Shown here one piece after another: positions 1 to 64,000 of a DNA stretch of 64,000 bases (the stretch's first letter is position 1; the number at the start of each line of letters is the position of its first letter). The stretch is from Paenibacillus sp. RUD330 (GTDB lineage: Bacteria; Bacillota; Bacilli; Paenibacillales; Paenibacillaceae). The notes below the pieces were generated by a model. The model saw only the letters and a program-made list of their open reading frames with translations, had not been told where the DNA came from and did no database searches. The stretch lies in assembly GCF_002243345.2 (NCBI RefSeq), contig NZ_CP022655.2, positions 2,544,501 through 2,608,500 on the forward strand. The letters are read 5' to 3'. A program made the position numbers and the translations under genes.

Positions 1-1826
1 GCGAATGGCTGACGACGGTCGACCATAAGAAAATCGGCATCATGTACCTGATCGCCTCATTGCTCATGCTGTTCCGCGGCGGCGTCGACGCCTTGCTCAT
101 GCGGACGCAGCTGGCGCTCCCGAACGTGGAGTTCCTGCAGGCGGACCACTATAACGCCATCTTCACCACGCACGGCACGATCATGATCCTATTCATGGCG
201 ATGCCGATGATGTTCGCTCTCTTCAACATGGTCGTGCCTCTGCAGATCGGAGCCCGCGACGTCGCGTTCCCGTTCCTGAACGCGCTCAGCTTCTGGCTGT
301 TCCTGATGGGAGCGATGCTGCTGAACGTATCGTTCGTCATCGGCGGCTCTCCCGATGCGGGCTGGCTCAGCTATCCGCCTCTGTCGGAGCTATCGGGCAG
401 TCCCGGCGTCGGCCAGGACTTCTATATCTGGGGCATCCAGATTTCCGGTATCGGCTCCCTCGCCACCGGCATCAACTTTATCGTCACGATTCTGAAAATG
501 CGCGCGCCAGGCATGAAGCTGATGAAAATGCCGCTGTTCTCCTGGTCGGTGCTTTCGGCGTGCATCACCATTCTGTTCGCCTTCCCGATCCTGACGATCA
601 CGCTGGCGCTGCTGTTCCTGGACCGCTATTTCGGGGCCCACTTCTTCACGCTTGACGGCGGCGGCATGTCGATGATGTATGTCAACCTGATCTGGATGTG
701 GGGTCACCCCGAGGTGTATATCGTCGTGCTTCCCGCCTTCGGCATCTTCTCGGAGATCGTGGCCACCTTCTCGAAGAAGACGATATTCGGCTACAAGTCG
801 ATGGTCTTCGCGATGATGGTCATCAGCGTCCTGTCCTTCTTCACCTGGGTCCATCACTTCTTCACCATGGGCTCGAGCGCGGACGTCAACTCGTTCTTCG
901 CGATCACAACGATGGCGATAGCCATCCCGACCGGGGTCAAGGTGTTCAACTGGCTCTTCACCATGTTCCGAGGGAGAATCAGCTTCCAGAGCCCGATGCT
1001 CTGGACGATGGGCTTCATTCCTTGCTTCCTGGTCGGGGGAGCGACGGGCGTCATGCTCGCCGTCGCACCGGCGGATTTCCAGTACCACAACAGCTACTTC
1101 CTGATCGCCCACTTCCACCAGGTGCTCATCGGCGGCGTCGTGTTCGGCTACCTCGCCGGCATCTACTACTGGTGGCCGAAGCTGTTCGGCTTCAAGCTCG
1201 ACGAGAAGCGCGGACGCTGGGCGTTCTGGACCTGGAACATCGGCTTCTACGTCTGCTTCTTCCCGCAGTATTTCCTCGGCCTTGACGGCATGACGCGCCG
1301 CGTCTACACGTACGGCTGGGACCGCGGCTGGGCTGCGCTCAACTTCACGAGCACGATCGGCGCCTTCATGATGGGCATCGGCTTCCTGTTCCAGGTATGG
1401 CAGATTGCTTACAGCGTCCGCAAGGGCGAACGGGCGACCGGCGATGCGTGGGGCGGCAACGGCAGAACGCTGGAATGGTCGATTCCATCTCCGCCTCCGG
1501 TATACAACTTCGCGGTTGTGCCTCAGGTGAAGCATGCCGACGACTGGTTCCATGTCAAGGAAGACAAGGCGAAAGGAATCGAGCGTCCGAAGCAGCAGCT
1601 GGAGCCGATCCATATGCCGAAGAACTCCGCCATTCCATTCGTCATGGCAAGCTTCTTCTTCCTCGTGGGCTTCGGCTTCACGTTCCATTGGACCTGGATG
1701 ATCATCGTCGGCGCGCTGGGCGTCTTCGGAAGCCTGTTCGCACGTTCCTTCAGCTACGATGTGGATTATTATATTCCGGTCGATGAAGTCATCGAGACGG
1801 AACGGAAATTAGGGAGGTCGTACTAA
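1..1826 (+). CDS. qoxB: Cytochrome aa3 menaquinol oxidase subunit I (QoxB), 5' end outside window
   Basis: Heme-copper oxidase subunit I, the catalytic core of an aa3-600 type menaquinol oxidase in the cytoplasmic membrane. It reduces O2 to water and pumps protons. The reading frame is open from base 3 (EWLTTVDHKKIGIM), so roughly the first 45 residues are missing. Visible signatures are the quinol-site motif FRGGVD, the CuB/Tyr region WGHPEVYIVVLPAFG, the CuB histidine pair VHHFFTMG, and the heme ligands in HFHQVLIGG. The C-terminus (DEVIETERK) matches Bacillus QoxB rather than the cytochrome c oxidase CtaD, as does the make-up of the next two genes. The stop overlaps the qoxC start (TAATG). 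Confidence 0.93.
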   Translation, partial: EWLTTVDHKKIGIMYLIASLLMLFRGGVDALLMRTQLALPNVEFLQADHYNAIFTTHGTIMILFMAMPMMFALFNMVVPLQIGARDVAFPFLNALSFWLFLMGAMLLNVSFVIGGSPDAGWLSYPPLSELSGSPGVGQDFYIWGIQISGIGSLATGINFIVTILKMRAPGMKLMKMPLFSWSVLSACITILFAFPILTITLALLFLDRYFGAHFFTLDGGGMSMMYVNLIWMWGHPEVYIVVLPAFGIFSEIVATFSKKTIFGYKSMVFAMMVISVLSFFTWVHHFFTMGSSADVNSFFAITTMAIAIPTGVKVFNWLFTMFRGRISFQSPMLWTMGFIPCFLVGGATGVMLAVAPADFQYHNSYFLIAHFHQVLIGGVVFGYLAGIYYWWPKLFGFKLDEKRGRWAFWTWNIGFYVCFFPQYFLGLDGMTRRVYTYGWDRGWAALNFTSTIGAFMMGIGFLFQVWQIAYSVRKGERATGDAWGGNGRTLEWSIPSPPPVYNFAVVPQVKHADDWFHVKEDKAKGIERPKQQLEPIHMPKNSAIPFVMASFFFLVGFGFTFHWTWMIIVGALGVFGSLFARSFSYDVDYYIPVDEVIETERKLGRSY

Positions 1827-2431
1827 TGCAGCAGCATATCGTCTCTCCTGAGGTCCACGAGCATCATACCCAGGAACAGGAGTCGCTCAAGACAGCGGGC
1901 TTCTGGCTGTTCCTGGTATCCGATACTCTGCTGTTCGGCACCTTGTTCGCGACTTATGTCGTCCTGGTCGGCCATACGAACGGCGGACCTTCGGGCAAGG
2001 AGCTCTTCGAGATTCCGGGATTCGTCGCCTCGACGTTCCTCCTGCTGACGTCCAGCTTCACGAGCGGCCTGGCCGTTCTCCAGATGCAGGCCAAAAAGCT
2101 GAGCGGCATGATTTTCTGGCTGATCATGACGCTCCTGCTCGGAGCGGCGTTCCTTTACCTCGAGGTCACGGAGTTCGTGAACCTCGTCCATGAAGGAGCG
2201 AACATCGGCACGAGCGCGTTCCTGTCGGCCTTCTTCACCCTGGTCGGCACCCACGGAATCCACGTCACCGTCGGCATCTTCTGGTGCATCGGCCTGATCT
2301 TCCAGCTGCGCAAGCACGGAATCACAACGGTAACCAAGCGCAAGATCTCGAATTTCAGCCTGTACTGGCATTTTCTCGACGTGATCTGGATCTTCCTGTT
2401 CTCCGTCGTTTACCTCATGGGGGTGATGTAG
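1826..2431 (+). CDS. qoxC: Menaquinol oxidase subunit III (QoxC)
   Basis: Subunit III of the aa3-type quinol oxidase, 201 aa, with about five hydrophobic segments. The length and motifs (GFWLFLVSDTLLFGTLFATY, EFVNLVHEGA, LVGTHGIHVTVGI, LYWHFLDVIWIFLFSVVYL) fit the short QoxC/CyoC class. The start ATG shares one base with the qoxB stop, and AGGGAGG at 1811-1817 gives a good ribosome site, so translation is coupled. It probably stabilises subunit I and its proton uptake. The assignment is secure; only the electron donor (quinol rather than cytochrome c) is inferred from family resemblance and gene set. Confidence 0.93.
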   Translation: MQQHIVSPEVHEHHTQEQESLKTAGFWLFLVSDTLLFGTLFATYVVLVGHTNGGPSGKELFEIPGFVASTFLLLTSSFTSGLAVLQMQAKKLSGMIFWLIMTLLLGAAFLYLEVTEFVNLVHEGANIGTSAFLSAFFTLVGTHGIHVTVGIFWCIGLIFQLRKHGITTVTKRKISNFSLYWHFLDVIWIFLFSVVYLMGVM

Positions 2432-2776
2432 ATGAGCCAGCATTCCGATTCCCACGGCCATGGACATGGCCATCACGAAGAGCATAATCACGGGTCGCTC
2501 AAGTCCTATACGATCGGATTCATCATCTCGATCGTTCTGACTGTCATCCCGATGCTCGTCGTATTCAACGGCCTGATGTCCCGGACGGGGACACTGCTCG
2601 TCATCCTCGTCACAGCGATCCTGCAGCTTCTCGTCCAGCTTTTCTTCTTCATGCATATCAACGAAGGCGAGAAGCCTCGGTACAACGTCATGGCGCTGGT
2701 CCTCGGCTTCGTCATCGTCATCACGATCGTTGCCGGCTCCGTATGGATCATGTCTTTCAACTCGGTCGTCCAATAA
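2432..2776 (+). CDS. qoxD: Menaquinol oxidase subunit IV (QoxD/CyoD type)
   Basis: Small subunit IV of the quinol oxidase, 114 aa. It has a His-rich N-terminus (HGHGHGHHEEH at residues 8-18) and three membrane spans. SLKSYTIGFIISIVLTVIP and the terminal GSVWIM are hallmarks of the CyoD/QoxD family. The ATG follows the qoxC stop with no gap (TAGATG). It is the last gene of the operon and is followed by an intrinsic terminator at 2787-2825. The metal-binding-like histidine cluster is common in this subunit and may be structural only. Confidence 0.9.
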   Translation: MSQHSDSHGHGHGHHEEHNHGSLKSYTIGFIISIVLTVIPMLVVFNGLMSRTGTLLVILVTAILQLLVQLFFFMHINEGEKPRYNVMALVLGFVIVITIVAGSVWIMSFNSVVQ

Positions 2777-2786
2777 GCGTCATTCC

Positions 2787-2825
2787 TATCCCCGCCTCCA
2801 ATCAGGAGCGGGGATATTTTCTTTT
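2787..2825 (+). terminator. Intrinsic terminator of the qox operon
   Basis: A hairpin with arms TATCCCCGC..TCC and GGAGCGGGGATA is followed by TTTTCTTTT. It lies 10 bases after the qoxD stop. Confidence 0.85.
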
Positions 2826-2843
2826 CAAGCGGTTGGAACCGAC

Positions 2844-2872
2844 TTGACATGGCCAAGGCAGGTTGGTCTTAT
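2844..2872 (+). promoter_or_regulatory. Possible sigma-A promoter for the DUF402-SanA pair
   Basis: TTGACA at 2844-2849, a 17-base spacer and TCTTAT at 2867-2872. The -35 is perfect; the -10 matches four of six. It lies just after the qox terminator and about 130 bases before the next start codon. Confidence 0.4.
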
Positions 2873-3006
2873 TTGGCGTTACCGCTGGAGATGGACAGTA
2901 AGATGTGGTAAGCTGTCAACTAAAGGAAACACGGAAGAAAGGCAGGGGCGAACCGAGCATAGTCGCAGCGCCATTGCCGCATCTTAAGGGAAAGGGTACG
3001 TTCCAT

Positions 3007-3564
3007 ATGAAACGAAAATTTTCGGATCGGGCCAACTGGCGGCGTATCCTGCGCAAAAGCTACACATGCCTGACGCTTGACGGAGAGGATTTCAGAGGGC
3101 TGGTCACGTTTTACCGGATTCACGACCTCCGGGAACCGCTCTGGAAGGAGTACAACGGACGGAGGCTCTGCCTGGCCGACCGGGGCTATCTTTGGATGCA
3201 GCATTTTCCCCGCGGCGAGCATTTCGTCGTCACGACCATGTTCGACGACAAGGGCAAGGTCGTGCAGTGGTACATCGACATCTGCAAGACGCAAGGCCTA
3301 ACGGACCAGCAGGTTCCCTGGTTCGACGATCTTTATCTGGATATCGTCGTGCTTCCTACGGGAGAAGTGTTCCTGATGGACGAGGATGAGCTGGAGGATG
3401 CGATCCGCGACGGCGATGTGACGCGCAAGGAAGCGGCGATGGCGCGCAAGACGGCGGGAAGGCTGCTTGCCGCCATCAAGAACGGCCGCTTCCGCTACTT
3501 TACGCTCAGCCTGCGCCACCGCAAGACGCTGGCCGAACGGATGGGCGAGGTCAGCGAATCATGA
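3007..3564 (+). CDS. DUF402 family protein (NtdP-like nucleoside di/triphosphatase)
   Basis: A 185-aa soluble protein of the DUF402 family, whose studied Gram-positive member (NtdP) hydrolyses nucleoside di- and triphosphates. The core is typical: a beta-rich centre with WMQHFPRGEHF, then WYIDICK, LYLDIVVLPTGEVFLMDEDEL with its acidic cluster, and a helical tail. The start at 3007 (MKRKFSDRANW) has AAGGGAAAGGG upstream; the frame is open further back to 2905, but that stretch lacks family character. The stop overlaps the next gene by four bases (ATGA), so the two are co-translated. The exact substrate is not visible. Confidence 0.75.
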   Translation: MKRKFSDRANWRRILRKSYTCLTLDGEDFRGLVTFYRIHDLREPLWKEYNGRRLCLADRGYLWMQHFPRGEHFVVTTMFDDKGKVVQWYIDICKTQGLTDQQVPWFDDLYLDIVVLPTGEVFLMDEDELEDAIRDGDVTRKEAAMARKTAGRLLAAIKNGRFRYFTLSLRHRKTLAERMGEVSES

Positions 3565-4271
3565 AGGCGGCAGAGGCGGGTACGAACAAGCCGAAGCCGA
3601 CAAAAAAGACCGGGGCGGCGAAGAAGCCTGCCGCCCGGCGCAAAAAAAACCGACATGGCGGCCTGCTGGGCCGCCTTGTGCGCGCTTGCCTGCTTGTCGG
3701 GGCTCTCGGTGTATTTGCGGCGGGGTACCTGTTCTGGCAGATCACGCATTATTCTCCACCCAATCCGGTGCCGCAGCGGCAGGCCGGAATCGTGCTCGGA
3801 GCCGCTCTCTGGAACGATGCGCCGAGCCCTGGACTGAAGGAAAGGCTGGATCAGGCGCTGAAGCTGTACCAAGCCGGGAGAGTGGAGAAGCTGATCGTCT
3901 CCGGAGGGCTGGATCGCAACGGTTCCAAGCTGACGGAAGCACAGGGGATGAGGGTCTACCTCGTTTCGCGCGGCGTGCCCAAGGAAGCCGTCATTCTCGA
4001 GAACCGGGCGACAAGCACCTACGAGAACCTGGTGTTCAGCCGGGAAGCCGGCGAGGCCGCCGGCATCAAGTCCTATCTCATCATTACGCATGAGTATCAT
4101 GCCTCCAGGGCGCTCGACATGGCGCGCTTCCTCGGATTTCCCGATCCGGTCGTGAGCTCCGTCAAATCCAAAGTGCTCAACGCGGCAGCCAACGAGACCC
4201 GGGAGACGCTCGCTTACGGCAAGTGGCAGCTGGACAAGCTGCTCATGCTGGTCGGTCTCAAGCCGGTATGA
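3561..4271 (+). CDS. SanA/YdcF-like DUF218 membrane protein
   Basis: A 236-aa protein with a Lys/Ala-rich cytoplasmic N-terminus (residues 1-30), one membrane span (about 33-55) and an extracytoplasmic DUF218 domain. Family motifs are seen in order: GIVLGAALWND, LYQAGRVEKLIVSGG, TEAQGMRVYLVSRGVP, ENRATSTYENL and IITHEYHASRA. SanA/ElyC/YdcF proteins influence envelope integrity and vancomycin tolerance in other bacteria; their enzymatic activity is unsettled. It overlaps the preceding DUF402 gene by ATGA, implying a shared transcript. No terminator is obvious after it. Confidence 0.8.
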   Translation: MKAAEAGTNKPKPTKKTGAAKKPAARRKKNRHGGLLGRLVRACLLVGALGVFAAGYLFWQITHYSPPNPVPQRQAGIVLGAALWNDAPSPGLKERLDQALKLYQAGRVEKLIVSGGLDRNGSKLTEAQGMRVYLVSRGVPKEAVILENRATSTYENLVFSREAGEAAGIKSYLIITHEYHASRALDMARFLGFPDPVVSSVKSKVLNAAANETRETLAYGKWQLDKLLMLVGLKPV

Positions 4272-4320
4272 AGTCCGTCCGCATCCGGTCAAGGTCCGAT
4301 CTGAAGTCTGTCTGATTCTG

Positions 4321-4350
4321 TTAATATGGCTCTGCTGTCCCGAATACAAT
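4321..4350 (+). promoter_or_regulatory. Sigma-E-like (mother cell) promoter of spoVK
   Basis: TTAATATG (4321-4328), a 14-base spacer and AATACAAT (4343-4350). The -10 matches the Bacillus sigma-E consensus CATACAAT at seven of eight positions and the spacing is canonical. It lies 35 bases before the spoVK start. Bacillus spoVK is known to be expressed in the mother cell. Confidence 0.45.
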
Positions 4351-4384
4351 TGGTAGAGCCATTCAATTGCAGGAAGGACAGGTG

Positions 4385-5410
4385 ATGCCGCGGATGAACG
4401 GACACGCCGCTTCGGGACATCAGGGCGCTAGGCCCTCCCGCCAAATAAATGTCGTGCTGCGAAGCCATGAGACGTACGGTCTCGGAGCATCCTCTGCAGC
4501 CGCCCAGCAGCAGGTCGATTATCCCGAGCCTGCGGGGGCGGCCAGGCAGGCCCCCGCTGCCGATCCATATGCCGAGATCCAAAAGGAAATGGAGCATATG
4601 GTCGGCATGGAAGGGGTCAAATCGCTGATCTATGAAATCTATGCCTTGCTTCTGATCAGCCAGATGCGCTCGGAAGCCGGGCTCTCTGGCGGAGCGCAAG
4701 TCTATCATATGATATTCAAGGGCAATCCCGGCACCGGAAAGACGACGATCGCCCGCATCGTCGCCAAGCTGTTCCAGAAGATGGGCCTGCTGTCCAAGGG
4801 ACATCTGATCGAGGTCGAGCGGGCGGATCTGGTCGGCGAATATATCGGGCATACCGCTCAGAAAACCCGCGACCTCGTGAAGAAGGCGCTGGGAGGCGTC
4901 CTGTTCGTCGATGAAGCCTACAGCCTGGCAAGAGGCGGGGAGAAGGACTTCGGCAAGGAAGCGATCGATACGCTCGTCAAGGCGATGGAGGATTACCGCA
5001 GCCAGTTCGTCCTCATTCTGGCCGGCTACCCGCTCGAGATCGAGCATTTTCTCCTGACGAATCCCGGCCTGCCTTCGAGATTTCCGATCCAGATCGACTT
5101 TCCGGACTATTCGGTGGACCAGCTCATTCAGATCGCGGAGCTGATGGCCAAGGACCGGGACTATTCCTTGCTCCCGCAGACCGTCTTCAAGCTGAGGAGC
5201 CACCTGATGCAGGAAAAGACCGCTACGCTCTATTCCTTCAGCAATGCCCGTTATGTCCGCAATCTCATCGAAAAATCCATCCGCCACCAGGCCGTCAGGC
5301 TCCTCAACCAATATGCGTCGGCCAGTCCCGGCAGGCAGGAGCTCATGAGCATCCGTCCGGAGGACATGCGCTGGGAGGGGAAGGGCAAGGTGCCTGGTGA
5401 GCTCGGATAG
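4385..5410 (+). CDS. spoVK: Stage V sporulation protein K (AAA+ ATPase)
   Basis: A CbxX/CfxQ-type AAA+ ATPase, 341 aa, needed for spore maturation in Bacillus. A disordered N-terminus of about 70 residues precedes the ATPase core. Walker A is GNPGTGKTT (113-121), Walker B is VLFVDEAYSLARGG (about 172-185), followed by a sensor and arginine-finger region (PGLPSRFPIQIDFPDY). The ATG at 4385 sits seven bases after AGGAAGG (4371-4377); GTG at 4382 and TTG at 4367 are less likely. The following order hflX-ynbB-glnR-glnA is the same as in B. subtilis, which strongly supports the name. The 3' end runs up to the hflX start region. Confidence 0.92.
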   Translation: MPRMNGHAASGHQGARPSRQINVVLRSHETYGLGASSAAAQQQVDYPEPAGAARQAPAADPYAEIQKEMEHMVGMEGVKSLIYEIYALLLISQMRSEAGLSGGAQVYHMIFKGNPGTGKTTIARIVAKLFQKMGLLSKGHLIEVERADLVGEYIGHTAQKTRDLVKKALGGVLFVDEAYSLARGGEKDFGKEAIDTLVKAMEDYRSQFVLILAGYPLEIEHFLLTNPGLPSRFPIQIDFPDYSVDQLIQIAELMAKDRDYSLLPQTVFKLRSHLMQEKTATLYSFSNARYVRNLIEKSIRHQAVRLLNQYASASPGRQELMSIRPEDMRWEGKGKVPGELG

Positions 5411-5432
5411 GGCGAAAGGAGCTTCGCGAAGT

Positions 5433-6758
5433 TTGGATACGACTACCTATAGAACGGATCACGGCATGCCCGACAGGGCCGTTCTCGTCAGCCTGGTCAC
5501 CCAGGAGGCGAAGCGCGGCCCTTCGGATCCGGAGCATTCGCTCGAAGAGCTCGCCAACCTGGCCGATACGGCCGGCGTCGAGGTGCTCGCCACCGTCATA
5601 CAGAACAAGGAAGCGCCGGATCCCAAATGGCTCGTCGGCAAAGGCAAGGTCGAGGAGATCCGCGCCGTCAAGGAGGAGCTCGGCGCGACGACGATCATTT
5701 TCGACCAGGAGCTGTCGGGAGCGCAGGTGCGCAATCTCGAGGAATCGCTCGATGCCAAGATCATCGATCGGACCCAGCTTATTCTCGATATATTCGCCGG
5801 AAGGGCGAAAACCCGGGAAGGCATCATCCAGGTCGAGCTCGCCCAGCTGAGCTACCTGCTGCCGCGCCTGTCGGGACACGGCAAGAATCTGTCCCGCCTC
5901 GGCGGCGGAATCGGCACGCGCGGGCCGGGAGAGAGCAAGCTGGAGACCGACCGGAGGCATATCCGGGGACGCATCTCCGATCTCAAGGCCCATCTGCGGG
6001 AGCTGACGCGCACCCGCGAGCTTCACCGGGAGCGACGGCGCAAGACGGGCGTGACCCAAGTCGCGCTTGTCGGATATACGAACGCAGGCAAGTCGACGCT
6101 GATGAATGAGCTCACGCTCGCCGACGTGCTGGTCGAGAACCGGCTGTTCGCGACGCTGGACCCGACCTCCCGGGTTCTGGCGCTGCCAAGCGGCAATGAA
6201 GTCGTGCTCACGGATACGGTCGGCTTCATCCAGAACCTGCCCCATGATCTCGTGGCCGCCTTCCGCGCCACCTTGGAGGAAGTCGCGGAGGCGGACCTGA
6301 TCCTGCATGTCGTGGACAGCTCGTCTCCGATGCGGCGCGAGCAGATGCGCGTCGTCGAGGAGCTGCTCCAGCAGCTCGGGGCATCGGACAAGCCGCTCCT
6401 GCTCGTGTATAATAAGAAGGATCTGGTCGGAGGAGCGCTCAGAAGCCTGCTTCCGTCCAGCGGTCCTCGGCAGCTGCTCATCAGCGCCTACGACGCAGAA
6501 GACCGGAGCCGCCTGCTGCAGGCGATCCAGGACGAGCTTTCGGGGGAGACCCGGTCGTTTGCCCTGCCGGCCGACCGCGGGGACCTGATCGCGCTTGCCT
6601 ACCGTTGCGGCGAGGTACTGGAGCGGGAAGCGGACGGCGACGTCCTATGGCTGACGGTGGAGCTCAACCGCGCGGATTACGAAGTGAACGGACATAAGCT
6701 GGAGCCATACCGCCAGTCGCGGACCAGCGCCGGAATTACGACACAGCAAGGAGACTGA
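5433..6758 (+). CDS. hflX: GTPase HflX
   Basis: A ribosome-associated GTPase that splits stalled 70S ribosomes. The N-terminal HflX domain (DPEHSLEELANLADTAG, PKWLVGKGKVEEI, DQELSGAQ) is followed by a coiled linker with GGGIGTRGPGESKLE and a G domain: G1 GYTNAGKST (about 212-220), G3 DTVGFI, G4 NKKD. The preferred start is TTG 5433, with AAAGGAGC at 5415-5422 placed after the spoVK stop. An in-frame GTG at 5397 would overlap spoVK by 14 bases. Position between spoVK and ynbB matches Bacillus ynbA. Confidence in identity is high and in the exact start moderate. Confidence 0.93.
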   Translation: MDTTTYRTDHGMPDRAVLVSLVTQEAKRGPSDPEHSLEELANLADTAGVEVLATVIQNKEAPDPKWLVGKGKVEEIRAVKEELGATTIIFDQELSGAQVRNLEESLDAKIIDRTQLILDIFAGRAKTREGIIQVELAQLSYLLPRLSGHGKNLSRLGGGIGTRGPGESKLETDRRHIRGRISDLKAHLRELTRTRELHRERRRKTGVTQVALVGYTNAGKSTLMNELTLADVLVENRLFATLDPTSRVLALPSGNEVVLTDTVGFIQNLPHDLVAAFRATLEEVAEADLILHVVDSSSPMRREQMRVVEELLQQLGASDKPLLLVYNKKDLVGGALRSLLPSSGPRQLLISAYDAEDRSRLLQAIQDELSGETRSFALPADRGDLIALAYRCGEVLEREADGDVLWLTVELNRADYEVNGHKLEPYRQSRTSAGITTQQGD

Positions 6759-6765
6759 ATACAAG

Positions 6766-8013
6766 TTGGACAAGCTCATGAAGCTTGCGCAGGCGGCAGA
6801 GGCGAAGGTTCAATCCCGGTTCGCGGAATTGGATCTCGTCGCCGAGCGCAATCAGTGGAAAGTCATCGAAGCGTTTCAGAAGCATAAGGTCAGCGATTTT
6901 CATTTCAACGGATCTACCGGATACGGCTACAACGATCGGGGGCGCGAGGTGCTCGATCTCGTCTATGCCGACGTCTTCCGGTCCGAGGCCGCTCTCGTGC
7001 GGCCTCATTTTGCGTCCGGGACGCATACGATCAGCACGGCGCTGTTCGGACTGCTCCGTCCCGGGGACGAGCTGCTGTACATGACGGGGCGCCCTTACGA
7101 CACCCTGCACAAGGTCATCGGCAAGCCCGGAGACGGCACTGGCTCCCTCCAGGATTGGGGAATCCTCTATAAGGAGGCGGCGCTGGCGCCGGATGGCGGC
7201 GTCGATTGGGAAGCGGTCGAGACGCTCATCACGGAGCGGACCCGCGTCATCGGCATACAGCGCTCGAGGGGCTACGACTGGAGAGCTTCGTTCACCGTCG
7301 CTCAGATCGGAGAGATGGTCCGCCGAGTAAAATCCATCAAGCCGGATGTGCTCGTGTTCGTCGACAATTGCTACGGCGAGTTCACGGAATTGTCGGAACC
7401 GACCGAGATCGGAGCCGATCTCATCGCAGGATCGCTCATCAAGAATCCCGGCGGCGGACTTGCCGCGACAGGCGGATACATAGCGGGCAAGGCCGATGCC
7501 GTCCAGGCGGCCGCCTACCGGCTTACGGCGCCAGGCATCGGCTCCGAGGTCGGAGCGATGCTGGATACGCTGCGCGGCATTTATCAAGGACTGTTTCTGG
7601 CGCCGCATCTCGTCGGACAGGCATTGAAGGGCAGCGTGCTGTCGGCGGCGATGTTCGAGGAGCTCGGGTTCGAAACGTCCCCGGCCTGGAACGATCCGCG
7701 CACGGACCTGATTCAGGCGATCCGATTCGGCTCGCCCGACGCTCTCACGGCTTTCGTGCAAGGCATTCAGGCGGCGGCGGCTGTCGACTCGCATGTCGTG
7801 CCGGAGGCATGGGACATGCCGGGGTACGAGCATCCGGTCATCATGGCGGCCGGAGCGTTCATCCAGGGAGGCAGCCTGGAGCTGTCTGCCGACGCGCCCA
7901 TCCGCGAGCCCTATATCGCTTATATGCAGGGTGGATTGACCTATTCCCATGTCAAGTACGCTTTGCTGCAGTCGCTTCAAAGACTGGAGCAGCAGGGTAT
8001 TATTGTTAGTTAA
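6766..8013 (+). CDS. ynbB: Methionine gamma-lyase family PLP protein (YnbB)
   Basis: A 415-aa pyridoxal-phosphate protein of the Met_gamma_lyase (PF06838) family, sometimes called aluminium resistance protein. Its physiological substrate is unproven. Cofactor-site features are visible: GTHTISTALFG for phosphate contacts, the aspartate in VFVDNCYGEF, and the Schiff-base lysine in SLIKNPGGGLA. The start is TTG 6766 behind AAGGAG (6749-6754); the first ATG is codon 5. It begins eight bases after hflX. Its last codons overlap the GlnR box at 8004-8020 that controls the next operon. Confidence 0.85.
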   Translation: MDKLMKLAQAAEAKVQSRFAELDLVAERNQWKVIEAFQKHKVSDFHFNGSTGYGYNDRGREVLDLVYADVFRSEAALVRPHFASGTHTISTALFGLLRPGDELLYMTGRPYDTLHKVIGKPGDGTGSLQDWGILYKEAALAPDGGVDWEAVETLITERTRVIGIQRSRGYDWRASFTVAQIGEMVRRVKSIKPDVLVFVDNCYGEFTELSEPTEIGADLIAGSLIKNPGGGLAATGGYIAGKADAVQAAAYRLTAPGIGSEVGAMLDTLRGIYQGLFLAPHLVGQALKGSVLSAAMFEELGFETSPAWNDPRTDLIQAIRFGSPDALTAFVQGIQAAAAVDSHVVPEAWDMPGYEHPVIMAAGAFIQGGSLELSADAPIREPYIAYMQGGLTYSHVKYALLQSLQRLEQQGIIVS

Positions 8014-8020
8014 ACTTACA
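8004..8020 (+). promoter_or_regulatory. GlnR/TnrA box upstream of glnR
   Basis: TGTTAGTTAAACTTACA is a perfect match to the TGTNA-N7-TNACA operator bound by GlnR and TnrA. It lies 17 bases upstream of the glnR -35 and overlaps the ynbB stop codon. Confidence 0.85.
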
Positions 8021-8037
8021 CAAGAACCTAACATGAC

Positions 8038-8066
8038 TTGACACCTTTATGTCGCGCGATTACAAT
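8038..8066 (+). promoter_or_regulatory. Sigma-A promoter of glnRA
   Basis: TTGACA (8038-8043), exactly 17 bases, then TACAAT (8061-8066). This is a near-perfect vegetative promoter placed directly downstream of the GlnR box. Confidence 0.85.
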
Positions 8067-8105
8067 AGGTTCATAACTTATCGCGATTGGAAGGTTGATG
8101 TGAAC

Positions 8106-8519
8106 ATGGCTGACGATATACGCCGCAATATGGCTTTGTTTCCGATCGGAATCGTGATGAAGCTCACGGACCTGACCGCACGCCAAATCCGCTATTACGA
8201 GCAGCATGAATTGATTGTCCCGGCGCGCACCTCGGGCAACCAAAGGCTGTTTTCCTTTAACGACGCGGAAAGGCTGCTGGAGATCAAATCCCTTATCGAG
8301 AAGGGAGTCAACATCGCCGGAATCAAGCAGGTGATGAACCCGGTCTCCAAGGAATCCGAGGATGCGACCATCATGACGGAGATATCCGAAGTGAAGCGCC
8401 GAGAGCTCAGCGATTCCCAGCTCCGCCTGCTCCTGAAGCAGCAGCTGCAAGAGAAGCGCCCCGGCAAGGCTTCGCTTATCCAAGGCCAGCTGAGCCGCTT
8501 TTTCCCGAACAAACGCTAA
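8106..8519 (+). CDS. glnR: MerR-family nitrogen regulator GlnR
   Basis: Repressor of glnRA and other nitrogen genes, activated by feedback-inhibited glutamine synthetase, 137 aa. The N-terminal MerR winged helix is clear (FPIGIVMKLTDLTARQIRYY, then GNQRLFSFNDAERLLEIK). The C-terminal tail that senses glutamine synthetase is present and ends in LSRFFPNKR. ATG 8106 (MADDIRRNM) matches the start of Bacillus GlnR. GTG 8100 is also in frame and closer to GGAAGG (8089-8094). It is autoregulated through the box at 8004-8020, and glnA follows after 35 bases. Confidence 0.95.
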   Translation: MADDIRRNMALFPIGIVMKLTDLTARQIRYYEQHELIVPARTSGNQRLFSFNDAERLLEIKSLIEKGVNIAGIKQVMNPVSKESEDATIMTEISEVKRRELSDSQLRLLLKQQLQEKRPGKASLIQGQLSRFFPNKR

Positions 8520-8554
8520 CTTTAACCTATTTTATGATGTGAGGAGTAGATACG

Positions 8555-9883
8555 GTGAGTTACAACAAAGAAGATATCAAGCGCATCGCCAAGGAACAGA
8601 ACGTCAGGTTCATCCGTCTCCAATTCACGGATCTGCTGGGCACGATCAAGAACGTCGAGATCCCGGTCAGCCAGCTCGAGAAAGCCCTCGACAACAAAAT
8701 GATGTTCGACGGCTCCTCGATCGAAGGTTATGTCCGCATCGAGGAATCCGATATGTACCTGTATCCCGACCTCAGCACATGGGTCGTATTCCCGTGGGTT
8801 ACGCAGGACCGCGTCGCCCGCCTGATCTGCGACATCTACATGCCGGACGGCACGCCGTTCGCCGGCGATCCGCGCGGCATCCTGAAGCGCGTGCTCAAGG
8901 AAGCCGAGGAGATGGGCTTCTCCGCGATGAACGTCGGCCCCGAGCCTGAGTTCTTCCTGTTCAAGACGAACGAGAAGGGCGAGCCGACGACCGAGCTCAA
9001 CGACCAGGGCGGTTATTTCGATCTGGCGCCGATGGACCTTGGCGAGAACTGCCGCCGCGAAATCGTGCTGACGCTCGAGGAGATGGACTTCGAGATCGAG
9101 GCTTCCCATCACGAGGTCGCTCCCGGGCAGCATGAGATCGACTTCAAATACGCGGACGCCATTAAAGCGGCCGATCAGATCCAGACCTTCAAGCTCGTCG
9201 TCAAGACTGTCGCGCGCCAGCACGGCCTGCACGCGACCTTCATGCCGAAGCCGCTGTTCGGAGTCAATGGTTCCGGCATGCACTGCCATCAATCGCTGTT
9301 CCGCGGCGGAGAGAACGCCTTCTATGACGAGGACGACCAGCTCGGACTCAGCCCGACAGCGCGTTATTACATGGCCGGCCTTCTGCGCCATGCCCGCGCG
9401 ATGACCGCCATCACCAATCCGACCGTCAACAGCTACAAGCGTCTGGTGCCGGGCTACGAGGCGCCTAGCTACGTCGCCTGGTCGGCGAGCAACCGCAGCC
9501 CGATGATCCGCATTCCGGCTTCCCGCGGCCTCAGCACCCGGGTCGAAGTGCGGAATCCGGATCCGGCCGCGAATCCGTACCTGGCTCTGGCCGTCATGCT
9601 GAAGGCCGGCCTGGACGGCATCAAGAACAAGCTGCCGCTTCCGGCTCCGATCGACCGCAACATCTACGTCATGACAGACGAAGAGCGGCTGGAGGACGGC
9701 ATTCCGAGCTTGCCGGAGGATCTTCGCGAAGCTCTGAACGAGCTGCTGCGCAGCGAGATCATTACAGAAGCTCTCGGCGACCACGCCTTGGCGCATTTCT
9801 ACGAGCTCAAGGAAATCGAATGGGACATGTACAAAACGCAAGTGCATGAGTGGGAACGCGATCAGTACCTGACTCTGTACTAA
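8555..9883 (+). CDS. glnA: Glutamine synthetase, type I-alpha
   Basis: Makes glutamine from glutamate, ammonia and ATP, and in this group signals nitrogen status to GlnR and TnrA. It is 442 aa, typical of the Gram-positive GSI-alpha class without the adenylylation insert. Motifs include [20 protein letters not shown], the ATP-site [27 protein letters not shown] and [10 protein letters not shown]. The start is GTG 8555 after GAGGAG at 8541-8546. It is co-transcribed with glnR; a GC-rich hairpin at 10034-10066 is the only downstream terminator candidate. Confidence 0.97.
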
Positions 9884-10033
9884 GACGGGAACGCGTTATC
9901 GCTAGAAGGCGCCAAAGGCGCAACGAAGGCCAACTGCTGCGGCGGCAATGACGCCGTCCAAGCTGCCTATGTGCTCCATGAGCGCATCGTTGCGGCCGAG
10001 GTGTCCATGCGGCCGGATTCTCCATGCAAAATC

Positions 10034-10066
10034 AAAAGCCCGCCGACCTAATGGTCGGCGGGCTTT
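10034..10066 (+). terminator. Hairpin downstream of glnA
   Basis: Perfect 14-bp arms AAAGCCCGCCGACC and GGTCGGCGGGCTTT with loop TAAT, followed by a weak T stretch (GTCGTTTCG). It probably ends glnRA and may also act on the convergent cupin transcript. The rest of 9884-10130 shows no convincing gene. Confidence 0.65.
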
Positions 10067-10130
10067 GTCGTTTCGTATCCATGGCTGCAACCATCAAGCG
10101 GGGAATACGAAGCATAGGATCCCCGTTCCT

Positions 10131-10556
10131 CTATGGCCTCTGCCGGGATGCCTTTTCGTAAGCTTCATCCGATACGGGCTCCAGCCATTCCGGCTTGCCG
10201 GCCGTAATGGCAAGGTGCTCGAACCAGCTGTCTTTGGCAGCGCCGTGCCAATGTTTTACGCCATCATGAGTAACGACGACATCGCCGGCTTTCAGCCGTT
10301 GAGCGGGCTTCCCTTCTTCCTGGTACCAGCCTTCGCCCCCCGTAACGAGCAGAAGCTGAAATCCATCGCGGTGGATATGCCAGTTGTTCCGGCATCCGGG
10401 TTCAAAGGTGACGTTGCCTACGCCGACATTCACTTTAGGATCGGCAACCAAGGTTTTGAGATAGCTTTGGCCTATGAAATAGTTTGCATAGGCTTCATTT
10501 TTCTCTCCGGCGGGAAAGATGACTCCATGTCTTATTTCTTCGTATTTTGCCGTCAT
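10131..10556 (-). CDS. Cupin-domain protein
   Basis: A 141-aa single-domain cupin. The first cupin motif is in CRNNWHIHRDGFQLLLVTGGEGW, with HIH as metal ligands, and the second in KAGDVVVTHDGVKHWHGA. Such proteins commonly accompany short-chain dehydrogenases in redox or stress operons, and no substrate can be inferred. It lies downstream of, and overlaps by 62 bases, the SDR gene, so the two are co-transcribed from the regulated promoter at 11497-11525. Confidence 0.75.
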   Translation of the reverse strand: MTAKYEEIRHGVIFPAGEKNEAYANYFIGQSYLKTLVADPKVNVGVGNVTFEPGCRNNWHIHRDGFQLLLVTGGEGWYQEEGKPAQRLKAGDVVVTHDGVKHWHGAAKDSWFEHLAITAGKPEWLEPVSDEAYEKASRQRP

Positions 10557-11433
10557 TGGTATCGATGTCTCCTCTGTTCAGATGATTTTCATTCCCTTGC
10601 TCATAGGATAGAGATGTGGACAACCCGCGATAAGCATCGATCTGCTTCTGGAGCTCATTCACCTTTTGCTCAATAGCAGCGACGGCATCCGCGCCGGCAA
10701 TCCAGCGCAGCGGAGGCTGCTTCTCGCCGGCGATGGTCAGCAGCGCATGGGCAAGCTTTGAAGGATCACCGCTTTGTTTCCCGTTCATTGCTTCCCATCC
10801 GGAGCGTGTTGCGGCTGTGCGGCTGGCGTAATCGTCAATGCTCAGCTCGGCCCAAATGGTCGACTCCGGCTCAAGCAGCTCGGTCCGGAAGAAGCCGGGC
10901 TCGACAATGGTGGTGTGGATTCCGAATGGAGCGACGTCCAGCTGGAGAGATTCCATCCAGCCCTCAAGACCGAATTTCGAAGCCGAATACGCCACGCAAA
11001 AGTCTTGGCCGACGATGCCGGCGAGCGAAGAGATTGAAATAATATGTCCAGAGCGAGCTTTGCGCATGACGGGAAGAACGGCTCTCGTGACATTCATCGG
11101 TCCGATGAGGTTGGTGTCGAGCTGCTTCTGGATTTGCGTCGGGGCCAGCTCTTCAAAGAAGCCTGCATAAAAGCTGGCCGCATTATTGACGAGGACATCG
11201 ATCGTGCCAAAACGCTCAACGGCTGCCTGGACGGCTGAGTTGGCTTCCTCAAGGCTGGTAACATCCAATCTGACAACGAGCAGATTGCCGTCATCTCCGA
11301 TTGCTTGCTTGACTCTTTCTGTATCGCGTCCGGAAGCGATGACTTTATGTCCCGCTGCCAAGGCTGCCTTTGCAATATCAACCCCCATACCGCGTCCTGC
11401 ACCTGTAATAAACCATACTTTTTGTTTCGACAT
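10495..11433 (-). CDS. Short-chain dehydrogenase/reductase
   Basis: A 312-aa classical SDR. The Rossmann nucleotide motif is VWFITGAGRGMG (residues 5-16), followed by LDVTS, NNAA and the catalytic set S...YSASK (SISSLAG then YSASKFGLEGW). The start ATG at 11433 has AGGAGGC seven bases upstream; the frame continues back to 11562 without support. Its C-terminal tail overlaps the cupin gene. It is divergent from the TetR regulator, and the palindrome between them suggests local repression. The substrate is unknown. Confidence 0.85.
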   Translation of the reverse strand: MSKQKVWFITGAGRGMGVDIAKAALAAGHKVIASGRDTERVKQAIGDDGNLLVVRLDVTSLEEANSAVQAAVERFGTIDVLVNNAASFYAGFFEELAPTQIQKQLDTNLIGPMNVTRAVLPVMRKARSGHIISISSLAGIVGQDFCVAYSASKFGLEGWMESLQLDVAPFGIHTTIVEPGFFRTELLEPESTIWAELSIDDYASRTAATRSGWEAMNGKQSGDPSKLAHALLTIAGEKQPPLRWIAGADAVAAIEQKVNELQKQIDAYRGLSTSLSYEQGNENHLNRGDIDTNDGKIRRNKTWSHLSRRREK

Positions 11434-11496
11434 ACCGACTGCCTCCTGGTCTAGTTTATTGTGTAAGCTGGTATAGCCAATGGAGCAATAAACGGC

Positions 11497-11525
11497 ATTA
11501 TAGTGCGATATCGCACATATGTGTA
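11497..11525 (-). promoter_or_regulatory. Promoter of the SDR-cupin operon
   Basis: On the minus strand: TACACA (11525-11520), a 17-base spacer, TATAAT (11502-11497). The spacer is almost filled by the palindrome at 11503-11516. Confidence 0.55.
11503..11523. promoter_or_regulatory. Palindromic operator between SDR and tetR
   Basis: GTGCGATATCGCAC (11503-11516) is a perfect 14-bp palindrome. It runs into a second one, CACATATGTG (11514-11523). The location in the divergent region, inside the SDR promoter spacer, fits binding by the adjacent TetR protein. Confidence 0.6.
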
Positions 11526-11633
11526 TAATATAAGATGGCGGCTGACTGTCTGCAAGGATCAATCTGGAGGCGTTTGCGCCTTATTGCACAAGGCGATGTG
11601 AATGGTGCGATAAATTCAAAGAAAAGTATGGTG

Positions 11634-12188
11634 ATGGCTAAAGTGTCGACCGTGGACAGAAGAATACTAAAGTCTAAAGAGGCCATCAAGAATGCTTTCA
11701 TTCAGCTTCTTTCCGAGAAAAGCTTCGATGAGATCACCATGCAAGATCTTTCTGACCGGGCCAACGTCGGCCGCAGAACGATCTATCATCATTATGTGGA
11801 CAAATACGACTTGCTGGACCAGTTGATTGAAGAGCATATCGGCGAGCTGAGAAAGCTGTGCGCAGTCGGGTCCGATCTTTCATTTGCAGAAGGAAATTCA
11901 CTTTGGTTCGATTATTTTGAACGGCACTATTCCTTCTTTTCCGCGATGCTGTCGAGCAAGGGAGCTCCTTTTTTTCGGAGCCGCTTCCATGATTTCGTCA
12001 TCGAGGAACTGGAAAGCGAAGCGGATGCTGCGGCAGGGAGAAATGCCGGTCTGAGCAAAGAGGTGGTTCTGCAGTTTTTTGGTGCGGCTGTAGTCGGAAT
12101 TGTGGAGTCATATTTCAAAGAAGAAATACCCGGTTCATCTCAAAGCATTGCCGAACAAGTAGGCCTGCTCTTGGACAGGAACCTATAG
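11634..12188 (+). CDS. TetR/AcrR-family transcriptional regulator
   Basis: A 184-aa regulator. The N-terminal TetR helix-turn-helix is clear: KEAIKNAFIQLLSEKSFDEITMQDLSDRANVGRRTIYHHYVDKYDLLDQL. The C-terminal half is a divergent ligand-binding domain. The start is ATG 11634 with an A/G-rich site (AAAGAAAAG) seven bases upstream; ATG 11628 and ATG 11535 are alternatives, but the latter lies directly on a possible -10. It is divergent from the SDR-cupin operon and probably represses it through 11503-11523. Confidence 0.82.
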   Translation: MAKVSTVDRRILKSKEAIKNAFIQLLSEKSFDEITMQDLSDRANVGRRTIYHHYVDKYDLLDQLIEEHIGELRKLCAVGSDLSFAEGNSLWFDYFERHYSFFSAMLSSKGAPFFRSRFHDFVIEELESEADAAAGRNAGLSKEVVLQFFGAAVVGIVESYFKEEIPGSSQSIAEQVGLLLDRNL

Positions 12189-12365
12189 GCAGTCAGAGGC
12201 TGATGCGGTTGCCGGCGCTCGGAGCGCGAATGGGAACAACGATACAAGGAGACCTCGGATGCGTTCGGAAGCTGCCGGGATGGCAATGAACGCATACATG
12301 GCGTTGATGATCAGCCAAACCGTTCTAAAAGCAAGGCCTAAAAGAGGAACATTTTGTTTCCGCAT
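12183..12365 (-). CDS. Possible small membrane protein (doubtful)
   Basis: A 60-residue frame starting MRKQNVPLLG with one hydrophobic stretch (RTVWLIINAMYAFIAIP). A usable AAGGGA precedes the ATG at 12365. It occupies most of the gap between tetR and the GNAT gene on the opposite strand and overlaps the tetR end by six bases. I recognise no family and it may be a chance frame. Confidence 0.2.
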   Translation of the reverse strand: MRKQNVPLLGLAFRTVWLIINAMYAFIAIPAASERIRGLLVSLFPFALRAPATASASDCL

Positions 12366-12431
12366 TTCCCTTTTTTCCTGGGCTGAACGCCGATATAATA
12401 CGGTAAACGGATTGGTTGGGGGAGAAAGCGA

Positions 12432-12890
12432 ATGATGCGCATGACTGTGGACGACTTGAACGGACCTGAAATCCAGGCCTTGATCGGGGAACATCTCCAG
12501 GCGATGGCCGGCAATTCTCCGCCTGAAAGCATGCATGCCTTGGATCTCAGCGGTTTGAAAAAGCCGGAAATTACGTTCTGGAGCGTATGGGAAGGGGATG
12601 AGCTGCTCGGCTGCGGCGCTCTCAAGGAGCTGGACGACAGTCATGGCGAGCTCAAGTCCATGAGGACGGCTTCGAGGCATCTGAGGAAAGGGGTTGCGCG
12701 AAAGCTTCTTGAGCATATCATCGCGGAAGCGAAACGAAGGGGCTACGGGCGGATCAGCTTGGAGACGGGCTCCATGGCGGCTTTCATTCCAGCCCGGGAT
12801 TTGTATGCCAGCTTTGGCTTCATGGAATGCGGACCGTTCGCCGAGTATGTGGAGGACCCGAACAGCGTATTCATGACAAAACCGTTATAA
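12432..12890 (+). CDS. GNAT-family N-acetyltransferase
   Basis: A 152-aa GNAT enzyme transferring acetyl from acetyl-CoA to an unknown amine. The acetyl-CoA loop is in MRTASRHLRKGVARKLLEHIIAEAKRRGY, preceded by the core beta strands (EITFWSVWEGDELLGCGAL) and followed by ETGSMAAFIPARDLYASFGF. ATG 12432 lies after GGGGGAG at 12418-12424. It stands alone, with a terminator at 12936-12965. The preceding TATAAT at 12393-12398 may be its -10, though no good -35 pairs with it. Confidence 0.83.
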   Translation: MMRMTVDDLNGPEIQALIGEHLQAMAGNSPPESMHALDLSGLKKPEITFWSVWEGDELLGCGALKELDDSHGELKSMRTASRHLRKGVARKLLEHIIAEAKRRGYGRISLETGSMAAFIPARDLYASFGFMECGPFAEYVEDPNSVFMTKPL

Positions 12891-12935
12891 ACGACATTTC
12901 CTGGTGCTTTGCTCTTGTTCAATATGCCTTTATCA

Positions 12936-12965
12936 GCGGCTGTCCTGTCGGACAAGCCGTTTTTT
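12936..12965 (+). terminator. Terminator after the GNAT gene
   Basis: CGGCTGTCC, loop TGTC, GGACAAGCCG, then TTTTTT. It lies 46 bases after the stop. Confidence 0.8.
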
Positions 12966-13061
12966 CTTGTTCTCAGACAATCTTAGAGGGGCATAGGCTC
13001 ATACTCATAGGCATCTTGCCGGAGGATGTCGATCCTAATCCGGTCCACAGGGGGGAAGAGC

Positions 13062-13634
13062 GTGGCAAGACAATCAAAGCCGCGGGCTCGGGTGTCGGGA
13101 ATCGTGCTCGCGCGGACGGCCTCCAGCATGCTGCCGCTGTACGCCAGGTTTGTTCGGAGCCGTCCGTTCGCCGAGGAATGGAGCGCGGCTGTGCGGGCAG
13201 CGGATCTCGATACGCTGTTGAAGCTGTTCAGGGAGGAGGTTCCGCTTGCGCCGGTCCATTCGTTCAGTACGAACGGCATCGGCTTTTTCGTGGACTTCAA
13301 ATATCCGCCGCCTGTCCAGGCGTACACGAATGCGACGACCATTCCTCCCGGAACGGCGCAATTCGCTTTCTCGGCAGCCGTGCTCCGCAGGCTTTCGGCA
13401 GCCGTGCTGCCGCTCTACCGGAAGCTGGCCGGCAGCGGCGCCTTCGCCAGGGAGGCGGCGGTTCTGATTCGAAGCGGGCAGGAGGAAAGGTTCCGCCGAT
13501 TGATCAGGCCCTATGTGCGAAGCCGGTACCTGGCCGGAATTCATCTTGAATCCTCGGGGTTCTACATGAGCTTCCAATATCCTGGCTCCAAGCATATTTA
13601 CCTGAACGAATTTTTCCATGAGAAGTTCCGTTGA
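13062..13634 (+). CDS. Unknown protein with two tandem repeats
   Basis: A 190-aa basic soluble protein I cannot place in a family. It is built from two gapless copies of a 59-residue unit at residues 24-82 and 116-174. Each begins LPLY, has a helical middle with FA and FR/LIR, and ends GF(F/Y)xxFxYP; about 17 of 59 positions are identical by eye. No signal peptide or membrane span is seen. The start is GTG 13062 behind GGGGGGAAGA; the upstream ATG 13026 has its ribosome site too close. It sits alone between the GNAT terminator and lexA. Confidence 0.6.
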   Translation: MARQSKPRARVSGIVLARTASSMLPLYARFVRSRPFAEEWSAAVRAADLDTLLKLFREEVPLAPVHSFSTNGIGFFVDFKYPPPVQAYTNATTIPPGTAQFAFSAAVLRRLSAAVLPLYRKLAGSGAFAREAAVLIRSGQEERFRRLIRPYVRSRYLAGIHLESSGFYMSFQYPGSKHIYLNEFFHEKFR

Positions 13635-13675
13635 CGTGGCGAGAAGCAGCGAATAACAGCGAAAAATAAGAACCT

Positions 13676-13710
13676 TTGAAAAACAAACGCGCACTCTGTC
13701 AGAGTGCGCG
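13676..13710 (-). terminator. Terminator of lexA
   Basis: Perfect 11-bp arms CGCGCACTCTG and CAGAGTGCGCG (13688-13710). On the minus strand it is followed by TTTGTTTTTC. It lies about 70 bases after the lexA stop. Confidence 0.75.
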
Positions 13711-13780
13711 AATGACTGAATAAAGCGGAATATAGGGGGGTAATGGAAGGGACTTCCTATTCTCTGGAATGGGACAAGCC

Positions 13781-14404
13781 TCAGTGAAGATTGCGGAACA
13801 ATCCGATAACCTTGCCGAGAATCGTCACATTCTTGAGCCGGATCGGCTCCATGGAGGCGTTCTCGGGCTGAAGCCGGATATGGTCGCGTTCCTTGTAGAA
13901 TGTCTTGACGGTCGCTTCGTCATCTTCCGTCATGGCCACGACGATATCGCCGTTGCTGGCGGAAGGCTGCTGGCGGACGATGACGTAATCGCCATTATGT
14001 ATGCCCGCCTCGATCATGCTCTCCCCGACGACACTCAGCATGAACACCTCGTGGTCGCCGACATAATCAGCCGGCAAAGGGAAGTACTCCTCGATGTTCT
14101 CGGTCGCCATGATCGGCACTCCGGCCGTCACCTTGCCGACGACGGGAACGCGGCTGATCGAGACGGGGAAGGGCAGCATGGCGGCATCGTCGCCGTCGAG
14201 GATCTCGATGGCGCGCGGCTTGGTAGGGTCGCGGCGGATCAGGCCCTTCTTCTCCAGGCGGTCCAGATGGCCATGCACCGTGGAGCTGGATGCCAGGCCT
14301 ACCGCCTCGCCGATCTCACGTACTGAAGGTGGATAGCCTTTGTCCCGGACTTCGTTCTTGATGAAGTCAAGAATGGCCTGCTGGCGGTTGGACACTTTAG
14401 ACAT
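13781..14404 (-). CDS. lexA: SOS repressor LexA
   Basis: Repressor of the DNA-damage regulon, 207 aa, inactivated by RecA-stimulated self-cleavage. The N-terminal winged helix recognises the operator ([21 protein letters not shown], residues 27-47). The cleavage bond is Ala94-Gly95 in KVTAGVP, and the catalytic dyad is Ser129 (VVGESM) and Lys167 (EATVKTF). The start ATG 14404 is fixed by homology (MSKVSNRQQ). It is autoregulated by two LexA boxes over its own promoter and divergent from a yneA-like gene, as in Bacillus. Confidence 0.97.
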
Positions 14405-14452
14405 CGCAATCACTCCAAAACTAGAAATTAGTAGAAAGAAATATGTAGGGAA

Positions 14453-14481
14453 AGTATAGCACAGAACCCGAGTTCGTACAA
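14453..14481 (-). promoter_or_regulatory. lexA promoter
   Basis: Minus strand TTGTAC (14481-14476), a 17-base spacer and TATACT (14458-14453). A LexA box (14463-14476) fills the spacer and another (14479-14492) covers the -35. Confidence 0.7.
14463..14476. promoter_or_regulatory. LexA box 1
   Basis: AGAACCCGAGTTCG matches CGAAC-N4-GTTCG at 9 of 10 conserved positions. It lies inside the lexA promoter spacer. Confidence 0.75.
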
Positions 14482-14492
14482 ACATAAGTTCG
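14479..14492. promoter_or_regulatory. LexA box 2
   Basis: CAAACATAAGTTCG matches CGAAC-N4-GTTCG at 9 of 10 positions. It overlaps the lexA -35. Confidence 0.75.
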
Positions 14493-14527
14493 AGAAACAG
14501 CCGTTCGCATAGGGCGGGTGCGTTCTG

Positions 14528-14541
14528 CGAACATACGTTCC
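14528..14541. promoter_or_regulatory. LexA box 3
   Basis: CGAACATACGTTCC matches at 9 of 10 positions. It lies just upstream of the yneA-like -35. Confidence 0.8.
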
Positions 14542-14550
14542 AAATAAGCG

Positions 14551-14579
14551 TTGACCAAAACAAATGTTCGTGTTATTCT
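14551..14579 (+). promoter_or_regulatory. Promoter of the yneA-like gene with LexA box 4
   Basis: TTGACC (14551-14556), a 17-base spacer, TATTCT (14574-14579). The spacer contains AAAACAAATGTTCG (14557-14570), which matches the LexA box at 8 of 10 positions. Confidence 0.7.
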
Positions 14580-14586
14580 GTGAATA

Positions 14587-14600
14587 AGAACAAACGTTTG
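14587..14600. promoter_or_regulatory. LexA box 5
   Basis: AGAACAAACGTTTG matches the LexA consensus at 8 of 10 positions. It sits between the yneA-like promoter and its ribosome site. Confidence 0.55.
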
Positions 14601-14614
14601 GGGAGTGAACGGTC

Positions 14615-15079
14615 ATGATGACTTTATCTGGATACAGCACGCCGGAGCGCGGCTCTGAGGCAACGGTCCGCAGGCAAGAGAAGAAGCAGGAACATATTTA
14701 TCTCAAGGAATGCTTCCGTCCCGGAGCAGGCGCCGGCGACTCCAGATTCATCACCCGTTCCTCCTCCGTCTCGGCAAGGACAGCCGGAAGCAGCCGTCCG
14801 CGCCGAATGCTTCCTTATGCAGCGGCAGCGCTCCTGTTCCTTCTGGCCTTCTCCAGCTTCTGGGGATTTTCCGGAGCGAGCTCATCTCACATCACCCCCG
14901 CAGCGGAAGGCGAGCTTACCATTACGGTGACGAGCGGAGACACGCTCTGGTCCATCGCCGGGAATTCCGGCCTCTCCAACGACATCCGGCGCAGCGTCTT
15001 CATGATCAAGGAGCGCAACGGGCTGAAGGATTCCGATCTGCAGGCGGGACAGACCTTGATCATTCCCAAGCAATCTTGA
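14615..15079 (+). CDS. yneA: YneA-like SOS cell-division inhibitor (LysM protein)
   Basis: A 154-aa protein with a cytoplasmic arm (1-64), one membrane span (about 66-87) and a C-terminal extracytoplasmic LysM domain (about 101-152: ITVTSGDTLWSIAG ... DLQAGQTLIIP). In Bacillus, YneA transiently blocks division during the SOS response and LysM is needed for activity. Position divergent from lexA, three LexA boxes upstream and the domain layout support the name. The N-terminal arm is longer than that of Bacillus YneA. ATG 14615 follows GGGGAG at 14600-14605. Confidence 0.8.
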   Translation: MMTLSGYSTPERGSEATVRRQEKKQEHIYLKECFRPGAGAGDSRFITRSSSVSARTAGSSRPRRMLPYAAAALLFLLAFSSFWGFSGASSSHITPAAEGELTITVTSGDTLWSIAGNSGLSNDIRRSVFMIKERNGLKDSDLQAGQTLIIPKQS

Positions 15080-15141
15080 ACGGCTTCTATCGGAGCTTCG
15101 GCCTGCTTATGAGCGTCTAATTCCATCTACGCAGATATCAG

Positions 15142-15168
15142 CCCCGGCGGACATCGCCGGGGTTTTTT
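15142..15168 (+). terminator. Terminator after the yneA-like gene
   Basis: CCCCGGCG, loop GACAT, CGCCGGGG, then TTTTTT. It separates yneA from ynzC, so ynzC needs its own promoter or read-through. Confidence 0.9.
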
Positions 15169-15240
15169 GGCTTTCTTGACAAGCTCTTCTCCGTAGTTCA
15201 AAGTTAGAAGGAAACGTCAAGGAACAGAGGTGAACGACTA

Positions 15241-15432
15241 GTGGATATCGATGCCTTGATCGCGAGGATCAACGAGCTTTCCCGCAAGCACAAATCTGTC
15301 GGGCTGACGCCTGAGGAAGTCATAGAACGGACGCAGCTCAGACAGCAGTATCTGGCCAACTTCAAGCGCAATTTCAAGCAGCAGCTGGACACCATTGAAT
15401 GGGTGGATGACGAGAAAAAGGGAGGCCGATAA
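15241..15432 (+). CDS. ynzC: DUF896 small protein YnzC
   Basis: A 63-aa helical protein of the DUF896 family (IDALIARINELSRKHKSVGL, then LTPEEVIERTQLRQQYL and a basic tail). In Bacillus it belongs to the lexA-yneA SOS neighbourhood; its function is unknown. The start is GTG 15241 with AGAGGTG upstream. In Bacillus yneB (a recombinase) lies between yneA and ynzC, but here it is missing and a terminator occupies the gap. The next gene starts one base after its stop. Confidence 0.85.
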   Translation: MDIDALIARINELSRKHKSVGLTPEEVIERTQLRQQYLANFKRNFKQQLDTIEWVDDEKKGGR

Positions 15433-15433
15433 C

Positions 15434-16420
15434 ATGGAATACCGATTGCTCGGCAAAAGCGGGCTGGCCGTATCGGAGCTGTGCCTCGGCACGATGATGT
15501 TCGGCAATACGACATCCGAAGAAGAGGCGGCACGCATGATCCACCATTTTCGCGGCGAGGGCGGCAATTTTCTGGATACGGCCAACGTTTATGCCGGGGG
15601 CAGGTCGGAGGAGATCGTCGGACGGGCGATCGCAGGCAATCGGGACGAATATGTGCTGGCCACCAAGGTGCGCATGCAGACGGAGGAGCATATCAACGGA
15701 GCCGGACTGTCGCGCAAGCATATCGTTCAGAACGTGGAAGCGAGCCTGAAGCGGCTCGGAACCGATTATATCGACCTCTATCAGGTCCATGTATGGGATC
15801 ACGCGACACCGCTGGAGGAGACGCTGCGCGCTTTGGACGATCTCGTCTCCGCCGGCAAGATCAGATACATAGGATGCTCCAATTATTTGTCCTGGCAGAT
15901 GATGAAGGCGCTCGCCATGAGCGACAGCCGGGGCTGGTCGCGCTTCATCAGCGTGCAGCCGCAATACAGCCTCCTGAACCGCGAGATGGACAGGGAGATG
16001 GTGCCTCTCTGCCTGGAGGAGAACGTCGGCATCATTCCATGGGCGCCGCTCGGCGGAGGCTTCCTGACCGGCCGTTACGGGCGCCAGGAGCCGACAGAAG
16101 GCAGGCTGACCGCGAATGCCGGCGAGAGCTCCTGGCAATACCGGAATACGGATTCTAATTTCCGCATCCTGGACGTCTTGATGGAGGTCGCTGCGCAAGC
16201 CGGCAAGACGCCGGCGCAAACGGCTCTCCGCTGGCTCATCCAGCAGAAGGGCATCACATCGCCGATCTTCGGAGTGAGCACTTACGCGCAGTACGAAGAA
16301 AACATGGGAGCTGCGGGCTGGGAGCTTACGAAGGAGCAATTCGAAGCTTTGGACGAGGCGAGCCGCCTTCCTTCGGAATATCCGGCGCGATTCCTGGAGA
16401 AGTTCCGCAGGCCTCTCTGA
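15434..16420 (+). CDS. Aldo/keto reductase
   Basis: A 328-aa NADPH-dependent (beta/alpha)8 oxidoreductase. Family features: GTMMFGNTTSEEEA, the catalytic Asp/Tyr in NFLDTANVYAGG, the lysine in YVLATKV, the histidine in YQVHVWD, and the cofactor site GIIPWAPLGGGFLTG. ATG 15434 (MEYRLLGKSGL) is preceded by AGGGAGG in the end of ynzC. The substrate cannot be read from sequence. It is likely co-transcribed with ynzC because the genes nearly touch. Confidence 0.88.
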   Translation: MEYRLLGKSGLAVSELCLGTMMFGNTTSEEEAARMIHHFRGEGGNFLDTANVYAGGRSEEIVGRAIAGNRDEYVLATKVRMQTEEHINGAGLSRKHIVQNVEASLKRLGTDYIDLYQVHVWDHATPLEETLRALDDLVSAGKIRYIGCSNYLSWQMMKALAMSDSRGWSRFISVQPQYSLLNREMDREMVPLCLEENVGIIPWAPLGGGFLTGRYGRQEPTEGRLTANAGESSWQYRNTDSNFRILDVLMEVAAQAGKTPAQTALRWLIQQKGITSPIFGVSTYAQYEENMGAAGWELTKEQFEALDEASRLPSEYPARFLEKFRRPL

Positions 16421-16525
16421 CAGCGGGCCGTCGGCGTCTCCACGCGAAACGGGAGGCGCCCCGCTTACGTATATGGACAAGCCGCCTTAACCAGGCCGAC
16501 AAAATCAAACGCAGAGGTGACCCTA

Positions 16526-17032
16526 TTGTCTCGTTCCTGGGAACGCAAAGTACGCCGCAATTCGGCGCAGATCAATGCAACGAGAAAGAAGAGGGGACAG
16601 ACCGCCATCAAGCCCGCGGTATCCGGGGATCGTACGGAACGGTTCAAGGGCCGCAACTACATCTCCCCGATCATGCTGGTGCTGTTCGTCGCCTTGTATG
16701 TGCTGATCCTTCCAAAAGATGAAGGAGCGACGAACTGGAACTGGATCGTCGTGGCGATGTACGTCTTCCTGGCCCTGATGTTCTTCCTGAGGCGCCCCTA
16801 TTTGGCGGTCGGAGCCGATTTTGTGCAGACACGCCGCATGACCGGCGACAAGCGACTGAATAAAGAAGCCATCAAAGGCATCTCGGTCATGAAAAGCTAT
16901 GTCGTCATCGAGCAGGTCAAAGGGGCGAACTGGGTGTTCTCCCGGGTGCTGAACCGATATCCTACGGACCGGATGGCGGCCAGCCTGGAGCAGTTCGCCG
17001 CCCGCAACGGCATTCCTTTTACGCAGAAGTGA
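16526..17032 (+). CDS. Unknown two-span membrane protein
   Basis: A 168-aa protein with a very basic N-terminus (RSWERKVRRNSAQINATRKKR), two adjacent membrane spans (about residues 49-63 and 72-90) and a C-terminal soluble part (LNKEAIKGISVMKSYVVIEQ). I recognise no named family. TTG 16526 sits five bases after GAGGTGA, so I prefer it over GTG 16517, which lies within that ribosome site. A HAD hydrolase follows 53 bases later with the same orientation. Confidence 0.6.
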   Translation: MSRSWERKVRRNSAQINATRKKRGQTAIKPAVSGDRTERFKGRNYISPIMLVLFVALYVLILPKDEGATNWNWIVVAMYVFLALMFFLRRPYLAVGADFVQTRRMTGDKRLNKEAIKGISVMKSYVVIEQVKGANWVFSRVLNRYPTDRMAASLEQFAARNGIPFTQK

Positions 17033-17085
17033 CATCGGGCTTGCAGCCGTCAGCAGGGACATAATGGTTCGGGGGGAAGAGAGAG

Positions 17086-17871
17086 ATGGCGAAGAAAGCG
17101 GTCCTGTTTGATCTGGACGATACGCTCCTGTGGGACGAACGGAGCGTGGACGAAGCCTTCCAGGCCACTTGCGAATGGGCGCAGGAGCAGTCCGGCGCAG
17201 ATCCGAAGCGTCTGGAGGCGGAGGTGAAGCGGGAGGCGAGAGAGCTGTACAGCTCTTATGAAACGTTCCCGTTCACGCAGCAAATCGGCATCAATCCGCT
17301 TGAAGGGCTGTGGGCCCGCTTTGCGGAGGGAGAGCTGGAATCGTTCCGCAAGCTGGAGCAGCTCGCTCCAGGCTACCGGAAGGATGCGTGGACCCGCGGC
17401 CTCTCGGCTGTCGGGATCGACGATCCGTTACTTGGAGCGGAGCTTGCCGAGCGCTTCCCGAAGGAACGCCGCGAGCGGCCGATCGTATACGAAGAGACCT
17501 TCGAGGTGCTTGAAGCCCTCAAAGGCAAGTACAAGCTGCTTCTGCTTACGAACGGATCCCCGGATCTGCAGCAGGAGAAGCTGCTCGGCGTGCCCGAGCT
17601 GACCTCCTACTTCGATGAGATCGTCATCAGCGGCAATTACGGCAAAGGCAAGCCGGATGCCGGCATATTCCGCCATGCGCTTGAGCTGCTCGGAGTGGAT
17701 CCGGAGGATGGCATCATGGTCGGAGACAAGCTTACGACCGACATTCTCGGAGCGAATACGATCGGCATGACATCGGTATGGATCAACCGGGGCGGCAAGG
17801 CGAAGAATCCGGAAATCGTGCCCAGCCATGAAATTACGAGATTGGATCAGCTCATACCGCTGCTTGCATGA
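17086..17871 (+). CDS. HAD-superfamily hydrolase (YsaA-like)
   Basis: A 261-aa HAD phosphatase. Motif I is LFDLDDTLLWDE (nucleophile Asp and acid/base Asp), motif II LLLLTNGS, motif III the lysine in GKGKPDAGIF, motif IV GDKLTTDILGA. A long helical cap follows motif I. It resembles Bacillus YsaA, which has been linked to phosphoserine hydrolysis, but the substrate here is an inference. ATG 17086 follows GGGGGGAAGAGAGAG. The transcript ends at the shared terminator 17978-18034. Confidence 0.8.
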   Translation: MAKKAVLFDLDDTLLWDERSVDEAFQATCEWAQEQSGADPKRLEAEVKREARELYSSYETFPFTQQIGINPLEGLWARFAEGELESFRKLEQLAPGYRKDAWTRGLSAVGIDDPLLGAELAERFPKERRERPIVYEETFEVLEALKGKYKLLLLTNGSPDLQQEKLLGVPELTSYFDEIVISGNYGKGKPDAGIFRHALELLGVDPEDGIMVGDKLTTDILGANTIGMTSVWINRGGKAKNPEIVPSHEITRLDQLIPLLA

Positions 17872-17977
17872 AGCGCCGCATGCCGGTGCCGATACGCAAA
17901 TCATCCGCGTCCCGAGCGACCGGTGCGGAAATGCGGCCGGCAGCGCAAATCGGCGATAGGAATGACCATCCGCTAAT

Positions 17978-18034
17978 AAAAAGGCTGCCGCCCTTGCCGT
18001 CTTCGATCGAAGACGGCGGGCGGCAGCCTTTTTT
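17978..18034. terminator. Bidirectional terminator between the HAD gene and mtnD
   Basis: A long hairpin: AAAAAGGCTGCCGCCC and GGGCGGCAGCCTTTTTT enclose a second perfect stem, GCCGTCTTCG/CGAAGACGGC. T runs occur on both strands, so it serves both convergent genes. Confidence 0.92.
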
Positions 18035-18045
18035 GGCGCCGGCAA

Positions 18046-18588
18046 TCAAGCTTGTTGGAATTCAGGATCGGAATAGTTGTGGGCGATCCAGCCGTCCTTC
18101 TCGATGAACAGGCGTACCGCGACAATCTTGCGGTTGTCCATCAAGGTGAAGAAGTGGGGCTTGTTCTCCGGCACGGAAATGACGTCGCCGGCTTCAAGCT
18201 CGACGTCGAAGTAGCCGACTTCATCGGAGCCCTTGATGATGAAGATGCCTTTGCCGGCTGTGATGGCGCGGATCTCATCCTCGGTATGGGTGTGGACGTT
18301 CTCGAATTTCTGGAGCAGCTCGTCCAGATTCGGCGTCGACTCGGACAGGGTGATGATATCCCAGATCTGATAGCCTCGGCGGCCGGCCAGATCCCGGATT
18401 TCGGAGTCGAACGTTTCCAGGATGGAGGCTTTTTCGTCGTCGCTCAGGGTGAACTTCTCCTGCAGGGACGCGTCGAGCTTGCTCATGTCCCAGTGCTCGT
18501 AAAGCACCTCTTGGGAGTCCAAAAATGCTTTCACCTGATCATCGCCGGAAATGCGTTCGTTCGTATTGCGGATGCGGATTTCAGCCAT
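18046..18588 (-). CDS. mtnD: Acireductone dioxygenase
   Basis: A methionine-salvage enzyme oxidising acireductone to the 2-oxo acid precursor of methionine (Fe form) or to an off-pathway product (Ni form). It is 180 aa in the cupin fold. Metal ligands are in HTHTEDE (two His and Glu) and the later NKPHFF histidine. ATG 18588 (MAEIRIRN) follows GAGGGAA; a TTG six bases earlier is less likely. The other salvage genes are not in the window, though metH is divergent next door. Confidence 0.88.
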   Translation of the reverse strand: MAEIRIRNTNERISGDDQVKAFLDSQEVLYEHWDMSKLDASLQEKFTLSDDEKASILETFDSEIRDLAGRRGYQIWDIITLSESTPNLDELLQKFENVHTHTEDEIRAITAGKGIFIIKGSDEVGYFDVELEAGDVISVPENKPHFFTLMDNRKIVAVRLFIEKDGWIAHNYSDPEFQQA

Positions 18589-18622
18589 CGGCAATTCCCT
18601 CTTTTCCCATTGAAATGAATTG

Positions 18623-18652
18623 AATATAGCGCTAATTCCTATTATAAATCAA
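18623..18652 (-). promoter_or_regulatory. Probable mtnD promoter
   Basis: Minus strand TTGATT (18652-18647), an 18-base spacer, TATATT (18628-18623). No S-box (SAM-I) leader is visible between it and mtnD. Confidence 0.45.
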
Positions 18653-18743
18653 CTTTCGGGGGTTGTCGATTACAGTTCTTTTCACTCCAGCGTTGATCTG
18701 ATAGACTAAAGGATAACGATTTTTGACGGAGAGGTGCAGAAGA

Positions 18744-21700
18744 TTGTCGAAGCCAAGTTTGCAGGAAATGCTTGAGAAGCGCATCTTGATACTGGACGGA
18801 GCCATGGGCACGATGATCCAGCAGGTCGATCTGACGGCCGAAGACTTCGGCGGCGAGGAGCTGGAGGGCTGCAACGAGATGCTCGTGCTGACCCGGCCGG
18901 AGATCATCCGCAGCATCCATGAGCAGTACCTGGAGGCGGGAGCCGATCTCATCGAGACCAATACATTCGGGGGAGCGAGCATCGTTCTCGCCGAGTACGA
19001 CATTCCGGAGCGGGCCCGGGAGATCAATCTCGCGGCAGCGCGCATCGCGAGGGAAGCGGCGGACAAGTACTCCACCGCCGAGCATCCGCGCTTCGTCGTG
19101 GGCGCGATCGGTCCGACGACGAAAACGCTGTCGGTGACAGGCGGCGTCACCTTCGAAGGCTTGGTGGACAGCTATTTCGAGCAAGCGGTCGCTCTGATCG
19201 AGGGCGGCGTCGACTGCATGCTGCTGGAGACATCCCAGGACACGCTCAACGTCAAGGCGGGCAGCATCGCGATCCGCAACGCCTACGAGGCGACAGGCAA
19301 GACGCTGCCGCTGATGATATCCGGCACGATCGAGCCGATGGGCACGACGCTGGCCGGCCAGAACATCGAATCCTTCTACATCTCCCTGGAGCATCTCAAT
19401 CCGATCTCGATCGGGCTCAACTGCGCGACAGGCCCGGAATTCATGCGCGACCATATCCGCACGCTGAGCGATATCTCGCTGGCGGCCGTCAGCTGTTACC
19501 CCAATGCGGGCCTCCCGGACGAAAACGGCCATTACCATGAATCTCCCCAGTCGCTCGCCCTCAAGATGGGCGCGTTCGCCGAGAACGGCTGGCTGAACAT
19601 CGCCGGCGGCTGCTGCGGCACGACTCCGGAGCATATCCGGGCGATGGCGGAAACGATGAGCCGGTACGCCCCGCGCGGCCGCGGCGGCAGCCATCCTCCA
19701 GCCGTATCCGGCATCGAGACGGTCTACATCGAATCCGACAACCGTCCCTACATGGTAGGCGAACGGACGAATGTGCTCGGCTCGCGCAAGTTCAAGCGCC
19801 TCATCGTGGAAGGCAAATACGAGGAAGCGGCTGAAATCGCCCGCGCCCAAGTCAAGAAGGGCGCCCATGTCATCGACGTCTGCCTCCAGGATCCGGACCG
19901 CGACGAAAGCGAGGACATGAAGAAGTTCCTCGACATCGTCGTCAAGCTTGTGAAGGCGCCGCTCGTCATCGACACGACCGATCCCGCGGTCATCGAGCTG
20001 TCGCTCAAGTACAGCCAAGGCAAAGCCATCATCAACTCCATCAACCTGGAGGACGGCGAGGAGAAATTCGAGCAGGTCGTGCCGATCATCCACCGTTACG
20101 GGGCAGCCGTCGTCGTCGGCACGATCGACGAGCGCGGACAAGCCATCACAAGAGAGGACAAGCTCGAGGTCGCCAAGCGGTCCTACGACTTGCTCGTGGA
20201 CAAATACGGCCTCCGTCCGGAGGATATCATTTTCGATCCCCTCATGTTCCCTGTCGGAACGGGCGACGAGCAGTACATCGGATCGGCGGAGGAAACCGTC
20301 GAGGGCATCCGGCTCATCAAGCAGGCGATGCCCAAATGCCATACGATCCTAGGCATCAGCAACATCAGCTTCGGGCTGCCGGAAGCCGGACGCGAGGTGC
20401 TCAACTCCGTGTATTTGTACGAATGCACCAAGGCGGGCCTCGATTATGCGATCGTCAATACGGAGAAGCTGGAGCGGTACGCATCCATTCCCGAGCATGA
20501 GCGCAAGCTGGCCGAGGACCTGATCTACCGCACGAACGACGAGACGCTGGCCGCTTTCGTCGCGGCATTTCGCGAGAAGAAGGTCGAGAAGAAGGAGAAG
20601 GTGTCCAGTCTCCCTCTGGAAGAGCGGCTTGCTTCCTATGTGGTGGAAGGGACCAAGGAAGGCTTGTCCGCCGATCTGGACGAAGCTCTCGGCAAATACT
20701 CCGCCCTGCAGATCATCAATGGCCCGCTCATGAAAGGCATGGACGAGGTCGGACGGCTGTTCAACAACAATGAGCTCATCGTCGCCGAGGTGCTTCAGAG
20801 CGCCGAGGTCATGAAGGCATCCGTCGCGCATCTCGAGCCTCACATGGAGAAGACAGAGTCGTCGGTCAAGGGCAAGATCATCCTGGCCACCGTCAAGGGC
20901 GACGTGCATGACATCGGCAAAAATTTGGTCGAAATTATTCTTTCCAATAATGGGTACCATATCGTCAACCTGGGCATCAAAGTGCCGCCGGAGCAGCTGA
21001 TCGAAGCCCAGCGCCGGGAAAAGGCGGACGCCATCGGCCTCTCGGGTCTGCTGGTGAAGTCCGCGCAGCAGATGGTCATCACGGCCCAGGATCTCCGCAA
21101 TGCCGACATCGACGTGCCGATCATGGTCGGCGGAGCCGCCTTGACCCGCAAGTTCACGAAAACGCGGATCGGTCCGGAATATGACGGCCTGGTGCTCTAC
21201 GCCAAGGACGCCATGGAAGGCCTCGACCTCGCCAACAAGCTGATGGACAAGGACCATCGCGCCCGCATGAATGAAGAGCATGCCGAAGCGAAGGCCGGCG
21301 GCGCCGTCGCCGTGGAGGAGAAGCCGGAGCTGCCGCAGCAGACCCGCGCGGTCCGCTCTTCCATCAACCGCGATGCTCCCGTGTATTTGCCGCCGGATCT
21401 GGACCGCCATATTCTGCGCAACGTCCCTATCCCGCATATCGTTCCTTATGTGAACATGCAGATGCTGCTCGGCCATCATCTCGGCGTGCGCGGCAAGGTG
21501 GAGGAGCTGCTGGCGGCCCGCGAGCCCAAGGTGATGCAGCTCAAGGATACGGTCGATTCCATTCTGCATGAAGCGGTTAAAGAAGGAATTATCCGGGCTC
21601 ACGGCATGTACCGGTTTTTCCCGGCCCAATCGGAAGGCGACGATATCGTCGTGTACGATCCGCAGGAGCCTTCCCGGGTTCTCAAGCGCTTCAGCTTCCC

Positions 21701-22184
21701 GCGGCAGCAGGTCGAGCCTTACCTCTGCCTGGCCGATTATCTGAAGAGCGTGGACAGCGGCATCATGGACTATGTCGGATTCCTCGTCGTGACGGCGGGA
21801 GAAGGCGTCCGCGATCTGGCCGGAGAATGGAAGGACAAAGGCGACTACCTGCGCTCCCATGCCCTGCAGTCGGTCGCTCTCGAAGTGGCGGAGGGGATGG
21901 CGGAGCGCGTCCATCATATGATGAGGGATATGTGGGGCATTCCGGATTCTCCGGACATGACGATGAAGCAGCGCCACGGCGCCCGCTATCAGGGCATCCG
22001 GGTTTCGTTCGGCTACCCGGCCTGCCCGAATCTGGAGGATCAGGGCCCGCTGTTCGAGCTGCTGCATCCCGCGGATATCGGCGTCGAGCTGACCGAGGGC
22101 TTCATGATGGAGCCGGAAGCATCGGTGTCGGCGATGGTGTTCGCCCATCCCGAGGCCAAGTATTTCAACGTCGACAAAGCTTAA
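18744..22184 (+). CDS. metH: Cobalamin-dependent methionine synthase
   Basis: Transfers methyl from 5-methyltetrahydrofolate to homocysteine via B12, 1146 aa. Domains in order: homocysteine/zinc domain (1 to about 310; Cys in GLNCATGP and GGCCGTT), pterin domain (about 340-600), cap and B12 domain (about 630-870; the Co-ligating His is in GDVHDIGKN near 719, then GLSGLLVKS and GGAALT), and the SAM-dependent reactivation domain (about 900-1146; YQGIRVSFGYPACP). The start is TTG 18744, seven bases after GAGGTG; the frame runs back to 18723. It is full-length, and rnz follows after 32 bases. Confidence 0.95.
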   Translation: MSKPSLQEMLEKRILILDGAMGTMIQQVDLTAEDFGGEELEGCNEMLVLTRPEIIRSIHEQYLEAGADLIETNTFGGASIVLAEYDIPERAREINLAAARIAREAADKYSTAEHPRFVVGAIGPTTKTLSVTGGVTFEGLVDSYFEQAVALIEGGVDCMLLETSQDTLNVKAGSIAIRNAYEATGKTLPLMISGTIEPMGTTLAGQNIESFYISLEHLNPISIGLNCATGPEFMRDHIRTLSDISLAAVSCYPNAGLPDENGHYHESPQSLALKMGAFAENGWLNIAGGCCGTTPEHIRAMAETMSRYAPRGRGGSHPPAVSGIETVYIESDNRPYMVGERTNVLGSRKFKRLIVEGKYEEAAEIARAQVKKGAHVIDVCLQDPDRDESEDMKKFLDIVVKLVKAPLVIDTTDPAVIELSLKYSQGKAIINSINLEDGEEKFEQVVPIIHRYGAAVVVGTIDERGQAITREDKLEVAKRSYDLLVDKYGLRPEDIIFDPLMFPVGTGDEQYIGSAEETVEGIRLIKQAMPKCHTILGISNISFGLPEAGREVLNSVYLYECTKAGLDYAIVNTEKLERYASIPEHERKLAEDLIYRTNDETLAAFVAAFREKKVEKKEKVSSLPLEERLASYVVEGTKEGLSADLDEALGKYSALQIINGPLMKGMDEVGRLFNNNELIVAEVLQSAEVMKASVAHLEPHMEKTESSVKGKIILATVKGDVHDIGKNLVEIILSNNGYHIVNLGIKVPPEQLIEAQRREKADAIGLSGLLVKSAQQMVITAQDLRNADIDVPIMVGGAALTRKFTKTRIGPEYDGLVLYAKDAMEGLDLANKLMDKDHRARMNEEHAEAKAGGAVAVEEKPELPQQTRAVRSSINRDAPVYLPPDLDRHILRNVPIPHIVPYVNMQMLLGHHLGVRGKVEELLAAREPKVMQLKDTVDSILHEAVKEGIIRAHGMYRFFPAQSEGDDIVVYDPQEPSRVLKRFSFPRQQVEPYLCLADYLKSVDSGIMDYVGFLVVTAGEGVRDLAGEWKDKGDYLRSHALQSVALEVAEGMAERVHHMMRDMWGIPDSPDMTMKQRHGARYQGIRVSFGYPACPNLEDQGPLFELLHPADIGVELTEGFMMEPEASVSAMVFAHPEAKYFNVDKA

Positions 22185-22216
22185 CGGAAATGGAATGGAA
22201 GGGGGAGCCGCCATAA

Positions 22217-23173
22217 ATGGAACTGACGTTATTGGGAACCGGCGCCGGCAGGCCCTCGCGCCTGCGCAACGTGACCTCCGTTGCCCTGACGCTTCCGCAG
22301 CCGCGCTGCTCGGTGTGGCTGTTCGACTGCGGAGAGGCGACCCAGCATCAGCTGATGCGCACTCCGCTCAAGATGAGCAAGGTCGAAGCCGTGTTCATCA
22401 CTCATATGCACGGGGATCATGTCAACGGCTTGCCCGGACTGCTCAGCAGCCGCTCCTACCACCCCGGGGCAGGCAAGCTCCGTCTGTTCGGACCGGAAGG
22501 AATCCGCGAGTATGTGCAGGCCGTCTTCCGGCTGACAGCCTCGCATCTGGACTATGAGCTCGAGATCACCGAGCTGGCGCCCGGCGTCGTCTACGAGGAT
22601 GAGCTGTATGCCGTCGAAGCGGACAGGCTGGATCATCGGGTGGCGAGCTGGGGGTACCGGATCGTCGAGAAGGACAAGCCCGGCGCCCTCGACTCCGCCA
22701 AGGCGCGCTCGTTAGGCGTCCCGTTCGGCCCTCAGCTCGGGCTGCTCAAGCAAGGAAAGGACATCACGCTCGACGACGGACGCGTCATCCGCAGCGGCGA
22801 CGTGCTTGGACCTGCATTGCCGGGGCGGATCGTCACCGTCCTCGGCGATACGGTTCCTTGCCCGGCGATATCACGCCTGGCCAAGAATGCGGATCTGCTT
22901 GTCCACGAGGCGACGTTTGAAGGGGCGATGGCGGACAAAGCGAAGGCGTACGGGCATTCCACGACGCTCCAGGCGGCCGCCGCCGCAGCCGAAGCGGGCG
23001 CGCGCAGGCTGGTCATGACGCATTTCAGCAGCCGCTACCGCGACGAGGACATGCCGGCGCTGGTCGCCGAGGCGCGCGGCATCTTTGCGGAATCCTACGC
23101 GGGAGCCGACCTTCTGACCGTCCCTATTCCCAGACAGGGTGAAGACGAGCCGGAGGGCTCCTGCTGGATTTGA
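22217..23173 (+). CDS. rnz: Ribonuclease Z
   Basis: A 318-aa metallo-beta-lactamase-fold endonuclease that trims tRNA 3' ends. Zinc motif II is FITHMHGDHVNGLPG. Further ligands are in LGDTVPC, HEATFE and MTHFSSRYR, and the substrate region includes LGTGAGRPSRLRNVTS. GGGGGAG lies ten bases before ATG 22217. Co-transcription with metH is likely. No clear terminator follows; a hairpin near 23226-23259 lacks a good T tract. Confidence 0.93.
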   Translation: MELTLLGTGAGRPSRLRNVTSVALTLPQPRCSVWLFDCGEATQHQLMRTPLKMSKVEAVFITHMHGDHVNGLPGLLSSRSYHPGAGKLRLFGPEGIREYVQAVFRLTASHLDYELEITELAPGVVYEDELYAVEADRLDHRVASWGYRIVEKDKPGALDSAKARSLGVPFGPQLGLLKQGKDITLDDGRVIRSGDVLGPALPGRIVTVLGDTVPCPAISRLAKNADLLVHEATFEGAMADKAKAYGHSTTLQAAAAAAEAGARRLVMTHFSSRYRDEDMPALVAEARGIFAESYAGADLLTVPIPRQGEDEPEGSCWI

Positions 23174-23583
23174 GCCGGAGGGCGGCAGCACTGCCGCGAT
23201 GAGCTTATCTATAGAGTTCCAAGAACGGCCATTTTCCGTATCGGCGGGAAATGGCTGTTTGCCTTGCGGCGGCTCACCTGCCCCTGTGAAGGAGGGGAAT
23301 GCCGCAGTGCTGTTCTTGCCGGGCGGGATCCGGACCGCCAGCGGAAGCAGGCGGCTGGGATCAAGCGGGATCGAGACGTTCCGGCGCAGGCGCGCTGCGG
23401 AAGGCTGTCGAGACGCAGCATCAACAGGCATGGATGGTTCTGCGGGAAGCGGAAATCGAGTCTGCATTTGTCGATATTAATAATTTATGCAATTAAATAT
23501 AAATGATGCGAAAGGTATGGAGCGCGGAAAGACGCTCGAAGCTCTCGCCTCTCTCGGAAACTCTTTCTATTGTTCTGGCAAAA
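23174..23583. other. Gap between rnz and mrfA without a convincing gene
   Basis: About 410 bases. It holds an inverted repeat near 23226-23259 (GGCCATTTTCCG with CGGGAAATGGCT), several short overlapping frames without family resemblance, and an AT-rich island at 23470-23510 unlike its surroundings. I see no gene I can support. Confidence 0.5.
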
Positions 23584-23597
23584 CGAACAGATATTCG
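23584..23597. promoter_or_regulatory. LexA-type box at the mrfA promoter
   Basis: CGAACAGATATTCG matches CGAAC-N4-GTTCG at 9 of 10 conserved positions. It lies directly upstream of a -10-like TAAAAT (23599-23604), the same arrangement as in the yneA-like promoter. Confidence 0.65.
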
Positions 23598-23628
23598 CTA
23601 AAATGTCACTAGAAGAGGTGACGGCATC

Positions 23629-25878
23629 ATGATGAAAAAGAAAACTCTTTCCGAGCTGATCCAGGAGCTGCGCGGAAATGAACATATAGCCAATTGGCAT
23701 GAAATCGAGCCGCAGGAGGCGCGGACCCGGCCGATGCCCGAGAGCGTCGACCCGCGGATCGAGGACGCCCTCGGCAAGCGGGGCATCGCGGAGCTGTACA
23801 CTCATCAGAGCAGCGCGTACGAGACAGTCCGCAAAGGGGAAAATGTCGTCGCGGTGACGCCTACCGCCTCGGGCAAGACGCTTTGCTACAATCTGCCCGT
23901 GCTGCAGGAGATCGCGGACGACGATTCCAGCCGGGCGCTGTATCTGTTCCCGACCAAAGCTCTCGCTCAGGACCAGAAGAGCGAGCTGAACGAAATCATC
24001 CGGGAAATGGGCATCGACATTAAAAGCTATACGTACGACGGAGACACTTCCCCTGCGATCCGGCAGCTCGTGCGCAAGGCCGGGCATATCGTCATCACCA
24101 ACCCGGATATGCTCCATTCCGCCATCCTTCCCCATCATACGAAGTGGGTCAGCCTGTTCGAGAACCTGAAATTCATCGTCATCGACGAGCTGCATACATA
24201 TCGCGGCGTATTCGGCAGCCATGTCGCCAACGTCATCCGGCGGCTGAAGCGGATATGCGCTTTTTACGGCAGCAATCCGGTGTTCATCTGCACGTCGGCG
24301 ACGATCGCGAATCCGCGGGAGCTCGCGGAGCATCTCACTGGAAGCCCGATGCGGCTGATCGACGACAACGGCGCTCCGAGGGGGCGGAAGCATTTCGTCT
24401 TCTACAACCCGCCTGTCGTCAACGAAGCGCTCAACATCAGGCGGAGCGCGACCGTCGAGGTCAACAACCTCGCCAAGGAATTCCTGAAGAACAAGATCCA
24501 GACGATCATCTTCGCCAGAAGCCGGGTCCGGGTCGAAATCATTCTGAGCCACATCCAGGAGCTCGTGAAAAAAGAGATCGGGCCGAAGTCGATCCGCGGC
24601 TATCGGGGCGGCTACCTGCCGAACCAGCGGCGCGAGATCGAGAAGGGGCTCCGCAGCGGCGATATTCTCGGCGTCGTCAGCACGAACGCGCTGGAGCTCG
24701 GCGTCGACATCGGACAGCTCCAGGTATGCGTCATGACGGGCTACCCCGGCAGCATCGCCAGCAGCTGGCAGCAGGCGGGACGGGCGGGACGGCGCCACGG
24801 GGAGTCGCTCATCGTCATGGTCGCCGGATCGACGCCGGTCGACCAGTACATGGTGCACAACCCCGACTACTTTTTCGAGCGGAGTCCTGAGGCGGCGCGG
24901 ATTAACCCGGAGAATCTGATCATCCTCGTCGATCACTTGAAGTGCGCGGCGTACGAGCTGCCCTTCAAGGAAAGCGAGGAGTACGGTCCGCTTGATGTCG
25001 GCGACATCATGGAGTATTTGGTCGAGGAGCGCGTCCTGCACAAAAACGCCGATACGTTCTACTGGGCGAACCAGTCGTTCCCTGCCAGCGGCATCAGCCT
25101 GCGCTCCGCTTCCCAGGAAAATGTCGTCATCGTCGACCAGTCCGACGTCGCGAACGTGCGCATCATCGGGGAGATGGACCGGTTCAGCGCCATGACGCTG
25201 CTGCACGACGAGGCGATCTACCTTCATGAGGGCGTCCAGTTCCAGGTGGAGAAGCTCGATTGGGACCACAAGAAAGCTTATGTGCGCGAAGTGGACGTGG
25301 AGTATTATACCGACGCCAATCTCGCCATCAACCTCAAGGTGCTGGAAATCGACAAGACGAAGGAGCGGCGGGCGGGCTCCCTGCACTTCGGAGATGTCAC
25401 CGTCAATGCCATTCCGACGATCTTCAAGAAGATCAAGATGTCGACCTTCGAGAATATCGGATCGGGGCCGATCCATCTTCCCGAGGAGGAGCTGCATACG
25501 TCATCGGCCTGGGTCGAGCTCAGGCAGGTCGACGACGACATCGGCGCCAAGACGCTGGAGCAGCTCCTGCTCGGCATCGCCCATGTGCTCAAGCATATCG
25601 TGCCCGTGCTGGCGATGTGCGACCGGAACGACATCCATGTCGTGCCGCAGATCAAGGCGGCGCATACGCAGCTGCCGACGATATTCGTCTATGACCACTA
25701 TCCGGGTGGCATCGGCTTGGCGGACGAGGTGTACAAGCGGTTCGACGAGGTTCGGGACGCGGCCCTGAACATGATTTCCGGCTGCCCGTGCAAGGACGGA
25801 TGCCCTTCCTGCATCGGCACGGAAATAGAGGGAAGCGACCTCAAGCGAAGGAGCATCCGGCTTCTGGAGCGGTTGTGA
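23629..25878 (+). CDS. mrfA: DEXH-box DNA helicase MrfA (YprA)
   Basis: An SF2 DNA helicase, 749 aa. In B. subtilis MrfA works with MrfB to repair mitomycin-C adducts independently of UvrABC. Motif I is TPTASGKT (about 78-85), motif II IVIDELHTYRG, motif III CTSATIANP, motif VI QQAGRAGRR. A C-terminal DUF1998-type region carries four cysteines in CPCKDGCPSC (about 719-728), a metal site characteristic of this family. ATG 23629 lies eight bases after GAGGTG. It heads an eight-gene run ending at 32057 and is preceded by a LexA-type box. Confidence 0.9.
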   Translation: MMKKKTLSELIQELRGNEHIANWHEIEPQEARTRPMPESVDPRIEDALGKRGIAELYTHQSSAYETVRKGENVVAVTPTASGKTLCYNLPVLQEIADDDSSRALYLFPTKALAQDQKSELNEIIREMGIDIKSYTYDGDTSPAIRQLVRKAGHIVITNPDMLHSAILPHHTKWVSLFENLKFIVIDELHTYRGVFGSHVANVIRRLKRICAFYGSNPVFICTSATIANPRELAEHLTGSPMRLIDDNGAPRGRKHFVFYNPPVVNEALNIRRSATVEVNNLAKEFLKNKIQTIIFARSRVRVEIILSHIQELVKKEIGPKSIRGYRGGYLPNQRREIEKGLRSGDILGVVSTNALELGVDIGQLQVCVMTGYPGSIASSWQQAGRAGRRHGESLIVMVAGSTPVDQYMVHNPDYFFERSPEAARINPENLIILVDHLKCAAYELPFKESEEYGPLDVGDIMEYLVEERVLHKNADTFYWANQSFPASGISLRSASQENVVIVDQSDVANVRIIGEMDRFSAMTLLHDEAIYLHEGVQFQVEKLDWDHKKAYVREVDVEYYTDANLAINLKVLEIDKTKERRAGSLHFGDVTVNAIPTIFKKIKMSTFENIGSGPIHLPEEELHTSSAWVELRQVDDDIGAKTLEQLLLGIAHVLKHIVPVLAMCDRNDIHVVPQIKAAHTQLPTIFVYDHYPGGIGLADEVYKRFDEVRDAALNMISGCPCKDGCPSCIGTEIEGSDLKRRSIRLLERL

Positions 25879-25918
25879 TACCTTATGGGATCGCCAGACA
25901 GAAGAGAGGAGGCGGCTC

Positions 25919-27262
25919 ATGAGCAGCCTGCGCGAGAAAATGAACCGGCTGAAAGGAATCAAGACCGCAGAGGCGGATCAAGCGGCCGGGTTTCCTGCCG
26001 CCGCTGAGCTTCCGGTGAAACAGCCGGTGCAGGACGCATCTCCATCCGAAGCGGCAGCGGGCGGGCTCGCCTCCGCCGGACCGGAATGGGACCGCCACGG
26101 CGTGAAGCTCGTCGCGAACGAAGCCGGCGATTGCCTGGAGAGGCGTCTCCTGCTGCCGCTCGGCCACCGCAGCGGGCATCATTCGCTCGCGGAGTGGGCG
26201 GGAACGGCCGGTCAGCTCGGCGCCTTCCATCCGGAGGCGGGCGAGGCGCCCCATGCCGGCAACGTCCTTTTCCTCGACCTGGAGACGACCGGCCTCGGGG
26301 CCGGGACGGGCAACGTCCCGTTCATGATGGGGCTGGCGTACTTCGAGGACGGAGCCTTCATCCTGCGTCAGTTCCTGATCCGCCATCCCGCCGAGGAGCG
26401 GGCGATGCTGCAGGAGCTGCTGCTCCTGCTGCCGCGCTTCCGCTGGCTCGGCACGTACAACGGGCGCTCCTTCGACTGGCCGCTCGTTCAATCCCGGTTC
26501 ATCATGAACGGCTTCCGCGGGACGCCTGAGCTGCTGCATCTGGATTTTCTCCACCCGTCGAGGAGCATATGGAAAAATACGCTTGTCTCCTGCAAGCTCA
26601 GCCATGTCGAAGAAGAGCGTCTCGGCATCTTCCGTGCGGACGATGTGCCGGGATCGCTGGCGCCGGCGCTCTATTTCCAATATTTGGCCGAAGGCGATCC
26701 CGATGTGCTGGAGGGCGTATTCCGCCATAACGAGCAGGATATGATCACCCTTGCCTGCCTGGGCATCCGCTTCGGCCATCTGCTCGCCGGGGCTGTCGGA
26801 GAGCGGATGCCGATGCCCGAGGAGAACGAGGAGCGGCTGCGCACCGGATTGTGGCTGGAGAAGATGGGGCGGACGGCTGACGCCGAGCGTCTTTTCGCCT
26901 TGGTGGAAGCCTCGGAGAAGCCGGCTCCATCGGCTTGGCATGCGCTGGCGATGAGGGAGAAGAAAACTGGCAATTGGGACCGGGCTGTGGTATTGTGGCA
27001 GAAAGCCGCCGCCTGCATGAGGACGGCGCTTATTCCGAACGTGGACGCCCATGTGGAGCTGGCCATGTTCTACGAGCACAAGCGCAAGGATGTCCACTCG
27101 GCTCTCGCCTATGCGGAGGAAGCGATCGAGCTGTTCGCGGGCAGGCCGCATGATTACCGCAGCGCCAAGCGGCGGGCCGAGCAGGAAGCCTTGCTCAAGC
27201 GGCGCGACAGGCTCCGCCGCAAATGCGGAGGGGGCGGCGCCATGCTGGAGGTTGACAGATGA
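25919..27262 (+). CDS. mrfB: RNase H-fold exonuclease MrfB (YprB)
   Basis: A 447-aa partner of MrfA. The DEDD-type nuclease fold is seen in VLFLDLETTGLG (about 117-128, two acidic metal ligands), GTYNGRSFDWPLVQSR and HNEQDMITL (last Asp). The C-terminal third is helical and TPR-like (ADAERLFALVEAS, SALAYAEEAIELFAG). The N-terminal 60 residues are low complexity. ATG 25919 follows GAGGAGGCGG. It begins 40 bases after mrfA and overlaps the next gene by ATGA, so all are co-translated. Confidence 0.88.
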   Translation: MSSLREKMNRLKGIKTAEADQAAGFPAAAELPVKQPVQDASPSEAAAGGLASAGPEWDRHGVKLVANEAGDCLERRLLLPLGHRSGHHSLAEWAGTAGQLGAFHPEAGEAPHAGNVLFLDLETTGLGAGTGNVPFMMGLAYFEDGAFILRQFLIRHPAEERAMLQELLLLLPRFRWLGTYNGRSFDWPLVQSRFIMNGFRGTPELLHLDFLHPSRSIWKNTLVSCKLSHVEEERLGIFRADDVPGSLAPALYFQYLAEGDPDVLEGVFRHNEQDMITLACLGIRFGHLLAGAVGERMPMPEENEERLRTGLWLEKMGRTADAERLFALVEASEKPAPSAWHALAMREKKTGNWDRAVVLWQKAAACMRTALIPNVDAHVELAMFYEHKRKDVHSALAYAEEAIELFAGRPHDYRSAKRRAEQEALLKRRDRLRRKCGGGGAMLEVDR

Positions 27263-28098
27263 CGAAGACATACAGCTTGCCGGGTATGCCGGCGCCGGAC
27301 CGGCCGATCGGCGGCCTCCTGCTCGACCTCGACGGAACGATCTATCGGGGCGGGCAGGCTGTCGATGGGGCCGGTTCTCTTGTGAGGGCGCTTCGCGATG
27401 CCGGAGTTCCCTACAAATATGTGACGAACAACTCCTCCTCCAGTCCCGAAGCCGTCGCGAAGAGGCTGCGGGATATGGGCGTGGATGCGGAAGCGGATGA
27501 AGTATGCACTTCTTCCCAGGCGGCAGCGCGGTATGCGGCCGAGCGCTTTCCGGGCGGCAAGGTATTTCTGATCGGCGAGGAAGGCTTGGCGGAAGAGCTG
27601 GAGCAAGCGGGCCTGGTGCTGGTCGAACGGGATGCCGATCTCGTCGTCCAGGGCATCGACCGCGCCTTCTCCTACGCCAAGGCTTCCGAGGCGGTGAGAG
27701 AGCTGCTGGCGGGAGCGGAATACATCCTGACGAATCCCGATCTGCTGCTGCCTTCCCATGGAGGCCTCTTTCCGGGGGCGGGCTCCATCGGGGCGATGCT
27801 GGCCGCCGCTTCGGGAGTGAAGCCTGTCGTCATCGGCAAGCCGGAGAAGATCCTGATGGATTATTCGCTGGAGAGGATCGGTCTGGCGGCTGGCGAGGTG
27901 TCGGTCGTCGGCGACAACCTGGCGACCGACATCGCCGCGGGCAAGAAGAGCGGCTGCGGCACCATTCTTGTGCTGACGGGACTGACGACCCCGGACAATT
28001 ACGCCCGCTACGCGGAAGCGGCGGATGCCGAGCCCGATGCCGTCTGCGGCTCGCTCGCCGATTTGCAATCGTATATATTGAAGTACATAGGGCGATAA
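27259..28098 (+). CDS. HAD-IIA sugar-phosphatase-like hydrolase (NagD/YutF type)
   Basis: A 279-aa HAD class IIA phosphatase. Motif I is LLLDLDGTIYRGG (about 20-32), motif II YVTNNSSSSPEAVAKRL, motif III the lysine in VVIGKPEKIL, motif IV VGDNLATDIAAGKKSG. Relatives dephosphorylate nucleotides and sugar phosphates; the substrate here is unknown. ATGA overlap with mrfB places it firmly in the repair operon, where a house-cleaning or damaged-nucleotide role is conceivable but unproven. Confidence 0.85.
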   Translation: MTKTYSLPGMPAPDRPIGGLLLDLDGTIYRGGQAVDGAGSLVRALRDAGVPYKYVTNNSSSSPEAVAKRLRDMGVDAEADEVCTSSQAAARYAAERFPGGKVFLIGEEGLAEELEQAGLVLVERDADLVVQGIDRAFSYAKASEAVRELLAGAEYILTNPDLLLPSHGGLFPGAGSIGAMLAAASGVKPVVIGKPEKILMDYSLERIGLAAGEVSVVGDNLATDIAAGKKSGCGTILVLTGLTTPDNYARYAEAADAEPDAVCGSLADLQSYILKYIGR

Positions 28099-28132
28099 AA
28101 AGAACAACACGAGGGAAAGGAAGCGAGACTTC

Positions 28133-28951
28133 ATGCCGGAATATCCTGAAATGGACCACTATCGGATGCTGCTGGGCGCTTCCGTCGCCGGACAGCGGAT
28201 CCGCAAAGTCGCCGTCGAGCGGGAAAAGTCGGTCAATCTGCCGGCCGGCGAGTTCGTCTCCCGGCTGGAGGGCCGTACGATCTGGTTCGTCGAGCGGCGC
28301 GGAAAGCATTTGATCTTTCATTTGGACAACGGAGAAAGGCTGCTCCTGCATCTCATGCTGGGAGGCTGGATGTTCTACGGCTCCGAGGAGGAGCGGCCCG
28401 ACAGAACCGTTCAGGTCCAATTGGACCTCGACAGCGGCAACCTGTATTTCATCGGTCTGAGGCTCGGCTACCTGCATCTGCTCTCCGCCAAGGAAACCGA
28501 AGGGAAGCTTGCCGCGCTCGGTCCCGAGCCCTTCGATCCGAGACTGACGCTCGCCGCTTTCACCGCCAGGCTCCAGGCCAAGAAGCGGAGCGCCTTGAAG
28601 ACGGTGCTGGTGGACCAGAGCGTCATCGCCGGCATCGGCAACTGCTATTCCGACGAAATCGCCTGGGAAGCGAAGCTGCGCCCGGACGCCAAGCTCGGCG
28701 GGCTGAGCGAGGAGTCCTTCTCGCGGCTGTACGACGCGATGCATTCCATGCTGCTGGAGGCGCGCACCCGAGGCGGCTACATGGAGCATCCGTTCCAGAC
28801 CGGCGACGAGGCGACAGGCGGCTATAACGACGATTGCAAAGTCTACGACCGTCCGGGCGGCGAATGCTGCCGCTGCGGCGGGACGATCGAGCAGCATGAA
28901 ATGTCTTCGCGCAAAGTATTCTTTTGTCCGGAATGCCAGAAGGAATCCTGA
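28133..28951 (+). CDS. Fpg/Nei-family DNA glycosylase
   Basis: A 272-aa base-excision repair glycosylase/AP lyase. The N-terminal catalytic Pro2-Glu3 is present in MPEYPEMD; the usual form is MPELPEVE. The beta-clamp lysine is in RGKHLIFHL, the helix-two-turn-helix in VIAGIGNCYSDEIAWEAKLRP, and a C-terminal zinc finger has CCRCGG and FFCPEC. It removes oxidised purines or pyrimidines; the N-terminal variation leaves open whether it is MutM-like or Nei-like. It lies four bases before endonuclease IV, the enzyme acting next in the pathway. Confidence 0.87.
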   Translation: MPEYPEMDHYRMLLGASVAGQRIRKVAVEREKSVNLPAGEFVSRLEGRTIWFVERRGKHLIFHLDNGERLLLHLMLGGWMFYGSEEERPDRTVQVQLDLDSGNLYFIGLRLGYLHLLSAKETEGKLAALGPEPFDPRLTLAAFTARLQAKKRSALKTVLVDQSVIAGIGNCYSDEIAWEAKLRPDAKLGGLSEESFSRLYDAMHSMLLEARTRGGYMEHPFQTGDEATGGYNDDCKVYDRPGGECCRCGGTIEQHEMSSRKVFFCPECQKES

Positions 28952-28954
28952 GCC

Positions 28955-29794
28955 ATGCCAGACAACCGGATCGGCTGCCATCTCAGTACTAGAGGCGGTT
29001 ATCGGGCCGCGGCGGAAAGGGCTTCGGCCCTCGGCTGCGGCTCTTTTCAATACTTCCCGAAAAATCCGCGCAGTCTCGGCGTCAAAGCCTTCGATCGCCG
29101 CGACGCCCAGCGCTGCAAGGAATGGTGTCGGGAGCATGGACTGTCGTCCATCGCCCATTCCCCGTATCCGAACAACCTGGCTTCGGAGGATGCCTCCGTC
29201 CGCGATCGGACAGCCGAATCGCTGCTCAACGATCTCGACATCGCGGAGGCATGCGGATCGCTTGGCGTCGTCGTCCATTTCGGCATCTACAAAGGCTCGG
29301 ATCCGCTGGAAGGCTATCGGCTGATGATCGGTACGCTGGATGATATCACTAGCCGCTGGGACGGAAAATGCAAGCTGCTCATCGAGAATCAAGCCGGCAA
29401 TCACGGCTTCATGGGCATGACGCTGGAGGAGCTGGCGCAAGTGCGCTCGCTCTGCCGCGAGCCCGCCAAGATCGCCTTCTGCCTCGACAGCTGCCATCTG
29501 TTCGCCAGCGGAATTTGGAAAGGCGATCCCGGCGCGCAGTGGCATGCCGACGCGGAGAAGGCCGGCAGCCTGGAGCCTATCGCCGCCCTTCATTTCAACG
29601 ACTCCGCATACGGCAGCGGCTCGCGGCGCGACCGTCATGCCCGGCTGGGCGAAGGCGTTGTAGGGGAAGCCGGACTCCGCTGGCTGCTTGAAGCGCTTCC
29701 CGGCATTCCTGCCGTCCTGGAGACGGCTTCCGGCGCAGACGGAACGCACCGGGAGCAGCTGCACATCATGAAGTCATGGGAGGAACGGACTTGA
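28955..29794 (+). CDS. nfo: Endonuclease IV (AP endonuclease)
   Basis: Cleaves abasic sites in base-excision repair, 279 aa, TIM barrel with a three-zinc centre. Ligand-bearing segments appear in order: GCHLSTRGG, IAHSPYPNN, VVHFGIYKG, LLIENQAG, FCLDSCHLFASG, LHFNDS, RDRHARLGEG and VLETASG. This is the normal length for Nfo. It sits between the Fpg/Nei gene and a small receiver-domain gene, which overlaps its last four bases (TTGA). Confidence 0.92.
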   Translation: MPDNRIGCHLSTRGGYRAAAERASALGCGSFQYFPKNPRSLGVKAFDRRDAQRCKEWCREHGLSSIAHSPYPNNLASEDASVRDRTAESLLNDLDIAEACGSLGVVVHFGIYKGSDPLEGYRLMIGTLDDITSRWDGKCKLLIENQAGNHGFMGMTLEELAQVRSLCREPAKIAFCLDSCHLFASGIWKGDPGAQWHADAEKAGSLEPIAALHFNDSAYGSGSRRDRHARLGEGVVGEAGLRWLLEALPGIPAVLETASGADGTHREQLHIMKSWEERT

Positions 29795-30162
29795 TCCATG
29801 TCTATCTAGATGATTTCCGCCGTTGTCCGGAAGGCTTCGTCCATGCCCGGAATGCGGAGGAGTGCATCGCCCTCATCGCTTCCGAGGACATCGGCATCCT
29901 CTCCCTGGATTTCGATCTCGGCTGGGGCCAGCCTACGGGACTCGAGGTTGCCCGCCACATCGCGGAGAGCGGCCGTTATCCGCAGGAAACCTATCTGCAT
30001 TCATCCAGTACGGAAGGCAGGCAGATGATGTACAAGCTCCTGTCGGACTCGCTTCCGGCAGGAAGCCGTCTTTCCTACGCCTCCATGCCGGAAGAGACGC
30101 TTGCCAGAGCGGCAGGCGGCGGAGCGGCCGATGCCGCATCAATTCAAGAGAAGAACGGGTGA
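29791..30162 (+). CDS. Cyclic-phosphate-processing receiver-domain protein
   Basis: A 123-aa single-domain protein resembling the cyclic-phosphate processing receiver (cPRD-type) family predicted to act on cyclic phosphodiesters such as RNA ends or cyclic nucleotides. Features: IHVYLDDFRRCPEGFVHARN at the N-terminus, LSLDFDLG with the acidic pair, and YLHSSSTEGRQMM. The start is TTG 29791, six bases after GGAGG, overlapping nfo by TTGA; an ATG at 29776 would need a poor ribosome site. No DNA-binding output domain is attached. Confidence 0.7.
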   Translation: MIHVYLDDFRRCPEGFVHARNAEECIALIASEDIGILSLDFDLGWGQPTGLEVARHIAESGRYPQETYLHSSSTEGRQMMYKLLSDSLPAGSRLSYASMPEETLARAAGGGAADAASIQEKNG

Positions 30163-30167
30163 GCAGC

Positions 30168-30956
30168 ATGGCAATCATATCCTTGCATCATTTGAGGCTG
30201 CAGCGGGAAGAACGAGAAATTCTGCAGGACATAAGCCTGACCGTACAGCCGGGCGAGCAGTGGGTCGTGCTGGGCCGCAACGGCTCCGGCAAAACGACGC
30301 TTCTCGAAATGCTGACGGGTTATATGTTCCCGACATCCGGAACGGTCGAGGTGCTGGGCAACCGGTACGGAGAATGCGATGTCCGCGAGGTGCGCAAGAG
30401 AATCGGCTACATCAGCCAGTCGCTCGTGGAGAAGCTCGCTCTTGCCGACCCCGTATGGGAAGTGGTCGCTACCGGGGAGTATGCTTTTTTGCGCTTTTAT
30501 CAAGAGATCCCGGAAGAGGTGCAGGGCAAGGCGCTGAGGCTCCTTGAGGAGTGCGGGCTTCGCCATGCCGCCCTGCAGCCGTTCGGAACGCTGTCGCAGG
30601 GGGAGCGCAAGAAAGTGCTGCTCGCGCGAGCGCTCATGAGCGATCCGGCCATCCTGATCCTGGACGAGCCTTGCTCCGGGCTGGATCTGTACGAGCGCGA
30701 GAAGCTGCTGGCGGAGACAGGCAAGCTCGGAAGCCGCAGCATGACCGTCATTTATGTCACGCATCATATGGAGGAAATCATGCCAATGTTCACTCATGTG
30801 GCCTTGCTGCAGGACGGAAGGCTGATCGCATCCGGACCCAAGAAGGAAGTGTTGACGGAACGCGTGCTCGGCGATGCCTATGAGCTTCCGTTGGCGGTGG
30901 AATGGGCCCATGGCAGGCCTTGGATCAAAGTAGGAACGGATGGTGCGGCAGGTTGA
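30168..30956 (+). CDS. ABC transporter ATP-binding protein, no permease nearby
   Basis: A 262-aa ABC ATPase resembling Bacillus YlmA. Walker A is LGRNGSGKTTLLEML (about 35-49), the signature is LSQGERKKVLLARAL, Walker B AILILDEPCSGLD, the H-loop VTHHMEEI. No membrane partner or substrate-binding gene lies within the window. ATG 30168 follows the receiver-domain gene by five bases; the open frame further upstream is antisense-like read-through and is not used. The next gene overlaps its stop (TTGA). Its role in a repair operon is unexplained. Confidence 0.82.
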   Translation: MAIISLHHLRLQREEREILQDISLTVQPGEQWVVLGRNGSGKTTLLEMLTGYMFPTSGTVEVLGNRYGECDVREVRKRIGYISQSLVEKLALADPVWEVVATGEYAFLRFYQEIPEEVQGKALRLLEECGLRHAALQPFGTLSQGERKKVLLARALMSDPAILILDEPCSGLDLYEREKLLAETGKLGSRSMTVIYVTHHMEEIMPMFTHVALLQDGRLIASGPKKEVLTERVLGDAYELPLAVEWAHGRPWIKVGTDGAAG

Positions 30957-31969
30957 GTCAGTGGATCGGAACGGCGAATAAAAGTTATGCATCCTATGCG
31001 ATGGAAGAGCTTCGCAGGCAATTCGAAGGCATCTCCATCACGCAGCTTTCCCCTGGGGAAGCTTTTCTGTTCGAAGTGCCGCTTGAGCAAGAGGCGGTGC
31101 TGGCGTCCATCAAGGCGGAGCAGCCGATTTTCCTGAGGCATCTGCAGCCCGTGGACGCGGTTCGGTCGATCTCGGCCGATGCGGATGACCTGGACTGGCT
31201 CAGCGACTGGATCCGGCTCTCCCGCGGCAAGCTCGAGGGCAAGCGCGCGGGCGTCCACGTACGCAAAGCGGAAGGAAGCCCTTATCCCTATTCTGCGGCC
31301 GATACAAAAGCCGTCGCGGCCGCGATGCTGGAGCAGTGCGGAGCTGAGCCGGAACAGAAGCACACCGAGATTCTAGTCGCGGTATATGCATCCCGGGATA
31401 CGCTGTATGCCGGCATCGGAACGCCTGCCGAGATGCTGTCCGATTGGCCGGGTGGAGCGGTGCGCTTCCAGAAGGAGGAAGGCCAGATCTCCAGGGCCAA
31501 GTTCAAGCTGCTGGAGGCGGAAAGAGAGTTCGGGCTCGATTATGCCTCCTTCCGGAACGCGGTCGACATCGGCGCGGCTCCGGGAGGGTGGACGTCGCTC
31601 CTGCTGGAGCGCGGGCTGCGGGTGACCGCTATCGATCCCGCCGAGCTCCATCCGTCGCTGCTGGCTTACCGGACGTTGACCGTGCTCCGCAAAAACGCGG
31701 CCGAAGTGAGCTTCCAGCCTGGCGCTTTCGACCTGCTCGTCTGCGATATGAGCTGGAGCCCGATGCAGATGACGAAGCTCGTCCTCGATCTCGTTCCGGC
31801 TCTGCAACAGGGCGGGACGGCGATCGTGACGGTCAAGCTGATGCACCGCAAGCCGCTGCAGACGATCCGGGAAGTGAAGAGCCGCCTGTCCGCCGCTTTC
31901 GACATTCTCGGCGCCAGGCAGCTGTTCCACAACAGGGAGGAAATGACCCTGTATTTGAAGAAGAAATAA
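30953..31969 (+). CDS. RlmM/RrmJ-like SAM-dependent 2'-O-methyltransferase
   Basis: A 338-aa methyltransferase with an N-terminal THUMP/RAGNYA-like half and a C-terminal RrmJ fold, the layout of E. coli RlmM (23S rRNA C2498 ribose methylation). The SAM site is VDIGAAPGGWTSLLLERG with AIDPAEL. A K-D-K-E tetrad is plausible: K in KFKLLE, D in VCDMSW, K in VTVKL, E in EEMTLYL. The start is TTG 30953, overlapping the ABC gene stop by four bases. It is the last gene before the terminator at 32006-32057. The RNA target is inferred. Confidence 0.75.
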   Translation: MSQWIGTANKSYASYAMEELRRQFEGISITQLSPGEAFLFEVPLEQEAVLASIKAEQPIFLRHLQPVDAVRSISADADDLDWLSDWIRLSRGKLEGKRAGVHVRKAEGSPYPYSAADTKAVAAAMLEQCGAEPEQKHTEILVAVYASRDTLYAGIGTPAEMLSDWPGGAVRFQKEEGQISRAKFKLLEAEREFGLDYASFRNAVDIGAAPGGWTSLLLERGLRVTAIDPAELHPSLLAYRTLTVLRKNAAEVSFQPGAFDLLVCDMSWSPMQMTKLVLDLVPALQQGGTAIVTVKLMHRKPLQTIREVKSRLSAAFDILGARQLFHNREEMTLYLKKK

Positions 31970-32005
31970 CCGATCAATTTATGCGAAGCGGCAGCGGGAA
32001 AGCAT

Positions 32006-32057
32006 CCCGGCTATGCGCAGGCTCTCTTTGGAGAGGCTGCGCCATAGCCGGGTTTTT
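32006..32057 (+). terminator. Large terminator closing the mrfA operon
   Basis: The arms CCCGGCTATG and CATAGCCGGG, with inner matched blocks GCAG/CTGC and CTCTC/GAGAG, form a stem over 18 bp. It is followed by TTTTT. Confidence 0.93.
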
Positions 32058-32093
32058 GCATTCCAGGCTGCCTAGCGAGGGAGGCGGAGCGGT

Positions 32094-33662
32094 ATGGAAG
32101 AGGATACGGCCGATATTCATCCGCATGGGGAGAGCTTGGCTGCTGGCAGCCTGGTCGGCGGCCGGTACAGGGTGGCGGCGCAAATCGGACGCGGGGGGAT
32201 GAGCCGAGTGTACGCCGTGGAGGATATCCGGCTGAACCATAAATTACGGGCATTGAAAATAAATGCGGCCAACCATGCTGCGCTGACGGCGGAGGAAGCC
32301 TTCATGCTCATGCGGCTCGAGCACCCCCACCTGCCTCAGCTGCTGGATTATTATCCTCCGGGCTCGGGTTCCGCAGAAATACTCGTCATGGACTATATCG
32401 ACGGCCAGACGCTCCAGCAAGCGGTCCATGCCCGGGGCAGAGGGCTGGAGCCCCATGAAACGGCGGCGATATCGCTGCAGCTGTGCTCGGCGCTGTCGTA
32501 TTTGCACCGCCAGCAGCCGCCGGTCATCCACCGGGACTTGAAGCCGTCCAACGTCATGATCGACAGGGAGGGGCGGGTCAGGCTCATCGACTTCGGCATC
32601 GCTCGCAGCTACAAGCCGGGCAGCCGATCCGACACGCGCCGTCTGGGAACGCCGGGTTTTGCGGCTCCGGAGCAGGAATCGGGAGGGCAGAGCGATTCCC
32701 GTACCGACATATACGGACTTGGAAGTCTCATTCGTTGGCTGATGCTGGGCGGCGAGTCTCCCGATGGACTCCACGCGGAGAGCGCAGGGGAAAGGCTGCC
32801 TCCATGGCTCTTGCACATGCTGGAGCGGCGGCCGGAAGACCGGCTGCCGTCCATGGAGGAGGCGGCCAGGGAGATCCGGTCTTGGGCCGACAGCGCCGGC
32901 GCGGGCTCGGCCGATAAGGGCAGGGCATCGGCGTTCGGCCTTACCGGAGGCGCTTTGTCCGGAACCGTATCGGTGCTGTCTCTCTCGCCGGGCAGCGGAG
33001 CGACGTTTTTGAGCTTGATGCTTGCGCGGCATTTGGAGGAGACGGGCCTGCCGTTCCAGCTGATCGAGGCTCCCGGGGGAGAGCCGGAATACTGCGCCTT
33101 GATCGGAAGCCCGGCGCTGCCGACTGCCCCGGACGGGCCCGACTCTCGCTACCGGCGTCTCGGAGGCGTCCGCGCATCGTGGCAGGTGCTTCATCCCGAG
33201 CCTGCGCCCGCCGCCGCCGACCAGGATGCGCGTTTCCGCCTGATGGCTTCCGGAGGCGGGGAGGGCGCCGTCATCGTCGACTGGTCGTCCCGCTGGCATG
33301 AGGCCGCCCTGGCGGAAGAGTGGGCTTCCGGTTCCGGGCTGCTCGTCGTCTGCGCGGATCCCAACCCCGCACGGTGGAGCCAAGCAAGGATCGCCGGCCT
33401 GAACCGGCTGCTGCGGATAAGGGAAGCTGCCGGGCTCCGTACGGTGTGGGCGGCATGCAAGGACGCTCCCTTTCCGGAAAGGTCCGAATGGCTGGCGCTG
33501 CTTCCGGAAAAGCCAGCCATCGTAATCCCTTATTTGGAGCCGTCCGAATGGTACGCGCTGCTCTGGAGAGGGATGCCGCTGCCGCGAAAGGGGAAATCGG
33601 CCGCTGCGCTCCGCCAGGCGCTGGCGGCTTTGGCGGCCATGCTTCCGGGTTTGAAGACCTAA
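32094..33662 (+). CDS. Ser/Thr protein kinase fused to a degenerate ParA-like domain
   Basis: A 522-aa cytosolic protein. The kinase domain (about 25-265) has the glycine loop IGRGGMSRVY, Lys55 in ALKIN, catalytic HRDLKPSN (146-153), DFG at 166-168 and APE at 191-193, so it should be active. Residues 288-520 look like a SIMIBI/ParA-type fold: the strand TVSVLSLSPGSGATFLSLML carries a P-loop position, but the Walker lysine is replaced (GSGATF), followed by GAVIVDWSS and LLVVCADPNPARW. There are no membrane spans or PASTA repeats. GGGAGG precedes ATG 32094. Targets are unknown. Confidence 0.8.
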   Translation: MEEDTADIHPHGESLAAGSLVGGRYRVAAQIGRGGMSRVYAVEDIRLNHKLRALKINAANHAALTAEEAFMLMRLEHPHLPQLLDYYPPGSGSAEILVMDYIDGQTLQQAVHARGRGLEPHETAAISLQLCSALSYLHRQQPPVIHRDLKPSNVMIDREGRVRLIDFGIARSYKPGSRSDTRRLGTPGFAAPEQESGGQSDSRTDIYGLGSLIRWLMLGGESPDGLHAESAGERLPPWLLHMLERRPEDRLPSMEEAAREIRSWADSAGAGSADKGRASAFGLTGGALSGTVSVLSLSPGSGATFLSLMLARHLEETGLPFQLIEAPGGEPEYCALIGSPALPTAPDGPDSRYRRLGGVRASWQVLHPEPAPAAADQDARFRLMASGGGEGAVIVDWSSRWHEAALAEEWASGSGLLVVCADPNPARWSQARIAGLNRLLRIREAAGLRTVWAACKDAPFPERSEWLALLPEKPAIVIPYLEPSEWYALLWRGMPLPRKGKSAAALRQALAALAAMLPGLKT

Positions 33663-33796
33663 CGATTACTGCATGGAGCTTCGTGAAGCGAGCCCGGTTC
33701 GGGCAAGGCTGAGCGCGGTTGTTTCCTGGAATGAATCCGCTCGTAATTCATCCATATTATGGTAATATAATGAAAAGAGAGGCAGGGGGTGGGAAA

Positions 33797-34039
33797 ATGA
33801 AAGCAGGCTACATTCTGATGGCGGCTCTAGGGATAGCCCTGATCGTTTTCGGGCTTTTGCCCGCTGTTTATGCGTACCCTTACAGCAGCGGCCCCGACTC
33901 CGGCCCGAGAAACGATTGGGAGCTGATGCTGATGATTGCCTATGAAAACGGCACCGCGAGCGTCGCTATCGGCATTCTGCTCCTTCTGCTGGCGGCTTCG
34001 ATGATGTTCTTTTTCAACAAAAAAAAGGCAGCGGCCTAG
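33797..34039 (+). CDS. Small two-span membrane protein
   Basis: An 80-aa protein with two hydrophobic segments (GYILMAALGIALIVFGLLP and VAIGILLLLLAASMMFFF). An external loop holding YPYSSGPDSGPRNDWE separates them, and a Lys-rich C-terminus follows. I recognise no family. ATG 33797 sits five bases after AGGGGGTG; longer in-frame starts at 33719 and 33770 lack a ribosome site. The hairpin at 34147-34182 follows. Confidence 0.6.
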   Translation: MKAGYILMAALGIALIVFGLLPAVYAYPYSSGPDSGPRNDWELMLMIAYENGTASVAIGILLLLLAASMMFFFNKKKAAA

Positions 34040-34146
34040 TCATCCGGCCGGTTCCGCCGCAGGCGGCGGACGGTAATCCGCTTCCAGCATGGCGATCCGG
34101 CGCCTCTTCGCGGAAGGGGAAGCCAAGCAGCCCCATAATGTGATAC

Positions 34147-34182
34147 AATATCCCATTAGGAACCCTAATCGGGATATTTTCT
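34147..34182 (+). terminator. Terminator or attenuator before the ABC-F gene
   Basis: AATATCCCATTAGG, loop AAC, CCTAATCGGGATATT with one bulge, then TTTTCTC. It ends only 35 bases before the ABC-F start, so it either closes the preceding small gene or acts as a leader attenuator. Confidence 0.75.
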
Positions 34183-34216
34183 CTGCATAAAGACAGGAAT
34201 GGAGAATGGAACTTAC

Positions 34217-35776
34217 ATGAGCTTACTGACCGTTGAAAATTTATCGCATACATTCGGAGACCGCGTCCTGTTCAGGGACGTGTCGTTCCGCCTGCTCGCA
34301 GGCGAGCGCGTAGGATTGGTCGGTGCGAACGGCACCGGCAAGTCGACGATGATGAACATCCTGACCGGCAAGCAGCTGAAGGACGAAGGCCGAGTCGAAT
34401 GGACGCCCAAGATCCGTTACGGCTACCTCGACCAGCATACGAAGCTGGAAGCGGGCAAGACGATCCGCGACGTGCTGCGCGACGCCTTCGGGCCGCTGCT
34501 TGAGCTGGAGAAGGAGCTGAACGAGGTGACGGCCGCCATGGGCGAGCCGGACGCCGACCTGGACGTGCTGCTGGAACGCATGGGCGAGATCCAGGAAGAG
34601 CTCGAGATCGGGGATTACTACCTGCTCGACGTGAAGGTGGATGAAATGGCGAACGGCCTCGGGCTCAGCGCCATCGGCCTCGACCGCGACGTCACGGCGC
34701 TCAGCGGCGGACAAAGGACTAAAGTACTGCTCGCCAAGCTGCTGCTGGAGAAGCCTACGGTCCTACTGCTCGACGAGCCTACGAACTATTTGGATGATGA
34801 GCATATATCCTGGCTGGCGAACTATCTGCGCAATTATCCCCATGCGTTCATCCTGATCTCCCATGACACCGGCTTCATGAACGCCGTCGTCAGCGTCATC
34901 TACCATCTGGAATTTTCCCGCCTGACCCGCTACACAGGCAACTACGAGAAATTCCTGGAAATGGCCGAGATGAATAAAGCCCAGCATCTGGGAGCATACG
35001 AGAAGCAGCAGGAGTTCATCAAGAAGCAGGAAGACTTCATCCAGCGCAACAAGGCCCGGGCCTCCACCTCCGGCCGGGCGAAGAGCCGCGAGAAGCAATT
35101 GGACCGGATCGACCGCATCGACAAGCCGGAAGAAGCGGCGAAGCCGACGTTCAGCTTCAACGAAGGGCGGACGAGCGGCAAGACGATCTTCGAGGCGAAA
35201 GGCCTCTCCATCGGCTATTCCAGCCCGCTTCTTCCGAAGATGGACATGCTCATCGAGCGCGGCGACAAAATCGCCATCGTCGGCTGCAACGGCGTCGGCA
35301 AATCGACGCTCCTGAAAACCATATTGGGCCGCATCGAGCCGCTCGACGGAACGGTGTACCGCGGCGATTACCTGCTGCCGGCCTACTTCGAGCAGGAAGC
35401 GAAGGCTCCTGGGCTGACGCCGCTCGAGGATGTATGGAACGAGTTCTCGTTCATGAACCAGCATGAGGTCCGCGCGGCTCTAGCCCGCTGCGGCCTCAAG
35501 AACGAGCATATCACCCGCAGCCTGAGCCAGCTGAGCGGCGGCGAGCAGGCCAAGGTGCGGCTGTGCAAGCTGATGCTGCGCGAGAGCAACTGGATTCTCT
35601 TCGACGAGCCGACGAACCATCTGGACGTCGTGGCCAAGGCCGAGCTCAAGCGCGCGCTCCAGTCCTACCGGGGCACGATCGTCCTTGTCTCCCACGAACC
35701 TGATTTCTATGAGGATTGGGTGACGAAGACCTGGGATGTCGAAGCCTGGTCGATGGAGCAGCAGGCCCAGAGCTGA
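34217..35776 (+). CDS. ABC-F family ATPase (YfmM-like)
   Basis: A 519-aa soluble protein with two ABC domains, no membrane part, and a linker rich in charged helices (AYEKQQEFIKKQEDFIQRNKARAS). Each domain is complete: VGANGTGKST and VGCNGVGKST, LSGGQRTKVLLAKL and LSGGEQAKVRLCKL, LLLDEPTNYLD and ILFDEPTNHLD. ABC-F proteins act on the ribosome, as translation factors or as antibiotic resistance by target protection. The sequence resembles Bacillus YfmM. ATG 34217 is preferred over 34199 on ribosome-site spacing. A hairpin lies in the leader. Confidence 0.88.
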   Translation: MSLLTVENLSHTFGDRVLFRDVSFRLLAGERVGLVGANGTGKSTMMNILTGKQLKDEGRVEWTPKIRYGYLDQHTKLEAGKTIRDVLRDAFGPLLELEKELNEVTAAMGEPDADLDVLLERMGEIQEELEIGDYYLLDVKVDEMANGLGLSAIGLDRDVTALSGGQRTKVLLAKLLLEKPTVLLLDEPTNYLDDEHISWLANYLRNYPHAFILISHDTGFMNAVVSVIYHLEFSRLTRYTGNYEKFLEMAEMNKAQHLGAYEKQQEFIKKQEDFIQRNKARASTSGRAKSREKQLDRIDRIDKPEEAAKPTFSFNEGRTSGKTIFEAKGLSIGYSSPLLPKMDMLIERGDKIAIVGCNGVGKSTLLKTILGRIEPLDGTVYRGDYLLPAYFEQEAKAPGLTPLEDVWNEFSFMNQHEVRAALARCGLKNEHITRSLSQLSGGEQAKVRLCKLMLRESNWILFDEPTNHLDVVAKAELKRALQSYRGTIVLVSHEPDFYEDWVTKTWDVEAWSMEQQAQS

Positions 35777-35814
35777 TATAGGGCAAGCTGTTCAAGCGGG
35801 CATCATGAAATATC

Positions 35815-35867
35815 CGGCTGTCAGGAGCCAGGAACCGCCGAGCGCGGCTCCGGATCTTCGACAGCCG
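35815..35867. repeat. Long inverted repeat downstream of the ABC-F gene
   Basis: CGGCTGTC (35815-35822) pairs with GACAGCCG (35860-35867), enclosing GGAGCC/GGCTCC (35824-35829, 35846-35851). There is no T tract, so it is a structured spacer or a poor terminator. Confidence 0.45.
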
Positions 35868-35924
35868 TCTTGGCAGCCAGGCGGCGGCGCCGCCAATCTA
35901 CCGGAAAGCAGGTGACATCCAAGA

Positions 35925-36623
35925 ATGAATGAACGTGTGCTGGTTATCGAGGATGAAGAAAGCATCGCGCGCATCCTCCAGCTGGAGCTGGAGCATGAAG
36001 GCTATCATGTCGGCCATGCTCCGGACGGGCGCAGCGGCTTTCTGCAGGCATCCTCGGGAGAGTGGGACCTGGTCCTGCTCGACGTCATGCTGCCGGAGCT
36101 GAACGGCATCGAGGTGCTGCGCCGGCTCCGCCAGGCAGGCAATCCCATCCCCGTCATTCTCATCACAGCCCGGGATACGGTGCCGGACAAGGTCAGCGGC
36201 TTCGAGCACGGAGCCAACGATTACATCACCAAGCCCTTCGCGATGGAGGAGCTGCTGGCGCGCGTGCGCAATCTGCTGCGCATCTTCCAGCAGAATCCGA
36301 AGGAATCCGAAGGCTCCGACCTGCTCAAGATCGGCGATCTGACGGTCGAGCTGCGCACGCGCAAGGTGTTCCGCAAGGAGCTCGCCATCGACCTGACGCC
36401 GCGCGAGTTCGAGCTGCTCGTCTATTTGGCGCAGCATAAGAACGAAGAGAAGTCCCGGGAAGAAATCCTGTCCGAAGTATGGGGGTACGATTTCATGGGC
36501 GAGACGAATCTCGTCGACGTGTACATCCGGTACCTCCGCCAGAAGCTGGACAAGGGCTTCCGCCACAAGCTGATCCATACGGTGCGCGGAGTCGGCTACA
36601 TGATGAAGGAGCCGGAGGCATGA
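35925..36623 (+). CDS. OmpR-family response regulator
   Basis: A 232-aa response regulator. The receiver domain has acidic residues EDEE, the phospho-acceptor Asp near residue 53 in LVLLDVMLPELNG, the switch residue in ILITARD and the lysine in YITKPFAMEELL. A winged-helix DNA-binding domain follows (LTPREFELLVYLAQHKNEEKSREEIL, VDVYIRYLRQKL, VRGVGYMM). It looks closest to the ArlR/YkoG type. It overlaps the kinase gene by ATGA. The inverted repeat upstream may be part of its leader. Confidence 0.9.
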   Translation: MNERVLVIEDEESIARILQLELEHEGYHVGHAPDGRSGFLQASSGEWDLVLLDVMLPELNGIEVLRRLRQAGNPIPVILITARDTVPDKVSGFEHGANDYITKPFAMEELLARVRNLLRIFQQNPKESEGSDLLKIGDLTVELRTRKVFRKELAIDLTPREFELLVYLAQHKNEEKSREEILSEVWGYDFMGETNLVDVYIRYLRQKLDKGFRHKLIHTVRGVGYMMKEPEA

Positions 36624-37993
36624 CTCTCCGCAAGCGGTTCACCCTCTTCACGATCTTCTGGCTCATCTTCATCCTCATCCTGTTCAACATCTTCGTCTAC
36701 TTGTTCATGACGAAGATCACGACGCGCAGCGAGCAGCAGGTCATGATGAACAAGGTGAACCTGATTCTGGAGAACAACAAGCTGAACGACAAGACGCATC
36801 TGGCGGACGAAGGGCTGCTGAGGGAGTTCTACAACGTCAACGAGCTGATCCGGATCATCAGTCCGGAGGGCAAGACGGTCAATCTGCAGGGCTCCGACAC
36901 CGATCTGCTGGCGCTGCCGGTCAAGTTCGTCGCCTACCGGGAGTCGGGAGAAAGGTTCGTCGGCAGCACGAGGGTTCTGTTCATGAAGGTGCCGCTGTAC
37001 CAGGATTCCGAAATCATCGGCATGCTTGAGATCGAGCGCAAGCTCAACCTGCAGGACAGCTACATGAAGGTGCTTGTGGCGGCTTTGTCCGTGACCAGCA
37101 TCGGCGCCATCCTGTTCGCGATCTTCGGCACGTACTGGTTCACCTCGAGGCTGACCGCCCCGATCCAGCAGATGGTGCAGACGATGAGGGAGATCGACCG
37201 CAGCGGCAAGCTGCGGAAGATCGAGATGGGGGACAAGGAGGAGTCGGCCGAGCTGCTCCAGCTCCTCCGCGCCTTCAATCAGATGATCGAGAGGCTGGAC
37301 CGCACGTTCGCCCGTCAAAAGCAGTTCGTCGCGGATGCGTCGCATGAGCTGAAGACGCCGCTGACCGTCATCGTCAGCTACGCGGGCATGCTGAAGCGCT
37401 GGGGCCGCGACGACGCCGCGATCCGCGAAGAGGCGATCGATGCGATCGCCAAGGAGGCGGAGCGCCTCCAGAACCTCACCAAGTCGATGCTCATGCTGGC
37501 CGAAGCGGAGCAGGAGGATTGGCTCAATCTGGAGACGTTCGACGTCGTCCAGATGGTCGACGAGCTGGCCGGCATGCTGCAGGCGACGTTCCAGCGCCCG
37601 ATCCGGGTCCATACCTCCGCTGGCGGACTGAAGATGTCGGGCGACAAGGACAAGATCCGCCAGCTGCTCGTCATCCTGCTGGACAACGCCATCAAGTACA
37701 GCAAGGAACCGATCGACGTCACGGTGAGCGCGGTCAAGCAGTCCGTGCGCGTCCATGTGACGGACAAGGGCATCGGCATTCCCGAGAACGAGATTCCGTA
37801 CCTGTTCGAGCGGTTTTACCGCGTGGACGGGGCGCGGCGCCGCACGACCGGCGGCGTCGGGCTCGGCCTCTCGATCGCCAAGAGGATCGTCGAGCTTCAT
37901 GAAGGCCAGATCGACGTGTTCAGCAAGCCGGGCAAGGGAACGACGATCACGCTCCAATTCCCGCAGACGCTGAAGGGCAACGGCGGCCGGTAG
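36620..37993 (+). CDS. Two-component sensor histidine kinase
   Basis: A 457-aa membrane kinase pairing with the response regulator just upstream. Two membrane spans (about 10-30 and 153-175) flank a roughly 120-residue extracytoplasmic sensor. Then come HAMP (FTSRLTAPIQQMVQTMREI), the phospho-accepting His in FVADASHELKTPLTVI, the N box LDNAIKYS, G1 DKGIGIPE, the F box LFERFYRVD and G2 GGVGLGLSIAKRI. ATG 36620 overlaps the regulator stop. The stimulus is unknown; the NlpC/P60 gene is convergent beyond the terminator. Confidence 0.92.
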   Translation: MTLRKRFTLFTIFWLIFILILFNIFVYLFMTKITTRSEQQVMMNKVNLILENNKLNDKTHLADEGLLREFYNVNELIRIISPEGKTVNLQGSDTDLLALPVKFVAYRESGERFVGSTRVLFMKVPLYQDSEIIGMLEIERKLNLQDSYMKVLVAALSVTSIGAILFAIFGTYWFTSRLTAPIQQMVQTMREIDRSGKLRKIEMGDKEESAELLQLLRAFNQMIERLDRTFARQKQFVADASHELKTPLTVIVSYAGMLKRWGRDDAAIREEAIDAIAKEAERLQNLTKSMLMLAEAEQEDWLNLETFDVVQMVDELAGMLQATFQRPIRVHTSAGGLKMSGDKDKIRQLLVILLDNAIKYSKEPIDVTVSAVKQSVRVHVTDKGIGIPENEIPYLFERFYRVDGARRRTTGGVGLGLSIAKRIVELHEGQIDVFSKPGKGTTITLQFPQTLKGNGGR

Positions 37994-38024
37994 CGTCGCC
38001 GGCCTCCTGGCCGCCGCGGGAAGC

Positions 38025-38069
38025 AAAAAAGCCGCATCGCCCTCGATATCGAAGGCGATGCGGCTTTTA
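38025..38069. terminator. Bidirectional terminator between the kinase and NlpC/P60 genes
   Basis: AAAAAAGCCGCATCGCC and GGCGATGCGGCTTTT around a TCGATATCGA centre, with A/T runs on both sides. It serves both convergent transcripts. Confidence 0.93.
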
Positions 38070-38090
38070 TCATCATTCGTAAGGTATCGT

Positions 38091-38573
38091 CTACAGGATG
38101 CGCTTGGCGGTGACGTAGTGATTGTTCCAGTAAGAGGTGCCGAGGCTGGAGATCGTCACGCCTGTTTTGCCGTATGTGTGCAGGATCTTGTTGGAGCCGG
38201 CGTAAATGGCGACATGGCCGATGCTCTTGCCGGAGCTGCCGGTGAAGAAGACGAGATCGCCCTTGCTGAGATAGCCGCGGGTAACCTTCACTCCCTTGGC
38301 CGCCTGCTCGCTGGAAGTCCTCGGCAGGGAGACGCCGGTTTTCTTGTAGACGTATTGGGTGAACGAAGAGCAGTCGAATGCGTATGTAACGCCGCTAGGA
38401 GCTCCGAGGCGGTAAGGAACGCCCAAGTACTGCTTGCCGTAGGAGAGAAGCTTTTCCGCCTGCGGCGTCGCGGCATGTGCTGTCGATGCAGAGCCAAGAG
38501 CGAGTCCCGACACTCCAAGGACAGCGCAGAGGCCGATGTTCATGATTGTCTTTTTCCATTTGCTTGTGCGCAT
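38091..38573 (-). CDS. Secreted NlpC/P60 peptidoglycan hydrolase
   Basis: A 160-aa cell-wall endopeptidase. A signal peptide is clear (basic MRTSKWKKT, hydrophobic core, AHA cleavage near residue 34). The mature protein is one NlpC/P60 domain with catalytic Cys68 in FDCSSFTQY, His120 in IGHVAIYAG and His132 in ILHTYGK. It cleaves D-Glu to diaminopimelate bonds in stem peptides. ATG 38573 is preceded by GGAGGGA. No LysM or SH3 targeting domain is present. Confidence 0.9.
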   Translation of the reverse strand: MRTSKWKKTIMNIGLCAVLGVSGLALGSASTAHAATPQAEKLLSYGKQYLGVPYRLGAPSGVTYAFDCSSFTQYVYKKTGVSLPRTSSEQAAKGVKVTRGYLSKGDLVFFTGSSGKSIGHVAIYAGSNKILHTYGKTGVTISSLGTSYWNNHYVTAKRIL

Positions 38574-38770
38574 GTCTTGTGGTGTCCCTCCATCATGGTG
38601 TACGTTGATTATGTAGTGTTGCTTACAAAAAGGATCATAACACACCTTTTGTATCCTAAACATTTCCAGAAAGAAAGAAAACCCAACCAAATCGCGATGC
38701 AAAAGGCTTTATGAGAATACGGTGAGAATCCTCTCATAATTGGTTGGCAGTTTATTAAAGGAGGTTAATG

Positions 38771-39631
38771 ATGAAATTCCGCGTAAGCGCGGTCCAGTAT
38801 GAACTGGCCGATATCGATTCCTTTGACGAATTCGCCGCTCAAGCCGCCCATTATGTCCGCAACGCCTCGGAATACGGCACCCAGTTCGTGCTGTTCCCGG
38901 AATTCATGACGACGCAGCTCCTCAGCATCCGAGGGGAGGACGGCAAGGCGCGGGGCATCCAGTCGCTGCCGGACTTCACGGAGGCGTACGAAGGGCTGTT
39001 CGCCGGCCTTGCCCGTGAATACGGCATGCACATCGTCGCAGGCACCCACGTCGTCCGCACGGCGGAAGGCAAGCTGAGGAACACGGCGTATTTGTTCGGA
39101 CCCGACGGGGGCATGCGCACGCAAGCCAAAATCCATCTGACGCCGACCGAGGTGGAGGAATGGAACATGTCCGCCGGAGACGGCCTGGAGGTGTTCGACA
39201 CTCCGTACGGAAAAATCGCGATGCTGACCTGCTACGACATCGAGTTTCCCGAAATCGTGCGCATGGCCCGGGCCAAAGGGGCGGACGTCATCTTCTGCCC
39301 TTCCTGCACGGACGACCGCCACGGCTTTTACCGCGTGCGCTATTGCTGCCATGCGCGGGCTGTCGAGAACCAGATCTATATCGTGGCGACGGGAACGGTC
39401 GGTTCCTTGCGCCGGGTGGACTTCATGAGAGCCAACTACGGCCAGGCCGCCGTCATCACTCCGAACGATATCCCGTTCCCTCCGAAGGGCATCATGTGCG
39501 AGGGGACGGAAAACCGCGATATGCTGATCGTGGCCGACCTTGACCTGTCCCTGCTCGAGGACGTCCGCCGGAGCGGCTCCGTGACGACGTGGAGAGACCG
39601 GCGTACGGATCTGTATCGCGATTGGAGCTGA
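38771..39631 (+). CDS. Carbon-nitrogen hydrolase (nitrilase superfamily)
   Basis: A 286-aa amidase-type hydrolase. The Glu-Lys-Cys triad is complete: Glu44 in LFPEFMT, Lys120 in QAKIHLTP, Cys154 in MLTCYDIEFPE. ATG 38771 lies six bases after AAAGGAGG; ATG 38768 is in frame but only three bases away. Its partner is the GNAT gene 22 bases downstream. In Bacillus YhcX the same two domains are fused, GNAT first, so the pair likely acts on one substrate. The substrate is unknown. Confidence 0.88.
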   Translation: MKFRVSAVQYELADIDSFDEFAAQAAHYVRNASEYGTQFVLFPEFMTTQLLSIRGEDGKARGIQSLPDFTEAYEGLFAGLAREYGMHIVAGTHVVRTAEGKLRNTAYLFGPDGGMRTQAKIHLTPTEVEEWNMSAGDGLEVFDTPYGKIAMLTCYDIEFPEIVRMARAKGADVIFCPSCTDDRHGFYRVRYCCHARAVENQIYIVATGTVGSLRRVDFMRANYGQAAVITPNDIPFPPKGIMCEGTENRDMLIVADLDLSLLEDVRRSGSVTTWRDRRTDLYRDWS

Positions 39632-39653
39632 TTGCAGCGGGGGAAGGGAAGGT

Positions 39654-40337
39654 ATGCATCCGATGCTGAAAAAACTGTATGTGATCCGCGCAGGGAAGCC
39701 GGTGGAAGCGACGATCCGCCGCTACGGCGATGAAGATGCCGAAGGGTTGATCCGGGTGCAGGAAGCGAGCTTCCCGCCTCCTTATCCTCACGAGCTGCTC
39801 TGGAACAGGGAGCAGATCCGTCAGCATGCCGCCCGCTTCCCGGAAGGAGCGCTGTGCGCCGTCGTGGAAGGGGAGATCGTCGGGTCCATGACCGGCATGC
39901 TGACGGATGGAAGACTCGCCGGAGACCATGACTGGGCCGCCGTCACCGACAGCGGTTATATCCGGAATCATGATCCGCAGGGGGACACCCTCTATGTCGT
40001 GGATATATGCGTCACCCCCGAGTACCGCAAGAGCGGCATCGGCAAGTGGCTGATGCAGACGATGTACGAAACGGTCGTGCATCTCGGCAAGGCCCGGCTG
40101 CTCGGGGGCGGCCGGCTGCCGGGCTATCATCGTCATGCGGCCGAGCTGAAGCCGCAGCAGTATGTGGACGCCGTGCTGAAGGGCGACCTCCATGACCCGG
40201 TTCTGACTTTTCTGCTTCGCTGCGGCAGGATGCCGGCCGGAATTGCAGAGAACTATTTGGAGGATGAGGAATCATGCCACTATGCCGCCCTGATGGAATG
40301 GCGCAATCCGTTCCTCATCCGGGAGCCGAAGAACTGA
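39654..40337 (+). CDS. GNAT acetyltransferase paired with the nitrilase
   Basis: A 227-aa GNAT enzyme. The acetyl-CoA loop is VTPEYRKSGIGKWLMQTMYE. Downstream, GGGRLPGYHRHA, LKPQQYVDAVLKGDLHDPVL and a C-terminal YAALMEWRNP resemble the N-terminal half of YhcX-type fusion proteins. It is separate here and follows rather than precedes the hydrolase. ATG 39654 lies after GGGGGAAGGGAAGG. Together with the nitrilase it probably modifies and hydrolyses a small amide; this is inference. Confidence 0.83.
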   Translation: MHPMLKKLYVIRAGKPVEATIRRYGDEDAEGLIRVQEASFPPPYPHELLWNREQIRQHAARFPEGALCAVVEGEIVGSMTGMLTDGRLAGDHDWAAVTDSGYIRNHDPQGDTLYVVDICVTPEYRKSGIGKWLMQTMYETVVHLGKARLLGGGRLPGYHRHAAELKPQQYVDAVLKGDLHDPVLTFLLRCGRMPAGIAENYLEDEESCHYAALMEWRNPFLIREPKN

Positions 40338-40362
40338 TTGTAATGAAACCGATGAGGAGTTG

Positions 40363-41040
40363 ATGACCACGATGGAATTCCACCGCATCATGTCCATTGA
40401 AGATCCGCAGTTCCCCAAGCTCCACCGCCTGCTGCAGGAGGTGTTTCCGCCGGAGGAGGTGCTCGCCTACGACCTGTGGCGCGAGCCGCTGCTCGACCGC
40501 TCCATCCATGTCTGCGTCGCCCTGCATGAGGGCGAGGCGGTCGGCGCCACGGAATTCCGCTATTATCCGGACATGCGCGTCGCCATGACGGATTTCACGA
40601 TCATCGGCAGGCCGGGTCTCGGCATCGGGCGCTTCCTGATGCGCAGCCGCGAGCGGGAGCTGGACCGGCTGGCCGAGCAATCCGGGTCGGAGCCGCTCGG
40701 CATGTTCGCGGAGATCTACGATCCTTACCTCACCGGGCATGAATTCGGAGGCGTCAGCCCGATGAATCCGATCGTCAGGCGCGAGGTGCTGTCCCATATC
40801 GGCTACAAGCGGCTGGATCTCGCCTATGTCCATCCATCCTGGGATTTGGAGGGCGGAGCGGTAAGCGGCCTGGACCTCGGCTTCCTGCCGAAGGAAGAGC
40901 GGCAAGACGAGATTCCGGGAGCTCTGGCTGCGCAGTTTCTGGAAACCTACTATTCGGCGATCGAGCGCAAGCCTCAGGAATGGTACGACATGGTCCAGGG
41001 CATCCGCGAACGGGAAAAGATCGCCCTGCTTCCGCTCTGA
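40363..41040 (+). CDS. GNAT-family acetyltransferase
   Basis: A 225-aa protein with a divergent GNAT fold: the acetyl-CoA loop appears as RPGLGIGRFLMRSRERELD, and the acceptor region as MFAEIYDPYLTGHEFGGVSPMNP. A helical C-terminal extension ends in EWYDMVQGIREREKIALLPL. GAGGAG precedes the start; ATG 40372 is an alternative with longer spacing. The stop overlaps the next start (TGATG), coupling it to the PhnP-like hydrolase. The substrate is unknown. Confidence 0.75.
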   Translation: MTTMEFHRIMSIEDPQFPKLHRLLQEVFPPEEVLAYDLWREPLLDRSIHVCVALHEGEAVGATEFRYYPDMRVAMTDFTIIGRPGLGIGRFLMRSRERELDRLAEQSGSEPLGMFAEIYDPYLTGHEFGGVSPMNPIVRREVLSHIGYKRLDLAYVHPSWDLEGGAVSGLDLGFLPKEERQDEIPGALAAQFLETYYSAIERKPQEWYDMVQGIREREKIALLPL

Positions 41041-41849
41041 TGGCTTACTCGCCGGCGGTGCTGACCTTTCTCGGCACCGGCGATTCGCTTGGAGTGCCGC
41101 GGGTTTATTGCAGCTGTCCCGTATGCGAGGAAGCGCGGGCGACGGGCAGGAACAGGAGGCTGCGTTCCCTCGTGCGGATTGACGGCCTGGAAGGCGGCGG
41201 CTCTCCGGACGATGTGACGCTGATCGACTGCGGACCCGATTGGGGCAGGCAGATGGAAGCGGCCGGGCTGCGCTCGGTCGGGAGAATGCTGATCACGCAT
41301 GCCCACTTCGATCATATCGGCGGCCTCGTGGAATGGGCGGATGCATGCAGGTGGACGAAGCAGCGGGGCAAAGCCTACGCTCCCGCCGAAGTCATTCCCG
41401 ACATTCTGGCCCGCTTTCCCTGGCTGGACCGATGGATCGATTTCATGCCGATCGAAGAGCCGCTCGCGATCGGCAGCTGGAGCATTCGAAGCTGGCGTGT
41501 CCATCATGGCTACAACGGCTATTCGTACGCCTATCGGTTCGACCATGGCGAGACCGGATACGCCTGGGCGTACTGCTCCGACTCCATCGGCCTGGACGAG
41601 ATGCAGAAGGCGCCGCTGCGCGGCGCCGATCTGATCGTGCTCGGGACGAGCTTTTACCATGAGCCCTATCCTTACGCCGGACGCTCCGTATACGACGTCA
41701 CGGAAGCTCTGGAGCTGCGGGAGGAGCTGCAGCCGGGCGAAATGCTGCTGACGCATATGTCGCATGATATCGATCTGGACCGCGAGTACGGCTTGCCGGG
41801 CAACGTGAAGTTCGCCGAGGCGGGAATGCGCCGGATTCTCGATAAATAG
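41040..41849 (+). CDS. PhnP-like metallo-beta-lactamase-fold hydrolase
   Basis: A 269-aa MBL-fold enzyme. The N-terminal CSCPVCEEA cysteine cluster and LGTGDSLGVPR are characteristic of PhnP-type proteins, some of which open cyclic ribose phosphates. Metal motif II is THAHFDHIGG; further ligands are in CSDSIG and LTHMSHDIDLD. It starts in the stop of the GNAT gene. Phosphonate genes are absent nearby, so the natural substrate is uncertain. It ends before the terminator at 41865-41904. Confidence 0.82.
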   Translation: MAYSPAVLTFLGTGDSLGVPRVYCSCPVCEEARATGRNRRLRSLVRIDGLEGGGSPDDVTLIDCGPDWGRQMEAAGLRSVGRMLITHAHFDHIGGLVEWADACRWTKQRGKAYAPAEVIPDILARFPWLDRWIDFMPIEEPLAIGSWSIRSWRVHHGYNGYSYAYRFDHGETGYAWAYCSDSIGLDEMQKAPLRGADLIVLGTSFYHEPYPYAGRSVYDVTEALELREELQPGEMLLTHMSHDIDLDREYGLPGNVKFAEAGMRRILDK

Positions 41850-41864
41850 AATCTAAAAATCGAA

Positions 41865-41904
41865 CAGCCCCCGACGATGCGGCGTACGCATCCGTCGGGG
41901 GCTG
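41865..41904. terminator. Terminator between the PhnP-like gene and the ABC exporter
   Basis: The arms CAGCCCCCGACGATGCG and CGCATCCGTCGGGGGCTG. On the minus strand it is followed by TTCGATTTTTAG, so it ends the exporter operon; the plus-side T tract is weak. Confidence 0.85.
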
Positions 41905-41924
41905 CTTGATTGTCTGCGAATAGT

Positions 41925-43757
41925 CTAGCCGGCTCCGCGTTCTTCCGGGCGTCCCTGGGAATGGCGGAACAGCTGCTCGTAGTAGCCGCGCTGCCTGACC
42001 AGCTCCTCATGGCTGCCCTGCTCGGCGATGACGCCGCTCCGCATGACGATGATGCGGTCCGCATCCATGACGGTCGATATGCGGTGGGCGATGACGAGCG
42101 TCGTCCTTCCCGCCGCAACGGCGTCCAGCGCCCGCTGGACGAGCTGCTCGGTGCTGGAGTCGAGATTCGCCGTCGCTTCGTCCAGCACAAGGATGGCAGG
42201 CTGATAGAGCACGATGCGGGCAAAGCTGAGCAGCTGCCGCTCCCCGGTGGACAGCCCGCTGCCTTTTTCGCTCAGCATCGTGTCGTAGCCGTCCGGCAGA
42301 CGGCGGATCAGGGCGTCGGCGCCGACGAACTTGCAAGCCTGCATCGCCTGCTCCGGGCTGAAGCGGGTGTCGAACAGCCGGATGTTGTCGATGATCGAGC
42401 CCGAGAACAGGTACGGCTCCTGCTGGACCAGCCCGACCGTCCGGCTGAGCGTGGCGAGAGGGAGCTTCCGCACGTCGATTCCGTCGATCTGCACCGATCC
42501 CTTCCGCACGTCGTAGAACCGGCACAGGAGGCTGATCAGAGAGCTTTTGCCGGCTCCTGTCGTGCCGACGATGCCGATCCTCTCTCCGGGACGGATGCTC
42601 AGGCTTAGTCCCTTGATGACCGGCTCGCCATCCCCATAACCGAACGTCACGTTGCGGAAATCGATGGCGCCGCTGACCTGCGGACTGCCGGCGCCGTTCA
42701 AGGCCGGGAAGGAAGCGTCCCCGTCATCCGGAAGCTCGGGCTTCGTGCTCAGCAGGCCCCAGATCCGGTCCATGGAGACGGAGGCGGATTGCAGCGTGTT
42801 CCATTGCTGGGTGATCGCATTGATCGGCTGGAAGAACTGCCGGATATAGGTGATGAAGGCGTACAGAATGCCGAATTCCAGGCTTTCGCCCAAGACGGCG
42901 CGGCCTCCGAGCCAGGCGATGAAGGCGACCGACAGGTTGCCCAGCAGATCGAAGGAGCGGTTGAACAGCACGTTCGTGCGGATTTCCCTCAGATTGGCCT
43001 CGAAGTACGTTTCGTTCTTTTCGGCGAACTGGCGCTCCTGCTCCTTCTCCTGATGGAAAGCCTGAACCAGATTCATGCCGGAGAGGTTCTCCGCCGTGAA
43101 GGCGATCAGGCGCGACAGCCGGCTGCGCGACAGCTGGTACGTCTTGCGCATGTAGCTGCGGAAGGAGAACGCGATGATGCCGATGACAGGAAGCAGCACC
43201 ATGCTGTACGACGCGAGCACGGGGTCGAGCTGGAACATGAGCACGATGATGAGCAGCAGCGTCATTCCGTCCCGCATGAGGCTCATCAGCACCTGGGTGA
43301 AAAATTGGCTGACGGTCTCCGTGTCGCTGGATACATGCGTCACGAGGCTGCCGCTCGACGTCCGGTCGAAGAAAGACGGGGAAAGCCGCGATATATGGCG
43401 GAACAAGTCCTTGCGGAGGCTTGCCACGATGCCTTGGCCGGTACGCTGGATCAGGTTGTTCTGCAGATAGGAGAACAGCAGGGCGAGAATGGACAGAAGA
43501 AGATACAGGACGCCGATGAGCAGCAGCGGCCGGAATTCCGTCTTGCCCTGCATCAGATGGTCGTCGATGACGATCTTCACCAGATAGGGCTGGAGCAGGT
43601 CTGCGAATACCGCGATCAGCGTGCAGAAGAATACGCCTGTGAACGCCTTTCGGTACGGCTTGGCATAGATCATGATGCCTTTTCGGGCTTCCTTGGAGCG
43701 GGGCGGGTTTTGCCGCTGCTGTTCCGCTGCTTCGGCATGCTCAGCCGATTTGGCCAT
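41925..43757 (-). CDS. ABC exporter half, second subunit (BmrD/YheH-like)
   Basis: A 610-aa ABC half-transporter with six membrane spans and a C-terminal ATPase. Walker A is GTTGAGKSS, Walker B ILVLDEATANLD with the catalytic Glu present, and the H-loop IAHRIST. The signature reads LSTGERQ instead of LSGGQ. In a heterodimer with the upstream 581-aa subunit, this odd signature faces the site that lacks the catalytic Glu. ATG 43757 follows GGAGGGACC and overlaps the previous gene's end by 17 bases. It resembles Bacillus BmrD, a multidrug exporter. Confidence 0.88.
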   Translation of the reverse strand: MAKSAEHAEAAEQQRQNPPRSKEARKGIMIYAKPYRKAFTGVFFCTLIAVFADLLQPYLVKIVIDDHLMQGKTEFRPLLLIGVLYLLLSILALLFSYLQNNLIQRTGQGIVASLRKDLFRHISRLSPSFFDRTSSGSLVTHVSSDTETVSQFFTQVLMSLMRDGMTLLLIIVLMFQLDPVLASYSMVLLPVIGIIAFSFRSYMRKTYQLSRSRLSRLIAFTAENLSGMNLVQAFHQEKEQERQFAEKNETYFEANLREIRTNVLFNRSFDLLGNLSVAFIAWLGGRAVLGESLEFGILYAFITYIRQFFQPINAITQQWNTLQSASVSMDRIWGLLSTKPELPDDGDASFPALNGAGSPQVSGAIDFRNVTFGYGDGEPVIKGLSLSIRPGERIGIVGTTGAGKSSLISLLCRFYDVRKGSVQIDGIDVRKLPLATLSRTVGLVQQEPYLFSGSIIDNIRLFDTRFSPEQAMQACKFVGADALIRRLPDGYDTMLSEKGSGLSTGERQLLSFARIVLYQPAILVLDEATANLDSSTEQLVQRALDAVAAGRTTLVIAHRISTVMDADRIIVMRSGVIAEQGSHEELVRQRGYYEQLFRHSQGRPEERGAG

Positions 43758-45486
43758 GTGAGGTCCCTCCTTGCTGCAGGGCGAACAGCTCCGCATAGAT
43801 GCCTTCCTCCGCCAGCAGGCTCTCATGCGTTCCTTGCTGGACGATCCGGCCTTCGTCCATGACGACGATGACGTCGGCATGCTTGAGCGCGCTGATGCGA
43901 TGCGCGATGATCAGCGTCGTTTTGTTTTTGCGGAGCTGCTGGATATTGCGGATGATGGCGGTTTCGGTGACGGCATCGACGGCGCTGACGCTGTCGTCGA
44001 GAATGAGGATCGGAGCGTCCTTGATCAGGCCTCTGGCCAGGCTCGTGCGCTGCCGCTGTCCGCCGGAAAGCGTGACGCCGCGCTCGCCGAGACGGGTCTG
44101 GAAGCCCTCGCTGAACTGCTGGATGCTCTCGTAGATGCCGGCTTGGCGGGAGGCGTCCTCGACATCCCTCTGCTCGGCGTTGCGCCTGGAGAAGGCGATG
44201 TTGTCGCGCATCGTCGTGCTGAACAGGAAGCCGTCCTGCGGGACGTAAGCGATATTCTCGCGCAGGCTGCCGAGGCCGAGCTCCCGGATGTCTGCCCCGC
44301 CGATCCGGATCGTGCGCGGGGGAGCTTCGTAGATCCGCAGCAGCAGCTTGGCGATCGTCGTTTTGCCGCTGCCGGTGCGGCCGATGATTCCGGCTGTCAT
44401 GCCCGGCTCAACGGAGAGACGGATATCATGCAGCGCTTCCATTGTCGAGCCGGGGTATTTGAAGCTGAGTCCGCGCAGCTCGATTCCGGAACCGGAGAGC
44501 GGGACGGATTGCTCCGCATCGCTTATGTCCGGGATGATGGATAGAAGCTCCTGCAGCCGCTCAAGGCTGGCGCGCGACCGCTGCATCGTGTTGATGACGT
44601 TGCCGATCTGCTGCAGGGGATTGATCATCAGCCGCACATAGAGCGTCAGGGAGACGAACATTCCGATCGTAATGGCACCGCTCAGAGCCTGGTAGCCGCC
44701 GTAGGCGATCGTGACGACAAGCGACAGGGCGCCGAGAAACGGAAGCAGCGCCTGGAAAAAGGAAGACATCCGCACCAGTCCCAGCTGGCTTTCCCTGATC
44801 CGGTCGACGGTGCCGCCGAATCTCTCCGCCATGACGTCCTCGGCGGCGAATTTCTGGGTGACGCGCATGCCGCCGAACTGCTCCTCGGCCGATTCGGTCA
44901 TGCGCGCGAGCGCGTTCTGCACGATCCGCGAGCGCTTGCGGATGCGCGGTCCGAAGTAGACGACCAGGAAAGGAATCAGCAGCAGGGGGGAGACGCAAGG
45001 GACGATGAGTCCCCAGGGAAGCCCCGATGCGGCCATCATGACGAAGGCCGACAGGAGCAGGATGACGGCGTTGGCCGTCTGGTTGAGGCATACCGAGATG
45101 GCCTCCCGGACGGAGGTGACGTCGTTCATGACGTAGCTCAGCATTTGGCCCACGCCGTGCTTGGCGTAGTAGGACTCGCTCAACCGGGTGAAGTGGCGGA
45201 ACAGCCGCTTGCGCATCAGCCGCTCGAAGCCTCGGCCGAGCCTCATGATCAGGTATTGGCCGAACCCGGCCATGGAGCCGTAGCAGACGGCGATGGCGAC
45301 GAGCATGAGCGCGTACATGCGGATGTCGTTCATCGCGATGTCATCGTTTTTCAGCCGGTCGATGAATTCTCCGAGAATGTGCGGGTAATAGGACTGGATG
45401 ATGTTTCCGGCGGCGATAAGCAGCAGCGAGGCGGCGTAGAGCCAGCCTCTTGAAGCCAGGTAAGGGGTCAGCAGCCTTAATTTCAT
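43741..45486 (-). CDS. ABC exporter half, first subunit (BmrC/YheI-like)
   Basis: A 581-aa ABC half-transporter with six spans and an ATPase domain. Walker A is GRTGSGKTT, the signature TLSGGQRQR is intact, but Walker B reads ILILDDSVSAVD, with Asp where the catalytic Glu should be. That is the hallmark of the degenerate-site partner in heterodimers such as BmrCD. ATG 45486 follows AGGAGG. The upstream region differs from Bacillus bmrB: I find no attenuator on this strand. Drug export is inferred from the family. Confidence 0.88.
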   Translation of the reverse strand: MKLRLLTPYLASRGWLYAASLLLIAAGNIIQSYYPHILGEFIDRLKNDDIAMNDIRMYALMLVAIAVCYGSMAGFGQYLIMRLGRGFERLMRKRLFRHFTRLSESYYAKHGVGQMLSYVMNDVTSVREAISVCLNQTANAVILLLSAFVMMAASGLPWGLIVPCVSPLLLIPFLVVYFGPRIRKRSRIVQNALARMTESAEEQFGGMRVTQKFAAEDVMAERFGGTVDRIRESQLGLVRMSSFFQALLPFLGALSLVVTIAYGGYQALSGAITIGMFVSLTLYVRLMINPLQQIGNVINTMQRSRASLERLQELLSIIPDISDAEQSVPLSGSGIELRGLSFKYPGSTMEALHDIRLSVEPGMTAGIIGRTGSGKTTIAKLLLRIYEAPPRTIRIGGADIRELGLGSLRENIAYVPQDGFLFSTTMRDNIAFSRRNAEQRDVEDASRQAGIYESIQQFSEGFQTRLGERGVTLSGGQRQRTSLARGLIKDAPILILDDSVSAVDAVTETAIIRNIQQLRKNKTTLIIAHRISALKHADVIVVMDEGRIVQQGTHESLLAEEGIYAELFALQQGGTSHGQIG

Positions 45487-45517
45487 CTCGTACCTCCTGC
45501 GATGTATCGTTGATTCC

Positions 45518-45546
45518 ATTATAAGGGGGCCCTGAGGATAATTCAC
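45518..45546 (-). promoter_or_regulatory. Possible exporter operon promoter
   Basis: Minus strand GTGAAT (45546-45541), a 17-base spacer, TATAAT (45523-45518). The -10 is perfect and the -35 weak. A second candidate is TTGGAT (45642-45637) with TATAGC (45618-45613). Confidence 0.4.
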
Positions 45547-45576
45547 TACTAAACGAAAAAGGGCGGGCGCAGCCGC

Positions 45577-45605
45577 TTGACGAAAGCCGATTTAGTTTGT
45601 ATGCT
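45577..45605 (+). promoter_or_regulatory. Promoter of the structured leader
   Basis: TTGACG (45577-45582), a 17-base spacer, TATGCT (45600-45605). It drives transcription toward the leader peptide, the two terminators and the MutS2-like gene. Confidence 0.55.
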
Positions 45606-45655
45606 CATGGAAGCTATACGATTCCAGCCGACTTTTATCCAAAGGGGAGCTATTG

Positions 45656-45682
45656 ATGATTACAGGTGTTCTTAACTCTTAA
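45656..45682 (+). CDS. Putative leader peptide MITGVLNS
   Basis: An eight-codon frame (MITGVLNS, stop TAA) with a strong ribosome site AAAGGGGAG at 45641-45649. Its last codons, GTTCTTAACTCTT, form the 5' arm of a 13-bp stem whose 3' arm is at 45758-45770. This arrangement is typical of ribosome-stalling attenuators. I recognise no known leader of this sequence. Translation is an inference from the ribosome site and structure. Confidence 0.45.
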   Translation: MITGVLNS

Positions 45683-45770
45683 ATTTTATATGGCGCTTCT
45701 CGGACTCATTACCCTTTTGAATGGAATCATTCACGAGGTTATTCGGGCGCGCTTATGAAGAGTTGAGAAC
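45668..45770 (+). ncRNA. Leader RNA stem enclosing a second small frame
   Basis: GTTCTTAACTCTT (45668-45680) pairs with AAGAGTTGAGAAC (45758-45770) over 13 bp with a single G-U pair. A competing short pairing joins AAAGGG (45641-45646, the leader ribosome site) with CCCTTT (45712-45717). It looks like a switchable leader. Confidence 0.5.
45690..45758 (+). CDS. Possible 22-residue hydrophobic peptide
   Basis: The frame begins MALLGLITLL and ends EVIRARL, giving an amphipathic or hydrophobic helix. It starts seven bases after the leader peptide stop and lies wholly inside the loop of the 13-bp stem. It has no ribosome site of its own, so it would depend on re-initiation. It may be a functional small peptide or only a spacer. 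Confidence 0.3.
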   Translation: MALLGLITLLNGIIHEVIRARL

Positions 45771-45821
45771 ATGTGGATACTCACCCTGAGCGATGGTCTG
45801 CGGACAATCGTCTTACCGGTA

Positions 45822-45850
45822 TTCCGTGCTCCTTCGAGCACGGATTTTTT
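45822..45850 (+). terminator. First leader terminator
   Basis: TCCGTGCTC, loop CTTC, GAGCACGGA, then TTTTTT. It lies about 210 bases after the leader promoter and 210 before the MutS2-like start. Confidence 0.9.
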
Positions 45851-45952
45851 CGTTTCCGATGACCTGCAGCCTGAAGCCTGTTCGACCGAGGCTTCCGGCA
45901 GCCGGTCATGGGAGGCGTATGCGGGCAAAGACGGCAGCAGGTACCTAGCCCG

Positions 45953-45992
45953 ACAGGAGTGGAGCGCTTCCGCGTTCCCTCCTGTTTTTTTT
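45953..45992 (+). terminator. Second leader terminator
   Basis: ACAGGAG pairs with CTCCTGT around a GC-rich inner hairpin (GCG/CGC), followed by eight T. It lies 68 bases before the MutS2-like start. Confidence 0.8.
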
Positions 45993-46059
45993 GTGTCCTT
46001 GAACGCCTTCTTGCGGCTGGGTCGATATGGACATGAGCATTTTCGGGGAGGAAATCAAG

Positions 46060-48165
46060 TTGAATCAAGCATCCATGGCAAGACTCGAATACAACGCCAT
46101 CCACGAGCGGTTATGCGGATTTACCGTATCGGCTCCCGGCTTGAGGCTGGCCGAGAAGCATCGTCCCAGCTCCATCTGGAGGCAAGCGTCGCTATGGCAG
46201 CGCGAAACGGCCGAGGCGGAGTCGCTGCTGGCGGCCGGAGCCAGCGTTCCGCTGTCCGCGATGGAAGGAATCGAGCCCTTTCTGGCGCTGCTCGGCAAGG
46301 GAAGAATCTACGACGAGCGCGAGCTGTCGGGCTTGTCGGCATGGCTCGGCTCCGTGGCGCAGATGAAGCGGTACATGGAGGCGAAAAGCGATGCCTCGCC
46401 GCTTCTGTCGGGATATGCCTCCTCCATGAGGGACTGTCCGGAGCTGAGGGCGGAGCTGGACCGCTGCATCCGGGGAGGATGGCTTCACGATCAGGCTTCG
46501 CCCGAGCTGTCCAGGATCAGGCGCGCTCATGGAGTGACGGAGGACCGGATACGGAGGAAGCTCGACGCATCGCTGGCCAAATATCGGAACGCCCTACAGG
46601 AAGCCGTCGTCAGCCAGCGCAGCGGCAGGTTCGTCCTGGCGGTCCGGCGCGAGCATCGCAAGCTCGTGCCGGGAACCGTGTGGGATGAATCCGCCAGCGG
46701 CCAGACGCTGTTCGTGGAGCCGGCCGACATTGCCGACCTGCAAGCGGAGCTGTCTTCATGGAAATCGGCCGAGGAGCAGGAGCGGCAGCGCATCCTGGCC
46801 GGGCTGTCGGCTCTGGCCGAGGAGCATGGGCCGCAGCTCGGCATCAACCTGGAGACGATGGCGATGTTCGATTTCATTCTCGCCAGAGGCAAGCTGGCCC
46901 TCTCGTACGACGGGACGGCGCCCGTTCTGGAAGCCGAGCCCGCCGTAAGGATCGTCTCCGGGCGTCATCCGCTGCTCGGCAAGCAAGCGGTTCCGATCGA
47001 TGCGGAGCTCGGCCTGGGCTGGGATCAGCTGTACATTACCGGTCCCAACACGGGAGGCAAGACGCTGGCGCTCAAGACGATCGGCCTGTTCGTGCTCATG
47101 GCCCAGGCAGGCTTGTTCCTGCCCGCGGCCGCAGGAACGGCAGTCGGCCTCTTCGACGACGTGCTCGCCGACGTCGGCGACGGGCAAAGCATCGAGCAGT
47201 CGCTCAGCACCTTCTCCGCCCATCTCGCCGTTCTTCGCGAGGTGCTGGACAAGGCGGGACGGAGAACGCTCGTCCTGCTGGATGAGCTCGCTGCGGGCAC
47301 CGATCCGGGCGAAGGAATCGCGCTTTCGATCGCCGTGCTGGAAGAGCTGGGACGAAGAGGCTCGAAGCTTGCGGTGACGACTCATTTCAATGAAATCAAA
47401 GCGTACGCCGCTCGCACCGGACGCTGCATGAACGCCCGCATGGCCTTCGATCCGGAATCTCTGCAGCCGCTGTACCGGCTGGAGCCGGGAGAGGCGGGCG
47501 ACAGCTATGCGCTGGCGATCGCCAAGCGGTACGGACTGCCGGAGTCCATCCTCGACCGTGCGGAGCAGCTGAGGCCGCAGCGAGCTCCGGAGCTTCAGAG
47601 GCTGCCTGCGAGAGCAGAGAATCCGGCCGCTGAGGAGGAGGCAGGCATCCGTCCTCCAGCCGTACAGGAGCAGGAAAGGGCTGCAGTCGAGCCCGTTGGA
47701 AGCAAGCGGCCGGATTCCGGCAGCCTGCAGGGAGGAGTCGGCCGTCTCCATCATGGCCATAAGGATGGCGCTGCGACAACCGCTTCAATGGAGACTGCCG
47801 GAAGTGGCCGGAGCGAGCCGGAACACGCTTCGGATCGGGAGGCGGAAAAAGGCAAGGGGAAGAAGAAGATGCCGCTCCGCGTCGGGGATTGCGTCTGGAT
47901 CTACCCGCTCCGGAGAACGGGCATCGTCTTCCGTGAGGCGGATGAACGGGGAGAGGTCGGGGTTCAGGTCCAAAAGGAGAAGAGAACCTTCAACCGCAAG
48001 CGGCTGGCCTTGCACATCGAGAAGGAGCAGCTTTATCCGGGAGGGGAGTACGATCTCGACATCGTGTTCGATTCGAAGGAAAACCGCAAGGCCAGAAAGC
48101 TGATGTCGCGCAAGCATGTGGACGGGCTGAAAATCGAGACGCCGGGCGACGGCGTCAAGGATTAA
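46060..48165 (+). CDS. MutS2-like ATPase lacking the Smr domain
   Basis: A 701-aa MutS-family protein. The N-terminal half is the helical lever/clamp region (RRIRRKLDASLAKYRNAL, GRFVLAVRREHRKLVPG). The ATPase follows with Walker A TGPNTGGKTLALK (about 328-340), DVGDGQSIEQSLSTFS, Walker B TLVLLDELAAGTDPGEG and THFNEIKAYA. A low-complexity linker (about 510-605) and a KOW-like C-terminal domain follow. The C-terminal Smr nuclease domain of full MutS2 (about 785 aa) is absent. TTG 46060 lies seven bases after GGGGAGGA. It sits downstream of two terminators. Confidence 0.82.
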   Translation: MNQASMARLEYNAIHERLCGFTVSAPGLRLAEKHRPSSIWRQASLWQRETAEAESLLAAGASVPLSAMEGIEPFLALLGKGRIYDERELSGLSAWLGSVAQMKRYMEAKSDASPLLSGYASSMRDCPELRAELDRCIRGGWLHDQASPELSRIRRAHGVTEDRIRRKLDASLAKYRNALQEAVVSQRSGRFVLAVRREHRKLVPGTVWDESASGQTLFVEPADIADLQAELSSWKSAEEQERQRILAGLSALAEEHGPQLGINLETMAMFDFILARGKLALSYDGTAPVLEAEPAVRIVSGRHPLLGKQAVPIDAELGLGWDQLYITGPNTGGKTLALKTIGLFVLMAQAGLFLPAAAGTAVGLFDDVLADVGDGQSIEQSLSTFSAHLAVLREVLDKAGRRTLVLLDELAAGTDPGEGIALSIAVLEELGRRGSKLAVTTHFNEIKAYAARTGRCMNARMAFDPESLQPLYRLEPGEAGDSYALAIAKRYGLPESILDRAEQLRPQRAPELQRLPARAENPAAEEEAGIRPPAVQEQERAAVEPVGSKRPDSGSLQGGVGRLHHGHKDGAATTASMETAGSGRSEPEHASDREAEKGKGKKKMPLRVGDCVWIYPLRRTGIVFREADERGEVGVQVQKEKRTFNRKRLALHIEKEQLYPGGEYDLDIVFDSKENRKARKLMSRKHVDGLKIETPGDGVKD

Positions 48166-48217
48166 GGGAACGGGAAGCGGCTGACGGAAGCAGCCGCGAA
48201 TTCGGCCGACCGGTGAA

Positions 48218-48877
48218 TCAGCCGATGCTTTCCATCACGAGGAGCCAGCCATCCGCCGTGGATACGGTGCCGGCTTCGGCGGCCAGCGCATTGCTGATGC
48301 CGAGCGACTGGCCCAGATCCAGAGTAGCGTCGGTCAGCGGATACTGGAATCCGATCAGACGGATGCCGGTCACGCGCAGGCTGAGCGGCAGCAGCGAGAT
48401 ATGCTCGAAGCGGCTGCCGAGGACGTCCAGCGCGGAGCCCGGGGGAAGGACGCGGACCCGGTTCGCAGCGTCTTCGATGGAGGCGGAGACGCCCTTTTCC
48501 GCTGCCGTCCGCAGCAAGTGGACATTGGCCATCGTATGGTCGAGCCTGCTTCCTGTCGCTCCCAGAAGCAGCAGGGAGGACGGCTTCAGCTCCAGGCCGC
48601 GCCGGAAGGCCAGCTCCGTGTCCGTGTAGTTTTTGTCGACGGGATCGAAGGAAGCCAGTTCCCGGCTCCCGGCTTGAATATCGTTCCGTTCCTCCCGGCT
48701 GACGGAATCGAAGTCGCCTAGCGACAGATGAGGCTTGATGCCTTGGCGTACGAGGAACAGGGCTCCGGCGTCGGCGCCGATGATGTAGTCGTCTTCTCGA
48801 AGAAGATCGAGCGCCCAGCTGCCGAGGCTTCCTCCGGATACGATGACGACCCGGCTATAGAAGGTTGACGGTTCCAA
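48218..48877 (-). CDS. thiN: Thiamine pyrophosphokinase
   Basis: Transfers pyrophosphate from ATP to thiamine, 219 aa. Family motifs: GGSLGSWALD, IGADAGALFLVRQGI, the acidic site LGDFDSV, DKNYTDTELA and GATGSRLDHTMAN. The C-terminal beta-sandwich binds thiamine. The preferred start is TTG 48877 behind AAAGGATG; ATG 48913 is in frame but has no ribosome site. It is convergent with the MutS2-like gene and divergent from the TRIC-type channel gene. Confidence 0.85.
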   Translation of the reverse strand: MEPSTFYSRVVIVSGGSLGSWALDLLREDDYIIGADAGALFLVRQGIKPHLSLGDFDSVSREERNDIQAGSRELASFDPVDKNYTDTELAFRRGLELKPSSLLLLGATGSRLDHTMANVHLLRTAAEKGVSASIEDAANRVRVLPPGSALDVLGSRFEHISLLPLSLRVTGIRLIGFQYPLTDATLDLGQSLGISNALAAEAGTVSTADGWLLVMESIG

Positions 48878-49011
48878 GGTTTTCCATCCTTTCGGTATTG
48901 AATCTGCCGACATTATAGCTTGTCCGGAGATGATGCCGCAATGACGGTTGCGTCCCGCATCCCTCGCGGCTATTATAGGTAGGATGATGGAGACTTAAGG
49001 GGCGTTAGAAC

Positions 49012-49656
49012 TTGTATACCGATATTTTTGCCGTATTCAGCATTATCGGCACGATTGCGTTCGCAGTCAGCGGAGCGATCGTCGCCATGGAGGAAGAGTA
49101 TGACATTCTGGGCGTCTTCGTGCTCGGTCTGGTAACCGCATTTGGAGGCGGCGTCATCCGCAACCTGCTCATCGGGGTTCCGGTCACGACATTATGGAAT
49201 CAAGGCCTGCTCATTAAGGTTGCGCTGGCGGCGATGACGATCGCCTTCCTGCTGCCGGTCGGATGGATCCAGCATTGGCGCAAGATGGAGGCGCTGTTCG
49301 ATGCGATCGGGCTGTCGGCCTTCGCCATCCAGGGCGCCCTGTACGCGACGGGCATGAAGCATCCGCTCAGCGCGGTCATGGTCGCCGCCACGCTTACGGG
49401 CATCGGAGGCGGAATCATCCGCGATCTGCTGGCCGGTCGCAAGCCGCTCGTGCTGCGGGACGAGATCTATGCGGTATGGGCCATTCTCGGCGGCGCCGCG
49501 ATCGGCCTCGGATGGCCGGGAAGCACGGTCGGGCTGATCGTCCTGTTCGTGCTGATCATCGTCATGCGGATGTTCTCGGTCCTATTCAAGTGGAGGCTCC
49601 CGAGAAGGTCGCTGCGTCCCGCCTCCGGCGACATGAGGAAAGGGGGATTGTTCTGA
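49012..49656 (+). CDS. TRIC-type cation channel family membrane protein
   Basis: A 214-aa protein with seven hydrophobic segments arranged as two repeats of the UPF0126/TRIC fold. Signatures are FGGGVIRNLLIG and GIGGGIIRDLLAGRKPL, one per repeat, plus FAVSGAIVAMEEEYD and FAIQGALYATG. Prokaryotic TRIC proteins conduct K+ or other cations. The start is TTG 49012 after AAGGGG. The phosphatase gene begins in its stop codon (TGATG). Confidence 0.85.
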   Translation: MYTDIFAVFSIIGTIAFAVSGAIVAMEEEYDILGVFVLGLVTAFGGGVIRNLLIGVPVTTLWNQGLLIKVALAAMTIAFLLPVGWIQHWRKMEALFDAIGLSAFAIQGALYATGMKHPLSAVMVAATLTGIGGGIIRDLLAGRKPLVLRDEIYAVWAILGGAAIGLGWPGSTVGLIVLFVLIIVMRMFSVLFKWRLPRRSLRPASGDMRKGGLF

Positions 49657-50168
49657 TGGCTAAAAAGAAAGCGACGGTTCTGTTCGTCTGCCTCGGCAAC
49701 ATCTGCCGTTCTCCGATGGCCGAGGCGGTCCTCAGGCACAAGGCCGCGCAAGCGGAGCTGAGCGGCAGCGTCGAAGCCTGCAGCTGCGGCACCGGAGACT
49801 GGCATCTCGGCCATGCCCCTCATGAAGGCACGCGGCGGATGCTGGACTCGGCCGGAATATCCTCTGATGGCATGATCTCGACGCTGGTCAGCCGCCAGGC
49901 TCTCGAGCAGGCGGATTATATCGTCTGCATGGACGAAAACAACGAGCGGGATGTAAGGGAACTGCTCCAGAAGTGGTCCATGGAAGCGGACGGCAAGCTG
50001 CTGCGGTTCATGGAGCTGCTTCCCGGGCGGCAGGGTACCGGCGTGCCGGATCCTTATTATACCGGCGACTTCGAGGAGACGTTCCGGCTTGTGAGCGAAG
50101 GCTGCGACCGGCTGCTGTATCGGATTCGGGGCGAGCAGGCCGCGCATGCCGGCCATGCGCGCGGCTAG
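49656..50168 (+). CDS. Low-molecular-weight protein tyrosine/arginine phosphatase
   Basis: A 170-aa LMW phosphatase. The P-loop is VCLGNICRSPMAEAV (Cys nucleophile, CX5R) and the general acid is in VPDPYYTGDFEE. Such enzymes act on phosphotyrosine or, for the YwlE group, phosphoarginine; the residues distinguishing the two cannot be called safely here. It is co-translated with the TRIC-type gene and ends before the terminator at 50202-50246. Confidence 0.88.
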   Translation: MAKKKATVLFVCLGNICRSPMAEAVLRHKAAQAELSGSVEACSCGTGDWHLGHAPHEGTRRMLDSAGISSDGMISTLVSRQALEQADYIVCMDENNERDVRELLQKWSMEADGKLLRFMELLPGRQGTGVPDPYYTGDFEETFRLVSEGCDRLLYRIRGEQAAHAGHARG

Positions 50169-50201
50169 ATAGAGAGCAGCAGCCTGCGAAAGGGCGGATG
50201 A

Positions 50202-50246
50202 CAACAAAAAAGGGAAGCGGCTTCCATGCCGCTTCCCTTTTTTGTT
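50202..50246. terminator. Bidirectional terminator
   Basis: AACAAAAAAGGGAAGCGGC and GCCGCTTCCCTTTTTTGTT. It is symmetric, so it serves the phosphatase and the convergent esterase gene. Confidence 0.93.
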
Positions 50247-50262
50247 GCGCGGTGCCGGCCGA

Positions 50263-50994
50263 TCAGCGGATGAAATGCTTGAGGCCATCGGGAATTTCCC
50301 GCTGCCAGAAGCCCCATTGATGTTTGCCGTCTTTTTCCGTATAACGGATCGAAGCGCCCTTTTCCTCGAGGAGGTCTCGCATTTCGCGGTTCAGCGTGAC
50401 GAAGTCGTAGATGCCCGTATCCGTCTGGTAGTCGGTTTCCTGCAGGCCGACATATTGGTACAGCTGCAGCCAGCCCAGCTGCTGCTCATGGGCTGCCAGC
50501 TGCTGGGAAGCCGCATAAAACGCCCCGGACAGCGAGAGGATGCGGCTCCAAATGTCCGGGTAGCGGAGCGCGAGATGGAGGGAGACCGTGCCGCCGAGCG
50601 AATCGCCGACGAGCAGCCGCTCCGAGCGCTCGCGCCGGACGGGGTAGCGTTCCTCGACAAACGGAAGCATCTCTTCCGCGAAGAAGCGGACGTAGGCTTC
50701 GTGCAGGCTTCCGTCCGGAGAATATTCAGCCGTGCGCTTTTTCTTGTCCACGTCGACTCCGACGATGATGAAGGGTTCGATGTCGCCGTCGATGATCAGC
50801 TTGTTGGCGAGCGTGGCGATCCGTCCGAAGTTGAACAGATCCTCGCCGTCCTGGCCGTATACGACGGGATAGCTCAGCACTTCGTTGTAGCTGGGGGGGA
50901 GGTAGATCCGCAGATCGCGGGAGCCCGTTTCCAGATAGGCGCTCGGCACCGTCTCCTTCACAATGGTCCGTTTCAAGTATTTGTCGTCGGTCAT
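50263..50994 (-). CDS. Alpha/beta-hydrolase esterase (esterase D/Fes type)
   Basis: A 243-aa cytosolic esterase of the PF00756 group. The nucleophile elbow is LLVGDSLGGTVSLHLALRYP, the oxyanion region VVYGQDGEDLFNFG, and the catalytic His is in GKHQWGFWQREIP. It resembles Bacillus siderophore-trilactone esterases (YbbA/BesA), but no iron-uptake genes are nearby, so the substrate is open. ATG 50994 (MTDDKYLKRT) follows AAGGAGG; the longer frame to 51093 is not needed. Confidence 0.82.
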   Translation of the reverse strand: MTDDKYLKRTIVKETVPSAYLETGSRDLRIYLPPSYNEVLSYPVVYGQDGEDLFNFGRIATLANKLIIDGDIEPFIIVGVDVDKKKRTAEYSPDGSLHEAYVRFFAEEMLPFVEERYPVRRERSERLLVGDSLGGTVSLHLALRYPDIWSRILSLSGAFYAASQQLAAHEQQLGWLQLYQYVGLQETDYQTDTGIYDFVTLNREMRDLLEEKGASIRYTEKDGKHQWGFWQREIPDGLKHFIR

Positions 50995-52461
<1,467 letters not shown>

Positions 52462-52502
52462 GCGGCCAAGCGGCCGATCCACCGAAGGAGGAACCTGTTA
52501 AC

Positions 52503-53480
52503 ATGGCTCAAATGAATATGCTTGAAGCAATCCGCGACGCTCTGCGGACCGAGCTTAAGCGTGACGATAATGTAATGCTGTTCGGGGAGGACGTCGGCCA
52601 TACCGGCGGCGTCTTCCGCGTGACGGAAGGACTGCAGAAGGAATTCGGCGAGGAGCGCGTATTCGATACGCCGCTCGCGGAATCCGCTCTGGCCGGCATG
52701 GCTGTAGGCCTCGGCGTCCAAGGCTTCCGCCCCGTTGCCGAAATCCAGTTCGTCGGCTTCATCTATGAAGCTCTGGACCAAATGTTCGTTCAAGCGGCCC
52801 GCATGCGCTACCGTTCCGGCGGCCGCTACAACTCGCCGATCGTATTCCGCACCCCGTTCGGCGGCGGCGTCAAGGCAGCCGAGCTGCATACGGATTCCCT
52901 GGAAGGCCTCGCGATGCAGACTCCGGGCATCAAGGTCGTCATTCCTTCCAATCCATACGATGCCAAGGGCCTCATGATTTCCGCTATCCGCGACAACGAT
53001 CCGGTCTTCTTCATGGAGCACTTGAACCTGTACCGCGCCTTCCGCGCCGAAGTGCCGGAAGAGGAGTACACGATTCCGCTCGGCAAGGCCAACGTCGTCC
53101 GCGAGGGCAGCGACGTGACGATCGTCACCTACGGCATGATGGTCCACACCTCCGTGAAAGCAGCCGAGGAGCTGGAGAAGGAAGGCGTCAAGGTCGAAGT
53201 CATCGACCTGCGCACGCTGATGCCGCTTGACATCGATACGATCGTGGAGTCCATCAAGAAGACGAACCGCGTCATCATCGTCCAGGAAGCGCAAAAGACA
53301 TCCGGCGCTGCCGCCGAGGTCATCGCGCAGATCAACGAGAAGGCCATTCTCCATCTGGAAGCTCCTGTCCTGCGCGTAGCCGGACCGGATACGGTGTACC
53401 CGTATGCGCAGATCGAGGATCAATGGCTTCCGACACCGGCCCGCATCGTCGCTGGCGTGAAGAAAGTTCTCGACTTCTAA
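52503..53480 (+). CDS. pdhB: Pyruvate dehydrogenase E1 beta
   Basis: Transketolase-like E1 beta subunit, 325 aa, forming the alpha2beta2 E1. Typical segments: [64 protein letters not shown] and [19 protein letters not shown] precedes ATG 52503. A structured GC-rich spacer of 117 bases separates it from pdhC. Confidence 0.95.
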
Positions 53481-53597
53481 TCCATCCGGCCGGCTTGCGG
53501 CCGTTACCGATGGCGGGGGAGGGGGTGGCCCGGCTCAGCCGGAGCTTGTCCCGCCCGCGGCCATCTCCAAGCTCTAAACGCAAAAGGAGGTACATCC

Positions 53598-54938
53598 GTG
53601 GCAAAATTCGAATACCGGTTCCCGGAGCTCGGCGAAGGCCTGCATGAGGGCGAGATCATGACCATGCATATCAAGCCGGGCGACAAAGTGACCGACGATG
53701 ACATCATTATGGAAGTCCAGAACGACAAAGCCGTCGTGGAAGTGCCTTGTCCCGTCAACGGCACCGTTCTTGAAGTATTCGCGAAGGACGGACAGGTGTG
53801 CCATGTAGGCGAAGTGGTCGCGATCATCGATGCCGAAGGCGATCTCCCGGAAGGCGCGGCGCCTGCCGAGGACAGCCCGAAGGAAGTGGCGAAGGACGAG
53901 GCGGCCAGCGTCGCTCCCGGCGCAGCCAAGGCCGATGCCGAGGTCGCGGCGAAGGATGCCGCTCCCGCAGCCGCCCAGCCTGCCAAGGCCGAAGGCGCAG
54001 CCAAGGGCAGCGTGCTCGCTACGCCTAGCGTGCGCAAGTTCGCCCGCGAAAAAGGCGTGGACATTACGGCCGTCCAAGGCTCGGGCAAAAACGGCAAAGT
54101 AACCCGTGAGGACGTCGAGCAGTTTGCAGCGGGCGGCGGCAAGTCCGCACCGGCAGCCGCTGCGGACAATGCGGCCGTTGCAGCCAAAGGCGCAGGAGAA
54201 GCGAAAGCCGCTCCGGTGGCGTCCCAAGGCGGAGACCGTCCGGAAGAACGCCTGCCGTTCAAGGGCATCCGCAAAATCATCGCGGGCGCGATGGCGAAGT
54301 CCGCTTACACGGCTCCGCATGTCACGCTGATGGATGAAGTCGATGTGACCGCCCTTGTCGAGCTTCGCCAAAAAGCGAAGCCTGTCGCCGAGAAAAAAGG
54401 CGTCAAGCTGACTTACCTGCCGTTCATCGTGAAAGCCCTCGTAGCGGCCTGCCGCGAGTTCCCGATCATGAACGCGATGCTGGACGAGGAATCCCAGGAA
54501 ATTGTGCTCCGCAAATACTACAACATCGGTATTGCGACGGACACGGACAACGGCCTCATCGTTCCGGTCATCGAGCATGCGGATCGCAAAAACGTATGGA
54601 CGATCGCGGATTCCATTCGCGACCTGGCCATCCGCGGACGCGACGGCAAGCTTACCGGCGCCGAGCTCAAAGGCAGCACGATCACGATCACGAACATCGG
54701 CTCCGCCGGCGGCATGTTCTTCACGCCGATCATCAACTTCCCTGAAGTCGCGATTCTCGGCGTAGGCCGCATTTCCGACAAGCCTGTCGTCAAGAACGGC
54801 GAAATCGTTCCTGCATCCGTCATGGCTCTGTCCCTCAGCTTCGACCACCGCATCATCGACGGTGCGACGGCTCAGAATTTCCTCAACTACATTAAACAGC
54901 TTCTGGGCGACCCTCAGCTGCTCGTTATGGAGGTATAA
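53598..54938 (+). CDS. pdhC: Pyruvate dehydrogenase E2 (dihydrolipoamide acetyltransferase)
   Basis: Core E2 acyltransferase, 446 aa, with one lipoyl domain (1-80; lipoyl-lysine in VQNDKAVVE) and an Ala/Pro-rich linker. Next are a peripheral subunit-binding domain (about 137-172: [30 protein letters not shown]), a second Ala-rich linker, and the catalytic domain with [13 protein letters not shown] 53598 follows AAAGGAGGT. It is full-length and lies three bases before pdhD. Confidence 0.95.
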
Positions 54939-54941
54939 CTC

Positions 54942-56357
54942 ATGGTAGTAGGAGATCCATCTCTCGATATCGACACACTGGTAATTGGTGCAGGCCCCGG
55001 CGGGTATGTAGCGGCGATTCGCGCCGCTCAGCTCGGCCAGAGCGTCCTCTGCGTGGATAAGGAATATGTAGGCGGCGTCTGCTTGAACGTCGGCTGCATT
55101 CCTTCCAAGGCTCTGATCTCGGCTTCCCATCAGTACGACACGGTCAGCCACTCCGAAGCGATCGGCATCACGGCCGCCGACGTGAAGGTCGACTGGTCCA
55201 AAATCCAGGAGTTCCGCGGCAGCGTCGTCAAGAAGCTGACCGGCGGCGTAGCCAGCCTGCTGAAAGCCAACAAAGTCCAGTACTTTGCCGGCGAAGTCAT
55301 GTTCATCAACGAAAACGAAGCCCGCGTCTTCAACGATCAGGAAGCGCCGCGCTACCGGTTCAAGAACTGCATCATCGCGACTGGCTCCCGTCCGATCGAG
55401 CTGAAGGCATTCCCGTTCGGCGGACGCATCGTGTCCTCCACGGGAGCTCTGACGCTGCCTGAGATTCCGAAGAGCCTCGTTGTCATCGGCGGCGGCTACA
55501 TCGGCATCGAGCTGAGCCAGATGTACAGCAAGTTCGGCACGAAGGTGACGATCCTCGAAGGCTCCGACTCCATCCTGCCCGGCTTCGACAAAGACATGTC
55601 CCAGCTCGTGGCGAAGAAGCTCAAAGCCAAAAAAGCCGACATCATCACCGGCGCAATGGCGAAAAGCTCCGAGCAGACCGACAAGGACGTCACGGTCACG
55701 TACACGGTCGGCGACAAGGAAGAGAAGATCACTGCCGACTATCTGCTCGTAACGGTCGGACGCCGTCCGAACACCGATGGAGAGCTTGGCCTTGACCTCA
55801 TCAACATCAAGATGACGGACCGCGGCCTCATCGAAGTCAACGACGAAGGACGCACGAGCATTCCGCATATCTTCGCCATCGGCGACATCGTTGCCGGTCC
55901 TGCGCTCGCCCACAAAGCGATGTATGAAGGCCGCGTCGCGGCTGAAGTCATCGGCGGAGAGCCGAGCAAAGTCGACTACAAGTGCATGCCAGCGGTCTGC
56001 TTCTCCGATCCGGAATGCGCAAGCGTCGGCCTGACGGAGAAGGAAGCCAAGGACAAAGGCTACAACGTCCAAGTCGGCAAATTCCCGTTTGCAGCGAACG
56101 GACGCGCTCTTTCCCTGAACGCTGGAGAAGGCTTCGTCAAAATCGTAGCCGACAAAGACAGCGGCCTCGTGCTCGGCGCCCACATCGCGGGCATCGAAGC
56201 TTCCAACATGATCTCCGAGCTCGGCCTGGCGATCGAGATGGGCGCTACGCTTGAAGACATCGCTCTTACGATCCATGCCCACCCGACGCTCGGCGAAATC
56301 GTGCTGGATGCGGCGGAAGTGGCTCTCGGCCACCCAATCCACGTTTTCGTCAAGTAA
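54942..56357 (+). CDS. pdhD: Dihydrolipoamide dehydrogenase E3
   Basis: A 471-aa flavoprotein reoxidising dihydrolipoamide with NAD+. FAD site LVIGAGPGGYVAAIRAAQLG, redox disulfide GGVCLNVGCIPSK, NAD site VVIGGGYIGIELSQMYSKFG, second FAD motif FAIGDIVAGPALAHKA, and the active-site His-Glu pair in IHAHPTLGEIVLDAAE. It completes pdhABCD, and the terminator at 56391-56423 follows. It may also serve other 2-oxoacid dehydrogenases. Confidence 0.96.
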   Translation: MVVGDPSLDIDTLVIGAGPGGYVAAIRAAQLGQSVLCVDKEYVGGVCLNVGCIPSKALISASHQYDTVSHSEAIGITAADVKVDWSKIQEFRGSVVKKLTGGVASLLKANKVQYFAGEVMFINENEARVFNDQEAPRYRFKNCIIATGSRPIELKAFPFGGRIVSSTGALTLPEIPKSLVVIGGGYIGIELSQMYSKFGTKVTILEGSDSILPGFDKDMSQLVAKKLKAKKADIITGAMAKSSEQTDKDVTVTYTVGDKEEKITADYLLVTVGRRPNTDGELGLDLINIKMTDRGLIEVNDEGRTSIPHIFAIGDIVAGPALAHKAMYEGRVAAEVIGGEPSKVDYKCMPAVCFSDPECASVGLTEKEAKDKGYNVQVGKFPFAANGRALSLNAGEGFVKIVADKDSGLVLGAHIAGIEASNMISELGLAIEMGATLEDIALTIHAHPTLGEIVLDAAEVALGHPIHVFVK

Positions 56358-56390
56358 TCGAACCGCCGCCGATTTCCGGCGGCATGCAGC

Positions 56391-56423
56391 AACAGCCGGC
56401 ACCCCGCGTGCCGGCTGTTTTTT
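56391..56423 (+). terminator. pdh operon terminator
   Basis: AACAGCCGGCA, loop CCCCGCG, TGCCGGCTGTT, then TTTT. Confidence 0.92.
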
Positions 56424-56732
56424 GTTTTGTCGGGGAGCAGGCGGGTAGGGCGATGTGCCTGGCCTGCGAGAGGGCGGCTGCCTCAAAACGCTTCGATGCG
56501 CCTGGAGCGCATGATGCTGCTTGTTCGGTTTTTCTTATTTGGCTATTCCTTCCTGCGAAAAATCCTTTATTGCCCCTAATCGTTACCGCGCCAAAGGATT
56601 ATAAGTCGATTCGATCGTTTTCTTGCGACTTTTCCTTGCATAATGGAGACAAAACTCGCCTGCTGATGGTAGAATAGGAAAAAGGTTTTCAAAGCCGGGT
56701 TATAGACAGATTGGGACAAAGGGGAAGGTTGC
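56424..56732 (+). promoter_or_regulatory. Gap before thyA with a possible extended -10 promoter
   Basis: About 310 bases without a convincing gene. An inverted repeat ATGCGC/GCGCAT lies near 56500. TGGTAGAAT (56667-56675) fits an extended -10, 58 bases before thyA. The stretch 56570-56700 is AT-rich compared with its surroundings. Confidence 0.4.
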
Positions 56733-57527
56733 ATGAAAAATTACTTGGAGCTTTTGCAGGATATCCTGGACAACGGCACGGAGCGTTCCGACCGGACGGG
56801 CACGGGAACGATCGCCGTCTTCGGCAGGCAGCTCCGCTTTGATCTGTCGAAGGGATTTCCTTTGGTGACGACCAAGCGGGTGCATGTGAAGTCCATCATC
56901 CATGAGCTGCTGTGGTTTTTGAGCGGAGACACCAATATCCGTTACTTGCAGGAGAATGGAGTGCGCATCTGGAACGAATGGGCGGACGAGAACGGCGATC
57001 TCGGGCCTGTGTACGGCTCCCAGTGGCGGGCATGGGAAGGGAAGGACGGCACGGTCCACGATCAGATCCAGAAAGTCGTGGAATCCATCTCCACCAATCC
57101 CGATTCGCGCCGCCACATGGTGAGCGCCTGGAATGTGGCGGAGGTGGACAATATGAAGCTGCCGCCATGCCATTTCGTCTTTCAGTTCCAGGTTGCTGCC
57201 GGCAAGCTGAACTGCATGTTCACGATGCGGTCCTCGGACACCTTCCTAGGACTTCCGTTCAACATCGCCCAGTATGCGATGCTGACCCATATGATCGCGC
57301 AGCAATGCGATCTGGAGCCCGGCGAGCTGATCTATTCCGGCGGAGACGTCCACATCTACAGCAATCATCTGGAGCAGGTGAAGCTGCAGCTGACCAGGGA
57401 GCCGCATCCGCTGCCGCAGCTGGTGCTGAAGAGGCGTCCGGAATCCATCTTCGATTACCGCTACGAGGATTTCGAGATCGCAGGCTACCAGCATCATCCC
57501 ACGATCAAGGCCGAGGTCGCCATATGA
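56733..57527 (+). CDS. thyA: Thymidylate synthase
   Basis: Makes dTMP from dUMP with methylene-tetrahydrofolate, 264 aa, the standard ThyA length. Motifs: [40 protein letters not shown], the catalytic Cys in [12 protein letters not shown] and [24 protein letters not shown] precedes ATG 56733. It overlaps dfrA by ATGA, so the enzyme that makes dihydrofolate and the one that recycles it are co-translated. Confidence 0.96.
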
Positions 57528-58018
57528 TCACGATGATCGCCTGCATGGACCGCGACCGCCTGATCGGGCGCGGCAACGACCTTCCGTGGAAGCTTCCCGA
57601 AGACATGAACTACTTCAAGGAGCGGACGATGGGCAAGACGGTGCTGATGGGACGCAGGACGTTCGAGTCGTTCGGCGGCCGGCCGCTCAAGAACAGGCGC
57701 AACGTCGTTCTGACCCGGGATGCCGGCTTCAAGCCGGAAGGAGCCGAGACGGTGCATTCCCTGGATGCGGCGCTGCAGCTGGAGACGGAGGGCGAGGAGC
57801 TGATGGTCATCGGCGGCGAGCAGATCTACGAGCTGCTGCTGCCTCATGCCGATTGCCTGCTGCTTACGGAGATCGACGCTTCTTTCGGGGGCGGAGACGC
57901 TTTCTTTCCTTCCTTCCGCGAGGAAGAATGGAAGCTCGCGGATTCCTGTCCCGGCAAGGGCGACGAGAGGCTGGGAGTTGCCTACCGCTTCAACCGTTAT
58001 GAACGGGTGAAGGAATAG
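57524..58018 (+). CDS. dfrA: Dihydrofolate reductase
   Basis: A 164-aa NADPH-dependent reductase regenerating tetrahydrofolate. Typical residues: [24 protein letters not shown] (with the substrate-binding acidic residue following), [29 protein letters not shown] and [26 protein letters not shown] 57524 overlaps the thyA stop. No terminator follows, so some transcription could continue into the gltD leader. Confidence 0.94.
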
Positions 58019-58227
58019 TCTTTATTGCTGTCATGCGACAAAGTGCAAATGATTGTACGCTTTCTCCATTATGGTCGACCGGTCAACAATGCTACGATGA
58101 GGTACAAAGTATGCGCCGGAATGCAACTTTATGCTTATTCCGGCAGCGGCATTCGGGGCTGCGTCCTTTAGAGCCGACAGACAGATGACTTAACGATAGG
58201 GACCTTACGGATGGAGGAATGGGCAAG

Positions 58228-59715
58228 ATGTCGACACCTACTGGTTTTATGGAATACAAGCGCGAGCTGCCTGCGGACCGCAGCCCGCTCGAGAGGGTCA
58301 AGGATTGGGAAGAGTTCCACAAGCATCTGCCGGAAGACCAGCTGCGCACGCAGGGAGCCCGCTGCATGGATTGCGGCACTCCTTACTGCCACACCGGCAT
58401 GGAGATCGCCGGAGGAGCTTCCGGATGCCCTGTCAACAACCTGATTCCGGAATGGAACCATCTGATCTACCGCGGCCTATGGCGCGAAGCGCTGGAGCGC
58501 CTCCACAAAACGAACAACTTCCCGGAATTCACCGGACGCGTATGTCCGGCGCCATGCGAAGGCTCTTGTACGGTCGGCCTGATCGGCGACTCCGTGACGA
58601 TCAAGACGATCGAGCAGGCGATCATCGACCGCGGCTTCGATGAAGGCTGGGTCGTCCCGCAGCCTCCGAAGATGCGCACGAGCAAGCGAGTTGCGGTCAT
58701 CGGCTCCGGACCTGCCGGAATGGCCTGCGCCGCGCAGCTCAACAAAGCCGGCCACACCGTGACGGTCTACGAGCGCGCGGACCGGATCGGCGGCCTGCTC
58801 ACCTATGGCATTCCGACGATGAAGCTCGACAAGGGCATTGTGCAGCGCCGCGTCGATCTGATGGAAGCCGAAGGCGTCAGCTTCGTCACGAACACGGAGA
58901 TCGGCAAGGATATCGGAGCGGAGGAGCTTCTGGAAGGCTTTGACGCCATCGTCCTTTGCGGCGGCGCCACCAAAGCCCGCGGAGTAGACATCGAAGGCTC
59001 CACCCTCGGAGGCATCCACCCTGCGATGGACTACCTCAACGGAACGATCAAGAGCTACCTGGATTCCGGTCTGGAAGACGGCAACTACATCTCGGCCAAG
59101 GACAAGGATGTCATCGTCATCGGCGGCGGGGACACCGGCACCGACTGCGTCGCGACCGCTCTGCGACATGGCTGCAAGTCCGTCACCCAGTTCGGCACGC
59201 ATGCCAAGGCTCCGCTGGAGCGGGACAGCATCAACAACCCTTGGCCACAGTTCCCGAACGTGTACACGCTCGATTATGCCCATGAGGAGGCCAAGGCGGT
59301 CTATGGCGAAGATCCTCGCGCCTTCTCCGTCCTGACGAAGAAGTTCGTCGGCGACGAGAACGGCCAGCTCAAGGAGCTGCATACGGTTCAGATCGAGCGC
59401 ACGGTCGACGAGACCGGACGCAAGATCTACAAGGAAATTCCCGGCACCGAAAAAGTATGGCCGGCCGATCTCGTATTCGTCGCCGTTGGCTTTGAAGGAC
59501 CGGAATCCACGCTTGTGGATGCGTTCTCCGTCGAGCAGGACCGCCGCACGAACGTCAAGGCCCGCAAAGGCGATTACCGCACAAGCGTGGACAAGGTATT
59601 CGCAGCAGGCGACATGCGCCGCGGACAAAGCCTCGTCGTCTGGGCCATCAACGAGGGCCGTGAAGCCGCACGCGAAGTGGACCGTTATTTGATGGGAACG
59701 ACGATGCTGCCTTAA
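58228..59715 (+). CDS. gltD: Glutamate synthase small subunit (GltD/GltB beta)
   Basis: A 495-aa NADPH-dependent flavoprotein passing electrons to the glutamate synthase large subunit. N-terminal Fe-S cysteines are in CMDCGTPYCHTG, GCPVNN and CPAPCEGSC. The FAD site is VAVIGSGPAGMACAAQLNKAG, the NADPH site VIVIGGGDTGTDCVATALRHG, and the C-terminal GDMRRGQSLVVWAINEGREAA. ATG 58228 lies ten bases after GGAGG; ATG 58219 is too close. The large-subunit gene is not adjacent, unlike the usual gltAB order. Confidence 0.92.
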   Translation: MSTPTGFMEYKRELPADRSPLERVKDWEEFHKHLPEDQLRTQGARCMDCGTPYCHTGMEIAGGASGCPVNNLIPEWNHLIYRGLWREALERLHKTNNFPEFTGRVCPAPCEGSCTVGLIGDSVTIKTIEQAIIDRGFDEGWVVPQPPKMRTSKRVAVIGSGPAGMACAAQLNKAGHTVTVYERADRIGGLLTYGIPTMKLDKGIVQRRVDLMEAEGVSFVTNTEIGKDIGAEELLEGFDAIVLCGGATKARGVDIEGSTLGGIHPAMDYLNGTIKSYLDSGLEDGNYISAKDKDVIVIGGGDTGTDCVATALRHGCKSVTQFGTHAKAPLERDSINNPWPQFPNVYTLDYAHEEAKAVYGEDPRAFSVLTKKFVGDENGQLKELHTVQIERTVDETGRKIYKEIPGTEKVWPADLVFVAVGFEGPESTLVDAFSVEQDRRTNVKARKGDYRTSVDKVFAAGDMRRGQSLVVWAINEGREAAREVDRYLMGTTMLP

Positions 59716-59736
59716 TGATTCTCTCTGCACGGCTTT

Positions 59737-59767
59737 AAAAAGCGCCTTCCCGGCGCTTTTTCTTTTT
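59737..59767 (+). terminator. gltD terminator
   Basis: AAAAAGCGCC, loop TTCCC, GGCGCTTTTT, then CTTTTT. Confidence 0.93.
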
Positions 59768-59951
59768 CCATCGAAAAGGAACGGAAGATAAGAAAACCGG
59801 CGTCAGATGGAGTGGCCAGATGGAATGGCGTCCGGGTGTCCAGGAGGAGAGACGGGAGAAGAGCCAGAATGTGGAGCAGCCTGCACGGCGGGACCTATGG
59901 TACAATATTCGTATTGTCCATAAGTCTATATACCTAAAGGAGAGACTGCCC

Positions 59952-61076
59952 GTGAACGCAACCGAAGGCGCATCTGTCTTGACGCCGGCGGATATTCACC
60001 ATATCAGAACCTTTATCGATGTGAAATACTTTGACAAACCTCAAAGTGAACGTTCTGAAATTCTATCCGACGCCATTCGCCGAATCATCTTCCAACAGCT
60101 CCCTGATTTCGCCGAAACCATCAAGAAAGAGCTGACGGCAAGATTGATCCGTACCCATATTGTCTCCAAAGAGGGCATAGTCAAAAGCGACGATATTTTT
60201 GCCGCCTGCCTGAACCTCAACTTCCGCGATCAGCGCATCGCCCGTCCACTGATGAACTGGGTGGAGAAAAAGCTGGACGTGTCGCTCGAGCATGCCGAAT
60301 TCGAGCGCATTCTCAGACGCGTCAGGCCGTTCGCGGCGTCACGCGAAGAAGCGCTGCTGGCGGCCGTGGCGGATCATCTCAACTTGCCGGAGACCGTCTC
60401 CGAGCCGTCCGCCAAAAGAGAATCCTCCCTGCTGGGAAGCAGCAGCACGCGGGTTCTGATGATGGCGGTATTGTCCGTCATGCTTCTTGGAGGTACACTT
60501 GTATATGGCTGGTCGCTGTTCCATCATCATGCCGCCGCGATTCCCGTCGCGGCCGCCGCAGAGGCGGCCGTCCCGGCTCCCAAGGCGCAGCCTGCCGCCA
60601 AGAAGGCGCAATCCGCGCCTGCTGCGCCTTTAGCCAAGAACGAGCTTCCACAGTCGCTGCAATATGCCGATATAGAAGTGGAGCGCCTGACGGCTTATTT
60701 GGAGAGCCGCTCGTCGATGCTGGCCAAGCCCCGTTACATGAACGCCATTATCGCGGCCGCCAAGCAGTACAACGTGCATCCGCTGCTGCTGTTCGCCATT
60801 ACCGGCCAAGAACAGAGCTTCGTGCCCGACGACCATAAGCGCGCGGCCAAGATGGCCAACAATCCGTTCAATGTGCATTACAGCTGGCAGGATTTCAACA
60901 CGAGCATCGAGGAGTCTTCGCGGATCGCAGCCAAGACCGTCGTCAACCTGAGCAAGAACAGGCCGGAGAATGCCGATCCCTTGACATGGATCAACCGCAA
61001 ATACGCGGAAGACCCGAAGTGGTCCCGCGGCGTCCGCCAGATTTTCGCGATGCTTCAGGAAAAGGTTGCCGCTTGA
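59952..61076 (+). CDS. Membrane-anchored glucosaminidase-like protein
   Basis: A 374-aa protein. The cytoplasmic N-terminal half (1-160) is helical, with no recognised family. One membrane span (about 166-187: VLMMAVLSVMLLGGTLVYGW) leads to an Ala/Pro/Lys-rich linker and a C-terminal domain resembling glucosaminidase/lysozyme folds, with a likely catalytic Glu in LLFAITGQEQSFVP and NNPFNVHYSW. The layout suggests an N-in, cell-wall-facing hydrolase coupled to a cytoplasmic module. GTG 59952 follows AAAGGAGAG; the longer frame to 59820 has no support. Confidence 0.7.
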   Translation: MNATEGASVLTPADIHHIRTFIDVKYFDKPQSERSEILSDAIRRIIFQQLPDFAETIKKELTARLIRTHIVSKEGIVKSDDIFAACLNLNFRDQRIARPLMNWVEKKLDVSLEHAEFERILRRVRPFAASREEALLAAVADHLNLPETVSEPSAKRESSLLGSSSTRVLMMAVLSVMLLGGTLVYGWSLFHHHAAAIPVAAAAEAAVPAPKAQPAAKKAQSAPAAPLAKNELPQSLQYADIEVERLTAYLESRSSMLAKPRYMNAIIAAAKQYNVHPLLLFAITGQEQSFVPDDHKRAAKMANNPFNVHYSWQDFNTSIEESSRIAAKTVVNLSKNRPENADPLTWINRKYAEDPKWSRGVRQIFAMLQEKVAA

Positions 61077-61121
61077 CGAATTGTTGGCCAAGGACCACCC
61101 GGAATAAAAGGAGGCGGTTCC

Positions 61122-63656
61122 TTGAAGACATTGATTATCGCAGAAAAGCCGGATATGGGCCGCAATATCGCGTCCGCGATCGAGCCTAGGGCGACGAACC
61201 GCCGCACGCATCTCGAAGGCGAGCGTTATATCATCACGTGGGCGATCGGGCATCTGGTCGGCCTCGCGGAACCGGATGATTACGATCCCCGGTACAAAAA
61301 ATGGCAGGCGCAGGATCTTCCCATCATTCCCGATACGTTCAGGCTGTCCCCCAATCCCCGCACCCGCGACCAGCTTAAGGTCATCGGCGAGCTCGCCCGC
61401 AAATGCGGACGTCTCGTCAATGCATGCGATGCAGGGCGGGAGGGGCAGCTTATTTTCCATTTGATCCGCCGGTATTTGAAGCTCCATCAGCCCGTAGACC
61501 GTCTGTGGATATCCGATTTGACGCCGGAGACGATCCGCAGGGGATTCGACCAGCTGGGCAGCGAAGAGAAGTACGCGCCGCTTACGAGGGCGGCTCAGGC
61601 CCGCAGCGAGGCCGACTGGCTGATCGGGATGAACGCCTCGCGCGCCTTCACGATCCGCCATAAGTCGCTGCTGTCGGTAGGACGGGTTCAGACGCCGGTG
61701 CTGGCGCTGCTGTACGACCGCCACCAGGAGATCGCGGCGTTCAAGCCGGAAACGTATTACAAGATCAAGGCTTCCTTTGATCAAAAAAGCTCCAAATACA
61801 GCGGGATCTGGCAAGGCGACAAGCTTGCGGACGGGATCAAGGCGGAAGCCATCGCAGCCAAGGTCAAAGGAAAAAAAGGGACAATCATGCGTTACGACAA
61901 GGCCGAGAGCAAGGAATATCCTTACCGCCTGCATGATCTTACGCTGCTGCAGCGGGAGGCCAATGGGCGATACGGCTTTCCCGCCAAAAAGACGCTTGAT
62001 GTGGCGCAGGCCTTATACGAGAAGCATAAGGTCATCACCTATCCGAGAACGAATTCGAACTATGTGATGGAAGAAACGGTTCCCGTCATGGGCAAGGCGC
62101 TCGACATGCTGCGGGGAACCGAGTATGCGGAGCTTGCCGCCGGGGCGGACAGGTCCCGGGTACATAAAGGCAACAAAGCCGTCTGCAATCCGGCCAAGGT
62201 GGAGGATCACCATGCGATTTTGCCGACACCCAAAAAACCAGGCGCGCTGAGTCCGGACGAAAAAAAGATCTATGATCTTATCGTTCGCCGTTTCCTGTCC
62301 CATTATTACGGACCGGCCTTGTACCTCAATCATACGGTGCTGACCGAGGTGGAGGGAGAGACGTTCCGCACCCGCATCAAGCAGCTGCTCGATCCCGGAT
62401 GGAAGGTGACCCAGGGAGCTGTCGAGACGGAGGACAAGCCCAAGCGCGGCAAGGGCAAGGTCAAGCAGGACGAGGACGGAGACGAGGAAGAGCAGGAGCT
62501 GACCGATGCGTCCTTCCATGTCGACGAATCGCTGCCGGTGCTGTGCAGGCAGGCCAAAGCCGAAGAGAAGTCGACGCAGCCGCCCAAGTCCTATACGGAA
62601 GGAACGCTTCTCAAAGCGATGGAAAGCGCCGGCAGGGCTATGGAGGACGAAGAGCTGCGCGAGACGATGAAGGACAGCGGCTTGGGAACTCCGGCGACGC
62701 GCGCGGCGACGATCGAGCGGCTGAAGACGGTAGGTTATATCCGTGCCAGCGGAAAGAAACTGGAGATCGAAGCGAAAGGCTGCGCGGCCATCGAGCTGAT
62801 TCGGGGAGCCGGCGTGGAGCTGCTGGCTTCGCCGGTCATGACCGGACAATGGGAGCGCCGGCTCAGCCAGATCGCCAGGGACGAGGCCTCCGATGAAAAG
62901 TTCATGGAGCAGGTCAAGCAGTTCGCCCGGATGATCGTCCAGAAGGTAGCGGAGCAGGCGCCAGCGCCGGCCGGAACGTTCGCCGAGCCGGAGCGGGGCA
63001 AGCCGGCCGGCAAGGGCGGCGGCTCGCGGCGAGGCAAGGCGGCTGCGGGGAGCGGAGCTTCCCGCTCCGGAGCAGGCACGAGCCGCACAGCAGCCGGAGC
63101 TTCCCGCTCCGGAACAGGCACGAGCCGCACAGCAGCGGGGACATCCCGCTCCGGGACGGGCTCAAGCTCCTCAGCGTCTTTAGGTGCCGGGCGCAGCGGG
63201 AAGTCGGAGGATTCCGTCTCCGTCCGATCGTCCGCTGCGGCAACCGATTCATATCTGCCGAAGGATGAATTTGCGCGGGCAGCTCCCGCAGGGGCAGTCG
63301 GTCCTTCGTCAGGAGCAGGAAGAGCCTCTTCCAATGAAGCATACCGATCCGGACAAGCCTCCTCGCCAGAGCAGACCTCATCCGCCGGTCTGAAGCCGCT
63401 CGGAACTTGTCCGAGCTGCGGCGGCAGCATCGTCGAAGGCAAGCGGGGTTACGGCTGTTCCCGGTTCCGGGACGGCTGCAAGTTCGTCCTCTGGAAAGAA
63501 CAGCATGGCCGGACGCTGACGCCGGCCATGCTGCAATCGCTTCTCGCCAAGGGCAGCACGGCCGCAGCCGCGTTCCCCGGTCCGGAGGGAAGCGCCAAGG
63601 GCCGGCTGCGGATCAAGGATGCCCGCACCGGCGATACCGTCGTGGAATGGACATGA
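61122..63656 (+). CDS. topB: DNA topoisomerase III
   Basis: Type IA topoisomerase, 844 aa, longer than Bacillus TopB (727 aa). Toprim domain: LIIAEKPDMGRNIA, CDAGREGQL. The active-site Tyr is near residue 307 in VITYPRTNSNYV. An acidic/basic insert (about 445-463: DEDGDEEEQE) and a low-complexity Ser/Gly/Arg region (about 620-760), which holds a 14-residue repeat, precede a C4 zinc finger (CPSCGG ... GCSRFRDGC) and a short tail. The start is TTG 61122 after AAAGGAGGCGG. Confidence 0.93.
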   Translation: MKTLIIAEKPDMGRNIASAIEPRATNRRTHLEGERYIITWAIGHLVGLAEPDDYDPRYKKWQAQDLPIIPDTFRLSPNPRTRDQLKVIGELARKCGRLVNACDAGREGQLIFHLIRRYLKLHQPVDRLWISDLTPETIRRGFDQLGSEEKYAPLTRAAQARSEADWLIGMNASRAFTIRHKSLLSVGRVQTPVLALLYDRHQEIAAFKPETYYKIKASFDQKSSKYSGIWQGDKLADGIKAEAIAAKVKGKKGTIMRYDKAESKEYPYRLHDLTLLQREANGRYGFPAKKTLDVAQALYEKHKVITYPRTNSNYVMEETVPVMGKALDMLRGTEYAELAAGADRSRVHKGNKAVCNPAKVEDHHAILPTPKKPGALSPDEKKIYDLIVRRFLSHYYGPALYLNHTVLTEVEGETFRTRIKQLLDPGWKVTQGAVETEDKPKRGKGKVKQDEDGDEEEQELTDASFHVDESLPVLCRQAKAEEKSTQPPKSYTEGTLLKAMESAGRAMEDEELRETMKDSGLGTPATRAATIERLKTVGYIRASGKKLEIEAKGCAAIELIRGAGVELLASPVMTGQWERRLSQIARDEASDEKFMEQVKQFARMIVQKVAEQAPAPAGTFAEPERGKPAGKGGGSRRGKAAAGSGASRSGAGTSRTAAGASRSGTGTSRTAAGTSRSGTGSSSSASLGAGRSGKSEDSVSVRSSAAATDSYLPKDEFARAAPAGAVGPSSGAGRASSNEAYRSGQASSPEQTSSAGLKPLGTCPSCGGSIVEGKRGYGCSRFRDGCKFVLWKEQHGRTLTPAMLQSLLAKGSTAAAAFPGPEGSAKGRLRIKDARTGDTVVEWT
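63054..63167 (+). repeat. 42-bp tandem repeat inside topB
   Basis: 2.7 copies of a 42-bp unit (63054-63095, 63096-63137, partial from 63138), encoding GASRSGAGTSRTAA and variants. Copies differ at a few bases, so it is an established in-frame coding repeat. Confidence 0.85.
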
Positions 63657-63677
63657 CGGACATTTAAGGCCATAAAT

Positions 63678-63727
63678 AAACCTCATCCCCTCTTCTTGAT
63701 CCAAGAAGAGGGGATGAGGTTCTTTTT
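63678..63727. terminator. Bidirectional terminator after topB
   Basis: Perfect 20-bp arms from AACCTCATCCCC to GGGGATGAGGTT, a loop of ATC, then a T run; it is A-rich on the other side. It ends topB and the convergent SBP/SgrR-type gene. Confidence 0.92.
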
Positions 63728-63737
63728 CATGGTGAAG

Positions 63738-64000
63738 TCAGACCGGATTATCGGAGACAAGCCAGATATCCTTGAAGTCCATCCAGCCGAACGTATTGAT
63801 GCCGATTCCGCGGACCGAAGGATGCACATAGGTGTTGAGGGAGCGATGCTGCAGGAACAGCACCTGGCCTTCTTGAATCAGCCGCTGCTCGATCTGGTTG
63901 AACAGGGTTCGCCGCGTTTCGCGCCGATCCGAAGCAAGAATGGCATCGGTCACCCGGCGGATCCATCGTTCCAGTGCGGGATCCAGATGCTGCCGGATAT
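63738..64000 (-). CDS. C-terminal part of an SgrR/solute-binding-family-5 protein
   Basis: The frame is open to the window edge, with about 86 residues visible. The segment RRTLFNQIEQRLIQEGQVLFLQHR followed by VHPSVRGIGINTFGWMDFKDIWL is typical of the C-terminus of oligopeptide-binding (SBP_bac_5) domains. The FGWMDFKDIW ending resembles SgrR-type regulators, in which such a domain follows an N-terminal helix-turn-helix. Without the N-terminus I cannot decide between a transporter lipoprotein and a regulator. Confidence 0.6.
   Translation of the reverse strand, partial: IRQHLDPALERWIRRVTDAILASDRRETRRTLFNQIEQRLIQEGQVLFLQHRSLNTYVHPSVRGIGINTFGWMDFKDIWLVSDNPV

Follow-up and report, generated by a model that had tools for sequence, protein, structure and literature searches.

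On balance we favour a reading in which a LexA-repressed promoter drives the mitomycin repair genes mrfA and mrfB of the soil bacterium Paenibacillus sp. RUD330 and the transcript continues, in this species, through a base-excision block that is otherwise a separate unit of the Paenibacillales. Comparison of loci suggests that the switch belongs to mrfAB and that the block behind it would be induced only through its downstream position. The elements concerned, in a window of 64,000 nucleotides (the whole stretch of DNA that was analysed), are as follows.

23575-23580, plus strand: -35-like CTGGCA, paired with the TAAAAT at 23599-23604
23584-23597, plus strand: predicted LexA-type operator CGAACAGATATTCG, matching 9 of 10 defined positions
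23599-23604, plus strand: -10-like TAAAAT from the promoter scan, starting one base past the operator
23629-25878, plus strand: mrfA, SF2 helicase of 749 amino acids with the MrfA zinc-binding domain (Pfam DEAD, Helicase_C, WHD_HRQ1 and MZB)
25919-27262, plus strand: mrfB, DnaQ-type exonuclease (RNase_H_2; a TPR match under its cut-off)
27259-28098, plus strand: HAD-IIA phosphatase, YutF-like, overlapping the mrfB stop by 4 bases
28133-28951, plus strand: second Fpg/Nei-family glycosylase (P2, E3, K58, N170 and zinc cysteines; HLMLGG and GLRLGY motifs)
28955-29794, plus strand: second endonuclease IV, Nfo (TIGR00587, 153.9 bits against a cut-off of 129.65)
29791 (TTG) or 29776 (ATG) to 30162, plus strand: cREC receiver-like protein (PF20274)
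30168-30956, plus strand: ABC-type ATPase (PF00005)
30902-31969, plus strand: RlmM-like FtsJ-fold methyltransferase (PF01728; NF008734, 98 bits)
32006-32052, plus strand: predicted intrinsic terminator, a hairpin with a T run at the 3' end of the run

The LexA box lies where the sequence-only reading of this DNA had put it, against a -10-like element upstream of mrfA. The palindrome overlaps the promoter, 1 base before the -10, and when the region upstream of mrfA is shuffled 200 times a match of 9/10 never arises. Because 246 sites in the genome fit the LexA pattern with no more than one mismatch (615 for the reversed pattern), a single box is weak evidence, and the case for an operator rests on conservation. 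The same 246 sites are what speaks for a chance match, mrfA then not being an SOS gene at all, and this we hold to be very improbable: of 81 loci, 72 have a LexA core no more than 130 bp from mrfA and 2 have the reversed pattern there (the nine with no such core are L009, L017, L044, L048, L064, L076, L078, L079 and L080), and 12 of 12 further loci, with a second type of MrfA, have a site of at least 8/10 within 250 bp, the reversed control covering the 81-locus set only. The 72 conserved sites comprise 31 distinct 14-mers and fall into two promoter layouts, with the box directly before or directly after the -10. The order of operator, then TAAAAT or TAAACT, is also present in Paenibacillus and Bacillus relatives; many Bacillus loci have CAAACAAATATTCG as the related site before mrfA. 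Sites of 8/10 at single loci are not significant, being matched in 5-29 of 200 shuffles. The box upstream of recA in the same genome is the same variant as the mrfA operator, on the other half-site, and the lexA gene itself is present in the window. This comparison of loci gives good support to LexA control of mrfA and makes mrfAB testable as an SOS gene in Bacillales.

The two genes behind the operator resemble the mitomycin repair pair MrfAB (YprAB) of Bacillus subtilis in combining a YprA-type helicase that carries an MZB domain with an adjacent DnaQ-type exonuclease. The match of MrfA to the solved YprA structure (6znp) covers residues 2-748 with 1445 bits; its score with TIGR03817 (675 bits) is under the cut-off of 874. 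In 79 of 80 loci mrfB directly follows mrfA, and the remaining locus ends at a contig edge. These loci are the best 80 of 469 matches, so that the set leans to one MrfA type and close relatives.

Eight genes do run nearly gaplessly on one strand to 31969, as the sequence-only reading had it, and the open reading frames bear this out. Its account of the junctions (gaps of 0-40 bases or overlaps of 4) is right for most of them, the successive gaps being 40, -4, 34, 3, -4 (-19 with the ATG start), 5 and -55, so that the last overlap is of 55 bases. The single large terminator that it saw at the end is a strong hairpin, with a folding energy of -48.8 kcal/mol (z -6.0) for 31985-32065. Counting both strands, there are 11 terminator-like hairpins, against 7.5 +/- 2.8 in shuffles, and the five on the plus strand ahead of 31969 are all inside genes, which makes its claim of no internal terminator fair though not proven. 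Judged from spacing, a single transcript over the eight genes is plausible. A promoter scan of 22500-33000 with a sigma-70-type consensus gave four matches on both strands (2.1 +/- 1.4 in shuffles), of which the sole plus-strand one, at 9 of 12 positions, contains the TAAAAT before mrfA.

What lies behind mrfAB is a standing block of the Paenibacillales, in the order HAD-Fpg/Nei-Nfo-cREC-(ABC)-RlmM, and Fpg/Nei of the type found in this run occurs in about 180 of 198 genomes of the order. Within the best 80 of 469 matches the block is downstream of mrfAB in 59 of 60 Paenibacillales loci (the 60th ends at a contig edge) and in none of 20 Bacillaceae loci, which have mrfAB alone. The notion that base excision and the mitomycin pair normally lie apart thus holds for Bacillaceae and mostly fails for Paenibacillales. 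The block is also retained in all 26 loci that lack mrfAB, and in 25 of these there is no LexA site of at least 8/10 in the 300 bp upstream of it, the one remaining site being off-position.

These facts bear on two further readings. The first, a single dedicated and selected SOS pathway of all eight genes for adducts and oxidised bases, has in its favour the tight spacing, the one promoter-terminator pair, and the fact that, among 85 genomes in which both coordinates could be compared, 83 have the block next to mrfA. Against adjacency as a general rule, 10 of 116 MrfA-bearing genomes (read by eye) have solely a MutM-level Fpg/Nei and not the operon type. The gene set, moreover, is not fixed, since of 59 loci 22 lack HAD, 8 lack nfo and 18 lack the ABC gene, and the block survives where mrfAB is missing, with no box in 25 of those 26 cases. 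We regard such a pathway as unlikely, and the proposal of one coordinated SOS response finds no support as a conserved property. In the second, mrfAB alone would be under LexA, the block from HAD onward having its own constitutive promoter and the shared transcript being negligible. This has somewhat better prospects, although we still lean against it: the 26 mrfAB-less loci must use another promoter, and mrfB and the block are more than 300 bases apart (up to 5.1 kb) in 11 of 59 loci, but mrfB and HAD share 4 bases in the window, as do mrfB and the next block gene in 14 of 59 loci, and the sigma-70-type scan gives no promoter-like match on the plus strand within the run. Block promoters may lie within mrfB or HAD. 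That the block itself should carry LexA control is unsupported; because it persists without mrfAB and, nearly always, without the box, such control goes with mrfAB, and the base-excision genes probably come under it through read-through. Species without mrfAB serve as a natural control in which the glycosylase block can be studied apart from helicase-exonuclease repair.

If mrfAB is LexA-repressed and its transcript runs on into the block, damage would lead to RecA-stimulated cleavage of LexA and so free the mrfA promoter. MrfA would then unwind adducted strands and MrfB degrade them; the Fpg/Nei protein would excise the damaged base, its lyase leaving a blocked end for the adjacent Nfo to trim. 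Direct observation covers the operator sequence and how it is conserved, the order of the genes, catalytic residues that are intact, and loci that keep the block while lacking mrfAB and, nearly always, the box; LexA binding, the one transcript and every biochemical step here are what we infer.

The Fpg/Nei protein has the N-terminal domain, H2TH, catalytic P2, E3 and K and zinc finger of the glycosylase/AP lyase family, and it is not the cell's canonical Fpg: MutM is encoded by a separate gene and is 32% identical to it, the run protein scores below the Fpg cut-offs (195.8 against 212 and 182.7 against 203.3 bits), and RMEG is found in 0 of 86 proline-bearing proteins of its type. Where Fpg has HLRMEG, 84 of these 86 have HLMLGG, and GLRLGY replaces the R-x-FG loop in 77. 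The two replaced loops are, we take it, those holding the base-probing residues M77 and F114. (The titles of structures 4g4n and 4g4q name M77A and F114A.) By these motifs the protein is a distinct subfamily. Its partner Nfo is likewise a second copy, another being encoded elsewhere in the genome. Nfo exceeds the TIGR00587 cut-off and scores below those of four deoxyribonuclease IV equivalog models; H68, H108, E144, D178, H181, H213, D226, H228 and E256, presumably the metal ligands of endonuclease IV, are invariant in 12 sequences. Within the best 80 of 469 matches the nei-nfo gap is at most 60 bases in 51 of 51 loci. That this order-wide second Fpg/Nei-Nfo pair might act on a lesion particular to it becomes a testable question.

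The catalytic proline is gone from all nine Fpg/Nei proteins without a neighbouring nfo and from 2 of 88 with one. These nine are not independent events: since the proline-less, nfo-less loci form one clade in the nei tree (support 1.0) and the metH tree (0.724), the association counts as one event. In the rlmM tree the nfo-less clade does not hold together, ten other tips falling inside it. Nor is nfo lost genome-wide from all of them, 3 of 8 genomes (that of L153 lies outside the search) keeping an operon-type Nfo elsewhere. Among 28 pairs within the clade and 13 others, many with saturated dS, the sole proline-less pair with dS below 1 (L070/L073) has a dN/dS of 0.165, against 0.034-0.114 for the other six Fpg/Nei pairs with dS below 1. 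That ratio disfavours a plain pseudogene and indicates that the proline-less protein is still under purifying selection; the usefulness of an Fpg/Nei protein after loss of its catalytic proline becomes a testable question.

The nearest precedent is the mycobacterial lhr-nei2 operon, described as a damage-inducible enzyme pair of a 3'-5' SF2 helicase and an Fpg/Nei-family enzyme that confers crosslink resistance (PMC11323726). Lhr belongs to another helicase family than MrfA, and the run is not of the type that pairs Lhr with Nei2 under PafBC (NF040775, 97 bits against a cut-off of 400). Mycobacterial Nei2 (8TJG) is also the more distant, with 81.6 bits to a profile of the run protein against 199.4 for an Fpg. 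It is conceivable, if doubtful, that the Paenibacillales independently assembled a LexA-induced counterpart for adduct or crosslink repair from MrfAB, a new Fpg/Nei subfamily whose HLMLGG and GLRLGY loops replace the probing loops of Fpg, and an endonuclease IV of its own, the glycosylase having become in two lineages a proline-less DNA-binding scaffold. Among the matches listed in a literature search of titles and abstract openings, with most subscription journals outside its coverage, there was no description of this gene cluster and no statement for or against LexA regulation of mrfAB.

The remaining genes are less readily placed. The HAD protein, which adjoins Fpg/Nei and Nfo, is a match to NF053752, a family of 2-phosphoglycolate phosphatases (E 2.1e-56, though its 191 bits fall short of the cut-off, 475), and might clear what is released when Nfo trims 3'-phosphoglycolate ends. 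Its closest solved relative is YutF (3pdw, E 1.9e-86), however, and that role is quite improbable because HAD and nfo are gained and lost separately, HAD being retained in the first set at all 8 loci from which nfo was lost and missing from 22 that have both Fpg/Nei and nfo. For cREC the TTG at 29791, which overlaps the nfo stop, is the likelier start because GGAGG stands 7 bases before it. The protein has a curated PF20274 score and invariant acidic residues, as do the cRec proteins described alongside NAD/RNA systems (PMC7824862), and structure comparison yields a receiver-like fold and no function beyond that; the words Fpg and endonuclease IV are absent from the main text of that paper, as far as it was available. 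None of the eight genes encodes a permease partner for the ABC-type ATPase. The last protein of the run falls below the RlmM equivalog cut-off (98 against 176 bits), and K202, D282, K312 and E347, which we assume to be the catalytic tetrad, are invariant in 13 sequences, so that it may work like a 2'-O-methyltransferase.

The pair of genes that opens the run corresponds to the helicase-exonuclease pair MrfAB, as presented in the available portions of PMC11194089 and PMC12458937. The MrfA is 98% identical to that of the relative's locus L001, the window species being very near P. humicus.

23584-23597, plus strand: LexA-type box CGAACAGATATTCG, from a pattern scan
beginning one base after the box, plus strand: -10-like TAAAAT, part of a promoter-like site
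plus strand: eight-gene run, in order mrfA (23629-25878), mrfB, HAD-IIA phosphatase, Fpg/Nei-family, endonuclease IV (Nfo), cREC, ABC ATPase and RlmM-like methyltransferase genes

The site that includes TAAAAT is the only promoter-like one on the plus strand in a scan of 22500-33000. With cREC starting at TTG 29791 and the ABC gene at ATG 30168, intergenic distances along the run are 40, -4, 34, 3, -4, 5 and -55 bases; the TTG has GGAGG 7 bases upstream and overlaps the preceding gene as TTGA. A terminator (hairpin and T run, folding z -6.0) closes the run. The sequence-only reading, a box heading eight genes with gaps of 0-40 bases or 4-base overlaps, is borne out except at the last junction, where the overlap is 55 bases. 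A terminator-like hairpin with a T run, possibly an attenuator or a chance occurrence, lies at 31044-31063, inside the RlmM-like gene towards its 5' end. The protein kinase gene that follows the terminator (32094-33662) is also the next listed gene past rlmM in many relatives.

Taken alone, a single box is weak evidence of LexA control, because 246 sites across this genome deviate from the pattern at no more than one position (615 for the reversed pattern). Comparison across relatives supports the box as genuine. The comparison takes in 81 mrfA upstream regions, from the window and the 80 best of 469 matches. In 78 of them the top-scoring site within 250 bp matches at least 8 of the 10 defined positions, as against 10 for the reversed control; the stricter core [AG]AAC-N4-[AG]TTC, in the form of 31 distinct 14-mers, lies within 130 bp of mrfA in 72, as against two. 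Among the upstream regions listed, the box stands either directly 5' of the -10 (the window, several Paenibacillus, Bacillus) or directly 3' of TATAAT (L058 and L074, for example). All of 14 further mrfA loci, 12 of them new loci carrying a second MrfA type, have a site of at least 8/10 within 250 bp (scored without a control), in L141 only at -164.

Across Paenibacillales genomes MrfA identity has a bimodal distribution, at 78-100% in 34 and 60-65% in the other 82, both types occurring in Paenibacillus itself. In Bacillaceae loci MrfA is 77-83% identical, MrfB just 29-35%. Together these patterns suggest that mrfA has been replaced in place repeatedly.

Does LexA control extend to the genes behind mrfAB? 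An operon-type Fpg/Nei (the block's own copy), scoring far above MutM, the separate canonical Fpg, is found in ~180 of 198 Paenibacillales genomes (hit table read by eye); in 18 the score is absent or at MutM level only, one genome (G151) being borderline. MrfA is present in 116 of the 198 (a genome with only a 35% relative left out), and ten of these have a MutM-level Fpg/Nei alone; MrfA is therefore found without the block too. Where both coordinates are listed, Fpg/Nei lies 1.4-8.0 kb downstream of mrfA on the same strand in 83 of 85 genomes; the exceptions have it just 5' of mrfA (L145) or on a separate contig. The block behind mrfAB is a unit of its own. In 26 loci that lack mrfAB it still lies 3' of rnz, and every one of these loci has HAD, Fpg/Nei and nfo, while cREC was identified in 22. 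A site of at least 8/10 occurs within 300 bases upstream in just one (at -192), as against eight in the reversed control. Where mrfB and the block are both present, more than 300 bases (at most 5.1 kb) separate them in 11 of 59 loci. Given the box-less block and these wide gaps, LexA control seems to belong to mrfAB, and any SOS induction of the base-excision genes would come about by read-through. The literature searched, in the portions available, yielded no description of this gene cluster and no report of LexA control of mrfAB; the nearest arrangement found there is lhr-nei2, which differs in having another helicase and control by PafBC.

Within the block, absence of nfo goes with loss of the Fpg/Nei catalytic proline. 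A set of 100 loci yields 97 distinct Fpg/Nei proteins. Of the 88 with an adjoining nfo, 86 retain this proline, whereas the nine without have all lost it; the two exceptions come from Cohnella (L012 and L031). Neither HLMLGG nor GLRLGY is present in any of the 11 proteins that lack the proline. The nei and metH trees, unlike the rlmM tree, place the nine nfo-less loci in a single clade, so we count proline loss as one event plus one in Cohnella. The Fpg/Nei lyase would produce ends that Nfo would trim, which could account for the joint loss. Selection on the proline-less form is still purifying, though looser: dN/dS for the pair L070/L073 is 0.165, as against 0.023-0.068 for three neighbouring genes of that pair. 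In mycobacterial Nei2, according to the accessible part of PMC11323726, Pro2 is essential for AP lyase and dispensable for 5-hydroxyuracil glycosylase activity, and crosslink repair did not require the lyase; by analogy, the proline-less form need not be dead. An operon-type Nfo is kept elsewhere in three of eight searched genomes with an nfo-less locus; in L088 and L090 this gene is flanked by Ku and ATP-dependent DNA ligase genes, an interval that in L088 also holds a carbon-nitrogen hydrolase ORF.

Upstream of recA in this genome stands CGAATGTATGTTCG, a 9/10 match whose deviation is the mirror image of that in the mrfA box. The window also holds:

13781-14404, minus strand: lexA (Pfam LexA_DNA_bind and Peptidase_S24)
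14615-15079, plus strand: LysM-domain gene, which from its position we take to be yneA-like

A 138-base stretch between these two genes (14463-14600) contains six LexA-like boxes, each with at most two mismatches.
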